A stretch of DNA of 47,259 bases from Anaerosinus sp. (GCA_029240055.1 JARBTT010000005.1:1-47259), one strand, 5' to 3'; shown: positions 1 through 47,259, numbered from the stretch's first letter. Made by a program: numbers and translations. The notes: generated from the letters alone by a model not told the origin.

Positions 1-1
1 T

Positions 2-850
2 TTGTTAAAAGAAATATTCACAAAAAAGTTTTTTACAAGAGGAATAATCGCTGTACTTATTTTGCTTTTAGCTATAAGTTATTTCGCCTTAAATTATTTC
101 CAAGGAGTGCCCGTTTTAAATTATCATCAGATCAATAATACCGATCACAATTCTTTAACACTAAGCAACACTGAGTTTGAAGCACAAATGAAGTATTTAG
201 CAGATCAAGGCTATACTACGATTACCCCTGATCATTTAGCTGATTATATACAATATGGTAAAGAACTTCCATCAAAACCGATCTTAATCACTTTTGATGA
301 TGGCTATAAAGATAACTATCAAGAAGCTTATCCCATCTTACAAAAATACCATTTTACTGCAACCATATTTTTAATCTCTGATTTTGTAAATACCTATGAG
401 CGTTATTTAACTTGGGATGAGATAAATGAAATGCAAAATGACGGGCTTATTTTTGAAGGACACACAGTAAATCACATTTCGCTTACACAAGCTTCTGATG
501 ATGAAATAACCAACGAACTAGTTCAATCAAAGGCGGCATTAGAATCGCATCTTGGCAAAAAAATTGAGTATTTAGCTTATCCATGCGGAGACTATAATCA
601 AAATATAATTGACCTAACAAAGAAAGCAGGCTACCGCGCAGCTTTTACAATTGACCTAGGACGTGATACCACTAGCTCTACTCTATATTCGTTAAATCGA
701 ATTCCTGTTTTTGGTGGAGGCACACATACATTTTTACATTTTTGGTTGCGTTTAAAATTCACCCAGGTATTTAATGCGCTACAAAACTTAAAAGTTTTCT
801 TAGATAAAAAGGGCGACACATCTATAGCTCAATTTATTTATATTCCATAA
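2..850 (+). CDS. Polysaccharide deacetylase family protein (membrane-anchored)
   Basis: NodB-type carbohydrate esterase that would remove acetyl groups from a cell-surface polysaccharide or peptidoglycan outside the membrane. An N-terminal hydrophobic segment (about residues 14-32) acts as signal or anchor. The NodB fold follows, with the metal/catalytic motif TFDDGYKDNY (about 98-107) and the HTVNH metal-binding motif (about 152-156). The frame is open from a TTG at base 2. The window starts there, so neither the ribosome site nor the true start can be seen. It resembles the deacetylase at 44900-45712 along its whole length (NYH near the N-terminus, TFDDGY, AYP(C/T)G), so the two are paralogues. 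A strong terminator lies downstream. The substrate cannot be read from the sequence. Confidence 0.88.
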   Translation: MLKEIFTKKFFTRGIIAVLILLLAISYFALNYFQGVPVLNYHQINNTDHNSLTLSNTEFEAQMKYLADQGYTTITPDHLADYIQYGKELPSKPILITFDDGYKDNYQEAYPILQKYHFTATIFLISDFVNTYERYLTWDEINEMQNDGLIFEGHTVNHISLTQASDDEITNELVQSKAALESHLGKKIEYLAYPCGDYNQNIIDLTKKAGYRAAFTIDLGRDTTSSTLYSLNRIPVFGGGTHTFLHFWLRLKFTQVFNALQNLKVFLDKKGDTSIAQFIYIP

Positions 851-926
851 TTTGTTGCGTTACTCTGGCTACTCGAATTGCAATATACATTCTTGCAATT
901 TTTAAGAGATAAATAAAAACTCGCAA

Positions 927-970
927 AATAAGAAGTTCCCTAAGCAAATAAACTTAGGGAACTTCTTATT
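927..970. terminator. Bidirectional intrinsic terminator
   Basis: Perfect 18-bp inverted repeat (927-944 and 953-970) with an 8-nt loop. It sits between the convergent deacetylase and Spo0E-like genes. AT-rich arm ends would give U-rich tails in both directions. Confidence 0.85.
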
Positions 971-974
971 TCAT

Positions 975-1136
975 CTATCCAGCCTTTTGAATTCGCCCAT
1001 CATTATAAAATTCGTTTATTACTTCGTCTAACTGTTGGCTAATCATTAAAACTTCCGGATGTGATATTCCTTTTGTGCGTGCAGTTGCGTGCATCTTTTG
1101 CCGTAAGCACTCAATTCTTTCTTGTAAATACTCCAC
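975..1136 (-). CDS. Spo0E-like aspartyl-phosphate phosphatase (53 aa)
   Basis: Small gene with a GTG start, preceded by AGAGG at a 6-nt gap. The product has the two-helix layout of the Spo0E family. The signature SQQLDEVI lies at residues 33-40, matching the SQxLDxxI motif in which the Asp is catalytic. Family members dephosphorylate phospho-Spo0A and hold back sporulation. It ends five bases from the terminator at 927-970, convergent with the deacetylase. Length, motif position and charged C-terminus fit the family. Which response regulator it acts on is inferred only from the family. Confidence 0.85.
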   Translation of the reverse strand: MEYLQERIECLRQKMHATARTKGISHPEVLMISQQLDEVINEFYNDGRIQKAG

Positions 1137-1224
1137 AATAGCCCTCTTTCTTAAAATTTACATGTTAATTATTTTATTACTAAAACAATATAAATTTTGT
1201 CGAAGTAGAGGGAGTAAATAAAAT

Positions 1225-1767
1225 TTATTTTTCAAATATGTATACCTTCGCGTTATCTGCCTTTCTAAAATTAGGACCTTTAAAACCAAGTTTTAAAAGT
1301 TCCTTACGCAAGAACATCATTAAGAACCCGTGACTTACTATAAGAACCTCCTGATCATCTTTTAAAATGAATTCTTCTAAAATGTACTTTACTCTTTCTT
1401 GAAACATTAGTTTACTTTCTATTTGCGATTTATGTGATAGCATCCATGCCATTCTTCCTAATGTTAGCCATAGTAAAATAGGCAATTTGATGTTTCTGTC
1501 CGTAGGAGGGCATATAACAAGTTCTCGTAATTCTTTGGTTGCAATAATGTGTCCACTATATATTTTTTGCGCCGTTTTTAATGCACGAGGCAAATCACTA
1601 GAATAACATTTATCCCATCTCATCATGTTTGCTTCAAAGTTGTCATATTTAATATCAGACGTTTCATATTCTTGTAGCCATTGTCTAAATTGCTCCGGAG
1701 TCATTAGCTTACTAATACCTGGTATTGGGCAATCAACCTCAAAGTGTCGTATTAAACCTACTTTCAT
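1225..1767 (-). CDS. Histidine phosphatase (phosphoglycerate mutase-like) family protein
   Basis: The histidine phosphatase fold is shown by the N-terminal LIRHFEV motif, whose His is the predicted phospho-acceptor. Further on are SSDLPRALKTA, an acidic ELRE segment and the C-terminal VSHGF motif with the second catalytic His. The usual RHGE is RHFE here, as in some broad-specificity members. I place the start at the ATG at 1767, because the SD-like GGCGGT sits about 6 nt before it; the upstream TTG at 1773 is too close. The length (180 aa) is typical of single-domain members. The substrate is unknown. It follows aroE on the same strand with a 53-nt gap and may be cotranscribed. Confidence 0.85.
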   Translation of the reverse strand: MKVGLIRHFEVDCPIPGISKLMTPEQFRQWLQEYETSDIKYDNFEANMMRWDKCYSSDLPRALKTAQKIYSGHIIATKELRELVICPPTDRNIKLPILLWLTLGRMAWMLSHKSQIESKLMFQERVKYILEEFILKDDQEVLIVSHGFLMMFLRKELLKLGFKGPNFRKADNAKVYIFEK

Positions 1768-1820
1768 TTTCAAACCGCCTTACTTCTTACCAATCGAACA
1801 TAAACTTGTCATTTTGCCAC

Positions 1821-2651
1821 TTACTTTGCACCTACTAATACATCATGCATCACTTGTGTAAGTGCATCTCGTGAAGTCCACATTTTAAATGCTGCAGCGC
1901 CTTGCTCTACTAGCATGCCTTCACCGTTCAAGATGGTATTACCATTCTTCTTGGCCTGAGCTAAGAATTGAGTTACTGCGGGGGTATAAATCAAATCATA
2001 TGCTAAAGCCTTTTTATTTACGCATAACCAATCTATCGGCGGACAAGCATCGACTTGGGGATGCATACCGATTGGTGTAGTGTTGATGATAATATCTGCC
2101 GTTTTGCAACGCTCTGCATATTTATCCTCGTTCCAATCAATGATCTCAATTTCAAAGTATTCTTTGAACTGATCACGTAGAGCATTGAGCTTTTCCTTGT
2201 TTCGTCCAACAACGGTTATATGACTAGCTTCTTCGCTAATCAACCCCCATAGAACCGCTCTTGCAGCACCGCCTGCACCAAGTACAAGTGCATTTTTATC
2301 TTTAATCGAAAAATTCATCTTTTTTAATGGAGCAACAAATCCTATATAATCAGTGTTATAGCCTCTCAATTTGCCATCATTATTAACGACAGTATTTACA
2401 GCGCCAATTGCTTTTGCCCCTTGATTGATTTCATCAATATGCTCCATAATAGCAATTTTGTGTGGGATCGTAACATTAAATCCTCTAAAATTGAGCGCTC
2501 TTAAACCAAGCACAGCAGCTTTAATATCTTCTGGTTTTACTGACATTGCGATGTATGTATAATCTAATCCTAGAGCTTTAATTACAGCATTGTGCATATG
2601 TGGTGACATGGAGTGACCTATTGGATAGCCGATGATTCCTAGATTTTTCAT
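1821..2651 (-). CDS. aroE: Shikimate dehydrogenase
   Basis: NADP-dependent reduction of 3-dehydroshikimate to shikimate in the aromatic amino-acid pathway. The substrate-binding N-terminus reads GYPIGHSMSPHMHN (residues 8-21). NVTIPHK carries the catalytic Lys, and GAGGAARAV is the nucleotide-binding loop. NTTPIGM and the C-terminal GEGMLVEQGAAAF are also present. The length (276 aa) is normal for AroE. AAGGA lies upstream of the ATG. No other shikimate-pathway gene is nearby, so it is a stand-alone gene here. Confidence 0.96.
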   Translation of the reverse strand: MKNLGIIGYPIGHSMSPHMHNAVIKALGLDYTYIAMSVKPEDIKAAVLGLRALNFRGFNVTIPHKIAIMEHIDEINQGAKAIGAVNTVVNNDGKLRGYNTDYIGFVAPLKKMNFSIKDKNALVLGAGGAARAVLWGLISEEASHITVVGRNKEKLNALRDQFKEYFEIEIIDWNEDKYAERCKTADIIINTTPIGMHPQVDACPPIDWLCVNKKALAYDLIYTPAVTQFLAQAKKNGNTILNGEGMLVEQGAAAFKMWTSRDALTQVMHDVLVGAK

Positions 2652-2768
2652 AATATCAGTCCTTATAGTGTAATTTTAAATATTTTTATAATTATATCGT
2701 AAAAAATAGAAAGTAGCTACTTATGCTTAAATAGCAAAATTCCTTTTAATAATTATCTAACTATTTTA

Positions 2769-3173
2769 TTACGTGCAGATAAGCAAATCGCCTTCGTGGC
2801 ACCTCAATTTTTCTACGATGGGGATATCTGCTGGTGCGAATTGATAATTTAGTATTGTTTCTTTATCAACCCAAGCGATCTCTTCATGTACTACTGGATT
2901 TAGTGAATTACCTTGCCAAATTACCCAATACACTAATAACTGAATTGTTCCAGTATCATAGCTATAGATGCTTTCAGAAAAAAATCTTCCAACTTTCACA
3001 TCAATTTGAAACTCTTCATTCATTTCTCGCCTTAAACATTCCTCCGGGGTTTCGCCTGCTTCAATTTTCCCACCAGGAAACTCCCACAACTTAGCCAAGT
3101 GATCTCCGTCCCTACGCTTTGCGATCAAACATAATCCATTTTTTATCAACAATGCCGCAGTTACTTGTTTCAT
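2769..3173 (-). CDS. MutT-like Nudix hydrolase
   Basis: A 134-aa Nudix protein. The Nudix box G-x5-E-x7-REx-x-E-E spans the segment GGKIEAGETPEECLRREMNE (about residues 34-53). The preceding KRRDGDHLAKLWEFPGG is the usual lead-in of MutT-type 8-oxo-dGTP diphosphatases, which clean the nucleotide pool of oxidised dGTP. An AGAGG-type ribosome site precedes the ATG. Substrate choice between 8-oxo-dGTP and another nucleotide is not decided by sequence alone. Confidence 0.88.
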   Translation of the reverse strand: MKQVTAALLIKNGLCLIAKRRDGDHLAKLWEFPGGKIEAGETPEECLRREMNEEFQIDVKVGRFFSESIYSYDTGTIQLLVYWVIWQGNSLNPVVHEEIAWVDKETILNYQFAPADIPIVEKLRCHEGDLLICT

Positions 3174-3250
3174 AGCTATACCTCTTTAAATAAATATATA
3201 GATTTCTTTTTAGTATTCTCAATAAATGTAACTTTATATAAAGCTATATA

Positions 3251-3285
3251 AAGAATAACCGCCAGCTAAACTGACGGTTATTCTT
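3251..3285 (-). terminator. Intrinsic terminator after comFB-like gene
   Basis: A 15-bp stem (3251-3265 and 3271-3285). Its single + strand mismatch becomes a G-U pair in the minus-strand RNA. It separates the ComFB-like gene from the Nudix gene. Confidence 0.75.
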
Positions 3286-3319
3286 TATTATATGTAATTA
3301 TTACAGAGGAGCTATCCGA

Positions 3320-3595
3320 TTACCTAACCTCGGCGTGTCGAGGATTATCGCCTACAGTTTTAATTGCTCTACCAATGGCACACATAATATCTACCTCATT
3401 ATTTTTATCATATAAGGCAATGTTTGTGTAAATATTGCCTTTATCAGTAGCTACATAATGTGGTTTTAGATTGTTTAACGCTAGCATAGCAACATCAATA
3501 CGACATTTTTCACATTTGCAAATTTTTTCATCACTGTTTATCATTTTGTCCAAGTGCTTAAATACGAATTCTTCCATGACATTTTTAACTTCCAT
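3320..3595 (-). CDS. ComFB family protein (late competence-type)
   Basis: A 91-aa protein matching the ComFB family: an N-terminal helix, then CKCEKCRIDVAMLALNNLKPHYV with three cysteines, and a C-terminal NPRH. The cysteines suggest metal binding, as described for some relatives. In Bacillus comFB lies in the competence operon; in other bacteria family members occur as single genes, as here. The start ATG follows GAGGAGC. Its biochemical role is unknown, and a competence role should not be assumed from the name. Confidence 0.82.
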   Translation of the reverse strand: MEVKNVMEEFVFKHLDKMINSDEKICKCEKCRIDVAMLALNNLKPHYVATDKGNIYTNIALYDKNNEVDIMCAIGRAIKTVGDNPRHAEVR

Positions 3596-4048
3596 GCTTT
3601 TAGCTCCTCTTTTAAAATATATTAAAATTCCTTACAGGACAGTATTTGACAATATAACATATATATTTACTATCGACTCTAAAAAATCCTGCATGATTAC
3701 CAATAGCTATAGAAAAATCATACAAATTACCTATGGATTTTATATTATCATCCAAGTTTTTCAATTAATCTCATCACAAAGCAAATTTACATATCATCTG
3801 TTTTTGATTCTGGAACATCAACCTATATCCTTAATAAAATACGCCCCTGTATACTTTGAAATAAGTAATATTTACTTTATGCCTTAAACTTTATCAATAA
3901 TTTTTTAAAATTCTTTTGAGATTTAGAAATATATAAAATTAAATTATATTATTTAAGACTCACTTTATAATGATTTCCGTAGTAAAAATTGTTATACTTC
4001 TACTTTTTTTGCATATATATTTTTCCATGAGAGGAGTGAGAAAACGCC
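3596..4048. other. AT-rich intergenic region between divergent comFB-like gene and cwlD
   Basis: No convincing gene in about 450 nt. A plus-strand sigma-A-like motif, TTGACA (3646-3651), 16 nt, TACTAT (3668-3673), could drive a long leader toward cwlD. It is too far upstream to be assigned firmly. Open frames here have no ribosome site and no recognisable content. Confidence 0.35.
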
Positions 4049-4729
4049 ATGAAGGTTCTATGCACTGCCAAACATCGCTTTATCGGCTTCCTAATACCAG
4101 CCATGTTACTGCTAGGCACCTTCGTATCTGTCCATACTCTGTCCCATACGCTAACGGGCAAAGTAATTGTCGTTGATGCCGGTCATGGCGGTATTGACCC
4201 TGGCGCCAATCGTTCAGGTGTGCTTGAAAAAGATATTAATCTGGCAATAGCGTTAGATCTTAAAGATATTCTCAATCAATACGGCTGTAAAGTTATCTTA
4301 TCCCGTCAAGCCGATGTAGATCTTAGTGGCGAATGTGACAATGAAAAAGTCAGAGGGCGCTATCATCGTGATTTGGCAGCGCGTGTAGAAATAGTCGAGG
4401 AATCAGACGCGGATTTATTTATTAGTATTCATGCTAATGCCGTCGCCAATGATGCGAAACGGCATGGAGCCGAGGTCTTTTACTATTCTAAGTCCGATAG
4501 TGGTAAAACATTAGCCAATTCAATACAAGGCGAACTTTGTAAGGTTACCGAAGCTAATAGAACTGCTAAGAATGCAGACTACTTTGTACTACGCCGTAAC
4601 AAAATCCCCGCGGCGCTGATTGAAGTCGGCTACATTACTAATATGGAGGAACGGATGGCACTACAAACCCCTGAATACCAAAAAAAGCTAGCTGAAGCAA
4701 TTGCCGTAGGTATTCATAAATATTATTAG
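4049..4729 (+). CDS. cwlD: N-acetylmuramoyl-L-alanine amidase CwlD
   Basis: Amidase_3 zinc amidase that cleaves the peptide from muramic acid. In spore formers CwlD starts the making of muramic-delta-lactam in the cortex. A signal/anchor segment spans about residues 11-32. The catalytic domain starts at VVDAGHGGIDPGA (zinc His46), continues with the zinc Glu in GVLEKDINLA and SIHANA (third zinc ligand), and ends with ALIEVGYITN carrying the catalytic Glu. Its 226-aa length and lack of a wall-binding domain fit CwlD rather than vegetative amidases. The ATG is the first in frame, since a TGA lies just upstream. AGGAG precedes it by about 12 nt. Confidence 0.9.
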   Translation: MKVLCTAKHRFIGFLIPAMLLLGTFVSVHTLSHTLTGKVIVVDAGHGGIDPGANRSGVLEKDINLAIALDLKDILNQYGCKVILSRQADVDLSGECDNEKVRGRYHRDLAARVEIVEESDADLFISIHANAVANDAKRHGAEVFYYSKSDSGKTLANSIQGELCKVTEANRTAKNADYFVLRRNKIPAALIEVGYITNMEERMALQTPEYQKKLAEAIAVGIHKYY

Positions 4730-5130
4730 AGTTCTACCACTCACTACGCATGTTTATATCAATATTAAGTGAGTACGAATATCTGTAAAAATCCAATCTA
4801 TACCAGTGCTACGAGAATCGAATAGGCCCTGCTAAACGCGAACAATTCATAAAACCCATTTAGGTGAGTATAAATTTATTTTTATACTCACTTTTTCTAC
4901 TTTATTTATTGTTTTTTGCTGCTCTTCGAGGGCTAGATAAACAAAATTGATTATCAACTTCATCTTTTTTTCAGTACTACCTATTATATAAATATATTCT
5001 AGTTTATTTACAGCCATAATATTTTTTACTTAAATCTCATCCCAAAACCAAGCATGAATAGTCAGCACCAGAAGATATATCAAAAAATAATCTATTATAT
5101 GAGCTGAATTTTTAGGAGGAGATGTCCCAC
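4730..5130. other. Non-coding region after cwlD
   Basis: About 400 nt with no supported gene. It holds the terminator at 4864-4891 and the leader of the small membrane peptide that starts at 5131. Confidence 0.5.
4864..4896 (+). terminator. Intrinsic terminator downstream of cwlD
   Basis: Perfect 11-bp stem GTGAGTATAAA / TTTATACTCAC (4864-4874 and 4881-4891) followed directly by TTTTT on the plus strand. Confidence 0.8.
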
Positions 5131-5238
5131 ATGCTTCTTAATATTTATTTACCAAGATTCTGTATGTTACTACTTATCTGGTTTCTTGTGTTTTTAATTG
5201 GATATATTTTATGTCACATTTACAAGTATATAAAATAA
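5131..5238 (+). CDS. Small single-pass membrane peptide (35 aa)
   Basis: A short open frame preceded by a strong ribosome site (TAGGAGGA, about 10 nt upstream of ATG). The product begins MLLNIYLPRF, has a hydrophobic span at about residues 11-28 (CMLLLIWFLVFLIGYIL) and ends in a basic tail, HIYKYIK. An in-frame ATG at 5122 is too close to the SD. Strong SD plus a clean transmembrane segment argue for a real peptide. The family is not recognised. Possible roles are a prophage-derived membrane peptide, a small toxin or a stress peptide; none is shown by the sequence. Confidence 0.5.
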   Translation: MLLNIYLPRFCMLLLIWFLVFLIGYILCHIYKYIK

Positions 5239-5276
5239 GTGAAGAATATAGAACTTATTGTCCATCCGTCCTTCTA

Positions 5277-5392
5277 CCTCAATTATTTAAATTATTTTTA
5301 TCATAAATTTGTATAAAATCCATAATTTAGAGCATACTATCATTGAAGAACTCCACTTCGAACAAGACCACCAACCGTGTGGTCTTATTTTT
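5277..5392. repeat. Hairpin repeat, copy A (internally deleted)
   Basis: Shares its left arm (about 5311-5375) with copy B and its right hairpin (AAGACCAC, 7-nt loop, GTGGTCTT, then ATTTTT) with copy C. The roughly 125-nt central part present in B and C is missing. Weaker similarity to copy B continues left to about 5277. The IS3-family remnant starts immediately to the right. The plus-strand hairpin with T-run should work as a terminator. Confidence 0.8.
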
Positions 5393-5421
5393 GGAAAGGT
5401 CAAGAAAAAATAAACCCAAAG

Positions 5422-5940
5422 TTAAGGATTTTGACAATTCTGTAATTCAAATTGCTCTGGACTGAGCCATCCCAATGAGGAATGTATGCGTTTAGTATTA
5501 TAATAAATCTCAATATATTTAAATATTTCCATGCGAGCTTGTTCAGGATGATTGTCATAACAATCATCCTGAACAAGCTCGCGTTTTAATGTGCGATAAA
5601 ATGATTCCATTACGGCATTGTCATAGGGATTTCCTTTACGACTCATACTTTGTTGACAGCCATAGCGCTCTAATAAAGCTTGAAACCGCTGAGAAGTATA
5701 TTGAGCACCTCTATCGGTATGGACAATTAAACCCTCACTCGGATGTTGACGACCAATTGCTTGATAAAATGCTGATATAACAAGGCTGTCCCGAATTCGT
5801 GTATCCATAGACCAGCCAACTACTTTCCGCGAAAAAATATCAATAAAAACTGATAAATAAAGGAATCCATGACGAGTAGGTATATAAGTTATATCTCCTA
5901 CCCATATTTTGTTTTTATCAGTAATACTAAACCTGCTAAG
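5422..5940 (-). pseudogene. IS3-family transposase OrfB, 5'-truncated
   Basis: Integrase-core (rve) part of an IS3/IS150-group OrfB. The DDE residues are visible in WVGDITYIPT, IVHTDRGAQYTS and NAVMESFYRTLKREL, and the usual C-terminal YYNTKRIHSSLGWLSPEQFE follows. The N-terminal helix-turn-helix half is missing. The frame can be read upstream to an ATG at 5988. Those extra ~16 residues come from the neighbouring gene's stop region and terminator hairpin and are not transposase. A perfect 23-bp inverted repeat lies inside the frame at 5533-5582. Probably non-functional. Confidence 0.88.
5533..5582. repeat. Perfect 23-bp inverted repeat inside transposase frame
   Basis: Arms 5533-5555 and 5560-5582 are exact reverse complements around a 4-nt loop (cata). 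It lies in the segment encoding ELVQDDCYDNHPEQAR, where relatives carry a short variable stretch. No T-run follows, so it is not a standard terminator. Confidence 0.9.
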
Positions 5941-5942
5941 AA

Positions 5943-5962
5943 AAGCACCCCGAAGGGTGCTT
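5943..5962 (-). terminator. Intrinsic terminator of small phage gene
   Basis: AAGCACCC-cgaa-GGGTGCTT, an 8-bp GC-rich stem with a tetraloop. The minus-strand RNA continues with TTTTCTT. It follows the 53-codon gene ending at 5972 and lies at the broken end of the IS remnant. Confidence 0.8.
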
Positions 5963-5971
5963 AAAATAAAT

Positions 5972-6173
5972 TTATGGCATTTGATCAATCAGATATTCTT
6001 TATCTAGTTCTTTAAGCCTTTGCTCCGCCTGTTGGCGTGTTATACCAAGAGAAATATTACTATTATCCTTGATATTAATTAATATGTTACGTTGTTTGGC
6101 GTCGATAGGGGCTTGTTTTTTTAGCTCCTGCACCTTCGAGGTGGCCTCCGTGATTTATTTTTCTTATCGTCAT
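5972..6173 (-). pseudogene. Small prophage-type gene, apparently frameshifted
   Basis: A good start (AGGAGT then ATG at 6173) opens a frame beginning MTIRKI that soon runs out after 28 codons. A different frame, open from just downstream of that start, reads ITEATSKVQELKKQAP and continues to LDKEYLIDQMP at 5972. The simplest reading is one gene of about 65 residues with an indel in the A-rich stretch near 6150. An independent 53-aa gene from the GTG at 6133 is possible, since GGAGG lies 11 nt upstream. A GC-rich terminator follows. The family is not recognised. Confidence 0.5.
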
Positions 6174-6224
6174 AATTACTCCTATTGGTGAGTTGTTCGT
6201 GTCTTCCTACTTTTTTTACGCAAT

Positions 6225-6653
6225 TTACAATCCTTTTGATTTTTTTCTTCGACTTGCTCTTAATTTAATTATGTTTTTTAAATAACTTTTATGTAATATA
6301 TATTTTATGCGCTCAGGATGATTTAAAGCCCATTCGCGCGCACGCTCAAGTATTTTTTGACGTTTAGCAGAATTGCCATAATATGCACGTTTAAATGATT
6401 CACGCGTCTGTTCATTAGATTTATCTACAGCGCATTTTTTACAATATTTTTGTCGTCCTGCATTTATAGTGTACTCTTCGCCACATACAACACATATATC
6501 AGTTGTACCTAGTTTTCTTGCAGTTCCAGCTATTTTTCGTTGATACTTTTTTCGGTCGTTTTCTTTAATTTTTTCCGCTCGACATTTTGTGCAATATTTA
6601 GTCAGCGGTTGTCCAATAATTTCTATTCCGCAAATTACGCATTTTTTAATCAT
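6225..6653 (-). CDS. Prophage-type zinc-finger protein (142 aa)
   Basis: Contains two similar cysteine clusters: CVICGIEI...YCTKC (about residues 5-24) and CVVCGEEY...YCKKC (about 54-74). Each is a four-cysteine zinc-binding knuckle. A very basic helical C-terminus follows (RERAREWALNHPERIKYILHKSY...RRKKSKG). Such proteins often lie near the packaging genes of temperate phages and probably bind nucleic acid. I see no HNH catalytic motif. ATAAGGAG precedes the ATG. It is the last intact-looking gene of the prophage remnant on this strand. Confidence 0.6.
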   Translation of the reverse strand: MIKKCVICGIEIIGQPLTKYCTKCRAEKIKENDRKKYQRKIAGTARKLGTTDICVVCGEEYTINAGRQKYCKKCAVDKSNEQTRESFKRAYYGNSAKRQKILERAREWALNHPERIKYILHKSYLKNIIKLRASRRKKSKGL

Positions 6654-6765
6654 TAATCTTCTCCTTATTTGGCATCTGTCGCTGTCCTTTAACTTGATTC
6701 AAGCGTACCATATCAAAATTTGAACATCAACACTATTTTCAAATTAATATTCTTATATAAAGTAA

Positions 6766-6807
6766 TGATCGCTACCTAGTGCAAAGTAACGTACTTGGTA
6801 GCGATCA
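6766..6807 (-). terminator. Intrinsic terminator of RinA/ArpU-like gene
   Basis: A 15-bp inverted repeat with one mismatch (6766-6780 and 6793-6807), next to the stop codon at 6808-6810. Confidence 0.65.
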
Positions 6808-7216
6808 TCACTTATAAAATGGTGTCATTAAATCAAGTCCAACAGCGCAAAGACTATCGTATTGATTCCCCTCTTTAACCATCAAATAATACACATTCGG
6901 CGATATTGATAAATCTATACATATTTTTTTATAATCGTGATCACTATTATATTTTCTTTTCATGATTTCGCCAGTCATTTTTTTATCAAAATGCTTATAC
7001 GTATACTCAATTACTCTTAACCATTTTTCAGGTTCCTTAATCGTCATAGTATCAAACTTTCATGGCCATATTTTCTGTAGGATCACTCACAAATGCATGA
7101 CCACTACCACCAGTTTTACTAACTCCGCTATCCTTTCTAGCCTCATATACTGCTTGCTTAATTTTTTCGTATTGATAAAATATTTTCTCTATGTATTTCG
7201 CATTATATTTAAGCAA
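6808..7216 (-). pseudogene. RinA/ArpU-like phage late regulator, frameshifted
   Basis: Two adjacent frames look like one gene. The first half reads YEKIKQAVYEARKDSG and ends at SDPTENMAMK. The second reads FDTMTIKEPEKWLRVIEYTY and continues through the helix-turn-helix-like KKICIDLSISPNVYYLM. The halves join with a single +1 shift at ATGAAAGTTTGATACTATG near 7055; the first frame stops at once (AAAGTTTGA). The SDPT motif before a C-terminal sigma-like HTH is typical of phage RinA/ArpU regulators of late or packaging genes. A TTG start at 7216 after GAGGTG is the best-supported start. An upstream GTG at 7249 lacks a site. Confidence 0.6.
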
Positions 7217-7255
7217 ATTCTTCACCTCATCAAAAATCATTCTAAACACACTTAT

Positions 7256-7281
7256 AGGGCGGTCAAAAAGCCGCCCTTTTT
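7256..7281 (+). terminator. GC-rich hairpin with T-run
   Basis: AGGGCGG (7256-7262), 8-nt loop, CCGCCCT (7271-7277), then TTTT on the plus strand. It lies between two minus-strand phage genes, so it may also attenuate in that direction. Confidence 0.55.
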
Positions 7282-7440
7282 CTAGCTATCTATATTTGTA
7301 TTTTTAAAATCAATCTTTCGCTTACGATAATTACTTACATACATCTTCCTGGGTTTATTCAACCTTGATATATACCACCAATTTATTCCCGCAAATACCA
7401 CTAATATTGCAGCTACAGCAAATTCCATTCCTTCCGGCAT
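7282..7440 (-). CDS. Small prophage membrane protein (52 aa)
   Basis: ATG at 7440 follows an AGGTGG ribosome site. The product begins MPEGMEFAVAAILVVFAG: one transmembrane span (about residues 6-26), then a basic cytoplasmic tail (RLNKPRKMYVSNYRKRK). The gene sits between the zinc-ribbon and RinA/ArpU-like genes with tight spacing, as small genes do in phage early regions. The function is not recognised. Confidence 0.55.
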   Translation of the reverse strand: MPEGMEFAVAAILVVFAGINWWYISRLNKPRKMYVSNYRKRKIDFKNTNIDS

Positions 7441-7476
7441 TAACCTACCACCTTTCTATCACGCTGTCGTTGGCTC

Positions 7477-7656
7477 TTAGCAATGGTTTGGCATCTCTCC
7501 GAGCAATACAACCTTAGTCTTAGGAATCTGTACAAACACAGCCCCACACTTGGGATTAGCACACGTAGCGTAATGGCTCTGTTCACACTTAGCAGCTTCA
7601 TTTTCGGTATCAAGTGGATTACCACACAGTTCACATTTATAAATTAATTTGGGCAT
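7477..7656 (-). CDS. Zinc-ribbon prophage protein (59 aa)
   Basis: ATG at 7656 with GAGGTGG about 6 nt upstream. The product begins MPKLIYKCELCGNPLD. Cysteine pairs CELC and CANPKC, with a further single Cys between them, suggest one zinc ribbon. A longer frame reaches 7788 but runs through repeat copy B and lacks a start site, so I reject it. Small CxxC proteins of this kind are common in phage early operons. Its role is unknown. Confidence 0.6.
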   Translation of the reverse strand: MPKLIYKCELCGNPLDTENEAAKCEQSHYATCANPKCGAVFVQIPKTKVVLLGEMPNHC

Positions 7657-7701
7657 TTCTACCACCTCGATTATTTGAGTTGTTTTTTTGTCAATAATTT
7701 T

Positions 7702-7908
7702 GTATAAAATCCATAATTTAGAGCATACTATCATCGAAGAACTCCACTTCGAACAAGACCACCAACGGCGCTGGTCTTGTTCTCCCATTATAAATTGTAT
7801 AAGTCATAAATTATTAGATATACTAGCTTTATTAGGATCTACCGCAATAGATTCTATAAGTTTCTCTACTCCAAATAAGACCGCTAATCATGTGGTCTTA
7901 TTTTTTTT
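7702..7908. repeat. Hairpin repeat, copy B (full length)
   Basis: The most complete copy. It has a left arm (7702-7750), hairpin H1 (GAACAAGACCA / TGGTCTTGTTC, 7751-7761 and 7772-7782), a central AT-rich segment nearly identical to copy C, and hairpin H2 (7873-7882 and 7894-7903) followed by a T-run. Weaker similarity to copy A extends left to about 7664, over the ribosome site of the zinc-ribbon gene. H2 is a good plus-strand terminator. Confidence 0.85.
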
Positions 7909-8075
7909 CATAAAAAGCCTACATCATCAACACTTCGAGCCACTACATACATGCCACCATGCGATTCTATATCACTTTGAAATTCTTCTTGATATTCACT
8001 AAGTTGACCTTTAGGAGCTTTCACCTCTATGTACACTGTCTGCCCATCCTTGAGAGCAGTTAAGTCACTCAGGCC
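7908..8075 (-). pseudogene. VRR-NUC domain nuclease, C-terminal fragment
   Basis: The frame between TAA (8076-8078) and TGA (7908-7910) reads GLSDLTALKDGQTVYIEVKA, then LSEYQEEFQSDIESHGGMYVV. This is the core of a VRR-NUC fold: SDL supplies the Asp, and the E-x-K of YIEVK is the catalytic pair. About 30-40 N-terminal residues are missing and no start is present. It follows in frame after the stop of the small gene at 8076-8249, as expected if a deletion fused two phage genes. It ends at the edge of repeat copy B. Confidence 0.7.
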
Positions 8076-8249
8076 TTATGGCATCCAAGTCCTTGATGTA
8101 GTTGCTTTCATTCCGATTGCTAATGCAAACGCCTTAGAAGAATCAAACCCTTTTGCAATGCGAAGTTCTCTTAAAGCTACTCGCTTACTTGTTTCTTTAC
8201 GAGTAATACCAAAGTAGTCAGCAGGCACTCTTGCCGATGTAGTAAGCAT
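8076..8249 (-). CDS. Small prophage protein, HTH-like, probably truncated (57 aa)
   Basis: The ATG overlaps the stop of the LysM gene (TAATG), so translation is probably coupled. The product begins MLTTSARVPADYFGITRKET. The segment RELRIAKGFDSSKAFALAIG has the spacing of a helix-turn-helix. The frame ends at TAA right where a VRR-NUC fragment begins in the same frame, so the natural C-terminus was probably lost. Function unknown; DNA binding is inferred. Confidence 0.45.
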   Translation of the reverse strand: MLTTSARVPADYFGITRKETSKRVALRELRIAKGFDSSKAFALAIGMKATTSRTWMP

Positions 8250-8593
8250 TATTTATCATCCTTTCGTTCAATCCAATAATTGATTTTTATTTTATCGTTA
8301 GGATAAACATAATAATTACAATCACGACCTTTAAAAACATCATCATAATTAAGCTCAATAATTCCATACATGAACTCGCGAATTTCTCGAGGACCATATG
8401 TGTTTTTCTTCATATATGTATCTGCTATGGACCACAAGGTATCGCCACGTTCAACTGTATAAACGTCTTGAACTAATGCATATTTCGCATGGTTATCCTT
8501 AACTCCACCTGTTAAAACCAGCACACCACCAGCCATTAGGCAACCAATTACAAGTTTTTTTAAACCATTAACAACTTGCCGTCTTGCTAACAT
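8249..8593 (-). CDS. LysM-domain prophage protein with N-terminal membrane segment
   Basis: 114 aa. A hydrophobic N-terminal segment (about residues 13-30, VIGCLMAGGVLVLTGG) is followed by a LysM-type domain starting VYTVERGDTLWSIADTYM. It continues through a long loop to YVYPNDKIKINY, which matches the end of a LysM repeat. LysM binds N-acetylglucosamine in peptidoglycan. TAGGAG precedes the ATG. Its neighbours are small phage genes, so I read it as a prophage or moron gene rather than a housekeeping wall enzyme; no catalytic domain is present. Confidence 0.75.
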   Translation of the reverse strand: MLARRQVVNGLKKLVIGCLMAGGVLVLTGGVKDNHAKYALVQDVYTVERGDTLWSIADTYMKKNTYGPREIREFMYGIIELNYDDVFKGRDCNYYVYPNDKIKINYWIERKDDK

Positions 8594-8605
8594 GATTTCA
8601 CACTC

Positions 8606-8845
8606 CTATTCAGCACTACCGTCAATTTCTAATATATTCTCAACATCGCCATAATATTTTTCAACAACGATTGTTTCGCAAACTTCAACTTCTAGTGTAA
8701 TTCCAGCTACAAGAAATACTATCAAGCAGCTTTCACAAGGACCTTTCTTGAATTGAATATAAACGACGTCTTTTGCCTCGATATTAACTCCATTGACGAT
8801 TAATAACTGTGTGCTGTCGCGTAAAATCGCAACTAAATTTTTACT
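8606..8845 (-). pseudogene. Small prophage open frame lacking a start codon
   Basis: A 79-codon open frame contains LIVNGVNIEAKDVVYIQF, a CESC pair and an acidic C-terminus ending ILEIDGSAE. It is placed tightly before the LysM gene. No in-frame ATG, GTG or TTG precedes the conserved-looking part. An ATG at 8854 is in frame but is followed by TGG then TGA. A point mutation (TGA) or start loss would explain this. The family is not recognised. Confidence 0.4.
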
Positions 8846-8859
8846 TCACCACATTTGAG

Positions 8860-8896
8860 CCTGTCGCATATTTAACATCTTTGATGTTGCGACAGG
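8860..8896. repeat. Nested hairpin upstream of small phage frame
   Basis: Outer arms CCTGTCGCA (8860-8868) and TGCGACAGG (8888-8896) enclose an inner ACATC/GATGT pairing. No T-run follows. It may be an operator-like or RNA element. Confidence 0.5.
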
Positions 8897-8902
8897 TTAC
8901 TT

Positions 8903-9010
8903 TTACCCCCCCAATTTTTCAATGAGTTGACTCATTAATTTGGGATTATTACTGTTGTCCGGTTGAAAAACTCTAATCAACTCCGGCATTTGTCTTGGTC
9001 TTGCTGCCAT
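8903..9010 (-). CDS. Very small prophage protein (35 aa)
   Basis: The ATG at 9010 has a strong ribosome site (TAGGAGG, 7 nt). The peptide begins MAARPRQMPELIRVFQPDNS and ends KLMSQLIEKLGG: a basic start and an amphipathic end, with no membrane segment. The position just after the Cro-like remnant fits a phage early gene. The family is not recognised. Confidence 0.5.
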   Translation of the reverse strand: MAARPRQMPELIRVFQPDNSNNPKLMSQLIEKLGG

Positions 9011-9076
9011 GGTTGCACCTCCTATGCTGTGGTTTGGTCTGATAATCCAATTTTATAATCACTAGTTCACTTGTAT

Positions 9077-9278
9077 TTACGTCATTTTCTTTAATAAATT
9101 AAGATTAATATCCAAAACTGCAGCTAACTTAATAAGACTATTAACACTTGGTATATATCTATTATTCTCTAAATCAGAAATATACGGTCTACTTATATTG
9201 GTTTCTACTGATAATTCAGTTTGTGTCAACTTTTTATGAACTCTACTTTTCTTAATTAAACTTCCTAAGCTCTCTCAT
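9077..9278 (-). pseudogene. XRE-family (Cro/CI-like) regulator remnant
   Basis: A frame of about 65 codons reads SLIKKSRVHKKLTQTELSVE, then ISRPYISDLENNRYIPSVNS and LIKLAAVLDINLNLL. This is a full XRE helix-turn-helix with the usual recognition helix. There is no usable start in frame: the frame is preceded by TGA, and the only ATG (9276-9278) is one base out of phase. A single inserted base just after the start codon explains this. It lies divergent from the ImmA remnant, as at a phage lysogeny switch. Confidence 0.7.
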
Positions 9279-9379
9279 GTCGGATATATACTTCCTTTGT
9301 TTGTCATTAAATTGTATTCTCGCCACAAAGTCAAGCTTTTTTAATAGTATTTCCGTCAGTTATTGTTTATAATTAAATA

Positions 9380-9593
9380 ATGGATTGTGGGGACGTATAT
9401 TAAAACGGAATTATATAGTTATAAATAAAAACTTAAATCAATGGCAAAGGAAAGCTGTATTATGCCATGAACTTGCTCACTTTCTCTGTCATCGTAGTTA
9501 TGTAAGTTATGGCTGGACGCGCGTACCTTCTACTCTATCAAACGTTATGAAGATGAAGCTAATGCATTGTTGTTGAATTATTTTCTCATTTAA
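9380..9593 (+). pseudogene. ImmA/IrrE-family metallopeptidase remnant
   Basis: The first frame reads RNYIVINKNLNQWQRKAVLC, then HELAHFLCH with the HExxH zinc motif. After a shift near 9517 a second frame supplies ARTFYSIKRYEDEANALLL, the family's downstream helix with the third zinc ligand region. The N-terminal part is missing as well. ImmA-type peptidases cut phage or ICE repressors and normally follow the repressor gene. Here that repressor has been lost. Confidence 0.75.
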
Positions 9594-9649
9594 GCAGCTT
9601 AAAAAAAGAATATATCCTTCTCTTTTTAGAAGAAGGCTGGAAAAAATAA

Positions 9650-9680
9650 AACCTACAACTAATATTAATTAGTGTAGGTT
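9650..9680 (+). terminator. Possible terminator after ImmA remnant
   Basis: Arms 9650-9663 and 9668-9680 pair with one bulge (AACCTACA / TGTAGGTT core). No T-run follows, so function is uncertain. Confidence 0.35.
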
Positions 9681-9747
9681 ATCGTTATTCCCAGGGACTT
9701 TCGACAAAATTCGATAATATAGTACAAATACACCAGGAGATGATTAT

Positions 9748-10386
9748 ATGAAACGGACTTCACTATTACTTTTATTATTAATTGTATTATTTACCATTAA
9801 TCCAGCTGTAATCAAAGCTCAAACTCCCCCGCCCAATGTATTTATTATTAATCATAACTGGCCCGCAGATATGGAACCACCTTTCGGAAAGTATATGCAA
9901 ACAAAGATACAACAAACTCTTTTAAAAGAACCAGCTTCAACTAACGAAGTAGCTGTGCTTCATTCTGGCGATAAGGTGAGATTAATAACTTCAGAACTCT
10001 ATACTTATCCATCCAAATACCCTGTATATATCTCTACGTTACCTCCTAAGCTCCTAAATGCTCTTATAGCTATAAACGGGCAAAAAATTCTTCCTCGAGC
10101 TGGCGAATATATTTATCTCTTAAGTTATACCGGAGAAGGATTGTATATGGCTTGGTATGAAAATCAAATTTTATACCTACCTGGCGATGGCATACAAGGA
10201 CTTGCTGTAGGTTATCGTGGTGGAGATGAATTTCCTAATTGGGGCGATTATCGTTCTTCTGGATCTCCTGAAAGTGATCTTTGGATATGCCTTCTTAGAA
10301 CTGCAGATCAAAAGAAAGGCTGGGTTAAGTACAGCAGTTATAAAGATTGGCAAAAATTTGGATACAATATTTTTTCATTAAATTAA
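9748..10386 (+). CDS. Secreted protein of unknown function (212 aa)
   Basis: Clear signal peptide (residues 1 to about 24: basic start, LLLLLLIVLFTI core, cleavage near KAQ). The mature part contains a GDKVRL segment and a Y-I-Y-L-L-S-Y-T-G-E-G-L-Y-M-A-W-Y beta-strand pattern that may be a small SH3-like barrel; this is only an impression. It ends with KKGWVKYSSYKDW. AGGAG precedes the ATG. The next two plus-strand genes also encode exported proteins, so the three may form one cassette. Family not recognised. Confidence 0.7.
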   Translation: MKRTSLLLLLLIVLFTINPAVIKAQTPPPNVFIINHNWPADMEPPFGKYMQTKIQQTLLKEPASTNEVAVLHSGDKVRLITSELYTYPSKYPVYISTLPPKLLNALIAINGQKILPRAGEYIYLLSYTGEGLYMAWYENQILYLPGDGIQGLAVGYRGGDEFPNWGDYRSSGSPESDLWICLLRTADQKKGWVKYSSYKDWQKFGYNIFSLN

Positions 10387-10468
10387 GTAAATTAAAGGCT
10401 TGCACTATGTTCTAATATAATTAATTCAAAAATAAAGAGATCTGTAATTCGTATTAGGAGGTTGAATT

Positions 10469-11104
10469 ATGTTAAGATTAATTCCCAAAATTTTCACTAT
10501 CGTAATAACATGTCTAGTATTTTTTACCTCTTTCGCTTCTGCCAGAACACTTGCAGAAGTACAACTTGATTACATAGAAGGCGATTGGTACGATGCTTCC
10601 AATACCTTATATGCTTCGATCCATAATGGTTATTTTAATTCCTGTTTAATTCAGCCTCTTACTGCAGCTGGTGGCCCTGCTAATTTTTCTATGAAAATTC
10701 AAATACAAGAAAATCTAGGATATCGCCATATTACTTTAAACTTTTCAAATCTTAGAGAAGGACGTTCTGAACAATCAAATCCGCTTTTTAAACCCTTTGT
10801 ATCCATAGATTCTGTAGTAGTACATAAGAAGAATTTTATTGTTCCAGACAATATTGATCAATTTTTATACGGTGAATGGTACGACAACAATGGTAATCTT
10901 ATAGCAACGATCAAAGATGGCCAATTCAATGGGGCAAATATGATCTTTACAAGCTTTTATGGCGTAGCAGACCACTTTGTAGCTACGATTCAGATAAATG
11001 ATGGTAATAAATATAATTATTATAGTATTGGACTATCGAACATGAAATTGAGCATAGATAATCTATCGGATAGAACATACAATTATTCGCTTTATAAAAA
11101 CTAA
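10469..11104 (+). CDS. Secreted protein with two tandem repeat domains (211 aa)
   Basis: The signal peptide (residues 1 to about 25) ends in SASA. The mature protein looks like two copies of a domain of about 80-90 residues. Copy one has YIEGDWYDASNTLYASIHNG and then YRHITLNFSNL. Copy two has LYGEWYDNNGNLIATIKDG and then YYSIGLSNM. The shared pattern G-(D/E)-W-Y-D-x-x-x-x-L-x-A-(S/T)-I-x-(N/D)-G suggests a beta-rich fold. A strong AGGAGG lies before the ATG. Function unknown; the cell surface or envelope is the likely site of action. Confidence 0.72.
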   Translation: MLRLIPKIFTIVITCLVFFTSFASARTLAEVQLDYIEGDWYDASNTLYASIHNGYFNSCLIQPLTAAGGPANFSMKIQIQENLGYRHITLNFSNLREGRSEQSNPLFKPFVSIDSVVVHKKNFIVPDNIDQFLYGEWYDNNGNLIATIKDGQFNGANMIFTSFYGVADHFVATIQINDGNKYNYYSIGLSNMKLSIDNLSDRTYNYSLYKN

Positions 11105-11118
11105 GGATGGTACTTATT

Positions 11119-11281
11119 GTGAAAAAACTATTAACTTCACTAATGGCAGTTATGGTCGTACTTTTAGTTGTCTCCCCTATTACCTTTGCAAGTGAAATGA
11201 AAGAATACCGCAATGATAATGAGCATTATAGCTTTCTGATCCCAAATGATTTTAAGTTTCAAGATTTCAAAATAGACAATC
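11119..11281 (+). pseudogene. Secreted protein gene, truncated by repeat copy C
   Basis: A GTG start at 11119 (AAGGATGG upstream) opens a signal peptide, MKKLLTSLMAVMVVLLVVSP, cleaved near TFAS. A short mature stretch follows, EYRNDNEHYSFLIPNDFKF, which looks like the start of a larger beta-domain. At base 11282 the sequence switches to repeat copy C. The remaining 17 codons to the stop are repeat sequence, so the natural C-terminal part is gone. An ATG at 11107 overlaps the ribosome site and is less likely. Confidence 0.65.
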
Positions 11282-11446
11282 CCACTTCGAACAAGACCAC
11301 CAACGCCGCTGGTCTTGTTCCCCCATTATAAATTGTATAAGTCATAAATTATTGGATATACTAGCTTTATTAGGATCTACCGCAATAGATTCTATAAGTT
11401 TCTCTACTCCATGCAAGACCACCAACCGTGTGGTCTTATTTTTTTG
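11282..11446. repeat. Hairpin repeat, copy C (left arm missing)
   Basis: Begins abruptly at CCACTTCG inside the truncated secreted-protein gene. It has hairpin H1 (11289-11299 and 11310-11320), the central segment almost identical to copy B, and hairpin H2 (AAGACCAC / GTGGTCTT, 11415-11422 and 11430-11437) with a T-run. H2 would terminate the secreted-protein transcript. Confidence 0.85.
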
Positions 11447-11447
11447 T

Positions 11448-11483
11448 ATAAAAAAACACCTACCTCATTGCTTTGAGATAGGC
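11448..11483 (-). terminator. Intrinsic terminator of the P-loop/Asp23 gene
   Basis: Minus-strand RNA: GCCTATCTC, 8-nt loop, GAGGTAGGT, then a run of T. Arms 11475-11483 and 11458-11466. Confidence 0.75.
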
Positions 11484-11555
11484 ATTTTCGATGATTTTAT
11501 TAATTTTCCACTGCTGGTATTACATCATTTGGAACATGTTTGTTATTTCTTTTTA

Positions 11556-12389
11556 TCATGCACCAACAGTAAGTGTTTTTACCACTACATTGACTTGTTT
11601 TACAATCATTCCTGTCATATGCTCAACCGCGATTTTAATTTCGCTTTGCACCTCTGATACCGTAGAAAGAAGATTGGTTCCGTATCGCATGGTTACTTCT
11701 AAAGTAACATCGATTCCTCTATCTTCATCAGCCTCACGAATCCGCTTAACTCTAACTTGTGAGGTTTTGCTGATATTTGCTTTATTGGTCGCGACCTTAT
11801 CTACGATGGCTGCAATCGCGGAATCATCAATCAGGAGTTTTCCATAATAACTAAAAATTGGACGGACTATGGATTTTTCACCCAACCTACGACGTTTTGC
11901 CTGTGGCTTTTTAAAGAAAATTTCTAGTGGATCAATCAGATAGCCTGAAAAATGTGGTTTTAATTCGATTGTTGGCACTGGAATAATGTGCTTTCCTTCT
12001 TTTATGCGGCAATCACGTGCTTTTTCCATTTCTTCTTTGCTTGCAATATCTTCAATCCGAATAATTTTTTTAATCGCAGTTAATCCCAATATTTTTGCAA
12101 TTTTGTGCACCATATTTTCTGAAGTTCCCAATACCAAAATACGTTTAGGACCCTTTTCCTTTATTGCCTGTTTCACTTCTTCAGCATGACCTGGAATAGA
12201 AAAAATTGCTCTTCTAACCGCCATGATTTTACTTGCTTCTCTTTTAGCAGAATGTCCGGCAACAATTTTACCATCTTGAATTAAAATACCATCATCAATA
12301 ATTGCATCTGCTTTATATTCATGTGCCACGATTAAAGCACGGTGACTTTTTCCTGTTCCACTTTGACCTACTAGAGCCATAACTTCCAT
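11556..12389 (-). CDS. P-loop NTPase fused to an Asp23/Gls24-like domain
   Basis: The N-terminal domain carries a Walker A motif near the start (VGQSGTGKSH) and an ADAIIDDGILIQDGKIVAGH segment. The C-terminal third, from about residue 170, matches the Asp23/Gls24 (DUF322) fold: IFSYYGKLLIDDSAIAAIVD, VTLEVTMRYGTNLLSTVSEV and the final VKQVNVVVKTL. Asp23 proteins are envelope-associated and help in alkaline or envelope stress. The fusion suggests an ATP-dependent envelope function, which is inference. I use the ATG at 12389, about 6 nt after GGAGGAG; a TTG at 12404 overlaps that site. It is followed by a terminator. Confidence 0.8.
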   Translation of the reverse strand: MEVMALVGQSGTGKSHRALIVAHEYKADAIIDDGILIQDGKIVAGHSAKREASKIMAVRRAIFSIPGHAEEVKQAIKEKGPKRILVLGTSENMVHKIAKILGLTAIKKIIRIEDIASKEEMEKARDCRIKEGKHIIPVPTIELKPHFSGYLIDPLEIFFKKPQAKRRRLGEKSIVRPIFSYYGKLLIDDSAIAAIVDKVATNKANISKTSQVRVKRIREADEDRGIDVTLEVTMRYGTNLLSTVSEVQSEIKIAVEHMTGMIVKQVNVVVKTLTVGA

Positions 12390-12444
12390 TTCCGACTCCT
12401 CCAACCTATAGATATCATTTTATTTTTAGGTGATCTATATGAAT

Positions 12445-13260
12445 TTATTTTATAAATTGTAATGCATACTTATCATCTACTGTAAATATACCTAATTTAT
12501 TTGGATAACGTTTAGGAATTGCATGAAAATCGGAACCACCTGTCATGATGATTTGATTATCCTTAGCTAGATTTTCATATTTTTGTATCTCTTCTGCTGC
12601 ATGTTTCGGATGATATACTTCTAAACCGTCAATTCCACTTTTTATCACTTGTCGTACAATATCGTCATTGCCAATGAGTCCCGGATGCGCAATCACCGCC
12701 TGACCATTCGCATTATGAACTAACTCAATAATCTTTGCAACCTCTAACTTATAATGCGGTGCATACGCCGGGCCATCTTTATATAGTAATTTTTCAAATA
12801 CTTCGCCGACACTCTTAAAAAAGCCTTTTTCCACTAAAGCACGCGCAATATGCGCCCTACCAATCGATTCTGTACTAGCTGCAATCGCTAGTACATCTTC
12901 TTTACCAACGGCATATCCGAGTAAATTTATCTTTTCTAACATAATGTCAAATCTGCGCCAACGGCAATCCACAATTTTTTGTAGATTTTCTTGTAATACT
13001 TTATTTGAAATATCAATATTTAAGCCTAATATATGAACTTCATGTTTGGGCATATGCGCACTAAATTCAATACCAGGAATAATCGTAATCTCCTCATTTG
13101 GAAATAAATGCTCTTTTTGTAATTCAAGTAAGCCCTTTACTGTATCATGATCTGTAATGGCAATATAATGTAAGCCAACAGCTTTTGCCTCTTCAATTAC
13201 TTGTCTAGGAGATAGTCTCCCATCAGAAGCTGACGTATGAATATGCAAATCACTACTCAT
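12445..13260 (-). CDS. PHP-domain metal-dependent phosphoesterase
   Basis: PHP motifs appear in order: DLHIHTSASDG (metal His pair), AITDHDTVKG, PGIEFSAH, an AHPG motif, GLEVYHPKH and the final GGSDFHA. The length (271 aa) matches the family related to RNase AM/YciV and histidinol phosphatases. The substrate may be a 3',5'-nucleotide phosphate or short RNA; it is not decided here. The start codon lies one base after the pepA stop, with GGAG inside the end of pepA, so translation is probably coupled to the aminopeptidase. Confidence 0.88.
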   Translation of the reverse strand: MSSDLHIHTSASDGRLSPRQVIEEAKAVGLHYIAITDHDTVKGLLELQKEHLFPNEEITIIPGIEFSAHMPKHEVHILGLNIDISNKVLQENLQKIVDCRWRRFDIMLEKINLLGYAVGKEDVLAIAASTESIGRAHIARALVEKGFFKSVGEVFEKLLYKDGPAYAPHYKLEVAKIIELVHNANGQAVIAHPGLIGNDDIVRQVIKSGIDGLEVYHPKHAAEEIQKYENLAKDNQIIMTGGSDFHAIPKRYPNKLGIFTVDDKYALQFIK

Positions 13261-13261
13261 C

Positions 13262-14758
13262 TTATTTCTCCATATCTAGAGCCAGTTCAATCAATGTTCT
13301 CGTTGCAACACCACTCGCACCTTTGACGTTATATCCATTACTGCTTTTCAAATAGGCAGTACCTGCAATATCTATATGTGCCCAAGGTAGACCTTTTACG
13401 AAGCATTCAATAAACATGGCTGCTGTAATTGTTCCTGCCATACGTCCACCTGTGTTTTTTAGATCGGCAATATCACTTTTAAACTGTTCCTTATATTCTT
13501 CGTAATTTGGCAATTGCCACATTTTTTCTCCTGTTGACTTTGCTACTTTTAATAATGCATTACAAAGCTGCTCGTCATTACTTACAACACCTGATGCTAC
13601 ATGACCCAATGCGACAACGCAGGCCCCTGTGAGAGTCGCTATATCAATAATTTTTGTTGCCCCTAATGTAGTTGCATAGTGAACTGCATCAGCTAGGATT
13701 AGGCGGCCTTCTGCATCGGTATTATCAATTTCGATTGTAATACCACTCATTGATTTTACCACATCACCAGGCCTTGTTGCATGTCCTGACGGCATATTCT
13801 CGCAGCATGGGATCACCGCGAGTACATTGACCTTGGGCTGTAGTTGGCCAATCGCTTGCATTGCTGTTAGTACTGTTGCTGCACCTGCCATATCATCTTT
13901 CATTTCCCCCATACTGGAACTTGGTTTTAAAGATATACCACCACTATCGAAGGTAATCCCCTTACCGACATAAGCCAGGCATTCGTCGCTAGCTTTGTTA
14001 CCCGTATATTTTATCGTAATGAACTTAGGTGGTTCATTACTGCCTTTTGCTACAGCAAGAAAAGCGCCCATATCCAATTTTTTTATTGCAGCTAAATCCA
14101 TGATTTCTACTGTAAAATTGTCGTAAGCAGCCAACTTTTCTGCTTCCTGCGCCATATAGGTTGGCGTAACAGTACAAGCCGGATGATTGACTAAATCACG
14201 GCAGTGGCAAACGCTATCTGTAACAACCGTAGTTTTACTTACGATTGCCTTTGCAACGTCAACTAATATTTGATCTGGTTCAACAAGAACTATCGTTTCT
14301 AATGGCGCATTCTTTTCCGTCGATTTATAAAAATCAAATTGATATGCACCAAGTGTAACACCTTCTATAATCGCCTGCACAGCATCTGCATAGTCAAAAT
14401 TATAGTTTAGATTCGTATAAATGCCAATACTCTTCGCATTGATTTTTTTTGCTATCTGAATTGCCTTGCCAGAAAGGTTACGCAATTTATCACTTGTCAT
14501 TTCATTGAACTTGCCTGAGCCAACGATAATGACACTTTTTGCTTGTAGCATTTTCATTGTATGCAAGATATTAATCTCACCATAGTTTGCCGCCATTGGA
14601 TAGTTACTTAAAAATTGTTTAATCTGATCATCCATCGCTTTATTTAAAGTTTTAATTGGTAAATTATCTTCATTGGTAAAATCACCTCCAAAAATATTTA
14701 TCATTAAAACATCCTGTGCAAATGCATCTCCAACATTAGATATCACTTTTACTGACAT
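13262..14758 (-). CDS. pepA: Leucyl aminopeptidase (M17, PepA)
   Basis: Cytosolic two-metal exopeptidase that removes N-terminal residues from peptides. The M17 signature NTDAEGRLILAD is present. So are the metal/substrate segment VGKGITFDSGGISLKP and the catalytic-site stretch DDMAGAATV. The N-terminal macro-like domain is present too, giving a normal 498-aa length. I use the ATG at 14758, which follows GGAGGG; an upstream frame extension has no ribosome site. It is followed within one base by the PHP gene. Confidence 0.95.
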   Translation of the reverse strand: MSVKVISNVGDAFAQDVLMINIFGGDFTNEDNLPIKTLNKAMDDQIKQFLSNYPMAANYGEINILHTMKMLQAKSVIIVGSGKFNEMTSDKLRNLSGKAIQIAKKINAKSIGIYTNLNYNFDYADAVQAIIEGVTLGAYQFDFYKSTEKNAPLETIVLVEPDQILVDVAKAIVSKTTVVTDSVCHCRDLVNHPACTVTPTYMAQEAEKLAAYDNFTVEIMDLAAIKKLDMGAFLAVAKGSNEPPKFITIKYTGNKASDECLAYVGKGITFDSGGISLKPSSSMGEMKDDMAGAATVLTAMQAIGQLQPKVNVLAVIPCCENMPSGHATRPGDVVKSMSGITIEIDNTDAEGRLILADAVHYATTLGATKIIDIATLTGACVVALGHVASGVVSNDEQLCNALLKVAKSTGEKMWQLPNYEEYKEQFKSDIADLKNTGGRMAGTITAAMFIECFVKGLPWAHIDIAGTAYLKSSNGYNVKGASGVATRTLIELALDMEK

Positions 14759-14833
14759 TATTATCCCTCCAAAGATTATTACTATTATCATACCATACTA
14801 ACGGAGAAAATCAAAAATTTACTGTACTATATA

Positions 14834-14871
14834 AATAATAAACCCTGTTCATTTGAACAGGGTTTATTATT
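14834..14871. terminator. Intrinsic terminator between spoVS and pepA
   Basis: Perfect 18-bp stem (14834-14851 and 14854-14871) with a 2-nt loop and AT-rich flanks on both sides. Confidence 0.85.
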
Positions 14872-14887
14872 TATTTTTTCATCATCA

Positions 14888-15148
14888 TTATCTTGGTTCG
14901 ACGATTAATTTTATCGCCGTGCGTTCTTCACCATCAATTAAGATATCTGTAAAAGCTGGAATACATATTAGGTCAACTCCATGAGGAGCAACAAACCCTC
15001 GCGCAATCGCTACCGCTTTTACTGCTTGATTCAGAGCACCTGCACCTATGGCTTGCATTTCTGCACCACCACGTTCTCTCAAAACTCCTGCCAAAGCACC
15101 TGCTACAGAATTTGGATTAGATTTCGCTGATACCTTTAAAACTTCCAT
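14888..15148 (-). CDS. spoVS: Stage V sporulation protein S
   Basis: 86-aa Alba-like protein with the family's near-invariant start MEVLKVSAKSNPNSVAGALA and the later GAGALNQAVKAVAIARGFV and CIPAFTDI. In Bacillus it is needed for coat assembly and heat resistance. Related proteins bind nucleic acid. AAAGGAGGG lies before the ATG. It has its own sigma-H-like promoter (15209-15237) and a strong terminator, so it is a single-gene unit. Confidence 0.97.
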   Translation of the reverse strand: MEVLKVSAKSNPNSVAGALAGVLRERGGAEMQAIGAGALNQAVKAVAIARGFVAPHGVDLICIPAFTDILIDGEERTAIKLIVEPR

Positions 15149-15208
15149 GATTATTAGTACCCTCCTTTAATATTAAGAAAAAGAACTTATAAAAGATTTA
15201 CAGTATCA

Positions 15209-15237
15209 GTATTCTGTATTTAACAAAAAATTCCTTC
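15209..15237 (-). promoter_or_regulatory. Sigma-H-type promoter of spoVS
   Basis: The minus strand reads GAAGGAATT (-35; 15229-15237), 11 nt, ACAGAATAC (-10; 15209-15217). This fits the Bacillus sigma-H consensus RnAGGAwWW / RnnGAATwW with one mismatch. The start codon is about 60 nt downstream. Confidence 0.75.
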
Positions 15238-15273
15238 TTGAATTGTTGATAAATTTCAATTTTTTCCAATTAT

Positions 15274-16071
15274 TTATATTTCATCGTCCATTTCATCTTC
15301 ACGAATCATAATTCGTTTCACCTTTTGAACGATATTGGTGTGATCATTGATCATAATAATCAGACCACAAAATACATGAGGTCCACTGGCAATATCAAAT
15401 TTAACTGGCATTCCTGTTAAGAACTTTTTCACCACCAAATCTTTATCAACACCCAAAACAGAATTCCATGGTCCCACCATACCTAAATCTGTGATATAAG
15501 CGGTTCCTTTTGGTAAAATTCTTTCATCGGAAGTTTGAATGTGCGTATGTGTACCAACCATGCACGTAATCCTGCCGTCTAAATACCAGCCCATCGCCAT
15601 CTTTTCCGAAGTAGTTTCAGCATGAAAATCAAAGAGGATCGTATCACATTGTGCTGCCAAATGCTCAAGGATTTCATCTGCTTTGCGAAAAGGACAATCC
15701 ATATCTGGCATAAACGTTCTTCCTGAAAGATTAACAACACCAATTTTTTTATCATTTATCTCAAAAATACAGTACCCTTTGCCTGGGGTTTGCGGTGGAT
15801 AATTTGCTGGACGAATCAAATAGGGTTCTTCGTCGATAAATTGAAGGATTTCCCTTTTGTCCCATATATGATTCCCGGAGGTCACAACATCAACTCCAGC
15901 AGAAAATATTTCATCCAAAACCTTCTTAGTAATGCCCACACCACCAGCAGAGTTCTCTCCATTTGCAACAACCATATCTAACTGATACTTTGTTTTCAAG
16001 GTAGGAATATACTGCATAGCCGCTTGCCTACCAGATTTTCCATAGATGTCACCAATCATCAGTATATTCAA
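15274..16071 (-). CDS. ymdB: YmdB-type metallophosphoesterase
   Basis: Calcineurin-like phosphoesterase of the YmdB (TIGR00282) group: ILMIGDIYGKSGRQ, ANGENSAGG, TSGNHIWDK, LFDFHAETTSEK and VGTHTHIQTSD provide the two-metal site. In Bacillus YmdB is a cAMP phosphodiesterase involved in biofilm and colony decisions. The length (265 aa) is standard. It is downstream of rny and a hypothetical gene on the same strand, the common rny-ymdB neighbourhood. Confidence 0.93.
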   Translation of the reverse strand: MNILMIGDIYGKSGRQAAMQYIPTLKTKYQLDMVVANGENSAGGVGITKKVLDEIFSAGVDVVTSGNHIWDKREILQFIDEEPYLIRPANYPPQTPGKGYCIFEINDKKIGVVNLSGRTFMPDMDCPFRKADEILEHLAAQCDTILFDFHAETTSEKMAMGWYLDGRITCMVGTHTHIQTSDERILPKGTAYITDLGMVGPWNSVLGVDKDLVVKKFLTGMPVKFDIASGPHVFCGLIIMINDHTNIVQKVKRIMIREDEMDDEI

Positions 16072-16088
16072 TTCTTAGCCCCCAAAAA

Positions 16089-16607
16089 CTATTTATTAAA
16101 AACCATCACGCGACCTTCTTCGCGTATCCCAATCAAATTAGTCGCCATTTGACTAAGCTTCATATTACCTATCATATTATCAATAAAATCTTCCTGAAAT
16201 ATACCATCTTCTTCCGCAGGGGTTGTATTACCATCCGTAACGAGTGACTCTTTAAAATTTTCTTTCATTAACGTACTAATCAAAGCAATTTCGCCCTTTG
16301 ATAAAGTATCCATATCTCGAACAAAACTAATAAAAGCAACATCCTCATAACTGCTCATTTTGATATCTATTTTATTACTTTTAAAACCTTCTAAGGTATG
16401 ATAAGTTAATATACTACGAAAAATCATGTCTTTCACCAATAGAAATTCCTTCTTCGATGGCATTTTGTTTAAGACAAATGTCATCTTTAGTGAATCATTG
16501 ATTGGTTCAAAATTAAGAGTACCAATTTCCGGATAGCAAACAAGTATGGATACTAACAAATTGACACCGTCAGTATTTAATTTATCTTCTTGTTCTAGTT
16601 TCATCAT
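16089..16607 (-). CDS. Conserved-looking hypothetical protein (172 aa)
   Basis: An acidic soluble protein with no signal or membrane segment. Its first third (LVSILVCYPEIGTLNFEPIN) and the middle VAFISFVRDMDTLSKGEIAL look like alternating strands and helices of a compact alpha/beta fold. It sits between rny and ymdB, 17 nt before ymdB, so it is probably cotranscribed with it. GGTGAT precedes paired ATG codons at 16607 and 16604; an ATG at 16616 is less favoured. No known domain is recognised. Confidence 0.7.
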   Translation of the reverse strand: MMKLEQEDKLNTDGVNLLVSILVCYPEIGTLNFEPINDSLKMTFVLNKMPSKKEFLLVKDMIFRSILTYHTLEGFKSNKIDIKMSSYEDVAFISFVRDMDTLSKGEIALISTLMKENFKESLVTDGNTTPAEEDGIFQEDFIDNMIGNMKLSQMATNLIGIREEGRVMVFNK

Positions 16608-16723
16608 AATCACCATCCAACAAATTAGTCTATTGATAGGAATAATAGAAATGTAATTCCAACATAGTATTCCTATTCGATGTATTTAATTTAATTCCTT
16701 TCAATACTTTATATAAAAATATC

Positions 16724-16756
16724 AAAAACGACCCTGCATTATACAAGGTCGTTAAT
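16724..16756 (-). terminator. Intrinsic terminator after rny
   Basis: AACGACC / GGTCGTT stem (16727-16733 and 16747-16753). The minus-strand RNA continues into TTTTTGATATTTTT. Confidence 0.7.
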
Positions 16757-16765
16757 TTTGCTAAA

Positions 16766-18310
16766 TTATTTTGCGTAATCAACTGCACGCGTTTCGCGTA
16801 TTACTGTTACACGAATCTGTCCCGGATATTCAAGCTCACTTTCTATTCTCTTCACAATATCACGAGCTAAGCCGACAGACGTAACGTCATCGATTTTATC
16901 TGGTTTTACCATAATACGGATTTCACGGCCTGCCTGAATAGCGAACGATCTATCTACGCCTTCGAAGGATTCGGCAATTTCTTCTAAGCGAGTTAAGCGT
17001 TTCAAATAGCTTTCAAGACTTTCACGACGAGCACCAGGACGCGCTGCAGACACCGCATCTGCCGCAGATACAAGCACCGCTTGTACTGTATTAAACTCTA
17101 TATCTCCATGATGGGCTGCGATACAATTGATAACTTCAGCGGATTCACGATATTTTTTCGCTAAATCAGCACCAATTGTTACATGTGGACCTTCTACTTC
17201 ATGATCAACAGCTTTCCCAAGATCATGTAGTAATCCACCACGTTTTGCAAGCATAACATCGACACCAAGTTCTGCTGCCATAACACCCGCTAAATGTGAA
17301 ACTTCAATAGAATGTTTTAAAACATTTTGGCCATAACTAGTTCTATATTTCAAACGTCCTAATAATCTTATAACTTCTGGATGCAATCCATGAACACCAG
17401 TTTCAAAGGTTGCTTGCTCACCAGCTTCTTTAATGCGTTGTTCCACTTCTTTTTGCGCTTTTTCAACCATTTCTTCGATACGTGCCGGATGAATACGACC
17501 ATCGGCAATCAATTTTTCCAAGGCGATTCTTGCCACTTCACGTCGTACAGGATCAAAGCCTGATAATATTACAGCTTCTGGAGTATCATCAATAATTAAA
17601 TCAATCCCAGTAAGAGTTTCTAATGTACGAATATTACGACCTTCACGACCGATAATTCTACCTTTCATTTCATCATTTGGCAATGCAACTACGGATACTG
17701 TTGTTTCAGCAACATGATCTGCCGCACAACGTTGAATTGCTAAAGAAATGATATTACGAGCACGTTTGTCAGCTTCTTCTTTCGCTTGTTGCTCTAACTC
17801 TTTTATCATCATTGCTGTTTCGTGTTTAATTTCTTCTTCCACATTGGCAAGTAACATTGTACGCGCTTCTTCGGAATTTAAACTAGAAATTCTTTCAAGT
17901 TCAGACAGCTGTTTTTCGTGCAATTCATTCACTTTTTCTTGACACTTATCAACTTCAGTTTCTTTACCAGCAAGCATTTCTTCTTTTTTCTCAAGGGAAT
18001 CGATTTTTCTATCAAGGTTTTCTTCTTTTTGAACCAATCTACGTTCTAAACGTTGCAAATCATTACGACGTTCTTTTGTTTCTTTGTCTAATTCTAAGCG
18101 TAACTTATGAATATCTTCTTTCGCTTCTAGTAACGCTTCTTTTTTCCTAGCCTCACCTTTTTGTTCCGCATCCGTAACAATTTTTTTTGCTACATCCTCC
18201 GCTGAACCAATTTGTGACTCGGCTGTCTTTTTTCTCGACCAATAACCAATACCTGCACCAATAACTACCGCAAGTATTACAGACAATAATATCTCAACGA
18301 TAATTCTCAC
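16766..18310 (-). CDS. rny: Ribonuclease Y
   Basis: Membrane-anchored endoribonuclease that begins mRNA decay in many Bacillota. The parts are an N-terminal transmembrane helix (residues 4-24), a long charged coiled coil (about 30-200), a KH RNA-binding domain ([19 protein letters not shown]), an HD phosphohydrolase domain with [10 protein letters not shown] and [10 protein letters not shown], and the C-terminal family domain. The length (514 aa) is normal. A sigma-A promoter with a leader of about 150 nt precedes it. Confidence 0.97.
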
Positions 18311-18378
18311 ACCCCCTCTTAACTATATTTATTAGTCCCATAAAATAGATGTTTACAATCTATTTTTTAACCTTCATT

Positions 18379-18407
18379 TATCAATTGCTTCCCTCTTACA
18401 ATTGATA
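18379..18407 (-). promoter_or_regulatory. Leader hairpin of rny
   Basis: TATCAATTG / CAATTGATA, a 9-bp perfect stem. Its 11-nt loop on the RNA strand contains AAGAGGGAA. It lies between the rny promoter and the start codon, with no T-run, so it is more likely a stability or binding element than a terminator. Confidence 0.5.
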
Positions 18408-18465
18408 GTGCTTTTCTAAGCAATAAAATACTATAAAATCATTTTGGCATAACTGTACAAATTCC

Positions 18466-18494
18466 ATTTTAAAGGTTTTTGAAAGTAGTGTCAA
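18466..18494 (-). promoter_or_regulatory. Sigma-A promoter of rny
   Basis: TTGACA (-35; 18489-18494), 17 nt, TAAAAT (-10; 18466-18471) on the minus strand. Confidence 0.75.
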
Positions 18495-18520
18495 GCTAGG
18501 CTGTGTGTATATTAGAAAAG

Positions 18521-18545
18521 TATAAAATCAGAACATGATTTTATA
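18521..18545 (-). terminator. Terminator after recX
   Basis: 10-bp AT-rich stem (18521-18530 and 18536-18545), 20 nt after the recX stop. It lies just upstream of the rny promoter. Confidence 0.5.
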
Positions 18546-18565
18546 TTTTGAAGCATTACAATCCA

Positions 18566-19042
18566 TCAATAATTTTCTTCAAATTTAGTATATTGTGAAA
18601 CAGCTTTTCCAATGACTGCTGTGGTAAAACCTTTACCATATAAATATTTCATCATCAGTTTTACGTCAACGGATTCTGGAGACTTATATTTTTGTAAAAG
18701 TATCTTTTGTGCTATCGCAAGTTCACCCTCATCGTCCATCTGATTCTTATACGGTTCCACTATGCTGCGTGAAAAACCTTTTTGCATTAACTTCTGTAAA
18801 ATATAATTTAAGCTATACTTTTCGGCGCGACAATACTCTTTAAATAACGAATCACAAAGCGTGGCATCATCTAGATAGCCACGCTTTGTTAAAGTTTCAA
18901 CTGCATCATTTATTTCTTCGTTTAAATAACCTTTGCGTTGTAATTTTATTTTTAGCTCTTCAGTTCCGTGCGAACGAATTGCTAACATATCTACAGCGGA
19001 CACTAATGCTGTTTTTTTAGTCTTCGGTTGTTTCAGCATCAT
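18566..19042 (-). CDS. recX: Regulatory protein RecX
   Basis: RecX modulates RecA filaments. The 158-aa protein has the family's three-helix repeats: [40 protein letters not shown] and [17 protein letters not shown], with a final [13 protein letters not shown]. The start overlaps the recA 3' end by 26 nt, so expression is coupled with recA and shares its SOS control. Confidence 0.93.
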
Positions 19043-20060
19043 TTGCTTTTTCCTCTACGACAACAGGTGTAGTTACAATTAATTGCGCCCTAATTTTAGC
19101 TTCTACTTCAGCCGTTATATTTTTATTGTCACGTAAAAATTCTTTTACATTTTCTCTGCCTTGTCCCAAACGAGTGCCAGCATAAGAATACCAAGCACCA
19201 CTTTTTTCAATAATCTCCATTTCTGTTCCAAGGTCTACAATACAACCTTCATGAGAAACGCCCTGTCCATACATAATATCAAATTCAGCTTGTTTAAATG
19301 GTGGAGCAATTTTATTTTTAACAACTTTAATTCTGGTTCTATTACCTACCATTTCATTGCCTTGTTTTAATATATCAATTTTACGAACATCTAGACGAAT
19401 GGTAGCATAGAATTTTAACGCCCGACCGCCAGTTGTCGTTTCAGGACTACCAAACATAACGCCAACTTTTTCACGAATTTGGTTAATAAATACTACGGTA
19501 GTATGAGATTTACTGATGACACCAGTTAATTTACGCATAGCTTGTGACATCAAGCGTGCTTGCAAACCAACATGGGAATCTCCCATTTCACCCTCGATTT
19601 CTGCTTTTGGTACTAACGCCGCAACAGAGTCAATAACAACGACATCAATTGCCCCACTCCGAACCAAGGCATCAGCAATTTCTAATGCTTGTTCTCCGTT
19701 ATCTGGTTGTGAAATAAGTAAGTTATCTGTATCAACACCAAGTTTTTTTGCATAAATAGGATCTAAGGCATGTTCGGCATCTATAAAGGCTGCAATACCA
19801 CCTAATTTTTGTGCTTCTGCGATAACATGTAACGCGATTGTTGTTTTCCCTGAAGACTCTGGACCATAAATTTCAACAATACGTCCTCGTGGAAGCCCAC
19901 CAACGCCTAAAGCAATATCTAATGGTAATGTCCCTGTAGGAATTACCTCTATATTCATTTTCGCAGAGGCTTCTCCCAATTTCATGATAGAACCTTTACC
20001 AAAATCTTTTTCTATTTGTTTCATCGCATTTTCTAAAGCTTTTACTTTATCAATCGCCAT
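19017..20060 (-). CDS. recA: Recombinase A
   Basis: ATP-dependent strand-exchange protein and SOS coprotease. Walker A GPESSGKT, the [20 protein letters not shown] Walker B/loop 1 region, QALRK-type MRKLTG, loop 2 [20 protein letters not shown], and [12 protein letters not shown] at the interface are all visible. The start is the ATG of MAIDKVKAL at 20060; the frame extends six codons further, but the GGGGCGG ribosome site lies inside that extension. The length (347 aa) is normal. Confidence 0.98.
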
Positions 20061-20089
20061 ATAATCCGCCCCTTTCATTATCTTTTATT

Positions 20090-20118
20090 ATTTTACAAAC
20101 ATTTGTTCGTAAAGTCAA
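20090..20118 (-). promoter_or_regulatory. recA promoter with LexA (SOS) box
   Basis: TTGACT (20113-20118), 17 nt, TAAAAT (20090-20095) on the minus strand. The spacer contains the Gram-positive LexA box CGAACAAATGTTTG (20096-20109), so LexA would block RNA polymerase directly. Confidence 0.88.
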
Positions 20119-20231
20119 TACTTGTTTTAGTTTGCATTCGACAATCATATAGCAAAACCTTTTTAAATAAAATTAAAAGACCAAATTTCGCCTTTTATAA
20201 AAATGCACTGTTCCTTTTAGTAGCCCTATGC

Positions 20232-20275
20232 AAAATAGGATTACTACAAAAATAAATTTGTAATAATCCTATTTT
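20232..20275 (-). terminator. Intrinsic terminator after DEAD-box helicase gene
   Basis: 19-bp stem (20232-20250 and 20257-20275) with one G-U pair in the minus-strand RNA and an A/T-rich end. Confidence 0.75.
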
Positions 20276-20299
20276 AATACTAGGGATTATAGCAGTCGA

Positions 20300-21892
20300 T
20301 TAGCGACTTTTTGCTGGTTCTATGTTGATTTTATAGCCTTTCAATGTGTTTTTATGCATTACAGCTAAAACACGTTCTGCTACATCTTCTGGAACTTCAA
20401 CGAAAGTAAAACGATCATAGATGTTGATAACACCGATAATGTTACCAGGGATATCTGCTTCTGCTGCAAACGCACGCACAATATCTTCTGGACGAATTTT
20501 TTGGCTGCGACCAATGTTCATGAACAAACGAACCATACCTGGTGATCCACCGGTATTTTCCATTTTAGAAGAAATTACTGTAGTAGCTTCTTCTTCTTTT
20601 TCTTTGAAACCTTCTACCGACAATTTCACTGCTGCAGCTGCAACATCTACAATATCATACTCTGCTGATAAATCAGAAATGATCGTATGGTAATCAGCAA
20701 ATTTATTATTTGCTAACGTTTTTAACAAACGATCTTTGATTAATTCACGTTGGCGTTCCAAAATGTCAGCGAAAGATGGTAATGCTTTACGAACAATTTT
20801 GGTTTTTGCTAAACGTTCAATTAATTTTAATTGACGATATTCACGTGGATCGATAAAGGTCATTGCTACACCTTTTTTACCCGCACGACCAGTACGACCA
20901 ATTCTGTGTACATAAGATTCATGATCTTGTGGAATATCGTAGTTGATTACGTGTGTAATATCATCAATATCAATACCACGTGCAGCAACATCAGTTGCAA
21001 CTAAAATTTCTAATTTTCCTTCACGGAATTTTTTCATAACACGATCACGTTGTGATTGGCTTAAATCGCCATGCAGACCATCGGACATATACCCACGCGC
21101 TTGAAGTGATGCAACAAGATCATCTACGCCTTTTTTCGTACGACAGAAAATAATGATTTTTCCTGTTTCTTCCACATCTAATACGCGGCATAAGCTTTCT
21201 AACTTCTCACGTGTTTCATAGTAAACTTGATCAATCAATGGAACTGTCAAATTCTCGCGACTGATTGTTATCGTTTTAGGATTGTTCATATATTTACCAG
21301 CAATTTTTGCGATTGGGCCTGGCATTGTCGCTGAAAATAATAATGTTTGACGATCTTCGCTAGATAATTGTTCTAAAATAGCTTCGATATCATCAACAAA
21401 GCCCATATCTAACATTTCATCTGCTTCATCAAGAATTAATGTTTTTACGTTTTCTAATTTGATTGTGTTACGACGAATATGGTCAAGTAAACGTCCTGGT
21501 GTACCAACAACGATTTGAACACCAAATTTTAAAGAACGAATTTGACGGTCGATCGATTGTCCGCCGTAAATTGGTAATGTTTTAACACGTTTGTATTTAC
21601 CGATTTTATTAAATTCTTCTGCGATTTGAATTGCAAGTTCACGTGTTGGTGTAAGTACCAATGCTTGGATATGACGGCTGCCATCCACTATTTTTTCAAT
21701 CGTAGGAATACCAAAAGCCGCTGTTTTACCAGTACCAGTTTGTGCTTGACCTACTACGTCATGACCTTCTAATACCAATGGAATGGTTTGACTTTGAATT
21801 GGTGATGGTTCTTCAAACCCCATATCACTTACTGCTTGTAATAATTTTTTACTTAATTCAATTTCACCAAATGTAGTTATATCTTTTTTCAA
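20300..21892 (-). CDS. deaD: DEAD-box ATP-dependent RNA helicase with DbpA-type RNA-binding domain
   Basis: Remodels RNA in cold response, ribosome assembly or decay. Motifs in order are the Q motif (GFEEPSPIQSQTIP), Walker A AQTGTGKT, PTRELA, DEAD in LILDEADEMLD, SAT, and HRIGRTGRAG. From about residue 450 a DbpA/CsdA-type RNA-binding domain follows (VRLFMNIGRSQKIRPEDIVR through FTFVEVP). The start is TTG, 9 nt after AGGAGG. It follows cinA by 20 nt and is probably cotranscribed. The symbol deaD is by family; cshA would be an equal choice. Confidence 0.93.
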   Translation of the reverse strand: MKKDITTFGEIELSKKLLQAVSDMGFEEPSPIQSQTIPLVLEGHDVVGQAQTGTGKTAAFGIPTIEKIVDGSRHIQALVLTPTRELAIQIAEEFNKIGKYKRVKTLPIYGGQSIDRQIRSLKFGVQIVVGTPGRLLDHIRRNTIKLENVKTLILDEADEMLDMGFVDDIEAILEQLSSEDRQTLLFSATMPGPIAKIAGKYMNNPKTITISRENLTVPLIDQVYYETREKLESLCRVLDVEETGKIIIFCRTKKGVDDLVASLQARGYMSDGLHGDLSQSQRDRVMKKFREGKLEILVATDVAARGIDIDDITHVINYDIPQDHESYVHRIGRTGRAGKKGVAMTFIDPREYRQLKLIERLAKTKIVRKALPSFADILERQRELIKDRLLKTLANNKFADYHTIISDLSAEYDIVDVAAAAVKLSVEGFKEKEEEATTVISSKMENTGGSPGMVRLFMNIGRSQKIRPEDIVRAFAAEADIPGNIIGVINIYDRFTFVEVPEDVAERVLAVMHKNTLKGYKINIEPAKSR

Positions 21893-21912
21893 ATTATATA
21901 TCCTCCTAAAAT

Positions 21913-23154
21913 TTAAATTTCTTGTGTATAACGTCTTACAATATCTAACGCCGTTTGCGATGTACGATACTTGATATATTTACGTTTACCATTAAAATTA
22001 TTTTTATATACTTTAGTTCCAAGCTTTCCTGTAATTGCAATGTAAACTAAGCCTACTGGTTTTTCTTCACTTCCGCCTCCTGGGCCCGCAATACCAGTAA
22101 CACCTACGCCAATATCCGTATGGAACTTCTTTGCAATACCTTCTGCCATCGCAATTGCAACTTCTTCACTAACCGCACCTTTTGCCGTCAAAACGTCCTC
22201 AGATACGTTTAGCTCACTTTTTTTCACTTCATCTGTATAAGATACTACCGATCCATAAACATAGCTTGAGCTGCCTGCTACATCAGTTAAGCGGCTAGTA
22301 ATCAAACCACCAGTGCAAGATTCGGCACACGCAATCGTTAATTTCTTATCCGTAAGTAGCTGTCCAACGACTTCTTCCATATCGCCATCGTCAATGGTAA
22401 AAATAAATTCACCTACGCGATTGCGGATTTCAGTTTCGACTTTACCGATAAGTACAAGTGCTTCTTCCTTTGTATCAGCTTTTGCAGTAATACGAACAAT
22501 TACTTCGCCTAGTCTTGCAAGAAGCGCCAGAGTTGGATTTCCTTGGGTCAAAATCAAATCTTTGATTTTGTCTTCTAATAACGATTCGCCAATTCCAAAT
22601 GTATTTAAAACCCTTGACACGATGACGCTTTTGCAGCCATATTTTTTAGATAAATACGGTACTATTTTTAACCTAAACATATCTTTTAATTCATGTGGTG
22701 GCCCAGGTAAATTAATAATTATCTTACCTTCATGCTCCAGCACAATTCCTGGTGCGGTTCCACAAGCATTATCTAATACAATCGCACCTTCCGGAATCAT
22801 CGCTTGACGAATATTATTATCCGTCATTTCAATGCCACGGAATGTAAATCTTTGTTTAATATTATCTAAACTTGGCTGATGTAACTTCATTTCAAGATCA
22901 AATAAACTAGCTGTAACCAATTTTGTAATATCACCTTGTGTTGGTCCAAGACCACCAGAAGTGATCACAATATCAGCACGACTTAATGCAAGCTTTAACA
23001 CCTCTGTCATTCGCTGACGATTGTCACCAATCGTTGTTTGATATAACACATCAAGACCCAATTTATTTAACTCTTCTGCTAGGTATGCAGAATTGGTATT
23101 TACGATCTGTCCCAGTAATAGTTCTGTCCCAGTTGTTACAATTTCAACAATCAT
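21913..23154 (-). CDS. cinA: CinA family protein (nicotinamide mononucleotide deamidase / competence-damage protein)
   Basis: Two domains. The N-terminal MoCF/COG1058 domain starts IVTTGTELLLGQIVNTN and includes TSGGLGPTQGD and NLPGPPHELKDMF. The C-terminal PncC-type NMN deamidase domain has LTIACAESCTGGLI and GVGVTGIAGPGGGSEEKPVG. I choose the ATG at 23154, after GGAGAGGAG; the frame extends 15 codons upstream through that ribosome site. The length (413 aa) is normal. It recycles NMN; the competence link is species-specific. Confidence 0.94.
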   Translation of the reverse strand: MIVEIVTTGTELLLGQIVNTNSAYLAEELNKLGLDVLYQTTIGDNRQRMTEVLKLALSRADIVITSGGLGPTQGDITKLVTASLFDLEMKLHQPSLDNIKQRFTFRGIEMTDNNIRQAMIPEGAIVLDNACGTAPGIVLEHEGKIIINLPGPPHELKDMFRLKIVPYLSKKYGCKSVIVSRVLNTFGIGESLLEDKIKDLILTQGNPTLALLARLGEVIVRITAKADTKEEALVLIGKVETEIRNRVGEFIFTIDDGDMEEVVGQLLTDKKLTIACAESCTGGLITSRLTDVAGSSSYVYGSVVSYTDEVKKSELNVSEDVLTAKGAVSEEVAIAMAEGIAKKFHTDIGVGVTGIAGPGGGSEEKPVGLVYIAITGKLGTKVYKNNFNGKRKYIKYRTSQTALDIVRRYTQEI

Positions 23155-23230
23155 TTTTCTTTCTCCTCTCCACTTTTCATAAGCCCTATCGTCGCACAAA
23201 ATGCATTAATTAAATTTAACTCGGTAAACA

Positions 23231-23261
23231 AAAAATAGCAGGTTCTCTACCCCACTATTTT
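23231..23261 (-). terminator. Weak terminator between rimO and cinA
   Basis: AAAATAG ... CTATTTT arms with an imperfect GG/CC interior, followed by a T-run on the minus strand. Confidence 0.4.
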
Positions 23262-23329
23262 CCTATATTCGTCCACTTAATTCTACATTGAATCACACGT
23301 CTAATTGAAAAATTTTACTATTCAGCTTA

Positions 23330-24661
23330 TTATTCAGTTATTTTTTCGCCTAATATATCATAAGTAAAACCTTGCATAATCTTAACTTTCACTAGATCGC
23401 CAGCTTTACTGTCTGAATCATTTTCAACATACACCTGTCCATCGACTTCTGGTGCTTCACGATAAGAACGGCCATAAGCAACCTGTTCTTGATCTGTATC
23501 GCGACCTTCAATCAACACTTCCAAGGTCCTACCTTCTACAGCTTGATTTAACTCTTCTGAGATTTGACACTGCAATGACATCAAGTCGTGGTAGCGCTCT
23601 TGCTTGACCTCGTCAGAGATCTGATTTGGCATATCATAAGCTGGTGTATCCTCTTCATGTGAATATGTAAATACACCAACTTTATCAAAACGTTGTTCTT
23701 TTACAAATTCACGAAGCGATTGATATTGTTCATCAGTTTCGCCTGGAAAACCTACAATAAAAGAAGTACGTATTGTTACATTTGGAATTCTGTTTCTAAT
23801 TTTTGCAAGAAGTTCGATCACACTTTCCCTTGTATCACGACGTGCCATTGATTTTAAAACATCATTGCTCGCATGTTGCAAAGGTAAATCAACATATTTA
23901 CAAATTTTAGATTCACTTGCCATAAGATCAATCAATTCATCGGTAAAATATTTAGGATAGCAATATAAAATGCGAATCCATTGTAATTTGTCAATCTTAA
24001 CCAACTCTTTTAATAAATCCGTCAGTTTACTTTCACCATATAAATCACTACCATAATTGGTCGTATCTTGTGCAATCAAATTAATTTCTTTGACGCCCTG
24101 GTTGGTTAACCGAGTTGCTTCTGCGACAATCGATTCCACGGTTCTACTACGATAATTTCCACGTACCATTGGAATAACACAATACGAACAACGATTGTTA
24201 CAGCCCTCTGCTACTTTGATATAAGCACTATAGTCTGGCGTTGTCGTAATCCGTGTCATCTTGTCATCATAAATTGTATCAATTGGTCCATCAATCACAA
24301 CACGATTGCCTTTGAGAGTTTCCTCTACGGCTTCTACAATTCGATGCCAAGCACCCGTACCGACAATAGCATCAACTTCAGGAATTTCATCAAGTAGTTC
24401 TTGCTTATAGCGCTCACCAAGGCATCCTGCAATAATCAGCGAACGACATTTACCTTCTTTATATTCTGCCATGTTCAAAACGGTAGTAATGGATTCTTCC
24501 TTAGCAGACTTAATAAAACTGCAAGTGTTTACGATTAAAATATCCGCTTCACTTGGATTTGATGTAAGTTCAATTTTATGATCTTTTAAAGCGCCTAACA
24601 TAACTTCTGTATCAACTAAATTTTTTGCACAACCTAAACTAATAAAACCTGCTTTTAGCAT
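23330..24661 (-). CDS. rimO: Ribosomal protein S12 methylthiotransferase RimO
   Basis: Radical-SAM enzyme that methylthiolates the conserved Asp of ribosomal protein S12. The N-terminal UPF0004 domain has three Fe-S cysteines (SLGCAKN, NTCSF, AGCLGERY). The radical-SAM motif is AEGCNNRCSYCVIP. The C-terminal TRAM domain begins near VEGRTLEVLIEG. The 443-aa length and the start SLGCAKNLVDTE separate RimO from MiaB. It starts 15 nt after the binding-protein gene. Confidence 0.96.
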   Translation of the reverse strand: MLKAGFISLGCAKNLVDTEVMLGALKDHKIELTSNPSEADILIVNTCSFIKSAKEESITTVLNMAEYKEGKCRSLIIAGCLGERYKQELLDEIPEVDAIVGTGAWHRIVEAVEETLKGNRVVIDGPIDTIYDDKMTRITTTPDYSAYIKVAEGCNNRCSYCVIPMVRGNYRSRTVESIVAEATRLTNQGVKEINLIAQDTTNYGSDLYGESKLTDLLKELVKIDKLQWIRILYCYPKYFTDELIDLMASESKICKYVDLPLQHASNDVLKSMARRDTRESVIELLAKIRNRIPNVTIRTSFIVGFPGETDEQYQSLREFVKEQRFDKVGVFTYSHEEDTPAYDMPNQISDEVKQERYHDLMSLQCQISEELNQAVEGRTLEVLIEGRDTDQEQVAYGRSYREAPEVDGQVYVENDSDSKAGDLVKVKIMQGFTYDILGEKITE

Positions 24662-24676
24662 TGTTTACCCCCATAC

Positions 24677-25720
24677 TTAATTTTTCTCTTTTAACCGAAC
24701 ATTTTTTACCCATCTATCAAGCACAGCATGCTTTTGCTCTGCATTTAAATCAGAATAATTTTCAAAAAGTTTTAAGTTTTTACCAGTGAAAACTTTATAA
24801 GCAATTGTTTCTTGATTTGTTGGTACAAAGAAAAATTTATTTTTCTGTAAACAAAGTTGTACATCATCTTGAACTAACCAATTTACAAATTGCTCTACTT
24901 CGATTCTATTTTTTGTTGCCTTTAGTATGCCTACCCCTGTTAACATATACGAAGTACCTTCTGAAGGATAGATAATACTAATCGGGAAACTATCATTGAT
25001 ATAACGAATCGTTTCACTTTGTACTGCGATTGCAATATCAACTTCCCCCATGCCTGCCATACGTACTGGTGTTGCTAAAAATTTCGCATATTGCACAATT
25101 TTGGGCTGCAATTGCCCTAACAATACAAAGGCTCTTTCTTCATCATATTCGGCTACTAATGTATACAATAAGTTAGCTGATGCATCAGCGGCTAAAAAAT
25201 CCGTAATCCCAATTCGAACACCATTCATCTTTGCTATTTCATTCCAACTTGTCGGAATTTTTGGTAATGTTTTCAAATAATCTTTGTTGGCACAAAGAAC
25301 AATTGGATCATACCAAACGCCAACCCAAGCCCCATGTTCATCTTTAAATTGTTTTGAAACAATATCAGTGTGCTCTGACGAATAATTGGAAAGAACCTTC
25401 GTTTGTGCAATTTGCACAAGTAATTCTTTATTTGTTAAAATTGCATCTGCAGAATTTATCGGATTGTTTGCATCAGCAGTAACTTTTTCTATTAACTCTT
25501 TCTCAGTCACTGGTACAAAATTAAGTTTAACCTTGTGTGTGTTTTCATAAGCTTCTGCCAAAATTGCAATATGCTCCACAGGCAGAGTGGTATATACAGT
25601 AATACTTTTTTGATTATTACTGGTTTTATTATCAGCGTATCCCGCTAAATAAATATTTCCTGCTAAAACAAGTACCAATAAAATAAAACTAACCAAAAAC
25701 AAAGGTGTATAACGACGCAT
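24677..25720 (-). CDS. Periplasmic-binding-type (iron/polyamine/thiamine class) substrate-binding protein
   Basis: The N-terminal hydrophobic segment (about residues 6-25) has no Cys lipobox, so the protein is secreted or anchored by that helix. The fold follows: SITVYTTLPVEHIAILAEAY, DAILTNKELL, VGVWYDPIVLCANKDYLK, VDIAIAVQSETI, IIYPSEGTSYMLTGVGI. These are marks of class-2 ABC binding proteins related to the ferric-iron and thiamine binders. No permease or ATPase gene is adjacent. The start is the ATG at 25720 after TGGAGG. It is probably cotranscribed with rimO. Confidence 0.82.
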   Translation of the reverse strand: MRRYTPLFLVSFILLVLVLAGNIYLAGYADNKTSNNQKSITVYTTLPVEHIAILAEAYENTHKVKLNFVPVTEKELIEKVTADANNPINSADAILTNKELLVQIAQTKVLSNYSSEHTDIVSKQFKDEHGAWVGVWYDPIVLCANKDYLKTLPKIPTSWNEIAKMNGVRIGITDFLAADASANLLYTLVAEYDEERAFVLLGQLQPKIVQYAKFLATPVRMAGMGEVDIAIAVQSETIRYINDSFPISIIYPSEGTSYMLTGVGILKATKNRIEVEQFVNWLVQDDVQLCLQKNKFFFVPTNQETIAYKVFTGKNLKLFENYSDLNAEQKHAVLDRWVKNVRLKEKN

Positions 25721-25752
25721 AACTATGCCTCCAGAATAAAATAACAAATCTT

Positions 25753-25781
25753 ACTATACCTTTAATTCGGCAACTATGCAA
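25753..25781 (-). promoter_or_regulatory. Sigma-A promoter of binding-protein/rimO unit
   Basis: TTGCAT (25776-25781), 17 nt, TATAGT (25753-25758) on the minus strand, about 30 nt before the start codon. Confidence 0.6.
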
Positions 25782-25930
25782 CATAAATTATCATAATCAT
25801 TAAAAATAATAAGCCATCGCCCTAATTTCGTCATCATAGAATCACAGTTACGAAAACTAAGACCCAATAAATAAAATAAAACTATTTATTATTATTATAA
25901 GCATAATTCAACTTTTTAACAATATATTTA

Positions 25931-25974
25931 AATAAAGCTGACCGCTCATAAAATAATAAACGGTCAGCTTTATT
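25931..25974 (-). terminator. Intrinsic terminator after ftsZ
   Basis: Perfect 14-bp stem (25931-25944 and 25961-25974) right after the ftsZ stop. Confidence 0.85.
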
Positions 25975-25976
25975 AC

Positions 25977-27059
25977 TTAGTTATTTTTACGCATCCAAGT
26001 TGGAATATCTAAATCTGGCATTTTAAACACACCGAGTTTCGTAGGTTCTTCTGCTTCTGGCGTAACAGGTATAGCAGTTTCAGTTACCGCAGCATTTTTT
26101 GCTGGACGATCATCAAAACCAGTAGCAATAACCGTAACGTGAACTTCATCATTTAAACTTTCATCAATAACCGAGCCAAAGATAATATTCGCTTCTTCAT
26201 CGGCAGCCTCAGCGATAATTTGTGATGCTTCATTCACTTCAAATAAGCTTAAATTAGATCCACCTGTAATATTAAGAAGAACGCCTCTTGCACCTTGAAT
26301 AGAGGTTTCCAGAAGTGGGCTATTGATTGCTGCTTCTGCTGCAGTGACTGCGGCATTATCTCCAGTACCAATACCAATTCCCATAAGAGCCGAGCCCGTA
26401 TCACTCATAATTGATTTTACATCAGCAAAATCTAGGTTAATAAGACCAGGTACTGCAATTAAATCTGAAATACCTTGTACCCCTTGTCGAAGTACATCGT
26501 CTGCAATGCGAAATGCATCCATCATAGAGGTCTTCTTATCAACAACTTGTAATAAACGATCATTCGGAATCGTAATTAATGTATCTACTTTTTCTTTTAA
26601 TCTTGCAGTACCATCTGCTGCTTGTTTTTGCCGCTTGCGTCCTTCAAATGAGAATGGTCTCGTTACAACTCCAACTGTTAATGCACCAATTTCTCTTGCA
26701 CATTCAGCAACCACTGGAGCCGCTCCAGTACCAGTTCCGCCACCCATTCCAGCAGTGACAAATACCATATCTGCACCTTTTAATGCTTCTAGAATCTCTT
26801 CACGACTTTCTTGGGCTGCTTGTTCGCCAATTTCAGGTCTAGCACCAGCCCCCAGACCTCTTGTTAACTTTTCACCAATTTGAATACGTTTTGGCGCCAT
26901 AGCATGAATTAAAGCTTGTGCATCCGTATTTACAGAGATAAATTCAACACCTTGTAACCCAGAAGAAATCATTCTATTTACGGCATTATTACCACCGCCA
27001 CCGACACCGATAACTTTTATTTTTGCAAATTGGTCAAGATCCATGTCTAATTCAAGCAC
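25977..27059 (-). CDS. ftsZ: Cell division protein FtsZ
   Basis: Tubulin-like GTPase that forms the Z ring. [17 protein letters not shown] (nucleotide loop), the tubulin signature [18 protein letters not shown] and the T7 loop [11 protein letters not shown] are present. A variable linker and the C-terminal tail peptide [11 protein letters not shown] (for FtsA/SepF binding) follow. I choose the GTG at 27059, 8 nt after GGGGGG; an open extension upstream passes through the site. 360 aa. It lies 27 nt after ftsA. Confidence 0.97.
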
Positions 27060-27086
27060 TCTATGTTCCCCCCACAAAATCAAATA

Positions 27087-28286
27087 TTATAACTTCAATA
27101 TTTTCTTTAATTTACTAAAAATTGATTGATATGTTGTTTTTTCGTCTAATTCTATAACTTCTTCGCCTATCAAGTTTTTTCCTGCATAATGAAGCAAACC
27201 ATATCCTGTAATATCTTTCGGATCTAAATATTCAGGAGCTAACTCTTCTATTACAAGTGGATTGACATTCATAGCAAACTTGCGTTGTAAACTATGACTA
27301 AAATTATAAAGTAAGGAGCAGCCACCAGTAAAGTAAATATTATGAATATCACGATCAATGAGTTCTAAACTTATTGTGTCATAAACAATATCGATTATTT
27401 CATTGACCCTGCTGTCAATAATATCATATAAGAAGTCATATTGTACATTCTTATCTTCAATATTTTCATCACTACAGTCTAAAATTATATTTTTTCCTTT
27501 TAAATTGGCATCTAACTTACTAAAATAGCGTTTTAATTTTTCAGCATGTTGAAAATCAAGATCAAGCCCCTTCATAATGTCATGAGAGATATATTCGCCA
27601 CCGATTGGCAACGAATACAACTTAACGAACTGATTGTCTTCATATAGGATAACATCCGTATTGCCAGCACCAATATCGACAAGCAAATATGATTTTTGAT
27701 CTAAATATTGCGATATCATTTCGTGAATACTAAAAATACTCGCAACAAAATAATCAACTTTTATTTTCGCAATGTTCAATGCTTCCACTAGCTGAGCCAA
27801 TATCGTTTTTGATACCGTAATTAGTGAACATTCACATTCTAATATTGTTCCACTTTTTCCCAAAGGAATGTTAGCGCAAATACAGCCATCCAAACGATAA
27901 TTTTTCGGAATGATATGTAATACTTCAACATCCTCCGACGACACCATGAAAGCTGCCGAATTATTCACATGCTCAACGTCTTTTTTGCAAACATGACTAC
28001 TTGGTAAAGTAACACTTCCCAAGGCAAAATGTGACGTTAATTGCATACCACTAATTCCGACAATAACACTATCTATTCTACCATTTTCCGCTATATTTGT
28101 ACAACTAATTGCTTGACTGATTGCATTTCCTAGTGCCTTAACATCTTGAATTTCACTTTTTTTGAAGCCTACGGAAGGAACTATCCCTTCACTATCAATA
28201 TGAATTTGTCCTTTTCTTACGTCTGCCCAATACACTTTTATTTGAAAGGTACCGACATCAACCACTAAAACTCGTTGTGTATCCAT
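27087..28286 (-). CDS. ftsA: Cell division protein FtsA (divergent)
   Basis: Actin-fold ATPase that tethers FtsZ to the membrane. VLVVDVGTFQIKVYWADV is phosphate loop 1, with an SHS2 domain in the first half. YLLVDIGAGNTDVILYEDN is phosphate loop 2 and IYFTGGCSLLYNFSHSL the adenosine motif. A basic amphipathic C-terminus (FSKLKKILKL) would be the membrane anchor. Sequence around the loops is more divergent than usual (GTFQIK for GTSKIK/GTTKVA). The start is the ATG at 28286 after GAGGTTATT. Identity is supported by position before ftsZ. Confidence 0.9.
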   Translation of the reverse strand: MDTQRVLVVDVGTFQIKVYWADVRKGQIHIDSEGIVPSVGFKKSEIQDVKALGNAISQAISCTNIAENGRIDSVIVGISGMQLTSHFALGSVTLPSSHVCKKDVEHVNNSAAFMVSSEDVEVLHIIPKNYRLDGCICANIPLGKSGTILECECSLITVSKTILAQLVEALNIAKIKVDYFVASIFSIHEMISQYLDQKSYLLVDIGAGNTDVILYEDNQFVKLYSLPIGGEYISHDIMKGLDLDFQHAEKLKRYFSKLDANLKGKNIILDCSDENIEDKNVQYDFLYDIIDSRVNEIIDIVYDTISLELIDRDIHNIYFTGGCSLLYNFSHSLQRKFAMNVNPLVIEELAPEYLDPKDITGYGLLHYAGKNLIGEEVIELDEKTTYQSIFSKLKKILKL

Positions 28287-28317
28287 AATAACCTCACAAA
28301 AATTATACATATGCTGT

Positions 28318-28346
28318 ATAATAAAGATTTCAATAAATTTTGTAAA
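28318..28346 (-). promoter_or_regulatory. Candidate promoter of ftsA-ftsZ
   Basis: TTTACA (28341-28346), 17 nt, TATTAT (28318-28323) on the minus strand, with AT-rich tracts just upstream that could act as an UP element. Confidence 0.45.
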
Positions 28347-28358
28347 TTTCCTTTTTTT

Positions 28359-28391
28359 ATAAAAATTTTTATAAAAATTTTTATAAAAAAA
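28359..28391. repeat. AT-only 12-bp tandem repeat
   Basis: The unit ATAAAAATTTTT occurs twice in full and once in part between sbp and ftsA. Each unit is itself palindromic. Confidence 0.7.
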
Positions 28392-28416
28392 ATAAATTTC
28401 CTATCAAGAATTTAGC

Positions 28417-28452
28417 AAAACTCAGATAAAGTATTTTCTCTATCTGAGTTTT
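28417..28452 (-). terminator. Intrinsic terminator after sbp
   Basis: Perfect 12-bp stem AAAACTCAGATA / TATCTGAGTTTT (28417-28428 and 28441-28452). It separates the ftsQ unit from ftsA-ftsZ. Confidence 0.8.
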
Positions 28453-28460
28453 ACAAAAAT

Positions 28461-28790
28461 TTATTTTTTTAAGAAATAACGTCTAATGATCGCTAAGTTT
28501 TGGAAGATACGAAGTCCAAAGGCAAGCATCGCTACATAATATAAATCAATGCCTAATCGATCGCCGATGTATACAAGTACCGCTGCAAGTAATGCATTCG
28601 TAAAAAAACCGGTAATGAAAACAGTATTATCAAATTTTTCTTCAGCATTCGCTCTAAGCCCACCAAATACGGTATCGAGTGCAGCTAATAACGCAACCGA
28701 GAATAATTTTGCATATTCTTGCGGAATACTGATTGGACATAAACTACCAATAATCAGACCGACAATAAGACCTACAATAGGTAATAACAT
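28461..28790 (-). CDS. sbp: Small basic protein (DUF1290, Sbp)
   Basis: 109-aa membrane protein with three hydrophobic segments. It carries the family core LFSVALLAALDTVFGGLRA and the end RIFQNLAIIRRYFLKK. In Bacillus sbp lies in the same place, between DUF881-like genes and ftsA. The function is unknown. The start is 2 nt from the DUF881 stop. Confidence 0.92.
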   Translation of the reverse strand: MLLPIVGLIVGLIIGSLCPISIPQEYAKLFSVALLAALDTVFGGLRANAEEKFDNTVFITGFFTNALLAAVLVYIGDRLGIDLYYVAMLAFGLRIFQNLAIIRRYFLKK

Positions 28791-28792
28791 AC

Positions 28793-29482
28793 TTATTCGC
28801 CCTCCTTCACAGGATGCGCATATTCGAATCGAAATGTGCCTTTATATCCAGGTACATTTACTTCATCTAATTTTTTGATACTTACTTGAATCCCCCAAAA
28901 TTGTAATGTTTCAACTACGCCACCACGCATCTTTAATGCATTTTCCAAATTTTTAGGGTCGCCAATTGCTGTTATTTCATATGGTGGTGAATACCTAGTA
29001 TTATTTACTGATAAGGTAGGCCCAGCACACCGAATTTCTGAACTTGCAATTAAACGTTGTTCATTGATCGAAACTGCTTCTGCGCTAGCTGCCCAAAGTT
29101 CATTGATTACTTTTAAAATATCATCATCATGAATCAAATATAAATTTGGATTTTCCCCAGTTTTTGATTGTCTCTTACTATCATCAATCGTAACAACAAT
29201 CCCTGGCCCCTTAAGAGGAGTAACCCCTGCACCCATTTTTACATTTTCGATTTCTTTAGATAATACCTCTTTATTGGAACTTTTTCTAAGAGATTGCACC
29301 TCTTCCATTAATGAATCTCGTTCTTTTTCTGTCTGCGCTAATCGTTGTGATATATCTTCGATTCTTTGAAAAGGTACTGTTGATTTAATATCCTGTGTTG
29401 TCCGAAATTGCACTGCAAGCATAAAACCTAACACAATACATACAAGTGCAATTGCCGCCTGGCCTTGTTTAATTGGCAGCAT
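28793..29482 (-). CDS. DUF881 family membrane protein
   Basis: 229 aa. One N-terminal transmembrane helix (about residues 8-25) is followed by a coiled-coil segment (RIEDISQRLAQTEKERDSLM) and the DUF881 domain. That domain shows GPGIVVTIDDS, LYLIHDDDILKVINELWAAS, AVSINEQRLIASSEIRCAGP and the late PPYEITAIGDP. These proteins lie in division clusters between ftsQ and sbp, and their role is unknown. AAGGAGG precedes the ATG. Confidence 0.92.
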   Translation of the reverse strand: MLPIKQGQAAIALVCIVLGFMLAVQFRTTQDIKSTVPFQRIEDISQRLAQTEKERDSLMEEVQSLRKSSNKEVLSKEIENVKMGAGVTPLKGPGIVVTIDDSKRQSKTGENPNLYLIHDDDILKVINELWAASAEAVSINEQRLIASSEIRCAGPTLSVNNTRYSPPYEITAIGDPKNLENALKMRGGVVETLQFWGIQVSIKKLDEVNVPGYKGTFRFEYAHPVKEGE

Positions 29483-29502
29483 GTTAAGAGCCTCCTTAAA
29501 AC

Positions 29503-30264
29503 CTACTTTTTGAATTTAATAAACGGTGACGCAAAGTTTAAATCAATGTACTCAATTGGTAACTTGGTCTTTTTCAATTCACCTAAAAATTCTTGCGTCA
29601 ATTTTGCTTTATCTGCCAACCGTTCATTATTCCCGATTTTGATCTGTACAGAACTATTTGTATAAGCAATCAGCTGATCTGCTACTGTCGCATTTACTTC
29701 CGACATCTGATTAATAGAAGATTCATCTAAATACGAAAGATATTCCAATACATTTACGATAATAATATTATCAACTTTATCACCAACATACAAGTTATGT
29801 AATGTAACTCCTGTGATCATCGGGACATCAATATTTTTAACACTTTTGTATGCAGCTAAAATCAATCCCGTCTTATCCACCTCAACAAATCCATAATCGC
29901 ACGCAACATAAGCAATCGGTTTGCGCTCAACTATGTTAATTTTAATTGTACTGGGAAAGTCACGCAATACATTTGCTTCTGAAATACGTAAATCCTTAAG
30001 TAAACGGGTTTGAATTTCTTTTGTATTTAAACGAAAAATATTAATTTTTTCCGGCACCCCCGCAATTTGGTAAATTTCTTCCGCAGTTAAATATTTATTG
30101 CCATCGATTTTTATATTACCTACTGAAAAAGCAGGTGATGTAATAAAAGAAAAACTCGTCACTAATACTATAAATATAAATAATAAACTTAAGAATAATT
30201 GCTTTGATTTCGACTTTTTCGCTGAATTACCATCTATTGAATCAGGCTGATCAGCCACTTTCAT
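29503..30264 (-). CDS. ftsQ: Cell division protein FtsQ/DivIB
   Basis: Bitopic divisome protein of 253 aa. A short basic cytoplasmic tail comes first, then a transmembrane helix (about 24-43). The POTRA domain starts FSVGNIKIDGNKYLTAEEIY and includes LRDFPSTIKINIVERKPIAYV. The beta domain ends in the FtsQ C-terminal strand EYIDLNFASPFIKFKK. GAGGTGAT precedes the ATG. It has its own promoter after the ddl terminator. Confidence 0.93.
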   Translation of the reverse strand: MKVADQPDSIDGNSAKKSKSKQLFLSLLFIFIVLVTSFSFITSPAFSVGNIKIDGNKYLTAEEIYQIAGVPEKINIFRLNTKEIQTRLLKDLRISEANVLRDFPSTIKINIVERKPIAYVACDYGFVEVDKTGLILAAYKSVKNIDVPMITGVTLHNLYVGDKVDNIIIVNVLEYLSYLDESSINQMSEVNATVADQLIAYTNSSVQIKIGNNERLADKAKLTQEFLGELKKTKLPIEYIDLNFASPFIKFKK

Positions 30265-30306
30265 TTTATCACCTCGATTTCTCTTTAAAGATTAAAAACA
30301 TTATTT

Positions 30307-30334
30307 ATTATACACCAGCTGATCATAATATCAA
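30307..30334 (-). promoter_or_regulatory. Sigma-A promoter of ftsQ unit
   Basis: TTGATA (30329-30334), 16 nt, TATAAT (30307-30312) on the minus strand. Confidence 0.65.
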
Positions 30335-30363
30335 ATGGTTAATTGTGTGTTAATAAAAAAAAT

Positions 30364-30389
30364 TTAGACAGCACCGAAATGCTGTCTAA
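30364..30389 (-). terminator. Intrinsic terminator after ddl
   Basis: Perfect 10-bp stem TTAGACAGCA / TGCTGTCTAA (30364-30373 and 30380-30389). The minus-strand RNA continues into a run of eight T. Confidence 0.88.
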
Positions 30390-30407
30390 TAATCTAGCAA
30401 AAGTATC

Positions 30408-31337
30408 TTATGCTTTTGCCATTAACAACAATTTTTCACATAAATCAGTAAAACTAATTCCCGCTGCTCTTGCTGCTTTTGGTACCAAACTTGTAGCTGT
30501 CATTCCAGGTACAGAATTAACTTCTAGTACATAAGGAACATCATTTTCACCAAGCATGATATCCACGCGAGCAATCCCTATACACCCTAGAACATCAAAT
30601 GCATGCAACGCAACTGCTTGCACTTTTTGTACGACAGCTTCATCTAATTTAGCTGGGACTATATACTCTGTTGCTCCTTTTGTATATTTTGATTTGTAAT
30701 CATATTTACCGGAATGAGGAATAATCTCAATAATTGGTAGTGCCTCTTTCGTTTCATTCCCCCATACTGCAACGGTTAGCTCCCGACCTTTAATAAATTC
30801 TTCTACTAATATATTAGGACTATATTCAAACGCATTTTTGATAGCCTCTGGCAAATCTTCCTGTTTTTCTACAATCGTAACACCGATACTTGACCCTTGT
30901 GCCGCTGATTTTACAACCACTGGTATCGCGAATTCAGCCATAATTTCCTTTACCAGGTCGCGCTTTAAATCCACTTTTGTATAGACTTTAGATTTTGGTG
31001 TCGAAATAGAACTCGCAACAAACAAGTATTTCGAGGCCGCTTTATCCATTGCCATTGCACTGGCAAGCACACCGGATCCAGTATACGGAATACCGAGCAA
31101 TTCTAATGCTCCTTGCAACTTTCCGTCTTCACCAAACTCACCATGAATCGCGTTAAACACCACATCACAACCACTGGCTTTTAATTGTTCAAATAGTTTA
31201 GGCGGATCAAGCTCAATCCCAACCGCATTATATCCTTTTTCTACCAATGCTCCAAGAATTGCATTTCCTGTATTTAAGGAAACTTCACGTTCTGCTGAAG
31301 GCCCTCCCATTAGTACTACAATTTTTTTATCCTTCAT
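30408..31337 (-). CDS. ddl: D-alanine--D-alanine ligase
   Basis: ATP-grasp enzyme making D-Ala-D-Ala for lipid II. The motifs are VLMGGPSAEREVSLNTG, HGEFGEDGKLQGALELLGIPYTGSG, VVVKSAAQGSSIGVT, the catalytic EEFIKGRELTVAV and LEVNSVPGMTATSL. The length (309 aa) is normal. The ATG at 31337 is 8 nt after GGAGG; a TTG just upstream is less likely. It is the last gene of the long rsmH-ddl unit. Confidence 0.97.
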   Translation of the reverse strand: MKDKKIVVLMGGPSAEREVSLNTGNAILGALVEKGYNAVGIELDPPKLFEQLKASGCDVVFNAIHGEFGEDGKLQGALELLGIPYTGSGVLASAMAMDKAASKYLFVASSISTPKSKVYTKVDLKRDLVKEIMAEFAIPVVVKSAAQGSSIGVTIVEKQEDLPEAIKNAFEYSPNILVEEFIKGRELTVAVWGNETKEALPIIEIIPHSGKYDYKSKYTKGATEYIVPAKLDEAVVQKVQAVALHAFDVLGCIGIARVDIMLGENDVPYVLEVNSVPGMTATSLVPKAARAAGISFTDLCEKLLLMAKA

Positions 31338-31351
31338 CAATATTTCCTCCC

Positions 31352-32602
31352 CTATTCCATATCACGAATAATATATGCACCTAAACTTTGCAATTTTTGT
31401 TCTATCATTTCATATCCACGATCAATATGATTGACCTGCTTAATAATAGAGGTTCCTTCAGCTGCTAAAGCCGCTAATACCAGCGATGCCCCTGCTCTTA
31501 AATCAAGAGCCTCCACAATTGTTCCTGTTAATTTATTAACACCACGCACAATTGCACTACGACCTTCCACCCGAATTTTTGCGCCCATTCTAATCAATTG
31601 GTCTACGTGTTGAAAACGATTTTCAAAAATCGTTTCCGTCACAATACTTGTTCCCTTCGCCATCGTTAATAGCGAAAGCATGGGTGCTTGTAAATCTGTA
31701 GGAAAACCGGGAAATGGAAGTGTTTTAATGTCGGTATTATGCAATTGATTTGCTTTCACACGAATAAAATCATTACCAAAGGTAAGGACAGCCCCAATAC
31801 CAGACAATTTATCAAGCAATGAAAATAAATAATTTGACGAAATATTGGTAATGGTAACGTCACCATGCGACATTGCCCCAGCCAGGATAAAAGTCCCTGC
31901 TTCGATTCTATCTGGCATAACGGTATGCTCCGTAGCATGCAAATTTTGTACACCATTAATGAAAATGGTATCTGTTCCAGCACCGTAAATTTTTGCCCCC
32001 ATTTTATTTAAAAACGTTTCTAAATCTATAATTTCAGGTTCACGGGCTACATTACGAATCGTCGTTATACCGTTTGCGAGAACCGCGGACATCATGGCAT
32101 TCTCAGTTGCACCAACACTTGGAAAATCTAAGACGATTTCAGCTCCAGATAATTTTTTTGCTTCTGCAATGATCACTCCATGCTTCTCTTTTACATTTGC
32201 CCCTAGTTTTTCTAATGCTTTAATATGTAGATCGATTGGTCTTGGCCCAATTGTACAACCGCCAGGATAAGAAAGACGCACTTCTTTGAACCTACCGACG
32301 AGGGCTCCCATTAAAAAAATAGAGGCTCGCATTTCCCTCATTAAAAACTCTGGAATGAAAACTTTGTTTAATGCACTACTGTCAATGATCAGATCTTTTC
32401 CTTCACGTGAAACCTTCGCACCTAGATGCTCTAAAATCGCGATCATATTTCTAATGTCACTCAAATCAGGTACATCGTGAATAACACTGGTTCCTGAGCA
32501 CAATGTTGTAGCTGCCATAATTGGTAAAGCAGCATTTTTTGCCCCGCTAATCCTGACATTACCTTTTAGTTGCACTTCCCCTGTGACGATAAACTTATCC
32601 AT
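31352..32602 (-). CDS. murA: UDP-N-acetylglucosamine 1-carboxyvinyltransferase
   Basis: First committed step of peptidoglycan synthesis, adding enolpyruvate from PEP to UDP-GlcNAc. The N-terminal GEVQLKGNVRISGAKNAALPIMAA and the active-site loop YPGGCTIGPRPIDLH, with the fosfomycin-sensitive Cys, are present. So are FPGFPTDLQAPM and NRFQHVDQLIRMGAKI. 416 aa, a normal length. It occupies the place where murB often lies, between murC and ddl. Confidence 0.97.
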   Translation of the reverse strand: MDKFIVTGEVQLKGNVRISGAKNAALPIMAATTLCSGTSVIHDVPDLSDIRNMIAILEHLGAKVSREGKDLIIDSSALNKVFIPEFLMREMRASIFLMGALVGRFKEVRLSYPGGCTIGPRPIDLHIKALEKLGANVKEKHGVIIAEAKKLSGAEIVLDFPSVGATENAMMSAVLANGITTIRNVAREPEIIDLETFLNKMGAKIYGAGTDTIFINGVQNLHATEHTVMPDRIEAGTFILAGAMSHGDVTITNISSNYLFSLLDKLSGIGAVLTFGNDFIRVKANQLHNTDIKTLPFPGFPTDLQAPMLSLLTMAKGTSIVTETIFENRFQHVDQLIRMGAKIRVEGRSAIVRGVNKLTGTIVEALDLRAGASLVLAALAAEGTSIIKQVNHIDRGYEMIEQKLQSLGAYIIRDME

Positions 32603-32644
32603 CGCCTAACCTCCTAGAAAAGTACAATCACCCAATACTCATAC

Positions 32645-34021
32645 TTATTTTTTGTTTAATAAAGCAACGAGCTCTTCACCCGTCAAATAAATATCACCAG
32701 CCCCCATCGTCATAACAAGGTCGCCTGCTTGGACAGCCTCACTAAGATATGGCGCGATATCCTTTCGATCTGCAATATAAACAATTTCTTTATGCATATG
32801 ATTTTCTACTTCTACCTTTATCGTCTCTCCAGAAACACCTTCGATTGGCGATTCACCGGCAGAATAAATATCGGTTAGAATAAGGACATCCGCTTCATCG
32901 AAACAAACACCAAATTCTTTGAGTAATAGTTGTGTCCTCGAATAACGATGTGGTTGAAATACACAAATTAAGCGCTTTGGTTTCGTCTGCCTTGCTGCCG
33001 CAAGTGTCGTACTAAGTTCTGTTGGATGATGCGCATAGTCATCAACTACCCATACATCCGCTATACGCCCCTTCGTCTGAAAACGGCGCTTTGCACCATT
33101 AAATTGACGAAGTGCTGCCGCCATAGCTGTAAAAGAAAGCCCTATTTTATGACCAAGAACAATCGCTGCCATTGCATTTAATACATTATGCTTACCAGGA
33201 ATATTCAAGGAAATCATCCCTAAATTTTGCCCACGATGATATACTTCAAACGAGGTTTCTGCTCCATTCGTCGTAATGTTTTTAGCAACATAGTCGGCTT
33301 CACCATCAATTGCATACGAAACATACTTACGATCTAGCGTTTTTGCAATATTTTTAATATGTGAGTTATTAAAACAAAGTATTGCTAAACCATCTTCTTT
33401 AGGTAAGTTATTTAAAAACTTTTCGAACGTTTTTAAAATATTCTCCATTGTACCATAAAAATCCATGTGATCATTTTCAATATTTGTTACAATAGCAAAA
33501 TCAGGTAATAACTTTAAAAAGGAGCCATCACTTTCATCTGCTTCGGCAACTAGATATTCACCATTACCAAGTTTGGCATTACTGCCTAAGTAATCCACTT
33601 CACCACCAATGATAATGCTAGGTTCTACCCCTGCATGATCAAGCATAACACCAATCATGGAAGTGGTCGTGGTTTTACCATGCGCACCAGCAACGGCAAT
33701 TCCTTTTTCTTTATTCATCAAAGTAGCCACAATATCAGAACGATGAAATATTTTTATATTATTTTCTTTTGCTGCAATCACTTCAGGATTTTCTTCAGAA
33801 ATTGCCGTAGAAACAACAATTGCATCTACACCCGTAATATTTTCCTTTTTTTGTCCATAAAAGATGGTAGCTCCTAAGGCTTTTAGTTTTGATAAAATCT
33901 CAGAATCATGTAAATCTGAGCCTGAAACTTGAAAACCTTTTTCCACTAAAATTTTCGCAATTGCGCTCATGCCAGCTCCACCTATGCCGACAAAGTGAAT
34001 TTTATTAATACCATTTAGCAA
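32645..34021 (-). CDS. murC: UDP-N-acetylmuramate--L-alanine ligase
   Basis: Mur ligase adding L-Ala to UDP-MurNAc. The N-terminal domain reads INKIHFVGIGGAGMSAIAKIL. The ATP loop is GAHGKTTTTSMIG. NIENDHMDFYG, VVDDYAHHPTEL, FQPHRYSRT and the final MGAGDIY are typical of MurC. I choose the TTG at 34021, 8 nt after AAGGGGAG; a longer frame begins at 34051 without a site. 458 aa. It is the only MurC in view. Confidence 0.96.
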   Translation of the reverse strand: MLNGINKIHFVGIGGAGMSAIAKILVEKGFQVSGSDLHDSEILSKLKALGATIFYGQKKENITGVDAIVVSTAISEENPEVIAAKENNIKIFHRSDIVATLMNKEKGIAVAGAHGKTTTTSMIGVMLDHAGVEPSIIIGGEVDYLGSNAKLGNGEYLVAEADESDGSFLKLLPDFAIVTNIENDHMDFYGTMENILKTFEKFLNNLPKEDGLAILCFNNSHIKNIAKTLDRKYVSYAIDGEADYVAKNITTNGAETSFEVYHRGQNLGMISLNIPGKHNVLNAMAAIVLGHKIGLSFTAMAAALRQFNGAKRRFQTKGRIADVWVVDDYAHHPTELSTTLAAARQTKPKRLICVFQPHRYSRTQLLLKEFGVCFDEADVLILTDIYSAGESPIEGVSGETIKVEVENHMHKEIVYIADRKDIAPYLSEAVQAGDLVMTMGAGDIYLTGEELVALLNKK

Positions 34022-34106
34022 CGACGTTTCTCCCCTTTCGCGCATCAACAAACCTACCTCAATATGTATTGTATTTTATGCATAAAATATGCAAACTGTT
34101 ACAACA

Positions 34107-35219
34107 TTAACAGTCTTTTGCAAGCTCTATTGCAAGCTTCGCAATTTCTGCCGCGGCTTTCGGTTTTCCTAACGTTAAACTTGCTTTTGCCATAGTATCT
34201 AATCTCGTATCAGACCCTAGTAATCCATCGATCATTTCAATCAATTTCTGCGCTGATAACTCACGATCACGAATGACAAGCGCTGCCCCTCTTTGCTCCA
34301 TTACCATCGCATTATGTTCCTGATGGTTTTCTGCGGCATATGGGTATGGAACTAAAATAGATGGAATCCCTCTGGCTGTTAGTTCAGCAAGACCGACTGC
34401 TCCAGCTCTAAATATTGCTAAATCAGTGATTGCTAGTGCTTTTGGCATATCATATAAATATGGTTTAATCATAATATTTCCAATAGCTTCTACATCTATA
34501 CTTTCATTTTTTAGCTTTGTAACTATGTCATTATACTCATTTTTACCAGTAACATGCAATAGTTGTATACTACTATTTTTAGCAAAATGCCTATGTACTC
34601 CAACCATGGCCTCATTGATACTTCTTGCCCCGCGACTACCACCTGATATTAAAATCGTTTTTTTACCTGAATCAAGACCAAATTCAGCAATACCACTTTC
34701 TTTTTTAGCAGTCATTACTTCTTCTCTGATCGGATTACCAGTAAAAACAACTTTATTCACAGAGAAATATTTTCCAGCCTCTTGATAACCAACCGCGATT
34801 TTATCTACAAACTTTGCTAAGATTTTATTTGTAATGCCTGGGATTACATTTTGTTCTTGGATGATCGTCGGAATCCCCATTAAACTAGCAGCTAGTAAAA
34901 CGGGGCCACAAACGTAGCCGCCTGTACCAATCACCACATCTGGTTTAAACTCTTTAATAATCTTACCAGATTCCCAAATACTTTGTGCAGATTTAAATAG
35001 CGTCTTTAGATTTTCTAGGCTTACCTTACGTTCAAAGCCACGAATATCTACTGTTTTAAAAGCCACCCCCTCTTTGGGAATGATATCCGCTTCTAGGCCG
35101 CGCTTAGTTCCTACATATAAAACTTCGCAATTTGTCGTCATTGCTTGGATTTTTTTTATCAAAGTAATAGCGGGGTAGATGTGTCCACCTGTGCCCCCGC
35201 CCGATACAATTACTCTCAT
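34107..35219 (-). CDS. murG: Lipid II synthase MurG
   Basis: Membrane-associated GT28 glycosyltransferase adding GlcNAc to lipid I. The glycine loop SGGGTGGHIYPAI lies at the N-terminus. The second is ILISGGSRGARSIN. The sugar-nucleotide site is FRAGAVGLAELTARGIPSIL, followed by PYPYAAENHQEHNA. 370 aa, a normal length. AAGGAG lies about 12 nt before the ATG. Confidence 0.97.
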   Translation of the reverse strand: MRVIVSGGGTGGHIYPAITLIKKIQAMTTNCEVLYVGTKRGLEADIIPKEGVAFKTVDIRGFERKVSLENLKTLFKSAQSIWESGKIIKEFKPDVVIGTGGYVCGPVLLAASLMGIPTIIQEQNVIPGITNKILAKFVDKIAVGYQEAGKYFSVNKVVFTGNPIREEVMTAKKESGIAEFGLDSGKKTILISGGSRGARSINEAMVGVHRHFAKNSSIQLLHVTGKNEYNDIVTKLKNESIDVEAIGNIMIKPYLYDMPKALAITDLAIFRAGAVGLAELTARGIPSILVPYPYAAENHQEHNAMVMEQRGAALVIRDRELSAQKLIEMIDGLLGSDTRLDTMAKASLTLGKPKAAAEIAKLAIELAKDC

Positions 35220-35260
35220 TAACTATCTAACGCTCCTTAAACTTAAATATTACGTACTTC

Positions 35261-36361
35261 TTACGAATTTACATTTTTTGATATATTAAGTAAAATACCA
35301 ACACCTGCCATTGTAAAAATCAATGCCGAGCCACCAAAACTTAAAAACGGCAATGGAATCCCCGTGACAGGCATTGAGGCTGTTACCACTGCAATATTCA
35401 TCAACGCTTGCACCAAGATCATCGTCGTTATCCCTGACGCTAATACGCTCCCATAAACATCCGACGCTGACATCGATATTTTAAATCCCCGCCAGGCAAA
35501 TAAGAAAAACAACACCAAAATCGTTGTTGTTCCAATTAAGCCAAGTTCTTCTCCTAAAATAGAAAAAATAAAATCAGTATGCGGTTCTGGCAAATATAAA
35601 AACTTCTCTCGACTACGCCCAAGTCCAACGCCAAAAATACCACCTGAGCCAATGGCGTAAAGGGATTGAATTATATGATAGCCAGTATCTAAAGGGTCGG
35701 CCCATGGATCATTAAAAGCAATCAACCGCTTTAAACGATAGGGCTCCGCAAGTATTGCTAAAATAATACCAACAACACCAACTGCCGTCAAAGACCCTAA
35801 ATGCCAAACTCTCGCTCCCGCAATAAATAATAATACAAAGACCGTACCAGCAATCGATAATGCAGTACCAAGGTCAGGCTCTTTCAAAATGAGTCCAAAA
35901 ATAACCGCCAACATTCCAAGCAGGGGAACGACACCTTTTACAAAACTTTGAATTTTGTTTTGATAGTTTGCTAAATAATAGGCAGTAAAAAGTACCATGC
36001 TTAATTTTGCAACTTCCGATGGCTGAATATAAAGTGAACCGCTTCCCAGCCACCGCCGTGCACCATTTACTACCTTTCCCATTCCCGGAATTAAAACTAA
36101 GATCAATAATACAATCGTAATCAAGATAATGGGCTTTGCTAATTTTCTCCACAAATGATAATCAATATTCATGGTAAAAATCATTGCTAGTAATCCAAGT
36201 ACTGCCCAAATAATTTGTCTTTTTAAAAAGTAATAGCTGTCATTAAAGTTTACATTTGCCGATACCGCACTTGCACTATATACCATGACAATACCTAAGC
36301 CTAATAAAGCCAATACCGAATAAAAGATAATATAATCGGGCGAACCAGGTCTACTAGCCAA
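35261..36361 (-). CDS. ftsW: FtsW/SpoVE-type SEDS peptidoglycan polymerase
   Basis: About ten transmembrane helices. The SEDS signature lies in GARRWLGSGSLYIQPSEVAK, with the catalytic Asp region in LKEPDLGTALSIAG and the conserved LPEPHTDFIFSILGEELGLIG and TGIPLPFLSFGGSAL. It works with the PBP in this cluster to polymerise septal glycan. The start is TTG, 8 nt after AGGAGG. Position between murD and murG fits either FtsW or its sporulation paralogue SpoVE; I keep ftsW because no other copy is in view. Confidence 0.93.
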   Translation of the reverse strand: MASRPGSPDYIIFYSVLALLGLGIVMVYSASAVSANVNFNDSYYFLKRQIIWAVLGLLAMIFTMNIDYHLWRKLAKPIILITIVLLILVLIPGMGKVVNGARRWLGSGSLYIQPSEVAKLSMVLFTAYYLANYQNKIQSFVKGVVPLLGMLAVIFGLILKEPDLGTALSIAGTVFVLLFIAGARVWHLGSLTAVGVVGIILAILAEPYRLKRLIAFNDPWADPLDTGYHIIQSLYAIGSGGIFGVGLGRSREKFLYLPEPHTDFIFSILGEELGLIGTTTILVLFFLFAWRGFKISMSASDVYGSVLASGITTMILVQALMNIAVVTASMPVTGIPLPFLSFGGSALIFTMAGVGILLNISKNVNS

Positions 36362-36373
36362 GCGAATTACCTC

Positions 36374-37732
36374 CTATTTCAATTTGTATACAAGCTCTTT
36401 AAACACTCTTCCACGTTCTTCGAAGCCATCAAACATATCGAAACTAGCACAAGCTGGTGATAATAATACGATTTGAGGTTCTTTTGCTATTTTATGTGCA
36501 AGCTTAACTGCTTCTTCCATAGAGTACCCAGTTTCATGAATGTTAGTAATACCATTTGCAATTGCTGCTTCTTTAAAGCGAGCGGCTGCATTACCAATTA
36601 AAATAAGTTCATCCACTTTTTCTTTAATTAACTGCATAAATTCCGTTAAATCAGTATTTTTGTCATGACCACCAGCAATTAAAATAATATGCCCGGTAAA
36701 TGCTTCTAATGCTTTGATCGTTGATTCTGGATTGGTTGCTTTAGAATCATTAAAGTATCCAACACCATCAATTGTAGTCACTGGTTCGATTCTATGTTCT
36801 ACGCCAGGAAACTCTTTTAACACCTGGGCCATTGCTTCAGCGCCAACACCAGCTAAGAAAGCTACACCAACTGCCGCTAAAGCATTTTCTATGTTATGAC
36901 CACCTTTGATCTTCACATCATCGACAGTGCAGATTTTATAACTTTTACCTTGCCAATTAATCGTTAACCAATGATCTTTGACAAAGGCACCTTCTTCTAA
37001 TTCATGTAATCGACTAAAGAACATTACTGTACTATTGGCGCGCTCTGCCATGCTCTTTACTCTTGCATCATCATAATTTAAGACTAAATAATCGTCTTTG
37101 GTATGATGGGAAAAAATTTGTTCTTTGACCTTTTGATAGTTATCAATGGAGCCATGACGGGCGATATGGTCAGGTGTAACATTTAAAATTGCTACAATAT
37201 GTGGATTAAATTGACTAGAAGCTTCTAATTGATAGCTAGATATTTCGGCAACCACGCAACCTTTTTCGCCAACTCTATGTACTTCACTCGACAATGCAAC
37301 GCCAATATTACCACCAACGCCAACTTCTGTACCAATTTTTTTCATCAATTCACCAAGTAATGTTGTCGTTGTCGTCTTGCCATTTGTCCCAGTAACAGCA
37401 TACAGTGGAACCTTGCATAGACGATAGGCAACTTCAACCTCACTCATTACTTCAACACCGTTTGCAATCGCCTTTTGTACTAATGGAACTGCCATTGGTA
37501 CACCTGGTGATAAAATCAGATAATCAATTCCTGAAATTAAGCTATCGCTTTGTGGCCCAAGTTCTACCGTTACTCCACAATCTCTGAGTTCATCTAAATC
37601 ATATTTTTTTGCTATTTCGGCATTTGAATCACTCAATGTAACAACAGCACCTAACTCTTTTGCTAACTTTGCTACTGCATTACCACTAATGCCAACACCT
37701 AATACAACCACTTTTTTATTTACAAAATTCAT
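36374..37732 (-). CDS. murD: UDP-N-acetylmuramoylalanine--D-glutamate ligase
   Basis: Adds D-Glu to UDP-MurNAc-L-Ala. The N-terminal KKVVVLGVGISGNAVAKLAK, LSPGVP, ATP loop VTGTNGKTTTTTLLG, NVTPDHIARHGS, the FNDSKATNPEST motif and the final LSPACASFDMFDGFEERG are typical of MurD. 452 aa. It follows mraY by 16 nt. Confidence 0.97.
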   Translation of the reverse strand: MNFVNKKVVVLGVGISGNAVAKLAKELGAVVTLSDSNAEIAKKYDLDELRDCGVTVELGPQSDSLISGIDYLILSPGVPMAVPLVQKAIANGVEVMSEVEVAYRLCKVPLYAVTGTNGKTTTTTLLGELMKKIGTEVGVGGNIGVALSSEVHRVGEKGCVVAEISSYQLEASSQFNPHIVAILNVTPDHIARHGSIDNYQKVKEQIFSHHTKDDYLVLNYDDARVKSMAERANSTVMFFSRLHELEEGAFVKDHWLTINWQGKSYKICTVDDVKIKGGHNIENALAAVGVAFLAGVGAEAMAQVLKEFPGVEHRIEPVTTIDGVGYFNDSKATNPESTIKALEAFTGHIILIAGGHDKNTDLTEFMQLIKEKVDELILIGNAAARFKEAAIANGITNIHETGYSMEEAVKLAHKIAKEPQIVLLSPACASFDMFDGFEERGRVFKELVYKLK

Positions 37733-37748
37733 TTTTTATTCCTCCTGC

Positions 37749-38708
37749 TTAACTCGCCATTAATATTGTTAAAGCAATTACACTAAAAACTACACCGGTC
37801 AACCAAAATACCGTAACAACCTTTGTTTCATTCCAACCCGCCAGCTCAAAATGATGATGAATCGGGCTCATCAAAAAAACACGTTTTCCTGTAGTTTTAA
37901 AAGAAGCAACTTGAATAATAACCGATAATGCTTCAATAACAAAAACACCACCAACGATTACAAGTAACGCTTCTGTTTTTGTCATAACCGCAACAGCAGC
38001 TAAAGCACCGCCTAGCGCGAGTGAACCTGTATCACCCATAAATACTTTTGCCGGATGCGCATTAAACCGTAAAAAGCCTAAAGTTGCTCCAGCAACGGAC
38101 ATACAAAAAATAGCAAGTTCTATTTTTAGAAAATACATACAAATAACTGCATAAGCAAGTGCTGCTACCGTTGTAGTTCCAGCTGCCAGTCCGTCAAGAC
38201 CATCGGTTAAGTTTACAGCATTTGTCGTGCCCACAAGTACAAAAAATATTAATACATAGTATAATGCCCCTAAATCTATCGTATGCCCAATAATTGGCAC
38301 CCATAAATCAGTTCCACGCCCCATATAATTGATTGCAATATACGCCAATGCAATTGCCATAATAATCTGCCCTAATAATTTTTGTTTTGCCTTTAACCCT
38401 AATGAACGTTTGAGTACCACTTTGATAAAATCATCTAAAAAACCAATAAGACCATGACCTAGTGTTACAAACAAAGCCAACCACACTTCTATACTATTCC
38501 CTGCAAAAACGATAACAGGGACTACTAATGCTAATAAAATGATAAGTCCACCCATTGTCGGGGTACCTGACTTTATATAATGACTTTTCGGCCCTTCTTC
38601 GCGAATACTTTGGCCAAACTTTAACTTACGAAGCAATGGAATTATTAGCGGTCCACAAATCATCGTGATAATGACTGCCATAATTGCCACATAAAATAAT
38701 ACTGACAT
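37749..38708 (-). CDS. mraY: Phospho-N-acetylmuramoyl-pentapeptide-transferase
   Basis: Integral membrane enzyme making lipid I from UDP-MurNAc-pentapeptide and undecaprenyl phosphate. The motifs are [13 protein letters not shown], the catalytic Asp pair in [39 protein letters not shown] and the C-terminal [18 protein letters not shown]. 319 aa, ten predicted helices. AGGAGG precedes the ATG. Confidence 0.97.
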
Positions 38709-38722
38709 AGCTATCCTCCTGC

Positions 38723-40087
38723 TTAAATCAACTCAATAACCTTTTCCATTTGCATACCACGTGAACCTTTTACTAAGATCGAATCACCAGCTTGTAATAT
38801 ATCTTTTAAAGCTAGCCCTGCCTGACTATGGTTATCACAGGCAACCACCTGCAAGACGCCATTTTCAAGAGCACTGCTTGCAATATATTTTGCCATTTCA
38901 CCAATTGTAACTACTGCATCAATTTTTTTCTCGGCTAACTTCACCCCAATATTAGCATGCGCTTCTACTGCAATATCACCTAATTCCAACATATCCCCAA
39001 GCACAGCAATGCAGCGATTATTCGCAACCTCTTTTAAAGCTTCAATCGCTGCCATCATTGACATTGGGCTTGCATTATAGGCATCATTAATGACAGTGTA
39101 GTCACCAACATGACCAATTGCCAGTCGCATACCGCTAGCCGTAAAATCTGCTAAACCACTTTGCATTTCTTCTGCCGTCAAACCAAGTTCAAAGCCAACA
39201 GCAATCGCTGCAAGTGCATTATAAACATTATGCCTTCCAACCATCGGTACTACAAAAGAATAGGTAGCACCACTAAAGCTGCAATCAAACATCGTTTCTT
39301 GACCATTTATTTTGACATTACTAGCCTTTACATCTGCAGCTTCAGAAAACCCAAATAAAATGACTTTTCCTTTCGCTTTCGCTTGCATCGCACACACATA
39401 GGAATTATCTACATTCAAAATCACTACCCCATTCGCATCCATAGCCTCAACGAGTTCACCTTTTGCCTTAGCGATATTTTCTAGCGAACCTAATAGCTCC
39501 ATATGCGTTTCACCAACATTTGTTACGATGCCAATCGTAGGCGTAGCAATCTTAACCAATTCCTCTATTTGACCGAAACCACGCATCCCCATTTCTACGA
39601 CAGCAACTTCATGATCTTCGGTTAAACTAAACAAAGTAAGCGGCAAACCTATTTCATTATTATAATTTGCTTTTGTCTTTAGCACATTAAATTTACTACT
39701 AAGTACCGCCGCTGTCAAATCTTTCGTTGTCGTTTTCCCATTTGAACCCGTAATCGCAATCACAGGAATAGCAAACGAATCACGATATAGCTTTGCCAAT
39801 TGTTGATAGGCCGTCAAAGTGTTATTGACTTTTATAATCGTAACATTGAGCTGTGCCAGTTCTTCAGCTGTATAATCACCGCTGACAATAATACCAGCAG
39901 CCCCTTTTTCAATTGCCTGATGGACAAAGACATGGCCATCAAATCGATCCCCAATCAGCGCGATAAATAATGCTCCCTCTTTAACCAAACGAGTATCGGT
40001 CACAACTTTGGTAAAATTATGCGCTACTGTTTTTACTACGATTCCAGCCGTTGCTATTTTTACATTTTCTACGGTAAAACTGAGCAT
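38723..40087 (-). CDS. murF: UDP-N-acetylmuramoyl-tripeptide--D-alanyl-D-alanine ligase
   Basis: Adds D-Ala-D-Ala to the UDP-MurNAc tripeptide. Visible motifs are [14 protein letters not shown] (uridine site), ATP loop [53 protein letters not shown] and [11 protein letters not shown]. 454 aa. Its ATG directly follows the murE stop, so the two are translationally coupled. Confidence 0.97.
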
Positions 40088-41575
40088 TTATTTTAGCCCC
40101 CCGATTGCCTCACGGGCAACTTCTTTATCATCAAAATGAATTGTTTTATCTTTTAAAATTTGATAATCTTCATGCCCTTTGCCTGCAATAATAACGATAT
40201 CACCAGCTTTAGCCATCCCAATTGCCCGATGGATTGCTGTTTTTCGATCCGTAATTTTCTCATGCTGTTTATCACCTAGTACTTCAAGTACCCCAGCTTC
40301 GACTTGCGATAAAATAAATTCTGGATCTTCTGAGCGAGGATTATCAGAAGTTGCAATAATGACATCCGATAACTCAGTTGCAACCCGCCCCATAATCGGA
40401 CGTTTTGTACGATCACGATCACCACCACAACCAAAAACGGTAATGATACGATTCACCGCAATTTGACGAGCTGTTTTTAAAATATTTTCAAGTCCATCCG
40501 GCGTATGGGCATAATCAACGATAACACTGAACTCTTGCCCTTCATCGACCAATTCAAAACGCCCTGGCACGCTGGTAAATAACTCCAACGTTTCTTTGAT
40601 TGTTTCCTTAGCAATATTTTCGGCAAGCGCCGCGCCAATTGCTCCCATAACATTATAAACGTTAAATACTCCAGTAATTTTTAAATTCAATGGAATACTA
40701 CCAAAGTCTCCTATCGCTGTAAAATTAGCCCCACTTGCTAATACATTGATGTCTACTGCCTTGATATCTGAATCATTATGTACGCCATAGGTAAGAACCT
40801 TGCACTTCGTATTTTCAAGCATTGCTTTACTTGCTTCATCATCAATATTGATCACCGCATTCTTGTTCGCTTTTATATTCCCCACTTGCGTAAGCGAAGT
40901 AAATAATCTTGCTTTTGCAGCGATATAATTCTCAAATGTTTTATGATAATCTAAATGATCTTGGGTTACATTTGTAAATATTGCTGTATCAAATTCACAA
41001 CCAACTACGCGCTCTTGCGCTAATGCATGTGAAGATACTTCCATAACGACATAGTCAATACCACTACTTACCATCTCAGCTAAAGTACTTTGCAAGTCAA
41101 TCACATCTGGCGTCGTATTATGAATCGGTAGCACCCGATCTTCGATAATGATTTGAATCGTGCCGATGACGCCAACTTTAAATCCAGCATTTCTTAAGAT
41201 AGCACGAATTAAATAACTTGTCGTTGTTTTCCCATTTGTACCCGTGATGCCAATCATCCGCATTTTTTGTGCTGGATAGTCATAAAAATATGGCACAATA
41301 GACTGCATACTAGCTTTCATATCTTGCACCCGAATTACCGTAACACCTTCTGGCACAACAACATCTTTTTCTACTAATACAGCTACAGCACCATTTTTAA
41401 CTGCTTGCTCAATATAATTATGCCCGTCAACCGTTGCCCCTATCATGCATATGAACAGCGTATTTGCTACCACTTTACGTGAATCATGCGCAATACTTTG
41501 AATGATTTTATCTTCTTTACCATGCACTTGACATTCTGGCAATAAATCTATCAATTGTTTTAATTTCTTTTCCAT
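40088..41575 (-). CDS. murE: UDP-N-acetylmuramoyl-L-alanyl-D-glutamate--2,6-diaminopimelate ligase
   Basis: Adds the third residue of the stem peptide. The motifs are ATP loop GITGTNGKTTTSYL, HNTTPDVIDLQS, EVSSHALAQERV, NVTQDHLDYHKT, VDYAHTPDGLEN and the substrate-choice motif TSDNPRSEDP, which is typical of meso-diaminopimelate enzymes (DNPR). So the wall is predicted to be of the m-DAP type. 495 aa. Confidence 0.96.
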   Translation of the reverse strand: MEKKLKQLIDLLPECQVHGKEDKIIQSIAHDSRKVVANTLFICMIGATVDGHNYIEQAVKNGAVAVLVEKDVVVPEGVTVIRVQDMKASMQSIVPYFYDYPAQKMRMIGITGTNGKTTTSYLIRAILRNAGFKVGVIGTIQIIIEDRVLPIHNTTPDVIDLQSTLAEMVSSGIDYVVMEVSSHALAQERVVGCEFDTAIFTNVTQDHLDYHKTFENYIAAKARLFTSLTQVGNIKANKNAVINIDDEASKAMLENTKCKVLTYGVHNDSDIKAVDINVLASGANFTAIGDFGSIPLNLKITGVFNVYNVMGAIGAALAENIAKETIKETLELFTSVPGRFELVDEGQEFSVIVDYAHTPDGLENILKTARQIAVNRIITVFGCGGDRDRTKRPIMGRVATELSDVIIATSDNPRSEDPEFILSQVEAGVLEVLGDKQHEKITDRKTAIHRAIGMAKAGDIVIIAGKGHEDYQILKDKTIHFDDKEVAREAIGGLK

Positions 41576-41627
41576 TTTTAGATTACCCCCTACTATGTAT
41601 TATTATTACCAATCCTATTAACAATAT

Positions 41628-41633
41628 ATTATA
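41628..41633 (-). promoter_or_regulatory. Candidate -10 box in the PBP-murE gap
   Basis: Perfect TATAAT on the minus strand in the 109-nt gap before murE. The -35 position is poor, so a secondary promoter is only possible. Confidence 0.3.
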
Positions 41634-41684
41634 AACCGTAACAGTATATTTTTACAGTCTAGTTATCATAATTTTTTATTTTAA

Positions 41685-43364
41685 TTAATTTTTTATGTAG
41701 GGAAGTACATCCTGCATTACATTTTTAAACACAGGAGCGGCAATTTGCCCACCGTAATAAATGCCTTCCGGTTCATCAATGGCAACTAAAAAGACAATTT
41801 GTGGTTTATCCGCTGGCGCAAAGCCAATAAAAGAAGCAATATACTTCCCTGGCATATAGCCACCCGCCCCTACCTTCTGTGCTGTACCAGTCTTACCACC
41901 AATACGATAGCCCTCGATGGCAGCGTTCTTCCCCGTACCGTTTGCTACAACACTTTCTAAAACTTCTTTCACTTCCACCGATACCTCATTGGATATCACC
42001 TGCCCTAGCCCCTCTTTTGCAAAACTTTTGACCATAGCACCATCTTTGTTTTTTATTTCTCTGACAATTTGAGGTTTGATATGCTCACCACCATTGATAA
42101 CGGCGCAAACGGCATCTATCAACTGTATCGGCGTTACTGCGATACTCTGCCCCATGGCCATCGTTGCCAGATTAATTGGCGTCACTTTACTCTCTTTAAT
42201 CATGATGCCCTTTGCCTCGCCTGGTAAATCAATTCCAGTCGTTTCTCCTAGACCAAACGCATGCAAATACTTATAGAAGTTCTCAGCCCCTAGACGCAGG
42301 CCAACCGTTACAAAGCCAGTATTACAAGAATTTTCAACAACCTCTTTAAACGTTTCACTACCATGGCCACCATGCTTCCAACAATGGATCGTTCTCCCTT
42401 GTACCTCAATCGCGCCAGAATCAAAAAATCTTTCATTTAAGCTTACGATTTTTTCGCCAAGAGCAGCTGTCGTCGTTAATATTTTAAAAGTTGACCCTGG
42501 CTCAAATGCATTTGAAATAGCCGCATTACGCCAATTTTTCGGTTCATATTCAGCAAAATGATTGGGATTGTAATCGGGACGGTTCGCAAGTGCTAGAATT
42601 TCACCCGTATAAGGATCCATTGCAATAATCGATGCGCCCTTCGCTTTCGTTTCCTGCATCACTTTATCTAACTCACGCTCTACAATTTGTTGAATGACAA
42701 TATCTAAGGTTAAATACACATCATTACCGACCTCTGGTGCAAGATACCGGTGGACCGCATAAGGAATTTCACGTCCTTTGGCATCGTATTCTATGACGAT
42801 ACTACCTTTGTTGCCACGTAGATACTGATCAAAGGTAAGCTCTACACCATCTAATCCCTGACTATCAAGTCCCGTAAAACCAAGTACATGTGCTGCGACA
42901 TTATCCTGTGGATAATACCGTTCTCCTTCTTCAGTTAAACCGATTCCAGCTAAATCTACCTTCCTAACACCTTCCGCCTGCTCCGTTGTGACTTTACGAG
43001 CAATCCATGTAAAAGCCTGTCGTTTTTTTAGCTTATCTAGCAATTTATTCTTATCTAAATCCAAAATAGCAGCCAGATTGGCTGCTGTCGTTTCTACATC
43101 ACGTATTTCAGCAGGTATTGCATAAACAGATTCTATGCTAATACTCACTGCTAACTTTTGTCCTTTTCTGTCATAAATATTTCCGCGCCTTGCTTCAACA
43201 GGTATGTTTCTAATCCGCTGATCAATAGCATTTTCACTCAACCAATGACTCTGGTAAAGCTGAAGATATCCCAGACGACAACTTAATGCTCCCATAATTA
43301 GTATGACAATGATAAGTACCACTGCTAATCTTTTTCGAATGGTAACATGCGATGTTGACGCCAA
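41685..43364 (-). CDS. FtsI/SpoVD-type class B penicillin-binding protein
   Basis: Transpeptidase that crosslinks septal or cortex glycan. An N-terminal transmembrane helix (about 11-29) and a dimerisation domain (ARRGNIYDRKGQKLAVS) come first. The transpeptidase motifs are S291TFK, S346CN and K491TG. The protein stops at 559 aa, about 30 residues after the domain, without the C-terminal PASTA domains of Bacillus SpoVD and PBP2B. Position after ftsL supports an FtsI role; SpoVD cannot be excluded. Confidence 0.92.
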   Translation of the reverse strand: MASTSHVTIRKRLAVVLIIVILIMGALSCRLGYLQLYQSHWLSENAIDQRIRNIPVEARRGNIYDRKGQKLAVSISIESVYAIPAEIRDVETTAANLAAILDLDKNKLLDKLKKRQAFTWIARKVTTEQAEGVRKVDLAGIGLTEEGERYYPQDNVAAHVLGFTGLDSQGLDGVELTFDQYLRGNKGSIVIEYDAKGREIPYAVHRYLAPEVGNDVYLTLDIVIQQIVERELDKVMQETKAKGASIIAMDPYTGEILALANRPDYNPNHFAEYEPKNWRNAAISNAFEPGSTFKILTTTAALGEKIVSLNERFFDSGAIEVQGRTIHCWKHGGHGSETFKEVVENSCNTGFVTVGLRLGAENFYKYLHAFGLGETTGIDLPGEAKGIMIKESKVTPINLATMAMGQSIAVTPIQLIDAVCAVINGGEHIKPQIVREIKNKDGAMVKSFAKEGLGQVISNEVSVEVKEVLESVVANGTGKNAAIEGYRIGGKTGTAQKVGAGGYMPGKYIASFIGFAPADKPQIVFLVAIDEPEGIYYGGQIAAPVFKNVMQDVLPYIKN

Positions 43365-43388
43365 TCATATCTCCCCCAATTATAATTG

Positions 43389-43745
43389 TTAATTACCACT
43401 TTGTGAGGCAAAATATACTTCTTCTGGCACAATCATGCCTAAGTTTGACATCGCCATATTTTTAATACGTTGTGGCGATTTTAATTTTGCAATTTCCAGC
43501 TTTAAACGTTCATTTTCACTTTCTAAATTAGCCGACTGTGCTTTTACTTGCACTAAAGCATAACCCCTACTTACAATTGCTTCGCTTCTAATTGTGGTAA
43601 ACATAGCCAGCGCAGCAAATACAGCAATTAAGATAAAACATTTCTTACGTAAATTTCTATCGACTTTTGGTAGGCTTACGACGACTGGCTCTTGCGCTCT
43701 TTGTTCCTCATATAATTCAAACTCAAGTTTTCTTTTCGCTAACAT
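43389..43745 (-). CDS. ftsL: Cell division protein FtsL
   Basis: 118-aa bitopic protein. A basic cytoplasmic part, a transmembrane helix (about 34-53), and an extracytoplasmic leucine-zipper-like coiled coil (QVKAQSANLESENERLKLEI) lead to the family's end NMAMSNLGMIVPEE. It forms the FtsQ-L-B type complex. Identity relies on structure and place between rsmH and the PBP gene. Confidence 0.88.
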   Translation of the reverse strand: MLAKRKLEFELYEEQRAQEPVVVSLPKVDRNLRKKCFILIAVFAALAMFTTIRSEAIVSRGYALVQVKAQSANLESENERLKLEIAKLKSPQRIKNMAMSNLGMIVPEEVYFASQSGN

Positions 43746-43787
43746 ATATATTTCCTCCCATACAAATTTAGAACAAATTCCAACCTT

Positions 43788-44720
43788 TTATAGTTTTTCT
43801 GCGACTCTTAGTTTTGCACTACGAGCCCGTGGATTTTCATCTAATTCATCAACTGTTGCGACCATTGGTTTCCCTATTATTTTAATTTCTGCTTTATGAT
43901 TACATACACAAACCGGCAATCGCGGTGGACAAATGCAATGTTTCGCCAAAGCTTGCAAAGTTTGTTTGGCAATACGATCCTCTAATGAATGAAAGGTAAT
44001 AATACAGAGTCTGCCACCTACATTTAGGTGCTTGGCTGCACACTCAAACGTATCTTTCAATATGCCCAATTCATTATTGACTTCTATTCGAATCGCTTGA
44101 AAAGTTCTTTTCGCTGGATGCCCGCCTTCTTTTCTTGCAGCTACCGGAATTGCTTTTTTAATGATATCCACTAGCTCACCTGTAGTATTGATTGGGGCAT
44201 TTTCTCTAGCTTCAATAATAAACTTAACGATCCGCTTCGCCCAACGTTCTTCACCATAAGTATAGATAAGATTTGTTAATTCTTCTTCATCATACGTATT
44301 CACAACTTCAAAAGCTGATAAAGGAGCTTCTGTATTCATTCTCATATCTAGAGGAGCATCTTGCATATAGGAAAACCCTCGCTCAGCTACATCAAGCTGA
44401 TGTGAAGAAACCCCCAAATCAAATAATACCCCATCAACCTTTTCGACACCCAAATCCGCTAACACAGCTTCTAATTCTTTAAAATTACTATTTATAATGT
44501 CTACCTTGCACTTTGCATCGGCAAGTCTTTCTTTTCCCACAGCAATCGCCGTAGGATCTTGATCAATTCCAATAAATCGACCATTTGTACTTAAACGATC
44601 AATCACACGCCTAGCATGTCCACTCCCGCCTAAAGTACAATCCACATAGACACCATCTATATTCGTCACCAATGCATTGATGGTTTCTTCCATTAAAACA
44701 CTTATATGATGAAATTTCAA
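43788..44720 (-). CDS. rsmH: 16S rRNA (cytosine(1402)-N(4))-methyltransferase RsmH
   Basis: SAM-dependent methylation of C1402 in the decoding centre. The motifs are HHISVLMEETI, the SAM loop YVDCTLGGSGHARRVI, VDGVLFDLGVSSHQLD, KRTFQAIRIEVN and ITFHSLEDRIAK. I choose a TTG at 44720, 10 nt after GAGAGG. The longer frame from 44747 runs across this site. 310 aa, a normal length. It is the first gene of the cell-wall cluster; no mraZ precedes it. Confidence 0.96.
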   Translation of the reverse strand: MKFHHISVLMEETINALVTNIDGVYVDCTLGGSGHARRVIDRLSTNGRFIGIDQDPTAIAVGKERLADAKCKVDIINSNFKELEAVLADLGVEKVDGVLFDLGVSSHQLDVAERGFSYMQDAPLDMRMNTEAPLSAFEVVNTYDEEELTNLIYTYGEERWAKRIVKFIIEARENAPINTTGELVDIIKKAIPVAARKEGGHPAKRTFQAIRIEVNNELGILKDTFECAAKHLNVGGRLCIITFHSLEDRIAKQTLQALAKHCICPPRLPVCVCNHKAEIKIIGKPMVATVDELDENPRARSAKLRVAEKL

Positions 44721-44899
44721 AAATAACATTCCTCTCAATTCAACCAATTACTACATTTATAATAGAAGTATATCTATCGAAATTTACATAAATAAATATA
44801 CTTTTATTATTTTATACTATTTCACAAAATCCTCTTTTTTTATGAAGTTTTTTTTATTTTTTTATAAATTGAGCCATTAGCCCTACTTTTTTAAAAAAA

Positions 44900-45712
44900 T
44901 TAAATTTTAATCCAACCTAAACGCTCTAGTAATGGAGTATATTGCAACCTTTGGCAAAAGTTATTGAAAGTTTGCTCCGTGTGAAAAATTGGCACTCGTT
45001 CTAGAGCATATATATTACTTGCCTGATCAACATTGCCATATTTTATCGTAAATGCTGCCTTATATCCACATTCTTTAACGATTTGCGCGATACGCAAATT
45101 ATAAGTACCCGTCGGATAGGCAAAAAACTCTGCTTTTTTACCTAGTTGGGATTCTAACGCTTTATTAGATCCAATCAACTCTGCTCTTATATCTTTTTCC
45201 TTTAAATCTGTTAAAGATTTATGTTGCATCGTATGTGAACCAATGGTAAAGCCTTCTTTTGACAACTCTCGTACCTGATCCCAATTCATAAACCTTGGAT
45301 CAGTACCAATGAAGTCAGTTATAACAAAAATTGTAGCTGTAAAGCCATATTTTTTTAAAATTGGGTACGCATTCGTATAATTGTCTAAGTAGCCATCATC
45401 AAATGTAATAATCACAGGTTTTTCTGGCAAAGGTACGCCATTTTCCAAGTTATCAATCATTTCTTTCGGACTAATGGTAGAGTATCCTTCTTCTTTTAAA
45501 TATGCCATTTGTTCATCAAAATCTTTGGGATAAACAGAAAGTGCTATATTCATCTCATCAATTTTATGATAGTTCAAAACAACGATTTTCGTATCATTTT
45601 CATGTCGCTGCATGTGCTTTGCATCCATTGCTTTTGGGGCCGACAGTACCATTGGTAACATAACTATTAGGATTGCTACTAAGATATATTTATATGCATG
45701 ATTCGATTTCAT
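44900..45712 (-). CDS. Polysaccharide deacetylase family protein
   Basis: A signal peptide (residues 1 to about 25) precedes a NodB domain: VVLNYHKID, TFDDGYLDNYTNAYPIL (catalytic Asp and metal Asp), SHTMQHKSL (metal His pair) and FAYPTGTYN. 270 aa. It follows the Lgt-like gene by 24 nt, with AAAGGAGC before the ATG, so the two probably form an operon. It is a paralogue of the deacetylase at 2-850. Substrate unknown; the cell envelope is likely. Confidence 0.9.
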   Translation of the reverse strand: MKSNHAYKYILVAILIVMLPMVLSAPKAMDAKHMQRHENDTKIVVLNYHKIDEMNIALSVYPKDFDEQMAYLKEEGYSTISPKEMIDNLENGVPLPEKPVIITFDDGYLDNYTNAYPILKKYGFTATIFVITDFIGTDPRFMNWDQVRELSKEGFTIGSHTMQHKSLTDLKEKDIRAELIGSNKALESQLGKKAEFFAYPTGTYNLRIAQIVKECGYKAAFTIKYGNVDQASNIYALERVPIFHTEQTFNNFCQRLQYTPLLERLGWIKI

Positions 45713-45736
45713 ATTAAATTGCTCCTTTTATCTGTC

Positions 45737-46540
45737 CTATACCCTAAAAACGCTTTTTATCATCGACTTATTATGTAGATACTTTCTGCTACTCCATAAA
45801 ACCAAACAAAGGATCAATCCCATTAAGCTAATGAATTGACCTGCATGTAGCTGCATTCCTCGTTGTGTCGTTAAATAAAAAAAGCCAAAGAGAAATCTTC
45901 CCAAACAGCTCATACTCATCCCAATTAAAAATATATTTCCAAATAAGATATTTCGATGTTTTATTTGAAGAAAACTAAGTACAGTCACTAAAATAAAGAC
46001 TACAAATTGCCATATTGCCTGATACAAGGCAACTGGCTTAAAATATTCATACTGTTCAAACCCAGCTGGTCTAAATGCATATTCAATATACTCTACTGTT
46101 TTTCCATTATCCGGCATTCCTATAATAGTTTGAAAACTAAAATGTCCTAACTGATCAATGGCAATCCCTAATATAATAGCTGGAACTAAAATATCAAGCC
46201 AATACCAAAAAGAAATCCCCTTATACTTTGTATAACAATATAGCAAAAAAAGAACACCGACAAAAGCGCCATAAATCGAAAAACCACCACGGTTTAAAGC
46301 TATTATTTCACTGACTTTCCCACTATAAAGCTGCCAATGTAAACAAACGTAAAAAAGCCGAGAAACAATAATCGCTACTGGTATACCCAATAACAACAGA
46401 TCAATCATAACGCTAAAACTTTCATGACGGAAATGCAATCCTACACGAGTAACTAACATCCCCACTAAAATTGCAATACTCGTTATAATACCATACCAAT
46501 AAAAGTTTAAGCTCCCCATTGAAAACGCAATAATATCCAT
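45737..46540 (-). CDS. Lgt-family membrane protein lacking key catalytic residues
   Basis: Seven hydrophobic segments and the overall pattern of prolipoprotein diacylglyceryl transferase: FYWYGIITSIAILVG, NRGGFSIYGAFVG (about 83-95), LYQAIWQ and LGRFLFGFFY. Conserved catalytic positions differ. The GRxGN signature reads DQLGH (129-133), so the usual Arg and Asn are Gln130 and His133. The Glu after GRF is Gly219, and the later Arg is Tyr222. It is therefore probably not a standard Lgt, but a paralogue with a changed role, perhaps with the adjacent deacetylase. Confidence 0.7.
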   Translation of the reverse strand: MDIIAFSMGSLNFYWYGIITSIAILVGMLVTRVGLHFRHESFSVMIDLLLLGIPVAIIVSRLFYVCLHWQLYSGKVSEIIALNRGGFSIYGAFVGVLFLLYCYTKYKGISFWYWLDILVPAIILGIAIDQLGHFSFQTIIGMPDNGKTVEYIEYAFRPAGFEQYEYFKPVALYQAIWQFVVFILVTVLSFLQIKHRNILFGNIFLIGMSMSCLGRFLFGFFYLTTQRGMQLHAGQFISLMGLILCLVLWSSRKYLHNKSMIKSVFRV

Positions 46541-46653
46541 GATACGACAAACTCTCCTATAATATAATAATACACGCCTACTATTTTACCTCTATACGTA
46601 TAAAAATACCAGCATATTTTAGAATAACTATTATATATCTGTAGAAAATATGT

Positions 46654-46659
46654 TATAAT
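46654..46659 (+). promoter_or_regulatory. Extended -10 promoter of DUF1858 gene
   Basis: TGTTATAAT (extended -10) about 43 nt before the start codon. The -35 is weak (TTATAT), as allowed for extended -10 promoters. Confidence 0.55.
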
Positions 46660-46701
46660 GACTTTTGATAAAAAACAAACTATCACAGGGGGGATTTTCT
46701 T

Positions 46702-46896
46702 ATGAATATAACAAAAGAAATGGGTATTCTTGAAGTAGTTCAAAAATATCCTCAAACAGTTGAAGTATTTCAAAATGCAGGTATGGGTTGCCTTGGTTGC
46801 TCTGCTGCTCGTTTTGAAAACATTGAACAAGGCGCTGGTGCTCATGGTATTGATATTGATAAATTAATTGAAGATCTAAATAAAGTTGCAAAATAA
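46702..46896 (+). CDS. DUF1858 domain protein (hybrid-cluster-associated redox disulfide type)
   Basis: 64-aa soluble protein. The family layout is clear: ITKEMGILEVVQKYPQTVEV, then FQNAGMGCLGCSAARFENIE with the CxxC pair (about residues 30-33), then AHGIDIDKLIEDLNK. The CLGC pair is a likely redox or metal site. A strong SD (AGGGGGG) precedes the ATG, and a perfect terminator follows, so it is a single-gene unit. The partner is unknown. Confidence 0.9.
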   Translation: MNITKEMGILEVVQKYPQTVEVFQNAGMGCLGCSAARFENIEQGAGAHGIDIDKLIEDLNKVAK

Positions 46897-46902
46897 CTTT
46901 TT

Positions 46903-46944
46903 AAAATAAAGAAGCATACCAAAATTGGTATGCTTCTTTATTTT
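46903..46944. terminator. Bidirectional intrinsic terminator
   Basis: Perfect 20-bp stem (46903-46922 and 46925-46944) with a 2-nt loop, A-rich on one side and T-rich on the other. It lies between the DUF1858 and proS genes, which converge. Confidence 0.92.
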
Positions 46945-47001
46945 TTACCTATTTACTTCTAGTTTGAATAGCTTCTAACAAAAAAAACTAACATTGATAC
47001 T

Positions 47002-47259
47002 TTATAAATTTACTAGAAGTTGTTTTACACCTTCTAAATATTCTGCTTGAGTATAAACAAAAGCTTCCCCAGAGCGTCTAACTTTCACTTCAATTGCATC
47101 TTCATTTACTGTTTTCGGTCCAACAGTGATACGAAGTGGATAACCAATTAAATCTGCGTCTTTGAATTTAACGCCAGCACGTTCTTTTCTATCATCAATG
47201 ATGGCTTCGACACCAGCAGCGCGAAGCTCTGCATAAATTTTTTCAGCGATTTCCATTTG
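47002..47259 (-). CDS. proS: Prolyl-tRNA synthetase, C-terminal part (cut by window end)
   Basis: About 85 residues of the class II anticodon-binding domain at the end of ProS: AEKIYAELRAAGVEAIIDDR, then ERAGVKFKDADLIGYPLRITVG and EVKVRRSGE. The rest of the gene, including the catalytic core, lies beyond base 47259. The DR-(K/E)-ERAGVKFKDADLIG motif is typical of bacterial-type ProS. Confidence 0.9.
   Translation of the reverse strand, partial: QMEIAEKIYAELRAAGVEAIIDDRKERAGVKFKDADLIGYPLRITVGPKTVNEDAIEVKVRRSGEAFVYTQAEYLEGVKQLLVNL

Follow-up and report, generated by a model that had tools for sequence, protein, structure and literature searches.

Three repeat copies in a contig of Anaerosinus sp. 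are almost certainly genes for small RNAs, judging from their sequence and that of their relatives. The explanation that we consider probable as a whole is that they encode forespore antisense RNAs which would pair with Shine-Dalgarno sequences, and that some members of the family reside on temperate phages. The comparisons described below give good support to the RNA-gene anatomy and to the link with sporulation. The window, by which we mean the whole stretch of 47,259 nucleotides that was analysed (GCA_029240055.1 JARBTT010000005.1:1-47259), is contig C263 of a draft genome.

Layout of the repeat units in the window

The three copies described by the first-pass annotation were compared by BLAST and found to be present, with a similarity far above chance. 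Copy A (5276-5389) is 87% identical to copy B (7664-7781; E 4e-36), and copy B (7744-7927) is 91% identical to copy C (11282-11468; E 7e-72). No further true copy was found elsewhere in the 2.86-Mb draft, which is 84% complete. The annotation had all three sharing the same modules. They are homologous, but copy A has no centre and copy C no left arm. The 3' end of copy A is an H2-type hairpin, AAGACCACCAACCGTGTGGTCTTATTTTT, identical to the H2 of copy C, and copy A reads as a left arm joined to H2 with the central part lost. In copy C, the junction at about 11282 cuts an exported-protein ORF that begins at 11107. In copy B, the central segment, about 90 nt long, corresponds to the predicted promoter and leader of a further unit that runs parallel to the first, and the same order of elements occurs twice (7702-7787 and 7797-7908). 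Copy A is thus read as one gene, copy B as two tandem genes, and copy C as an intact gene preceded by a unit that lacks a promoter. The units are listed here with their scores in R2, a covariance model of promoter, leader and terminator; a second model, R1, covers hairpin and terminator.

5311-5339, + strand: unit A promoter, GTATA (5311-5315), N17, CATACTA (5333-5339), exact sigma-G consensus
5340-5392, + strand: unit A RNA, about 46 nt, CUCC at 5351-5354, R2 62.6 bits
5364-5386, + strand: unit A terminator, stem 5364-5371/5379-5386, T-run to 5392
7702-7730, + strand: unit B1 promoter, GTATA (7702-7706), N17, CATACTA (7724-7730), exact sigma-G consensus
7731-7787, + strand: unit B1 RNA, CUCC at 7742-7745, H1 stem 7751-7761/7772-7782, R2 69.1 bits
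7797-7825, + strand: unit B2 promoter, GTATA (7797-7801), N17, TATACTA (7819-7825)
7826-7908, + strand: unit B2 RNA, about 76 nt, 5' hairpin, UUUCUCUACUCC with CUCC at 7869-7872, R2 84.7 bits
7874-7902, + strand: unit B2 terminator H2, T-run to 7908
11282-11325, + strand: unit C1 remnant, H1 hairpin 11289-11320, fused to the truncated exported-protein ORF (from 11107)
11335-11363, + strand: unit C2 promoter, GTATA (11335-11339), N17, TATACTA (11357-11363)
11364-11446, + strand: unit C2 RNA, about 76 nt, 5' hairpin, CUCC at 11407-11410, R2 86.0 bits
11415-11437, + strand: unit C2 terminator, T-run to 11446

Every intact unit showed the same anatomy of predicted promoter, C/U-rich leader and intrinsic terminator. 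The promoter reads GTATA-N17-(C/T)ATACTA, the pyrimidine-rich leader carries an unpaired CUCC (98% unpaired in the prediction for unit A), and the terminator hairpin, H1 or H2, is followed by a U-tract except in B1. Good U-tracts were seen on the hairpins of A, B2 and C2 and not on the H1 hairpins of B and C (GTTCTCCC, GTTCCCCC); since the U-tract of B1 is poor, read-through into B2 is plausible. The promoter of unit A has no mismatch and was equalled by 0.8% of dinucleotide shuffles, and that of B1 by none of 500. The B2 promoter is a weaker and only modest match, with 2-5% of shuffles as good. The C2 promoter also reads GGATATACTA, which has one mismatch to the sigma-F consensus (0 of 500 shuffles as good). 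For C1 no good promoter was found in the promoter scan, and this unit is a dead remnant. We therefore describe units A, B1, B2 and C2 as paralogous genes predicted to encode very small RNAs, about 45-80 nt long.

All three copies lie beside a broken gene or element, as had been noted: an IS3-type transposase fragment at copy A, a frame-broken VRR-NUC gene at copy B, and the truncated exported-protein gene preceding copy C. The simplest history would be duplication and deletion between similar terminators, in which variants A and C may have arisen by local duplication and recombination where the terminators are near-identical.

Homologues in Negativicutes and their phages

When copy B was searched against 60 relatives, matches to the H1 hairpin were obtained in Pelosinus-type, Propionispora-type and other genomes, and one genome (G003) matched its second half. 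The loci share the order GTATA...GGNAATAMTA, small hairpin (CAGG-UGA-CCRY-loop-RYGG-AG-CCUG), C/U-rich stretch, terminator hairpin (AACAAGACCA...UGGUCUUGUU) and U-tract. A hairpin pattern search recovered Pelosinus and Propionispora. Homologues of this layout were found at more than 40 places in Negativicutes, the class to which we take Pelosinus, Propionispora and the window genome to belong. In Pelosinus fermentans JBW45 the locus is 2573922-2574052 (NZ_CP010978), with a predicted RNA start about 7 nt 3' of GGCAATAATA. In the 5' hairpin, five pairs are altered on both sides among the first six homologues; 99% of cells pair, slid controls give 28-50%, and the score for covariation is higher than in any of 500 shuffles. 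The terminator stem covaries too (20 members).

The models gave up to 11 matches per genome, with tandem arrays of two to four. Three of the 11 matches in G306 lie within 1.35 kb, G045 has three inside 840 nt, four occupy 680 nt of a phage contig (L124), and the two tandem matches in G037 are 30 nt apart, arranged as in window copy B. In Pelosinus the gene is single-copy and its flanks are partly conserved, so the family is carried by hosts as well as by phages.

Six IMG/VR phage contigs carry the gene according to pattern scans and R2, and two of these are regions of G306 at 100%. The phage contigs that were checked encode anti-repressor, repressor, replication initiator, DNA polymerase and exonuclease. 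In L102, L124, L127 and L130 the gene has its own promoter and terminator and is set between phage genes; each of the mosaic relatives L130, L131 and L134 contains it. The G306 copies adjoin DNA polymerase, cytosine methylase, DnaB, RusA and YopX-type phage genes, and in G003 the neighbours are tail-fibre genes. In the window, copy B is flanked by a Zn-ribbon ORF and the broken VRR-NUC gene, and its neighbours place it in a decayed prophage:

6980-9590, no strand: decayed prophage around copy B
7477-7656, - strand: Zn-ribbon ORF
about 7917-8249, - strand: broken VRR-NUC gene
8249-8593, - strand: LysM phage-family protein
about 9075-9290, - strand: HTH repressor
about 9380-9570, + strand: ImmA/IrrE fragment

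The first-pass annotation had offered three readings of the repeat, and a phage-derived structured RNA came nearest: the units are predicted RNA genes, copy B is in a decayed prophage and homologues occur on temperate-phage contigs. The terminator cassette holds only insofar as H1 and H2 act as predicted intrinsic terminators, and the promoter before each intact unit was overlooked. Restriction to three sites in one vertically inherited block does not describe the family, which has homologues in many Negativicutes and phages.

Several weaker signals were set aside. R1 matches at E of about 0.001-0.01 in non-sporulators were taken as chance, and the two inspected (L034, L035) have no promoter. 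The R2 match G000:C266:8989, with neither promoter nor CUCC, and partial matches in L107, L104 and L117 were discarded; pattern matches in L125, L126, L128, L132 and L133 were regarded as chance and had no covariance-model support. Exact patterns of the window left arm were absent from the viral and genome contig sets searched. A strict promoter-to-terminator pattern occurred in 9 of 55 genomes with its reversed form about equally frequent, and it was not used alone as evidence. The short sequences give modest E-values.

When the window region, the loci of nine relatives and nine additional loci were scanned against Rfam, no relevant match emerged, and the window units hit no family at E<=1. 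Sub-threshold matches to MIR2600 and SpF19 coincide with a palindrome of 23 bp within the transposase fragment. RF00516, named ylbH, is the model of the Bacillaceae RNA CsfG and is annotated on the opposite strand. It scored above its cut-off in 0 of 12 sporulating Negativicutes and did find B. subtilis. Because neither Rfam nor the CsfG model matched, the units were filed as a new small-RNA family of a known kind. By these searches the family appears undescribed, and its sampled members are confined to spore-forming Negativicutes and some of their viruses.

Promoter type and the tie to sporulation

The B. subtilis consensus is GTATA/GGNAANAMTR for sigma F and GNATA/CAWAMTA for sigma G (PMC3416734 Table 4), and in C. 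difficile a G upstream of the -10 marks sigma F and an A downstream marks sigma G (PMC3789822). By the B. subtilis consensus the promoters of window units A and B1 (GTATA-N17-CATACTA) are exact sigma-G sequences. Most promoters of the relatives have 0 or 1 mismatches to sigma F, which is rare in shuffles. GNATA-N17/18-NATAMTA occurred without mismatch at 45 of 63 small-RNA matches and 7 of 23 SASP genes, and in 2.4% of random 190-nt windows. As a positive control, the same promoter type was found at the expected distance before many SASP genes of nine genomes. The window genome has a spore sigma factor and a SASP gene, with GTATA-N18-GATAATA 44 nt ahead of the match, and a spore gene adjoins the repeat region itself:

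4049-4729, + strand: CwlD-like spore cortex amidase, 202 bits (NCBIfam cut-off 221.55)

Sigma factors of the spore_sigG/sigF type were found in 55 of 381 Negativicutes genomes. R2 matched 22 genomes, all among these 55 and none among the other 326, counts that are inflated by common ancestry, as the genomes are not independent observations. R1 at E<1e-4 gave 14/55 versus 0/326 (Fisher 4e-13), and R2 with laxer filters gave 23/55 sporulators versus 0/25 non-sporulators. Among 399 genomes sampled across the phylum, none outside the own genome matched at E<=0.001. Since 33 of the 55 sporulators had no R2 match (32 with laxer filters), the family is either dispensable for sporulation or too diverged there to be detected. 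These sequences strongly suggest that the promoter is read by sigma F and/or sigma G and that the RNAs are made only in the developing spore; control of the small-RNA genes by a forespore sigma factor is very likely.

It is unlikely that such RNA genes are transcribed by a housekeeping or stress sigma factor and have no particular connection with sporulation. NATAMTA does resemble the -10 TATAAT, and sigma-B-type promoters look similar. The -35, however, is GTATA and not TTGACA, the spacing is constant in almost all members, the promoter type is common to SASP genes and the 326 genomes lacking spore sigma factors had no R2 match. Spread by a transposase as a non-autonomous mobile element of the MITE or REP kind, a reading of the first-pass annotation, would account for dispersed loci with up to 11 matches in G306 that often adjoin broken genes. 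It is very improbable, since no terminal inverted repeats were seen, the only inverted repeats at the window copies being the hairpins, and the homology between window copies is that of a gene from promoter to T-run. Copies within one genome are about 70-90% identical, and in G306 their similarity is limited to the gene plus about 20 nt upstream. Promoter and terminator are conserved, and the family is confined to sporulators. A hairpin followed by a terminator is also a common riboswitch shape. We give very little credit to a cis-acting leader, riboswitch or attenuator, of a downstream gene, as the loci share no downstream gene, several have none on the same strand, no Rfam match was found and the units are tandem and self-contained.

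The leader motif and its possible role

Of 39 extracted leaders, 31 contained CUCC, and reading the wrongly cut L029 leader by eye raises the count to 32; 6.8 were expected, and the maximum in 2000 shuffles was 14. The motif is partly built into R2, and members found by the terminator alone also carry it. The commonest 6-mer is UCUCCU, which is complementary to the Shine-Dalgarno sequence GGAGG, and CUCC is predicted to be unpaired (mean 0.91). C-rich motifs block Shine-Dalgarno sequences in Listeria LhrC and in several Staphylococcus and Bacillus small RNAs (PMC4132741). The unpaired CUCC could pair with GGAGG of a messenger RNA and block its translation, a mechanism that we hold slightly more likely than not.

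With the same RNA genes and timing, the leader might instead be a decoy or ligand of an Hfq- or CsrA-like RNA-binding protein, which we regard as improbable. Multicopy short RNAs with repeated motifs do resemble decoys of the CsrB/RsmX type (PMC4132741), and CsfG co-purifies with Hfq (PMC3574147). Against this, the recurring motif is specifically UCUCCU, the complement of GGAGG, and Shine-Dalgarno pairing by C-rich motifs has been demonstrated in the Gram-positive lineage (PMC4132741). That CU-rich leaders might bind protein rather than messenger RNA was counted against Shine-Dalgarno pairing.

CsfG is the closest system in its biology and LhrC in its architecture. CsfG is a Bacillaceae small RNA of the ylbG-ylbH region, forespore-restricted under sigma F and G and found in spore-formers only, with CU-rich stretches in loops and between helices and no known target (PMC9147052, PMC3574147). 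The units resemble it in their forespore promoter (here at the sequence level), predicted unpaired CU-rich stretches and restriction to spore-formers, but CsfG is a single RNA of 136 nt in B. subtilis, whereas the units measure 45-100 nt, often occur in several copies and are carried in part by phages. LhrC1-5 of Listeria are near-identical copies, including a cluster, with own promoters and repeated CUCC(C) that blocks the Shine-Dalgarno sequence (PMC4132741). Like RNAs of the LhrC/RsaE/FsrA type, each unit is a stand-alone gene with promoter, intrinsic terminator and a CUCC predicted to be accessible; unlike the units, LhrC belongs to a non-sporulating genus and is driven by LisRK. The sspC gene of SP-beta is a sigma-G-dependent prophage gene with a forespore promoter (PMC8270828); it shares promoter type and phage location with the phage-borne units, but its product is a protein and not an RNA. 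Phages also carry sigF and sigG homologues (PMC9429907), which act at the same stage by other means than RNA units. What is new are the phage-borne arrays with predicted forespore expression.

In phage genomes the unit would be a moron-like, self-contained transcription unit between phage genes, and when a lysogen sporulates its RNA might silence phage or host messages inside the spore. That phages benefit from the units is a tentative idea. Equally speculative is a wider proposal, in which such forespore-only RNA morons form arrays in temperate phages of spore-forming Negativicutes and their anti-Shine-Dalgarno motif would silence phage lytic and/or host messages.

Post-transcriptional control in the forespore is almost unexplored, and our literature search found no paper on sporulation small RNAs in Negativicutes. 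With its more than 40 homologous genes, the family provides a clear promoter, a motif that may serve for pairing, natural tandem arrays and a single-copy form in cultivable Pelosinus. For annotation, the consensus GTATA-N14/15-GGNNATAMTA ... UCUCCU ... AACAAGRYCA-terminator can be used, or the covariance model directly. The presence of the genes in phages suggests that prophages use the spore sigma factors of the host for regulatory RNAs during dormancy. If the proposal for the arrays is true, phages would encode an RNA programme for survival within spores.

Inverted repeats in the window

An imperfect inverted repeat of 21 bp (GATCGCTACC...) with a 12-nt loop was observed at 6753-6817, where it is flanked by decayed prophage genes. 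It corresponded to no clear terminator and to no known RNA. A perfect inverted repeat of 23 bp with a 4-nt loop was found at 5533-5582 within a fragment of an IS3-type transposase (5422-5988). Such a repeat is unusual in coding DNA; it may reflect the insertion of a short palindrome or a fold-back introduced during assembly.

Exported-protein genes upstream of unit C1

Unit C1, the promoterless sRNA-unit remnant of copy C, truncates an exported-protein gene that is preceded by two intact ones.

9748-10386: intact exported protein
10469-11104: intact exported protein
11107-11281: 5' part of the truncated gene, signal peptide present
11282-11325 (+): unit C1

The two intact proteins had no Pfam matches.

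Leader palindrome and spore-related genes

In the hairpin-bearing subfamily of the sRNA-gene homologues (L011-L016, L018, L029), a palindrome (TGTGTACACA / TGTGCACA) is located a few nucleotides 3' of the -10 and could be an operator or a segment of the RNA.

Across the whole draft genome of the window's organism (84% complete), spore_sigG itself was not detected and the sole spore-sigma match was of the sigma-F type (C23). In the relative G306 and in P. propionicus, the sRNA genes are adjoined by a repeat-rich protein (L040 2386-2658; L014 about 798-1070; MYKDWEEPEIIDWESD... / MGYRKWGHPEIEDWKED...), which looks like a spore-coat protein.
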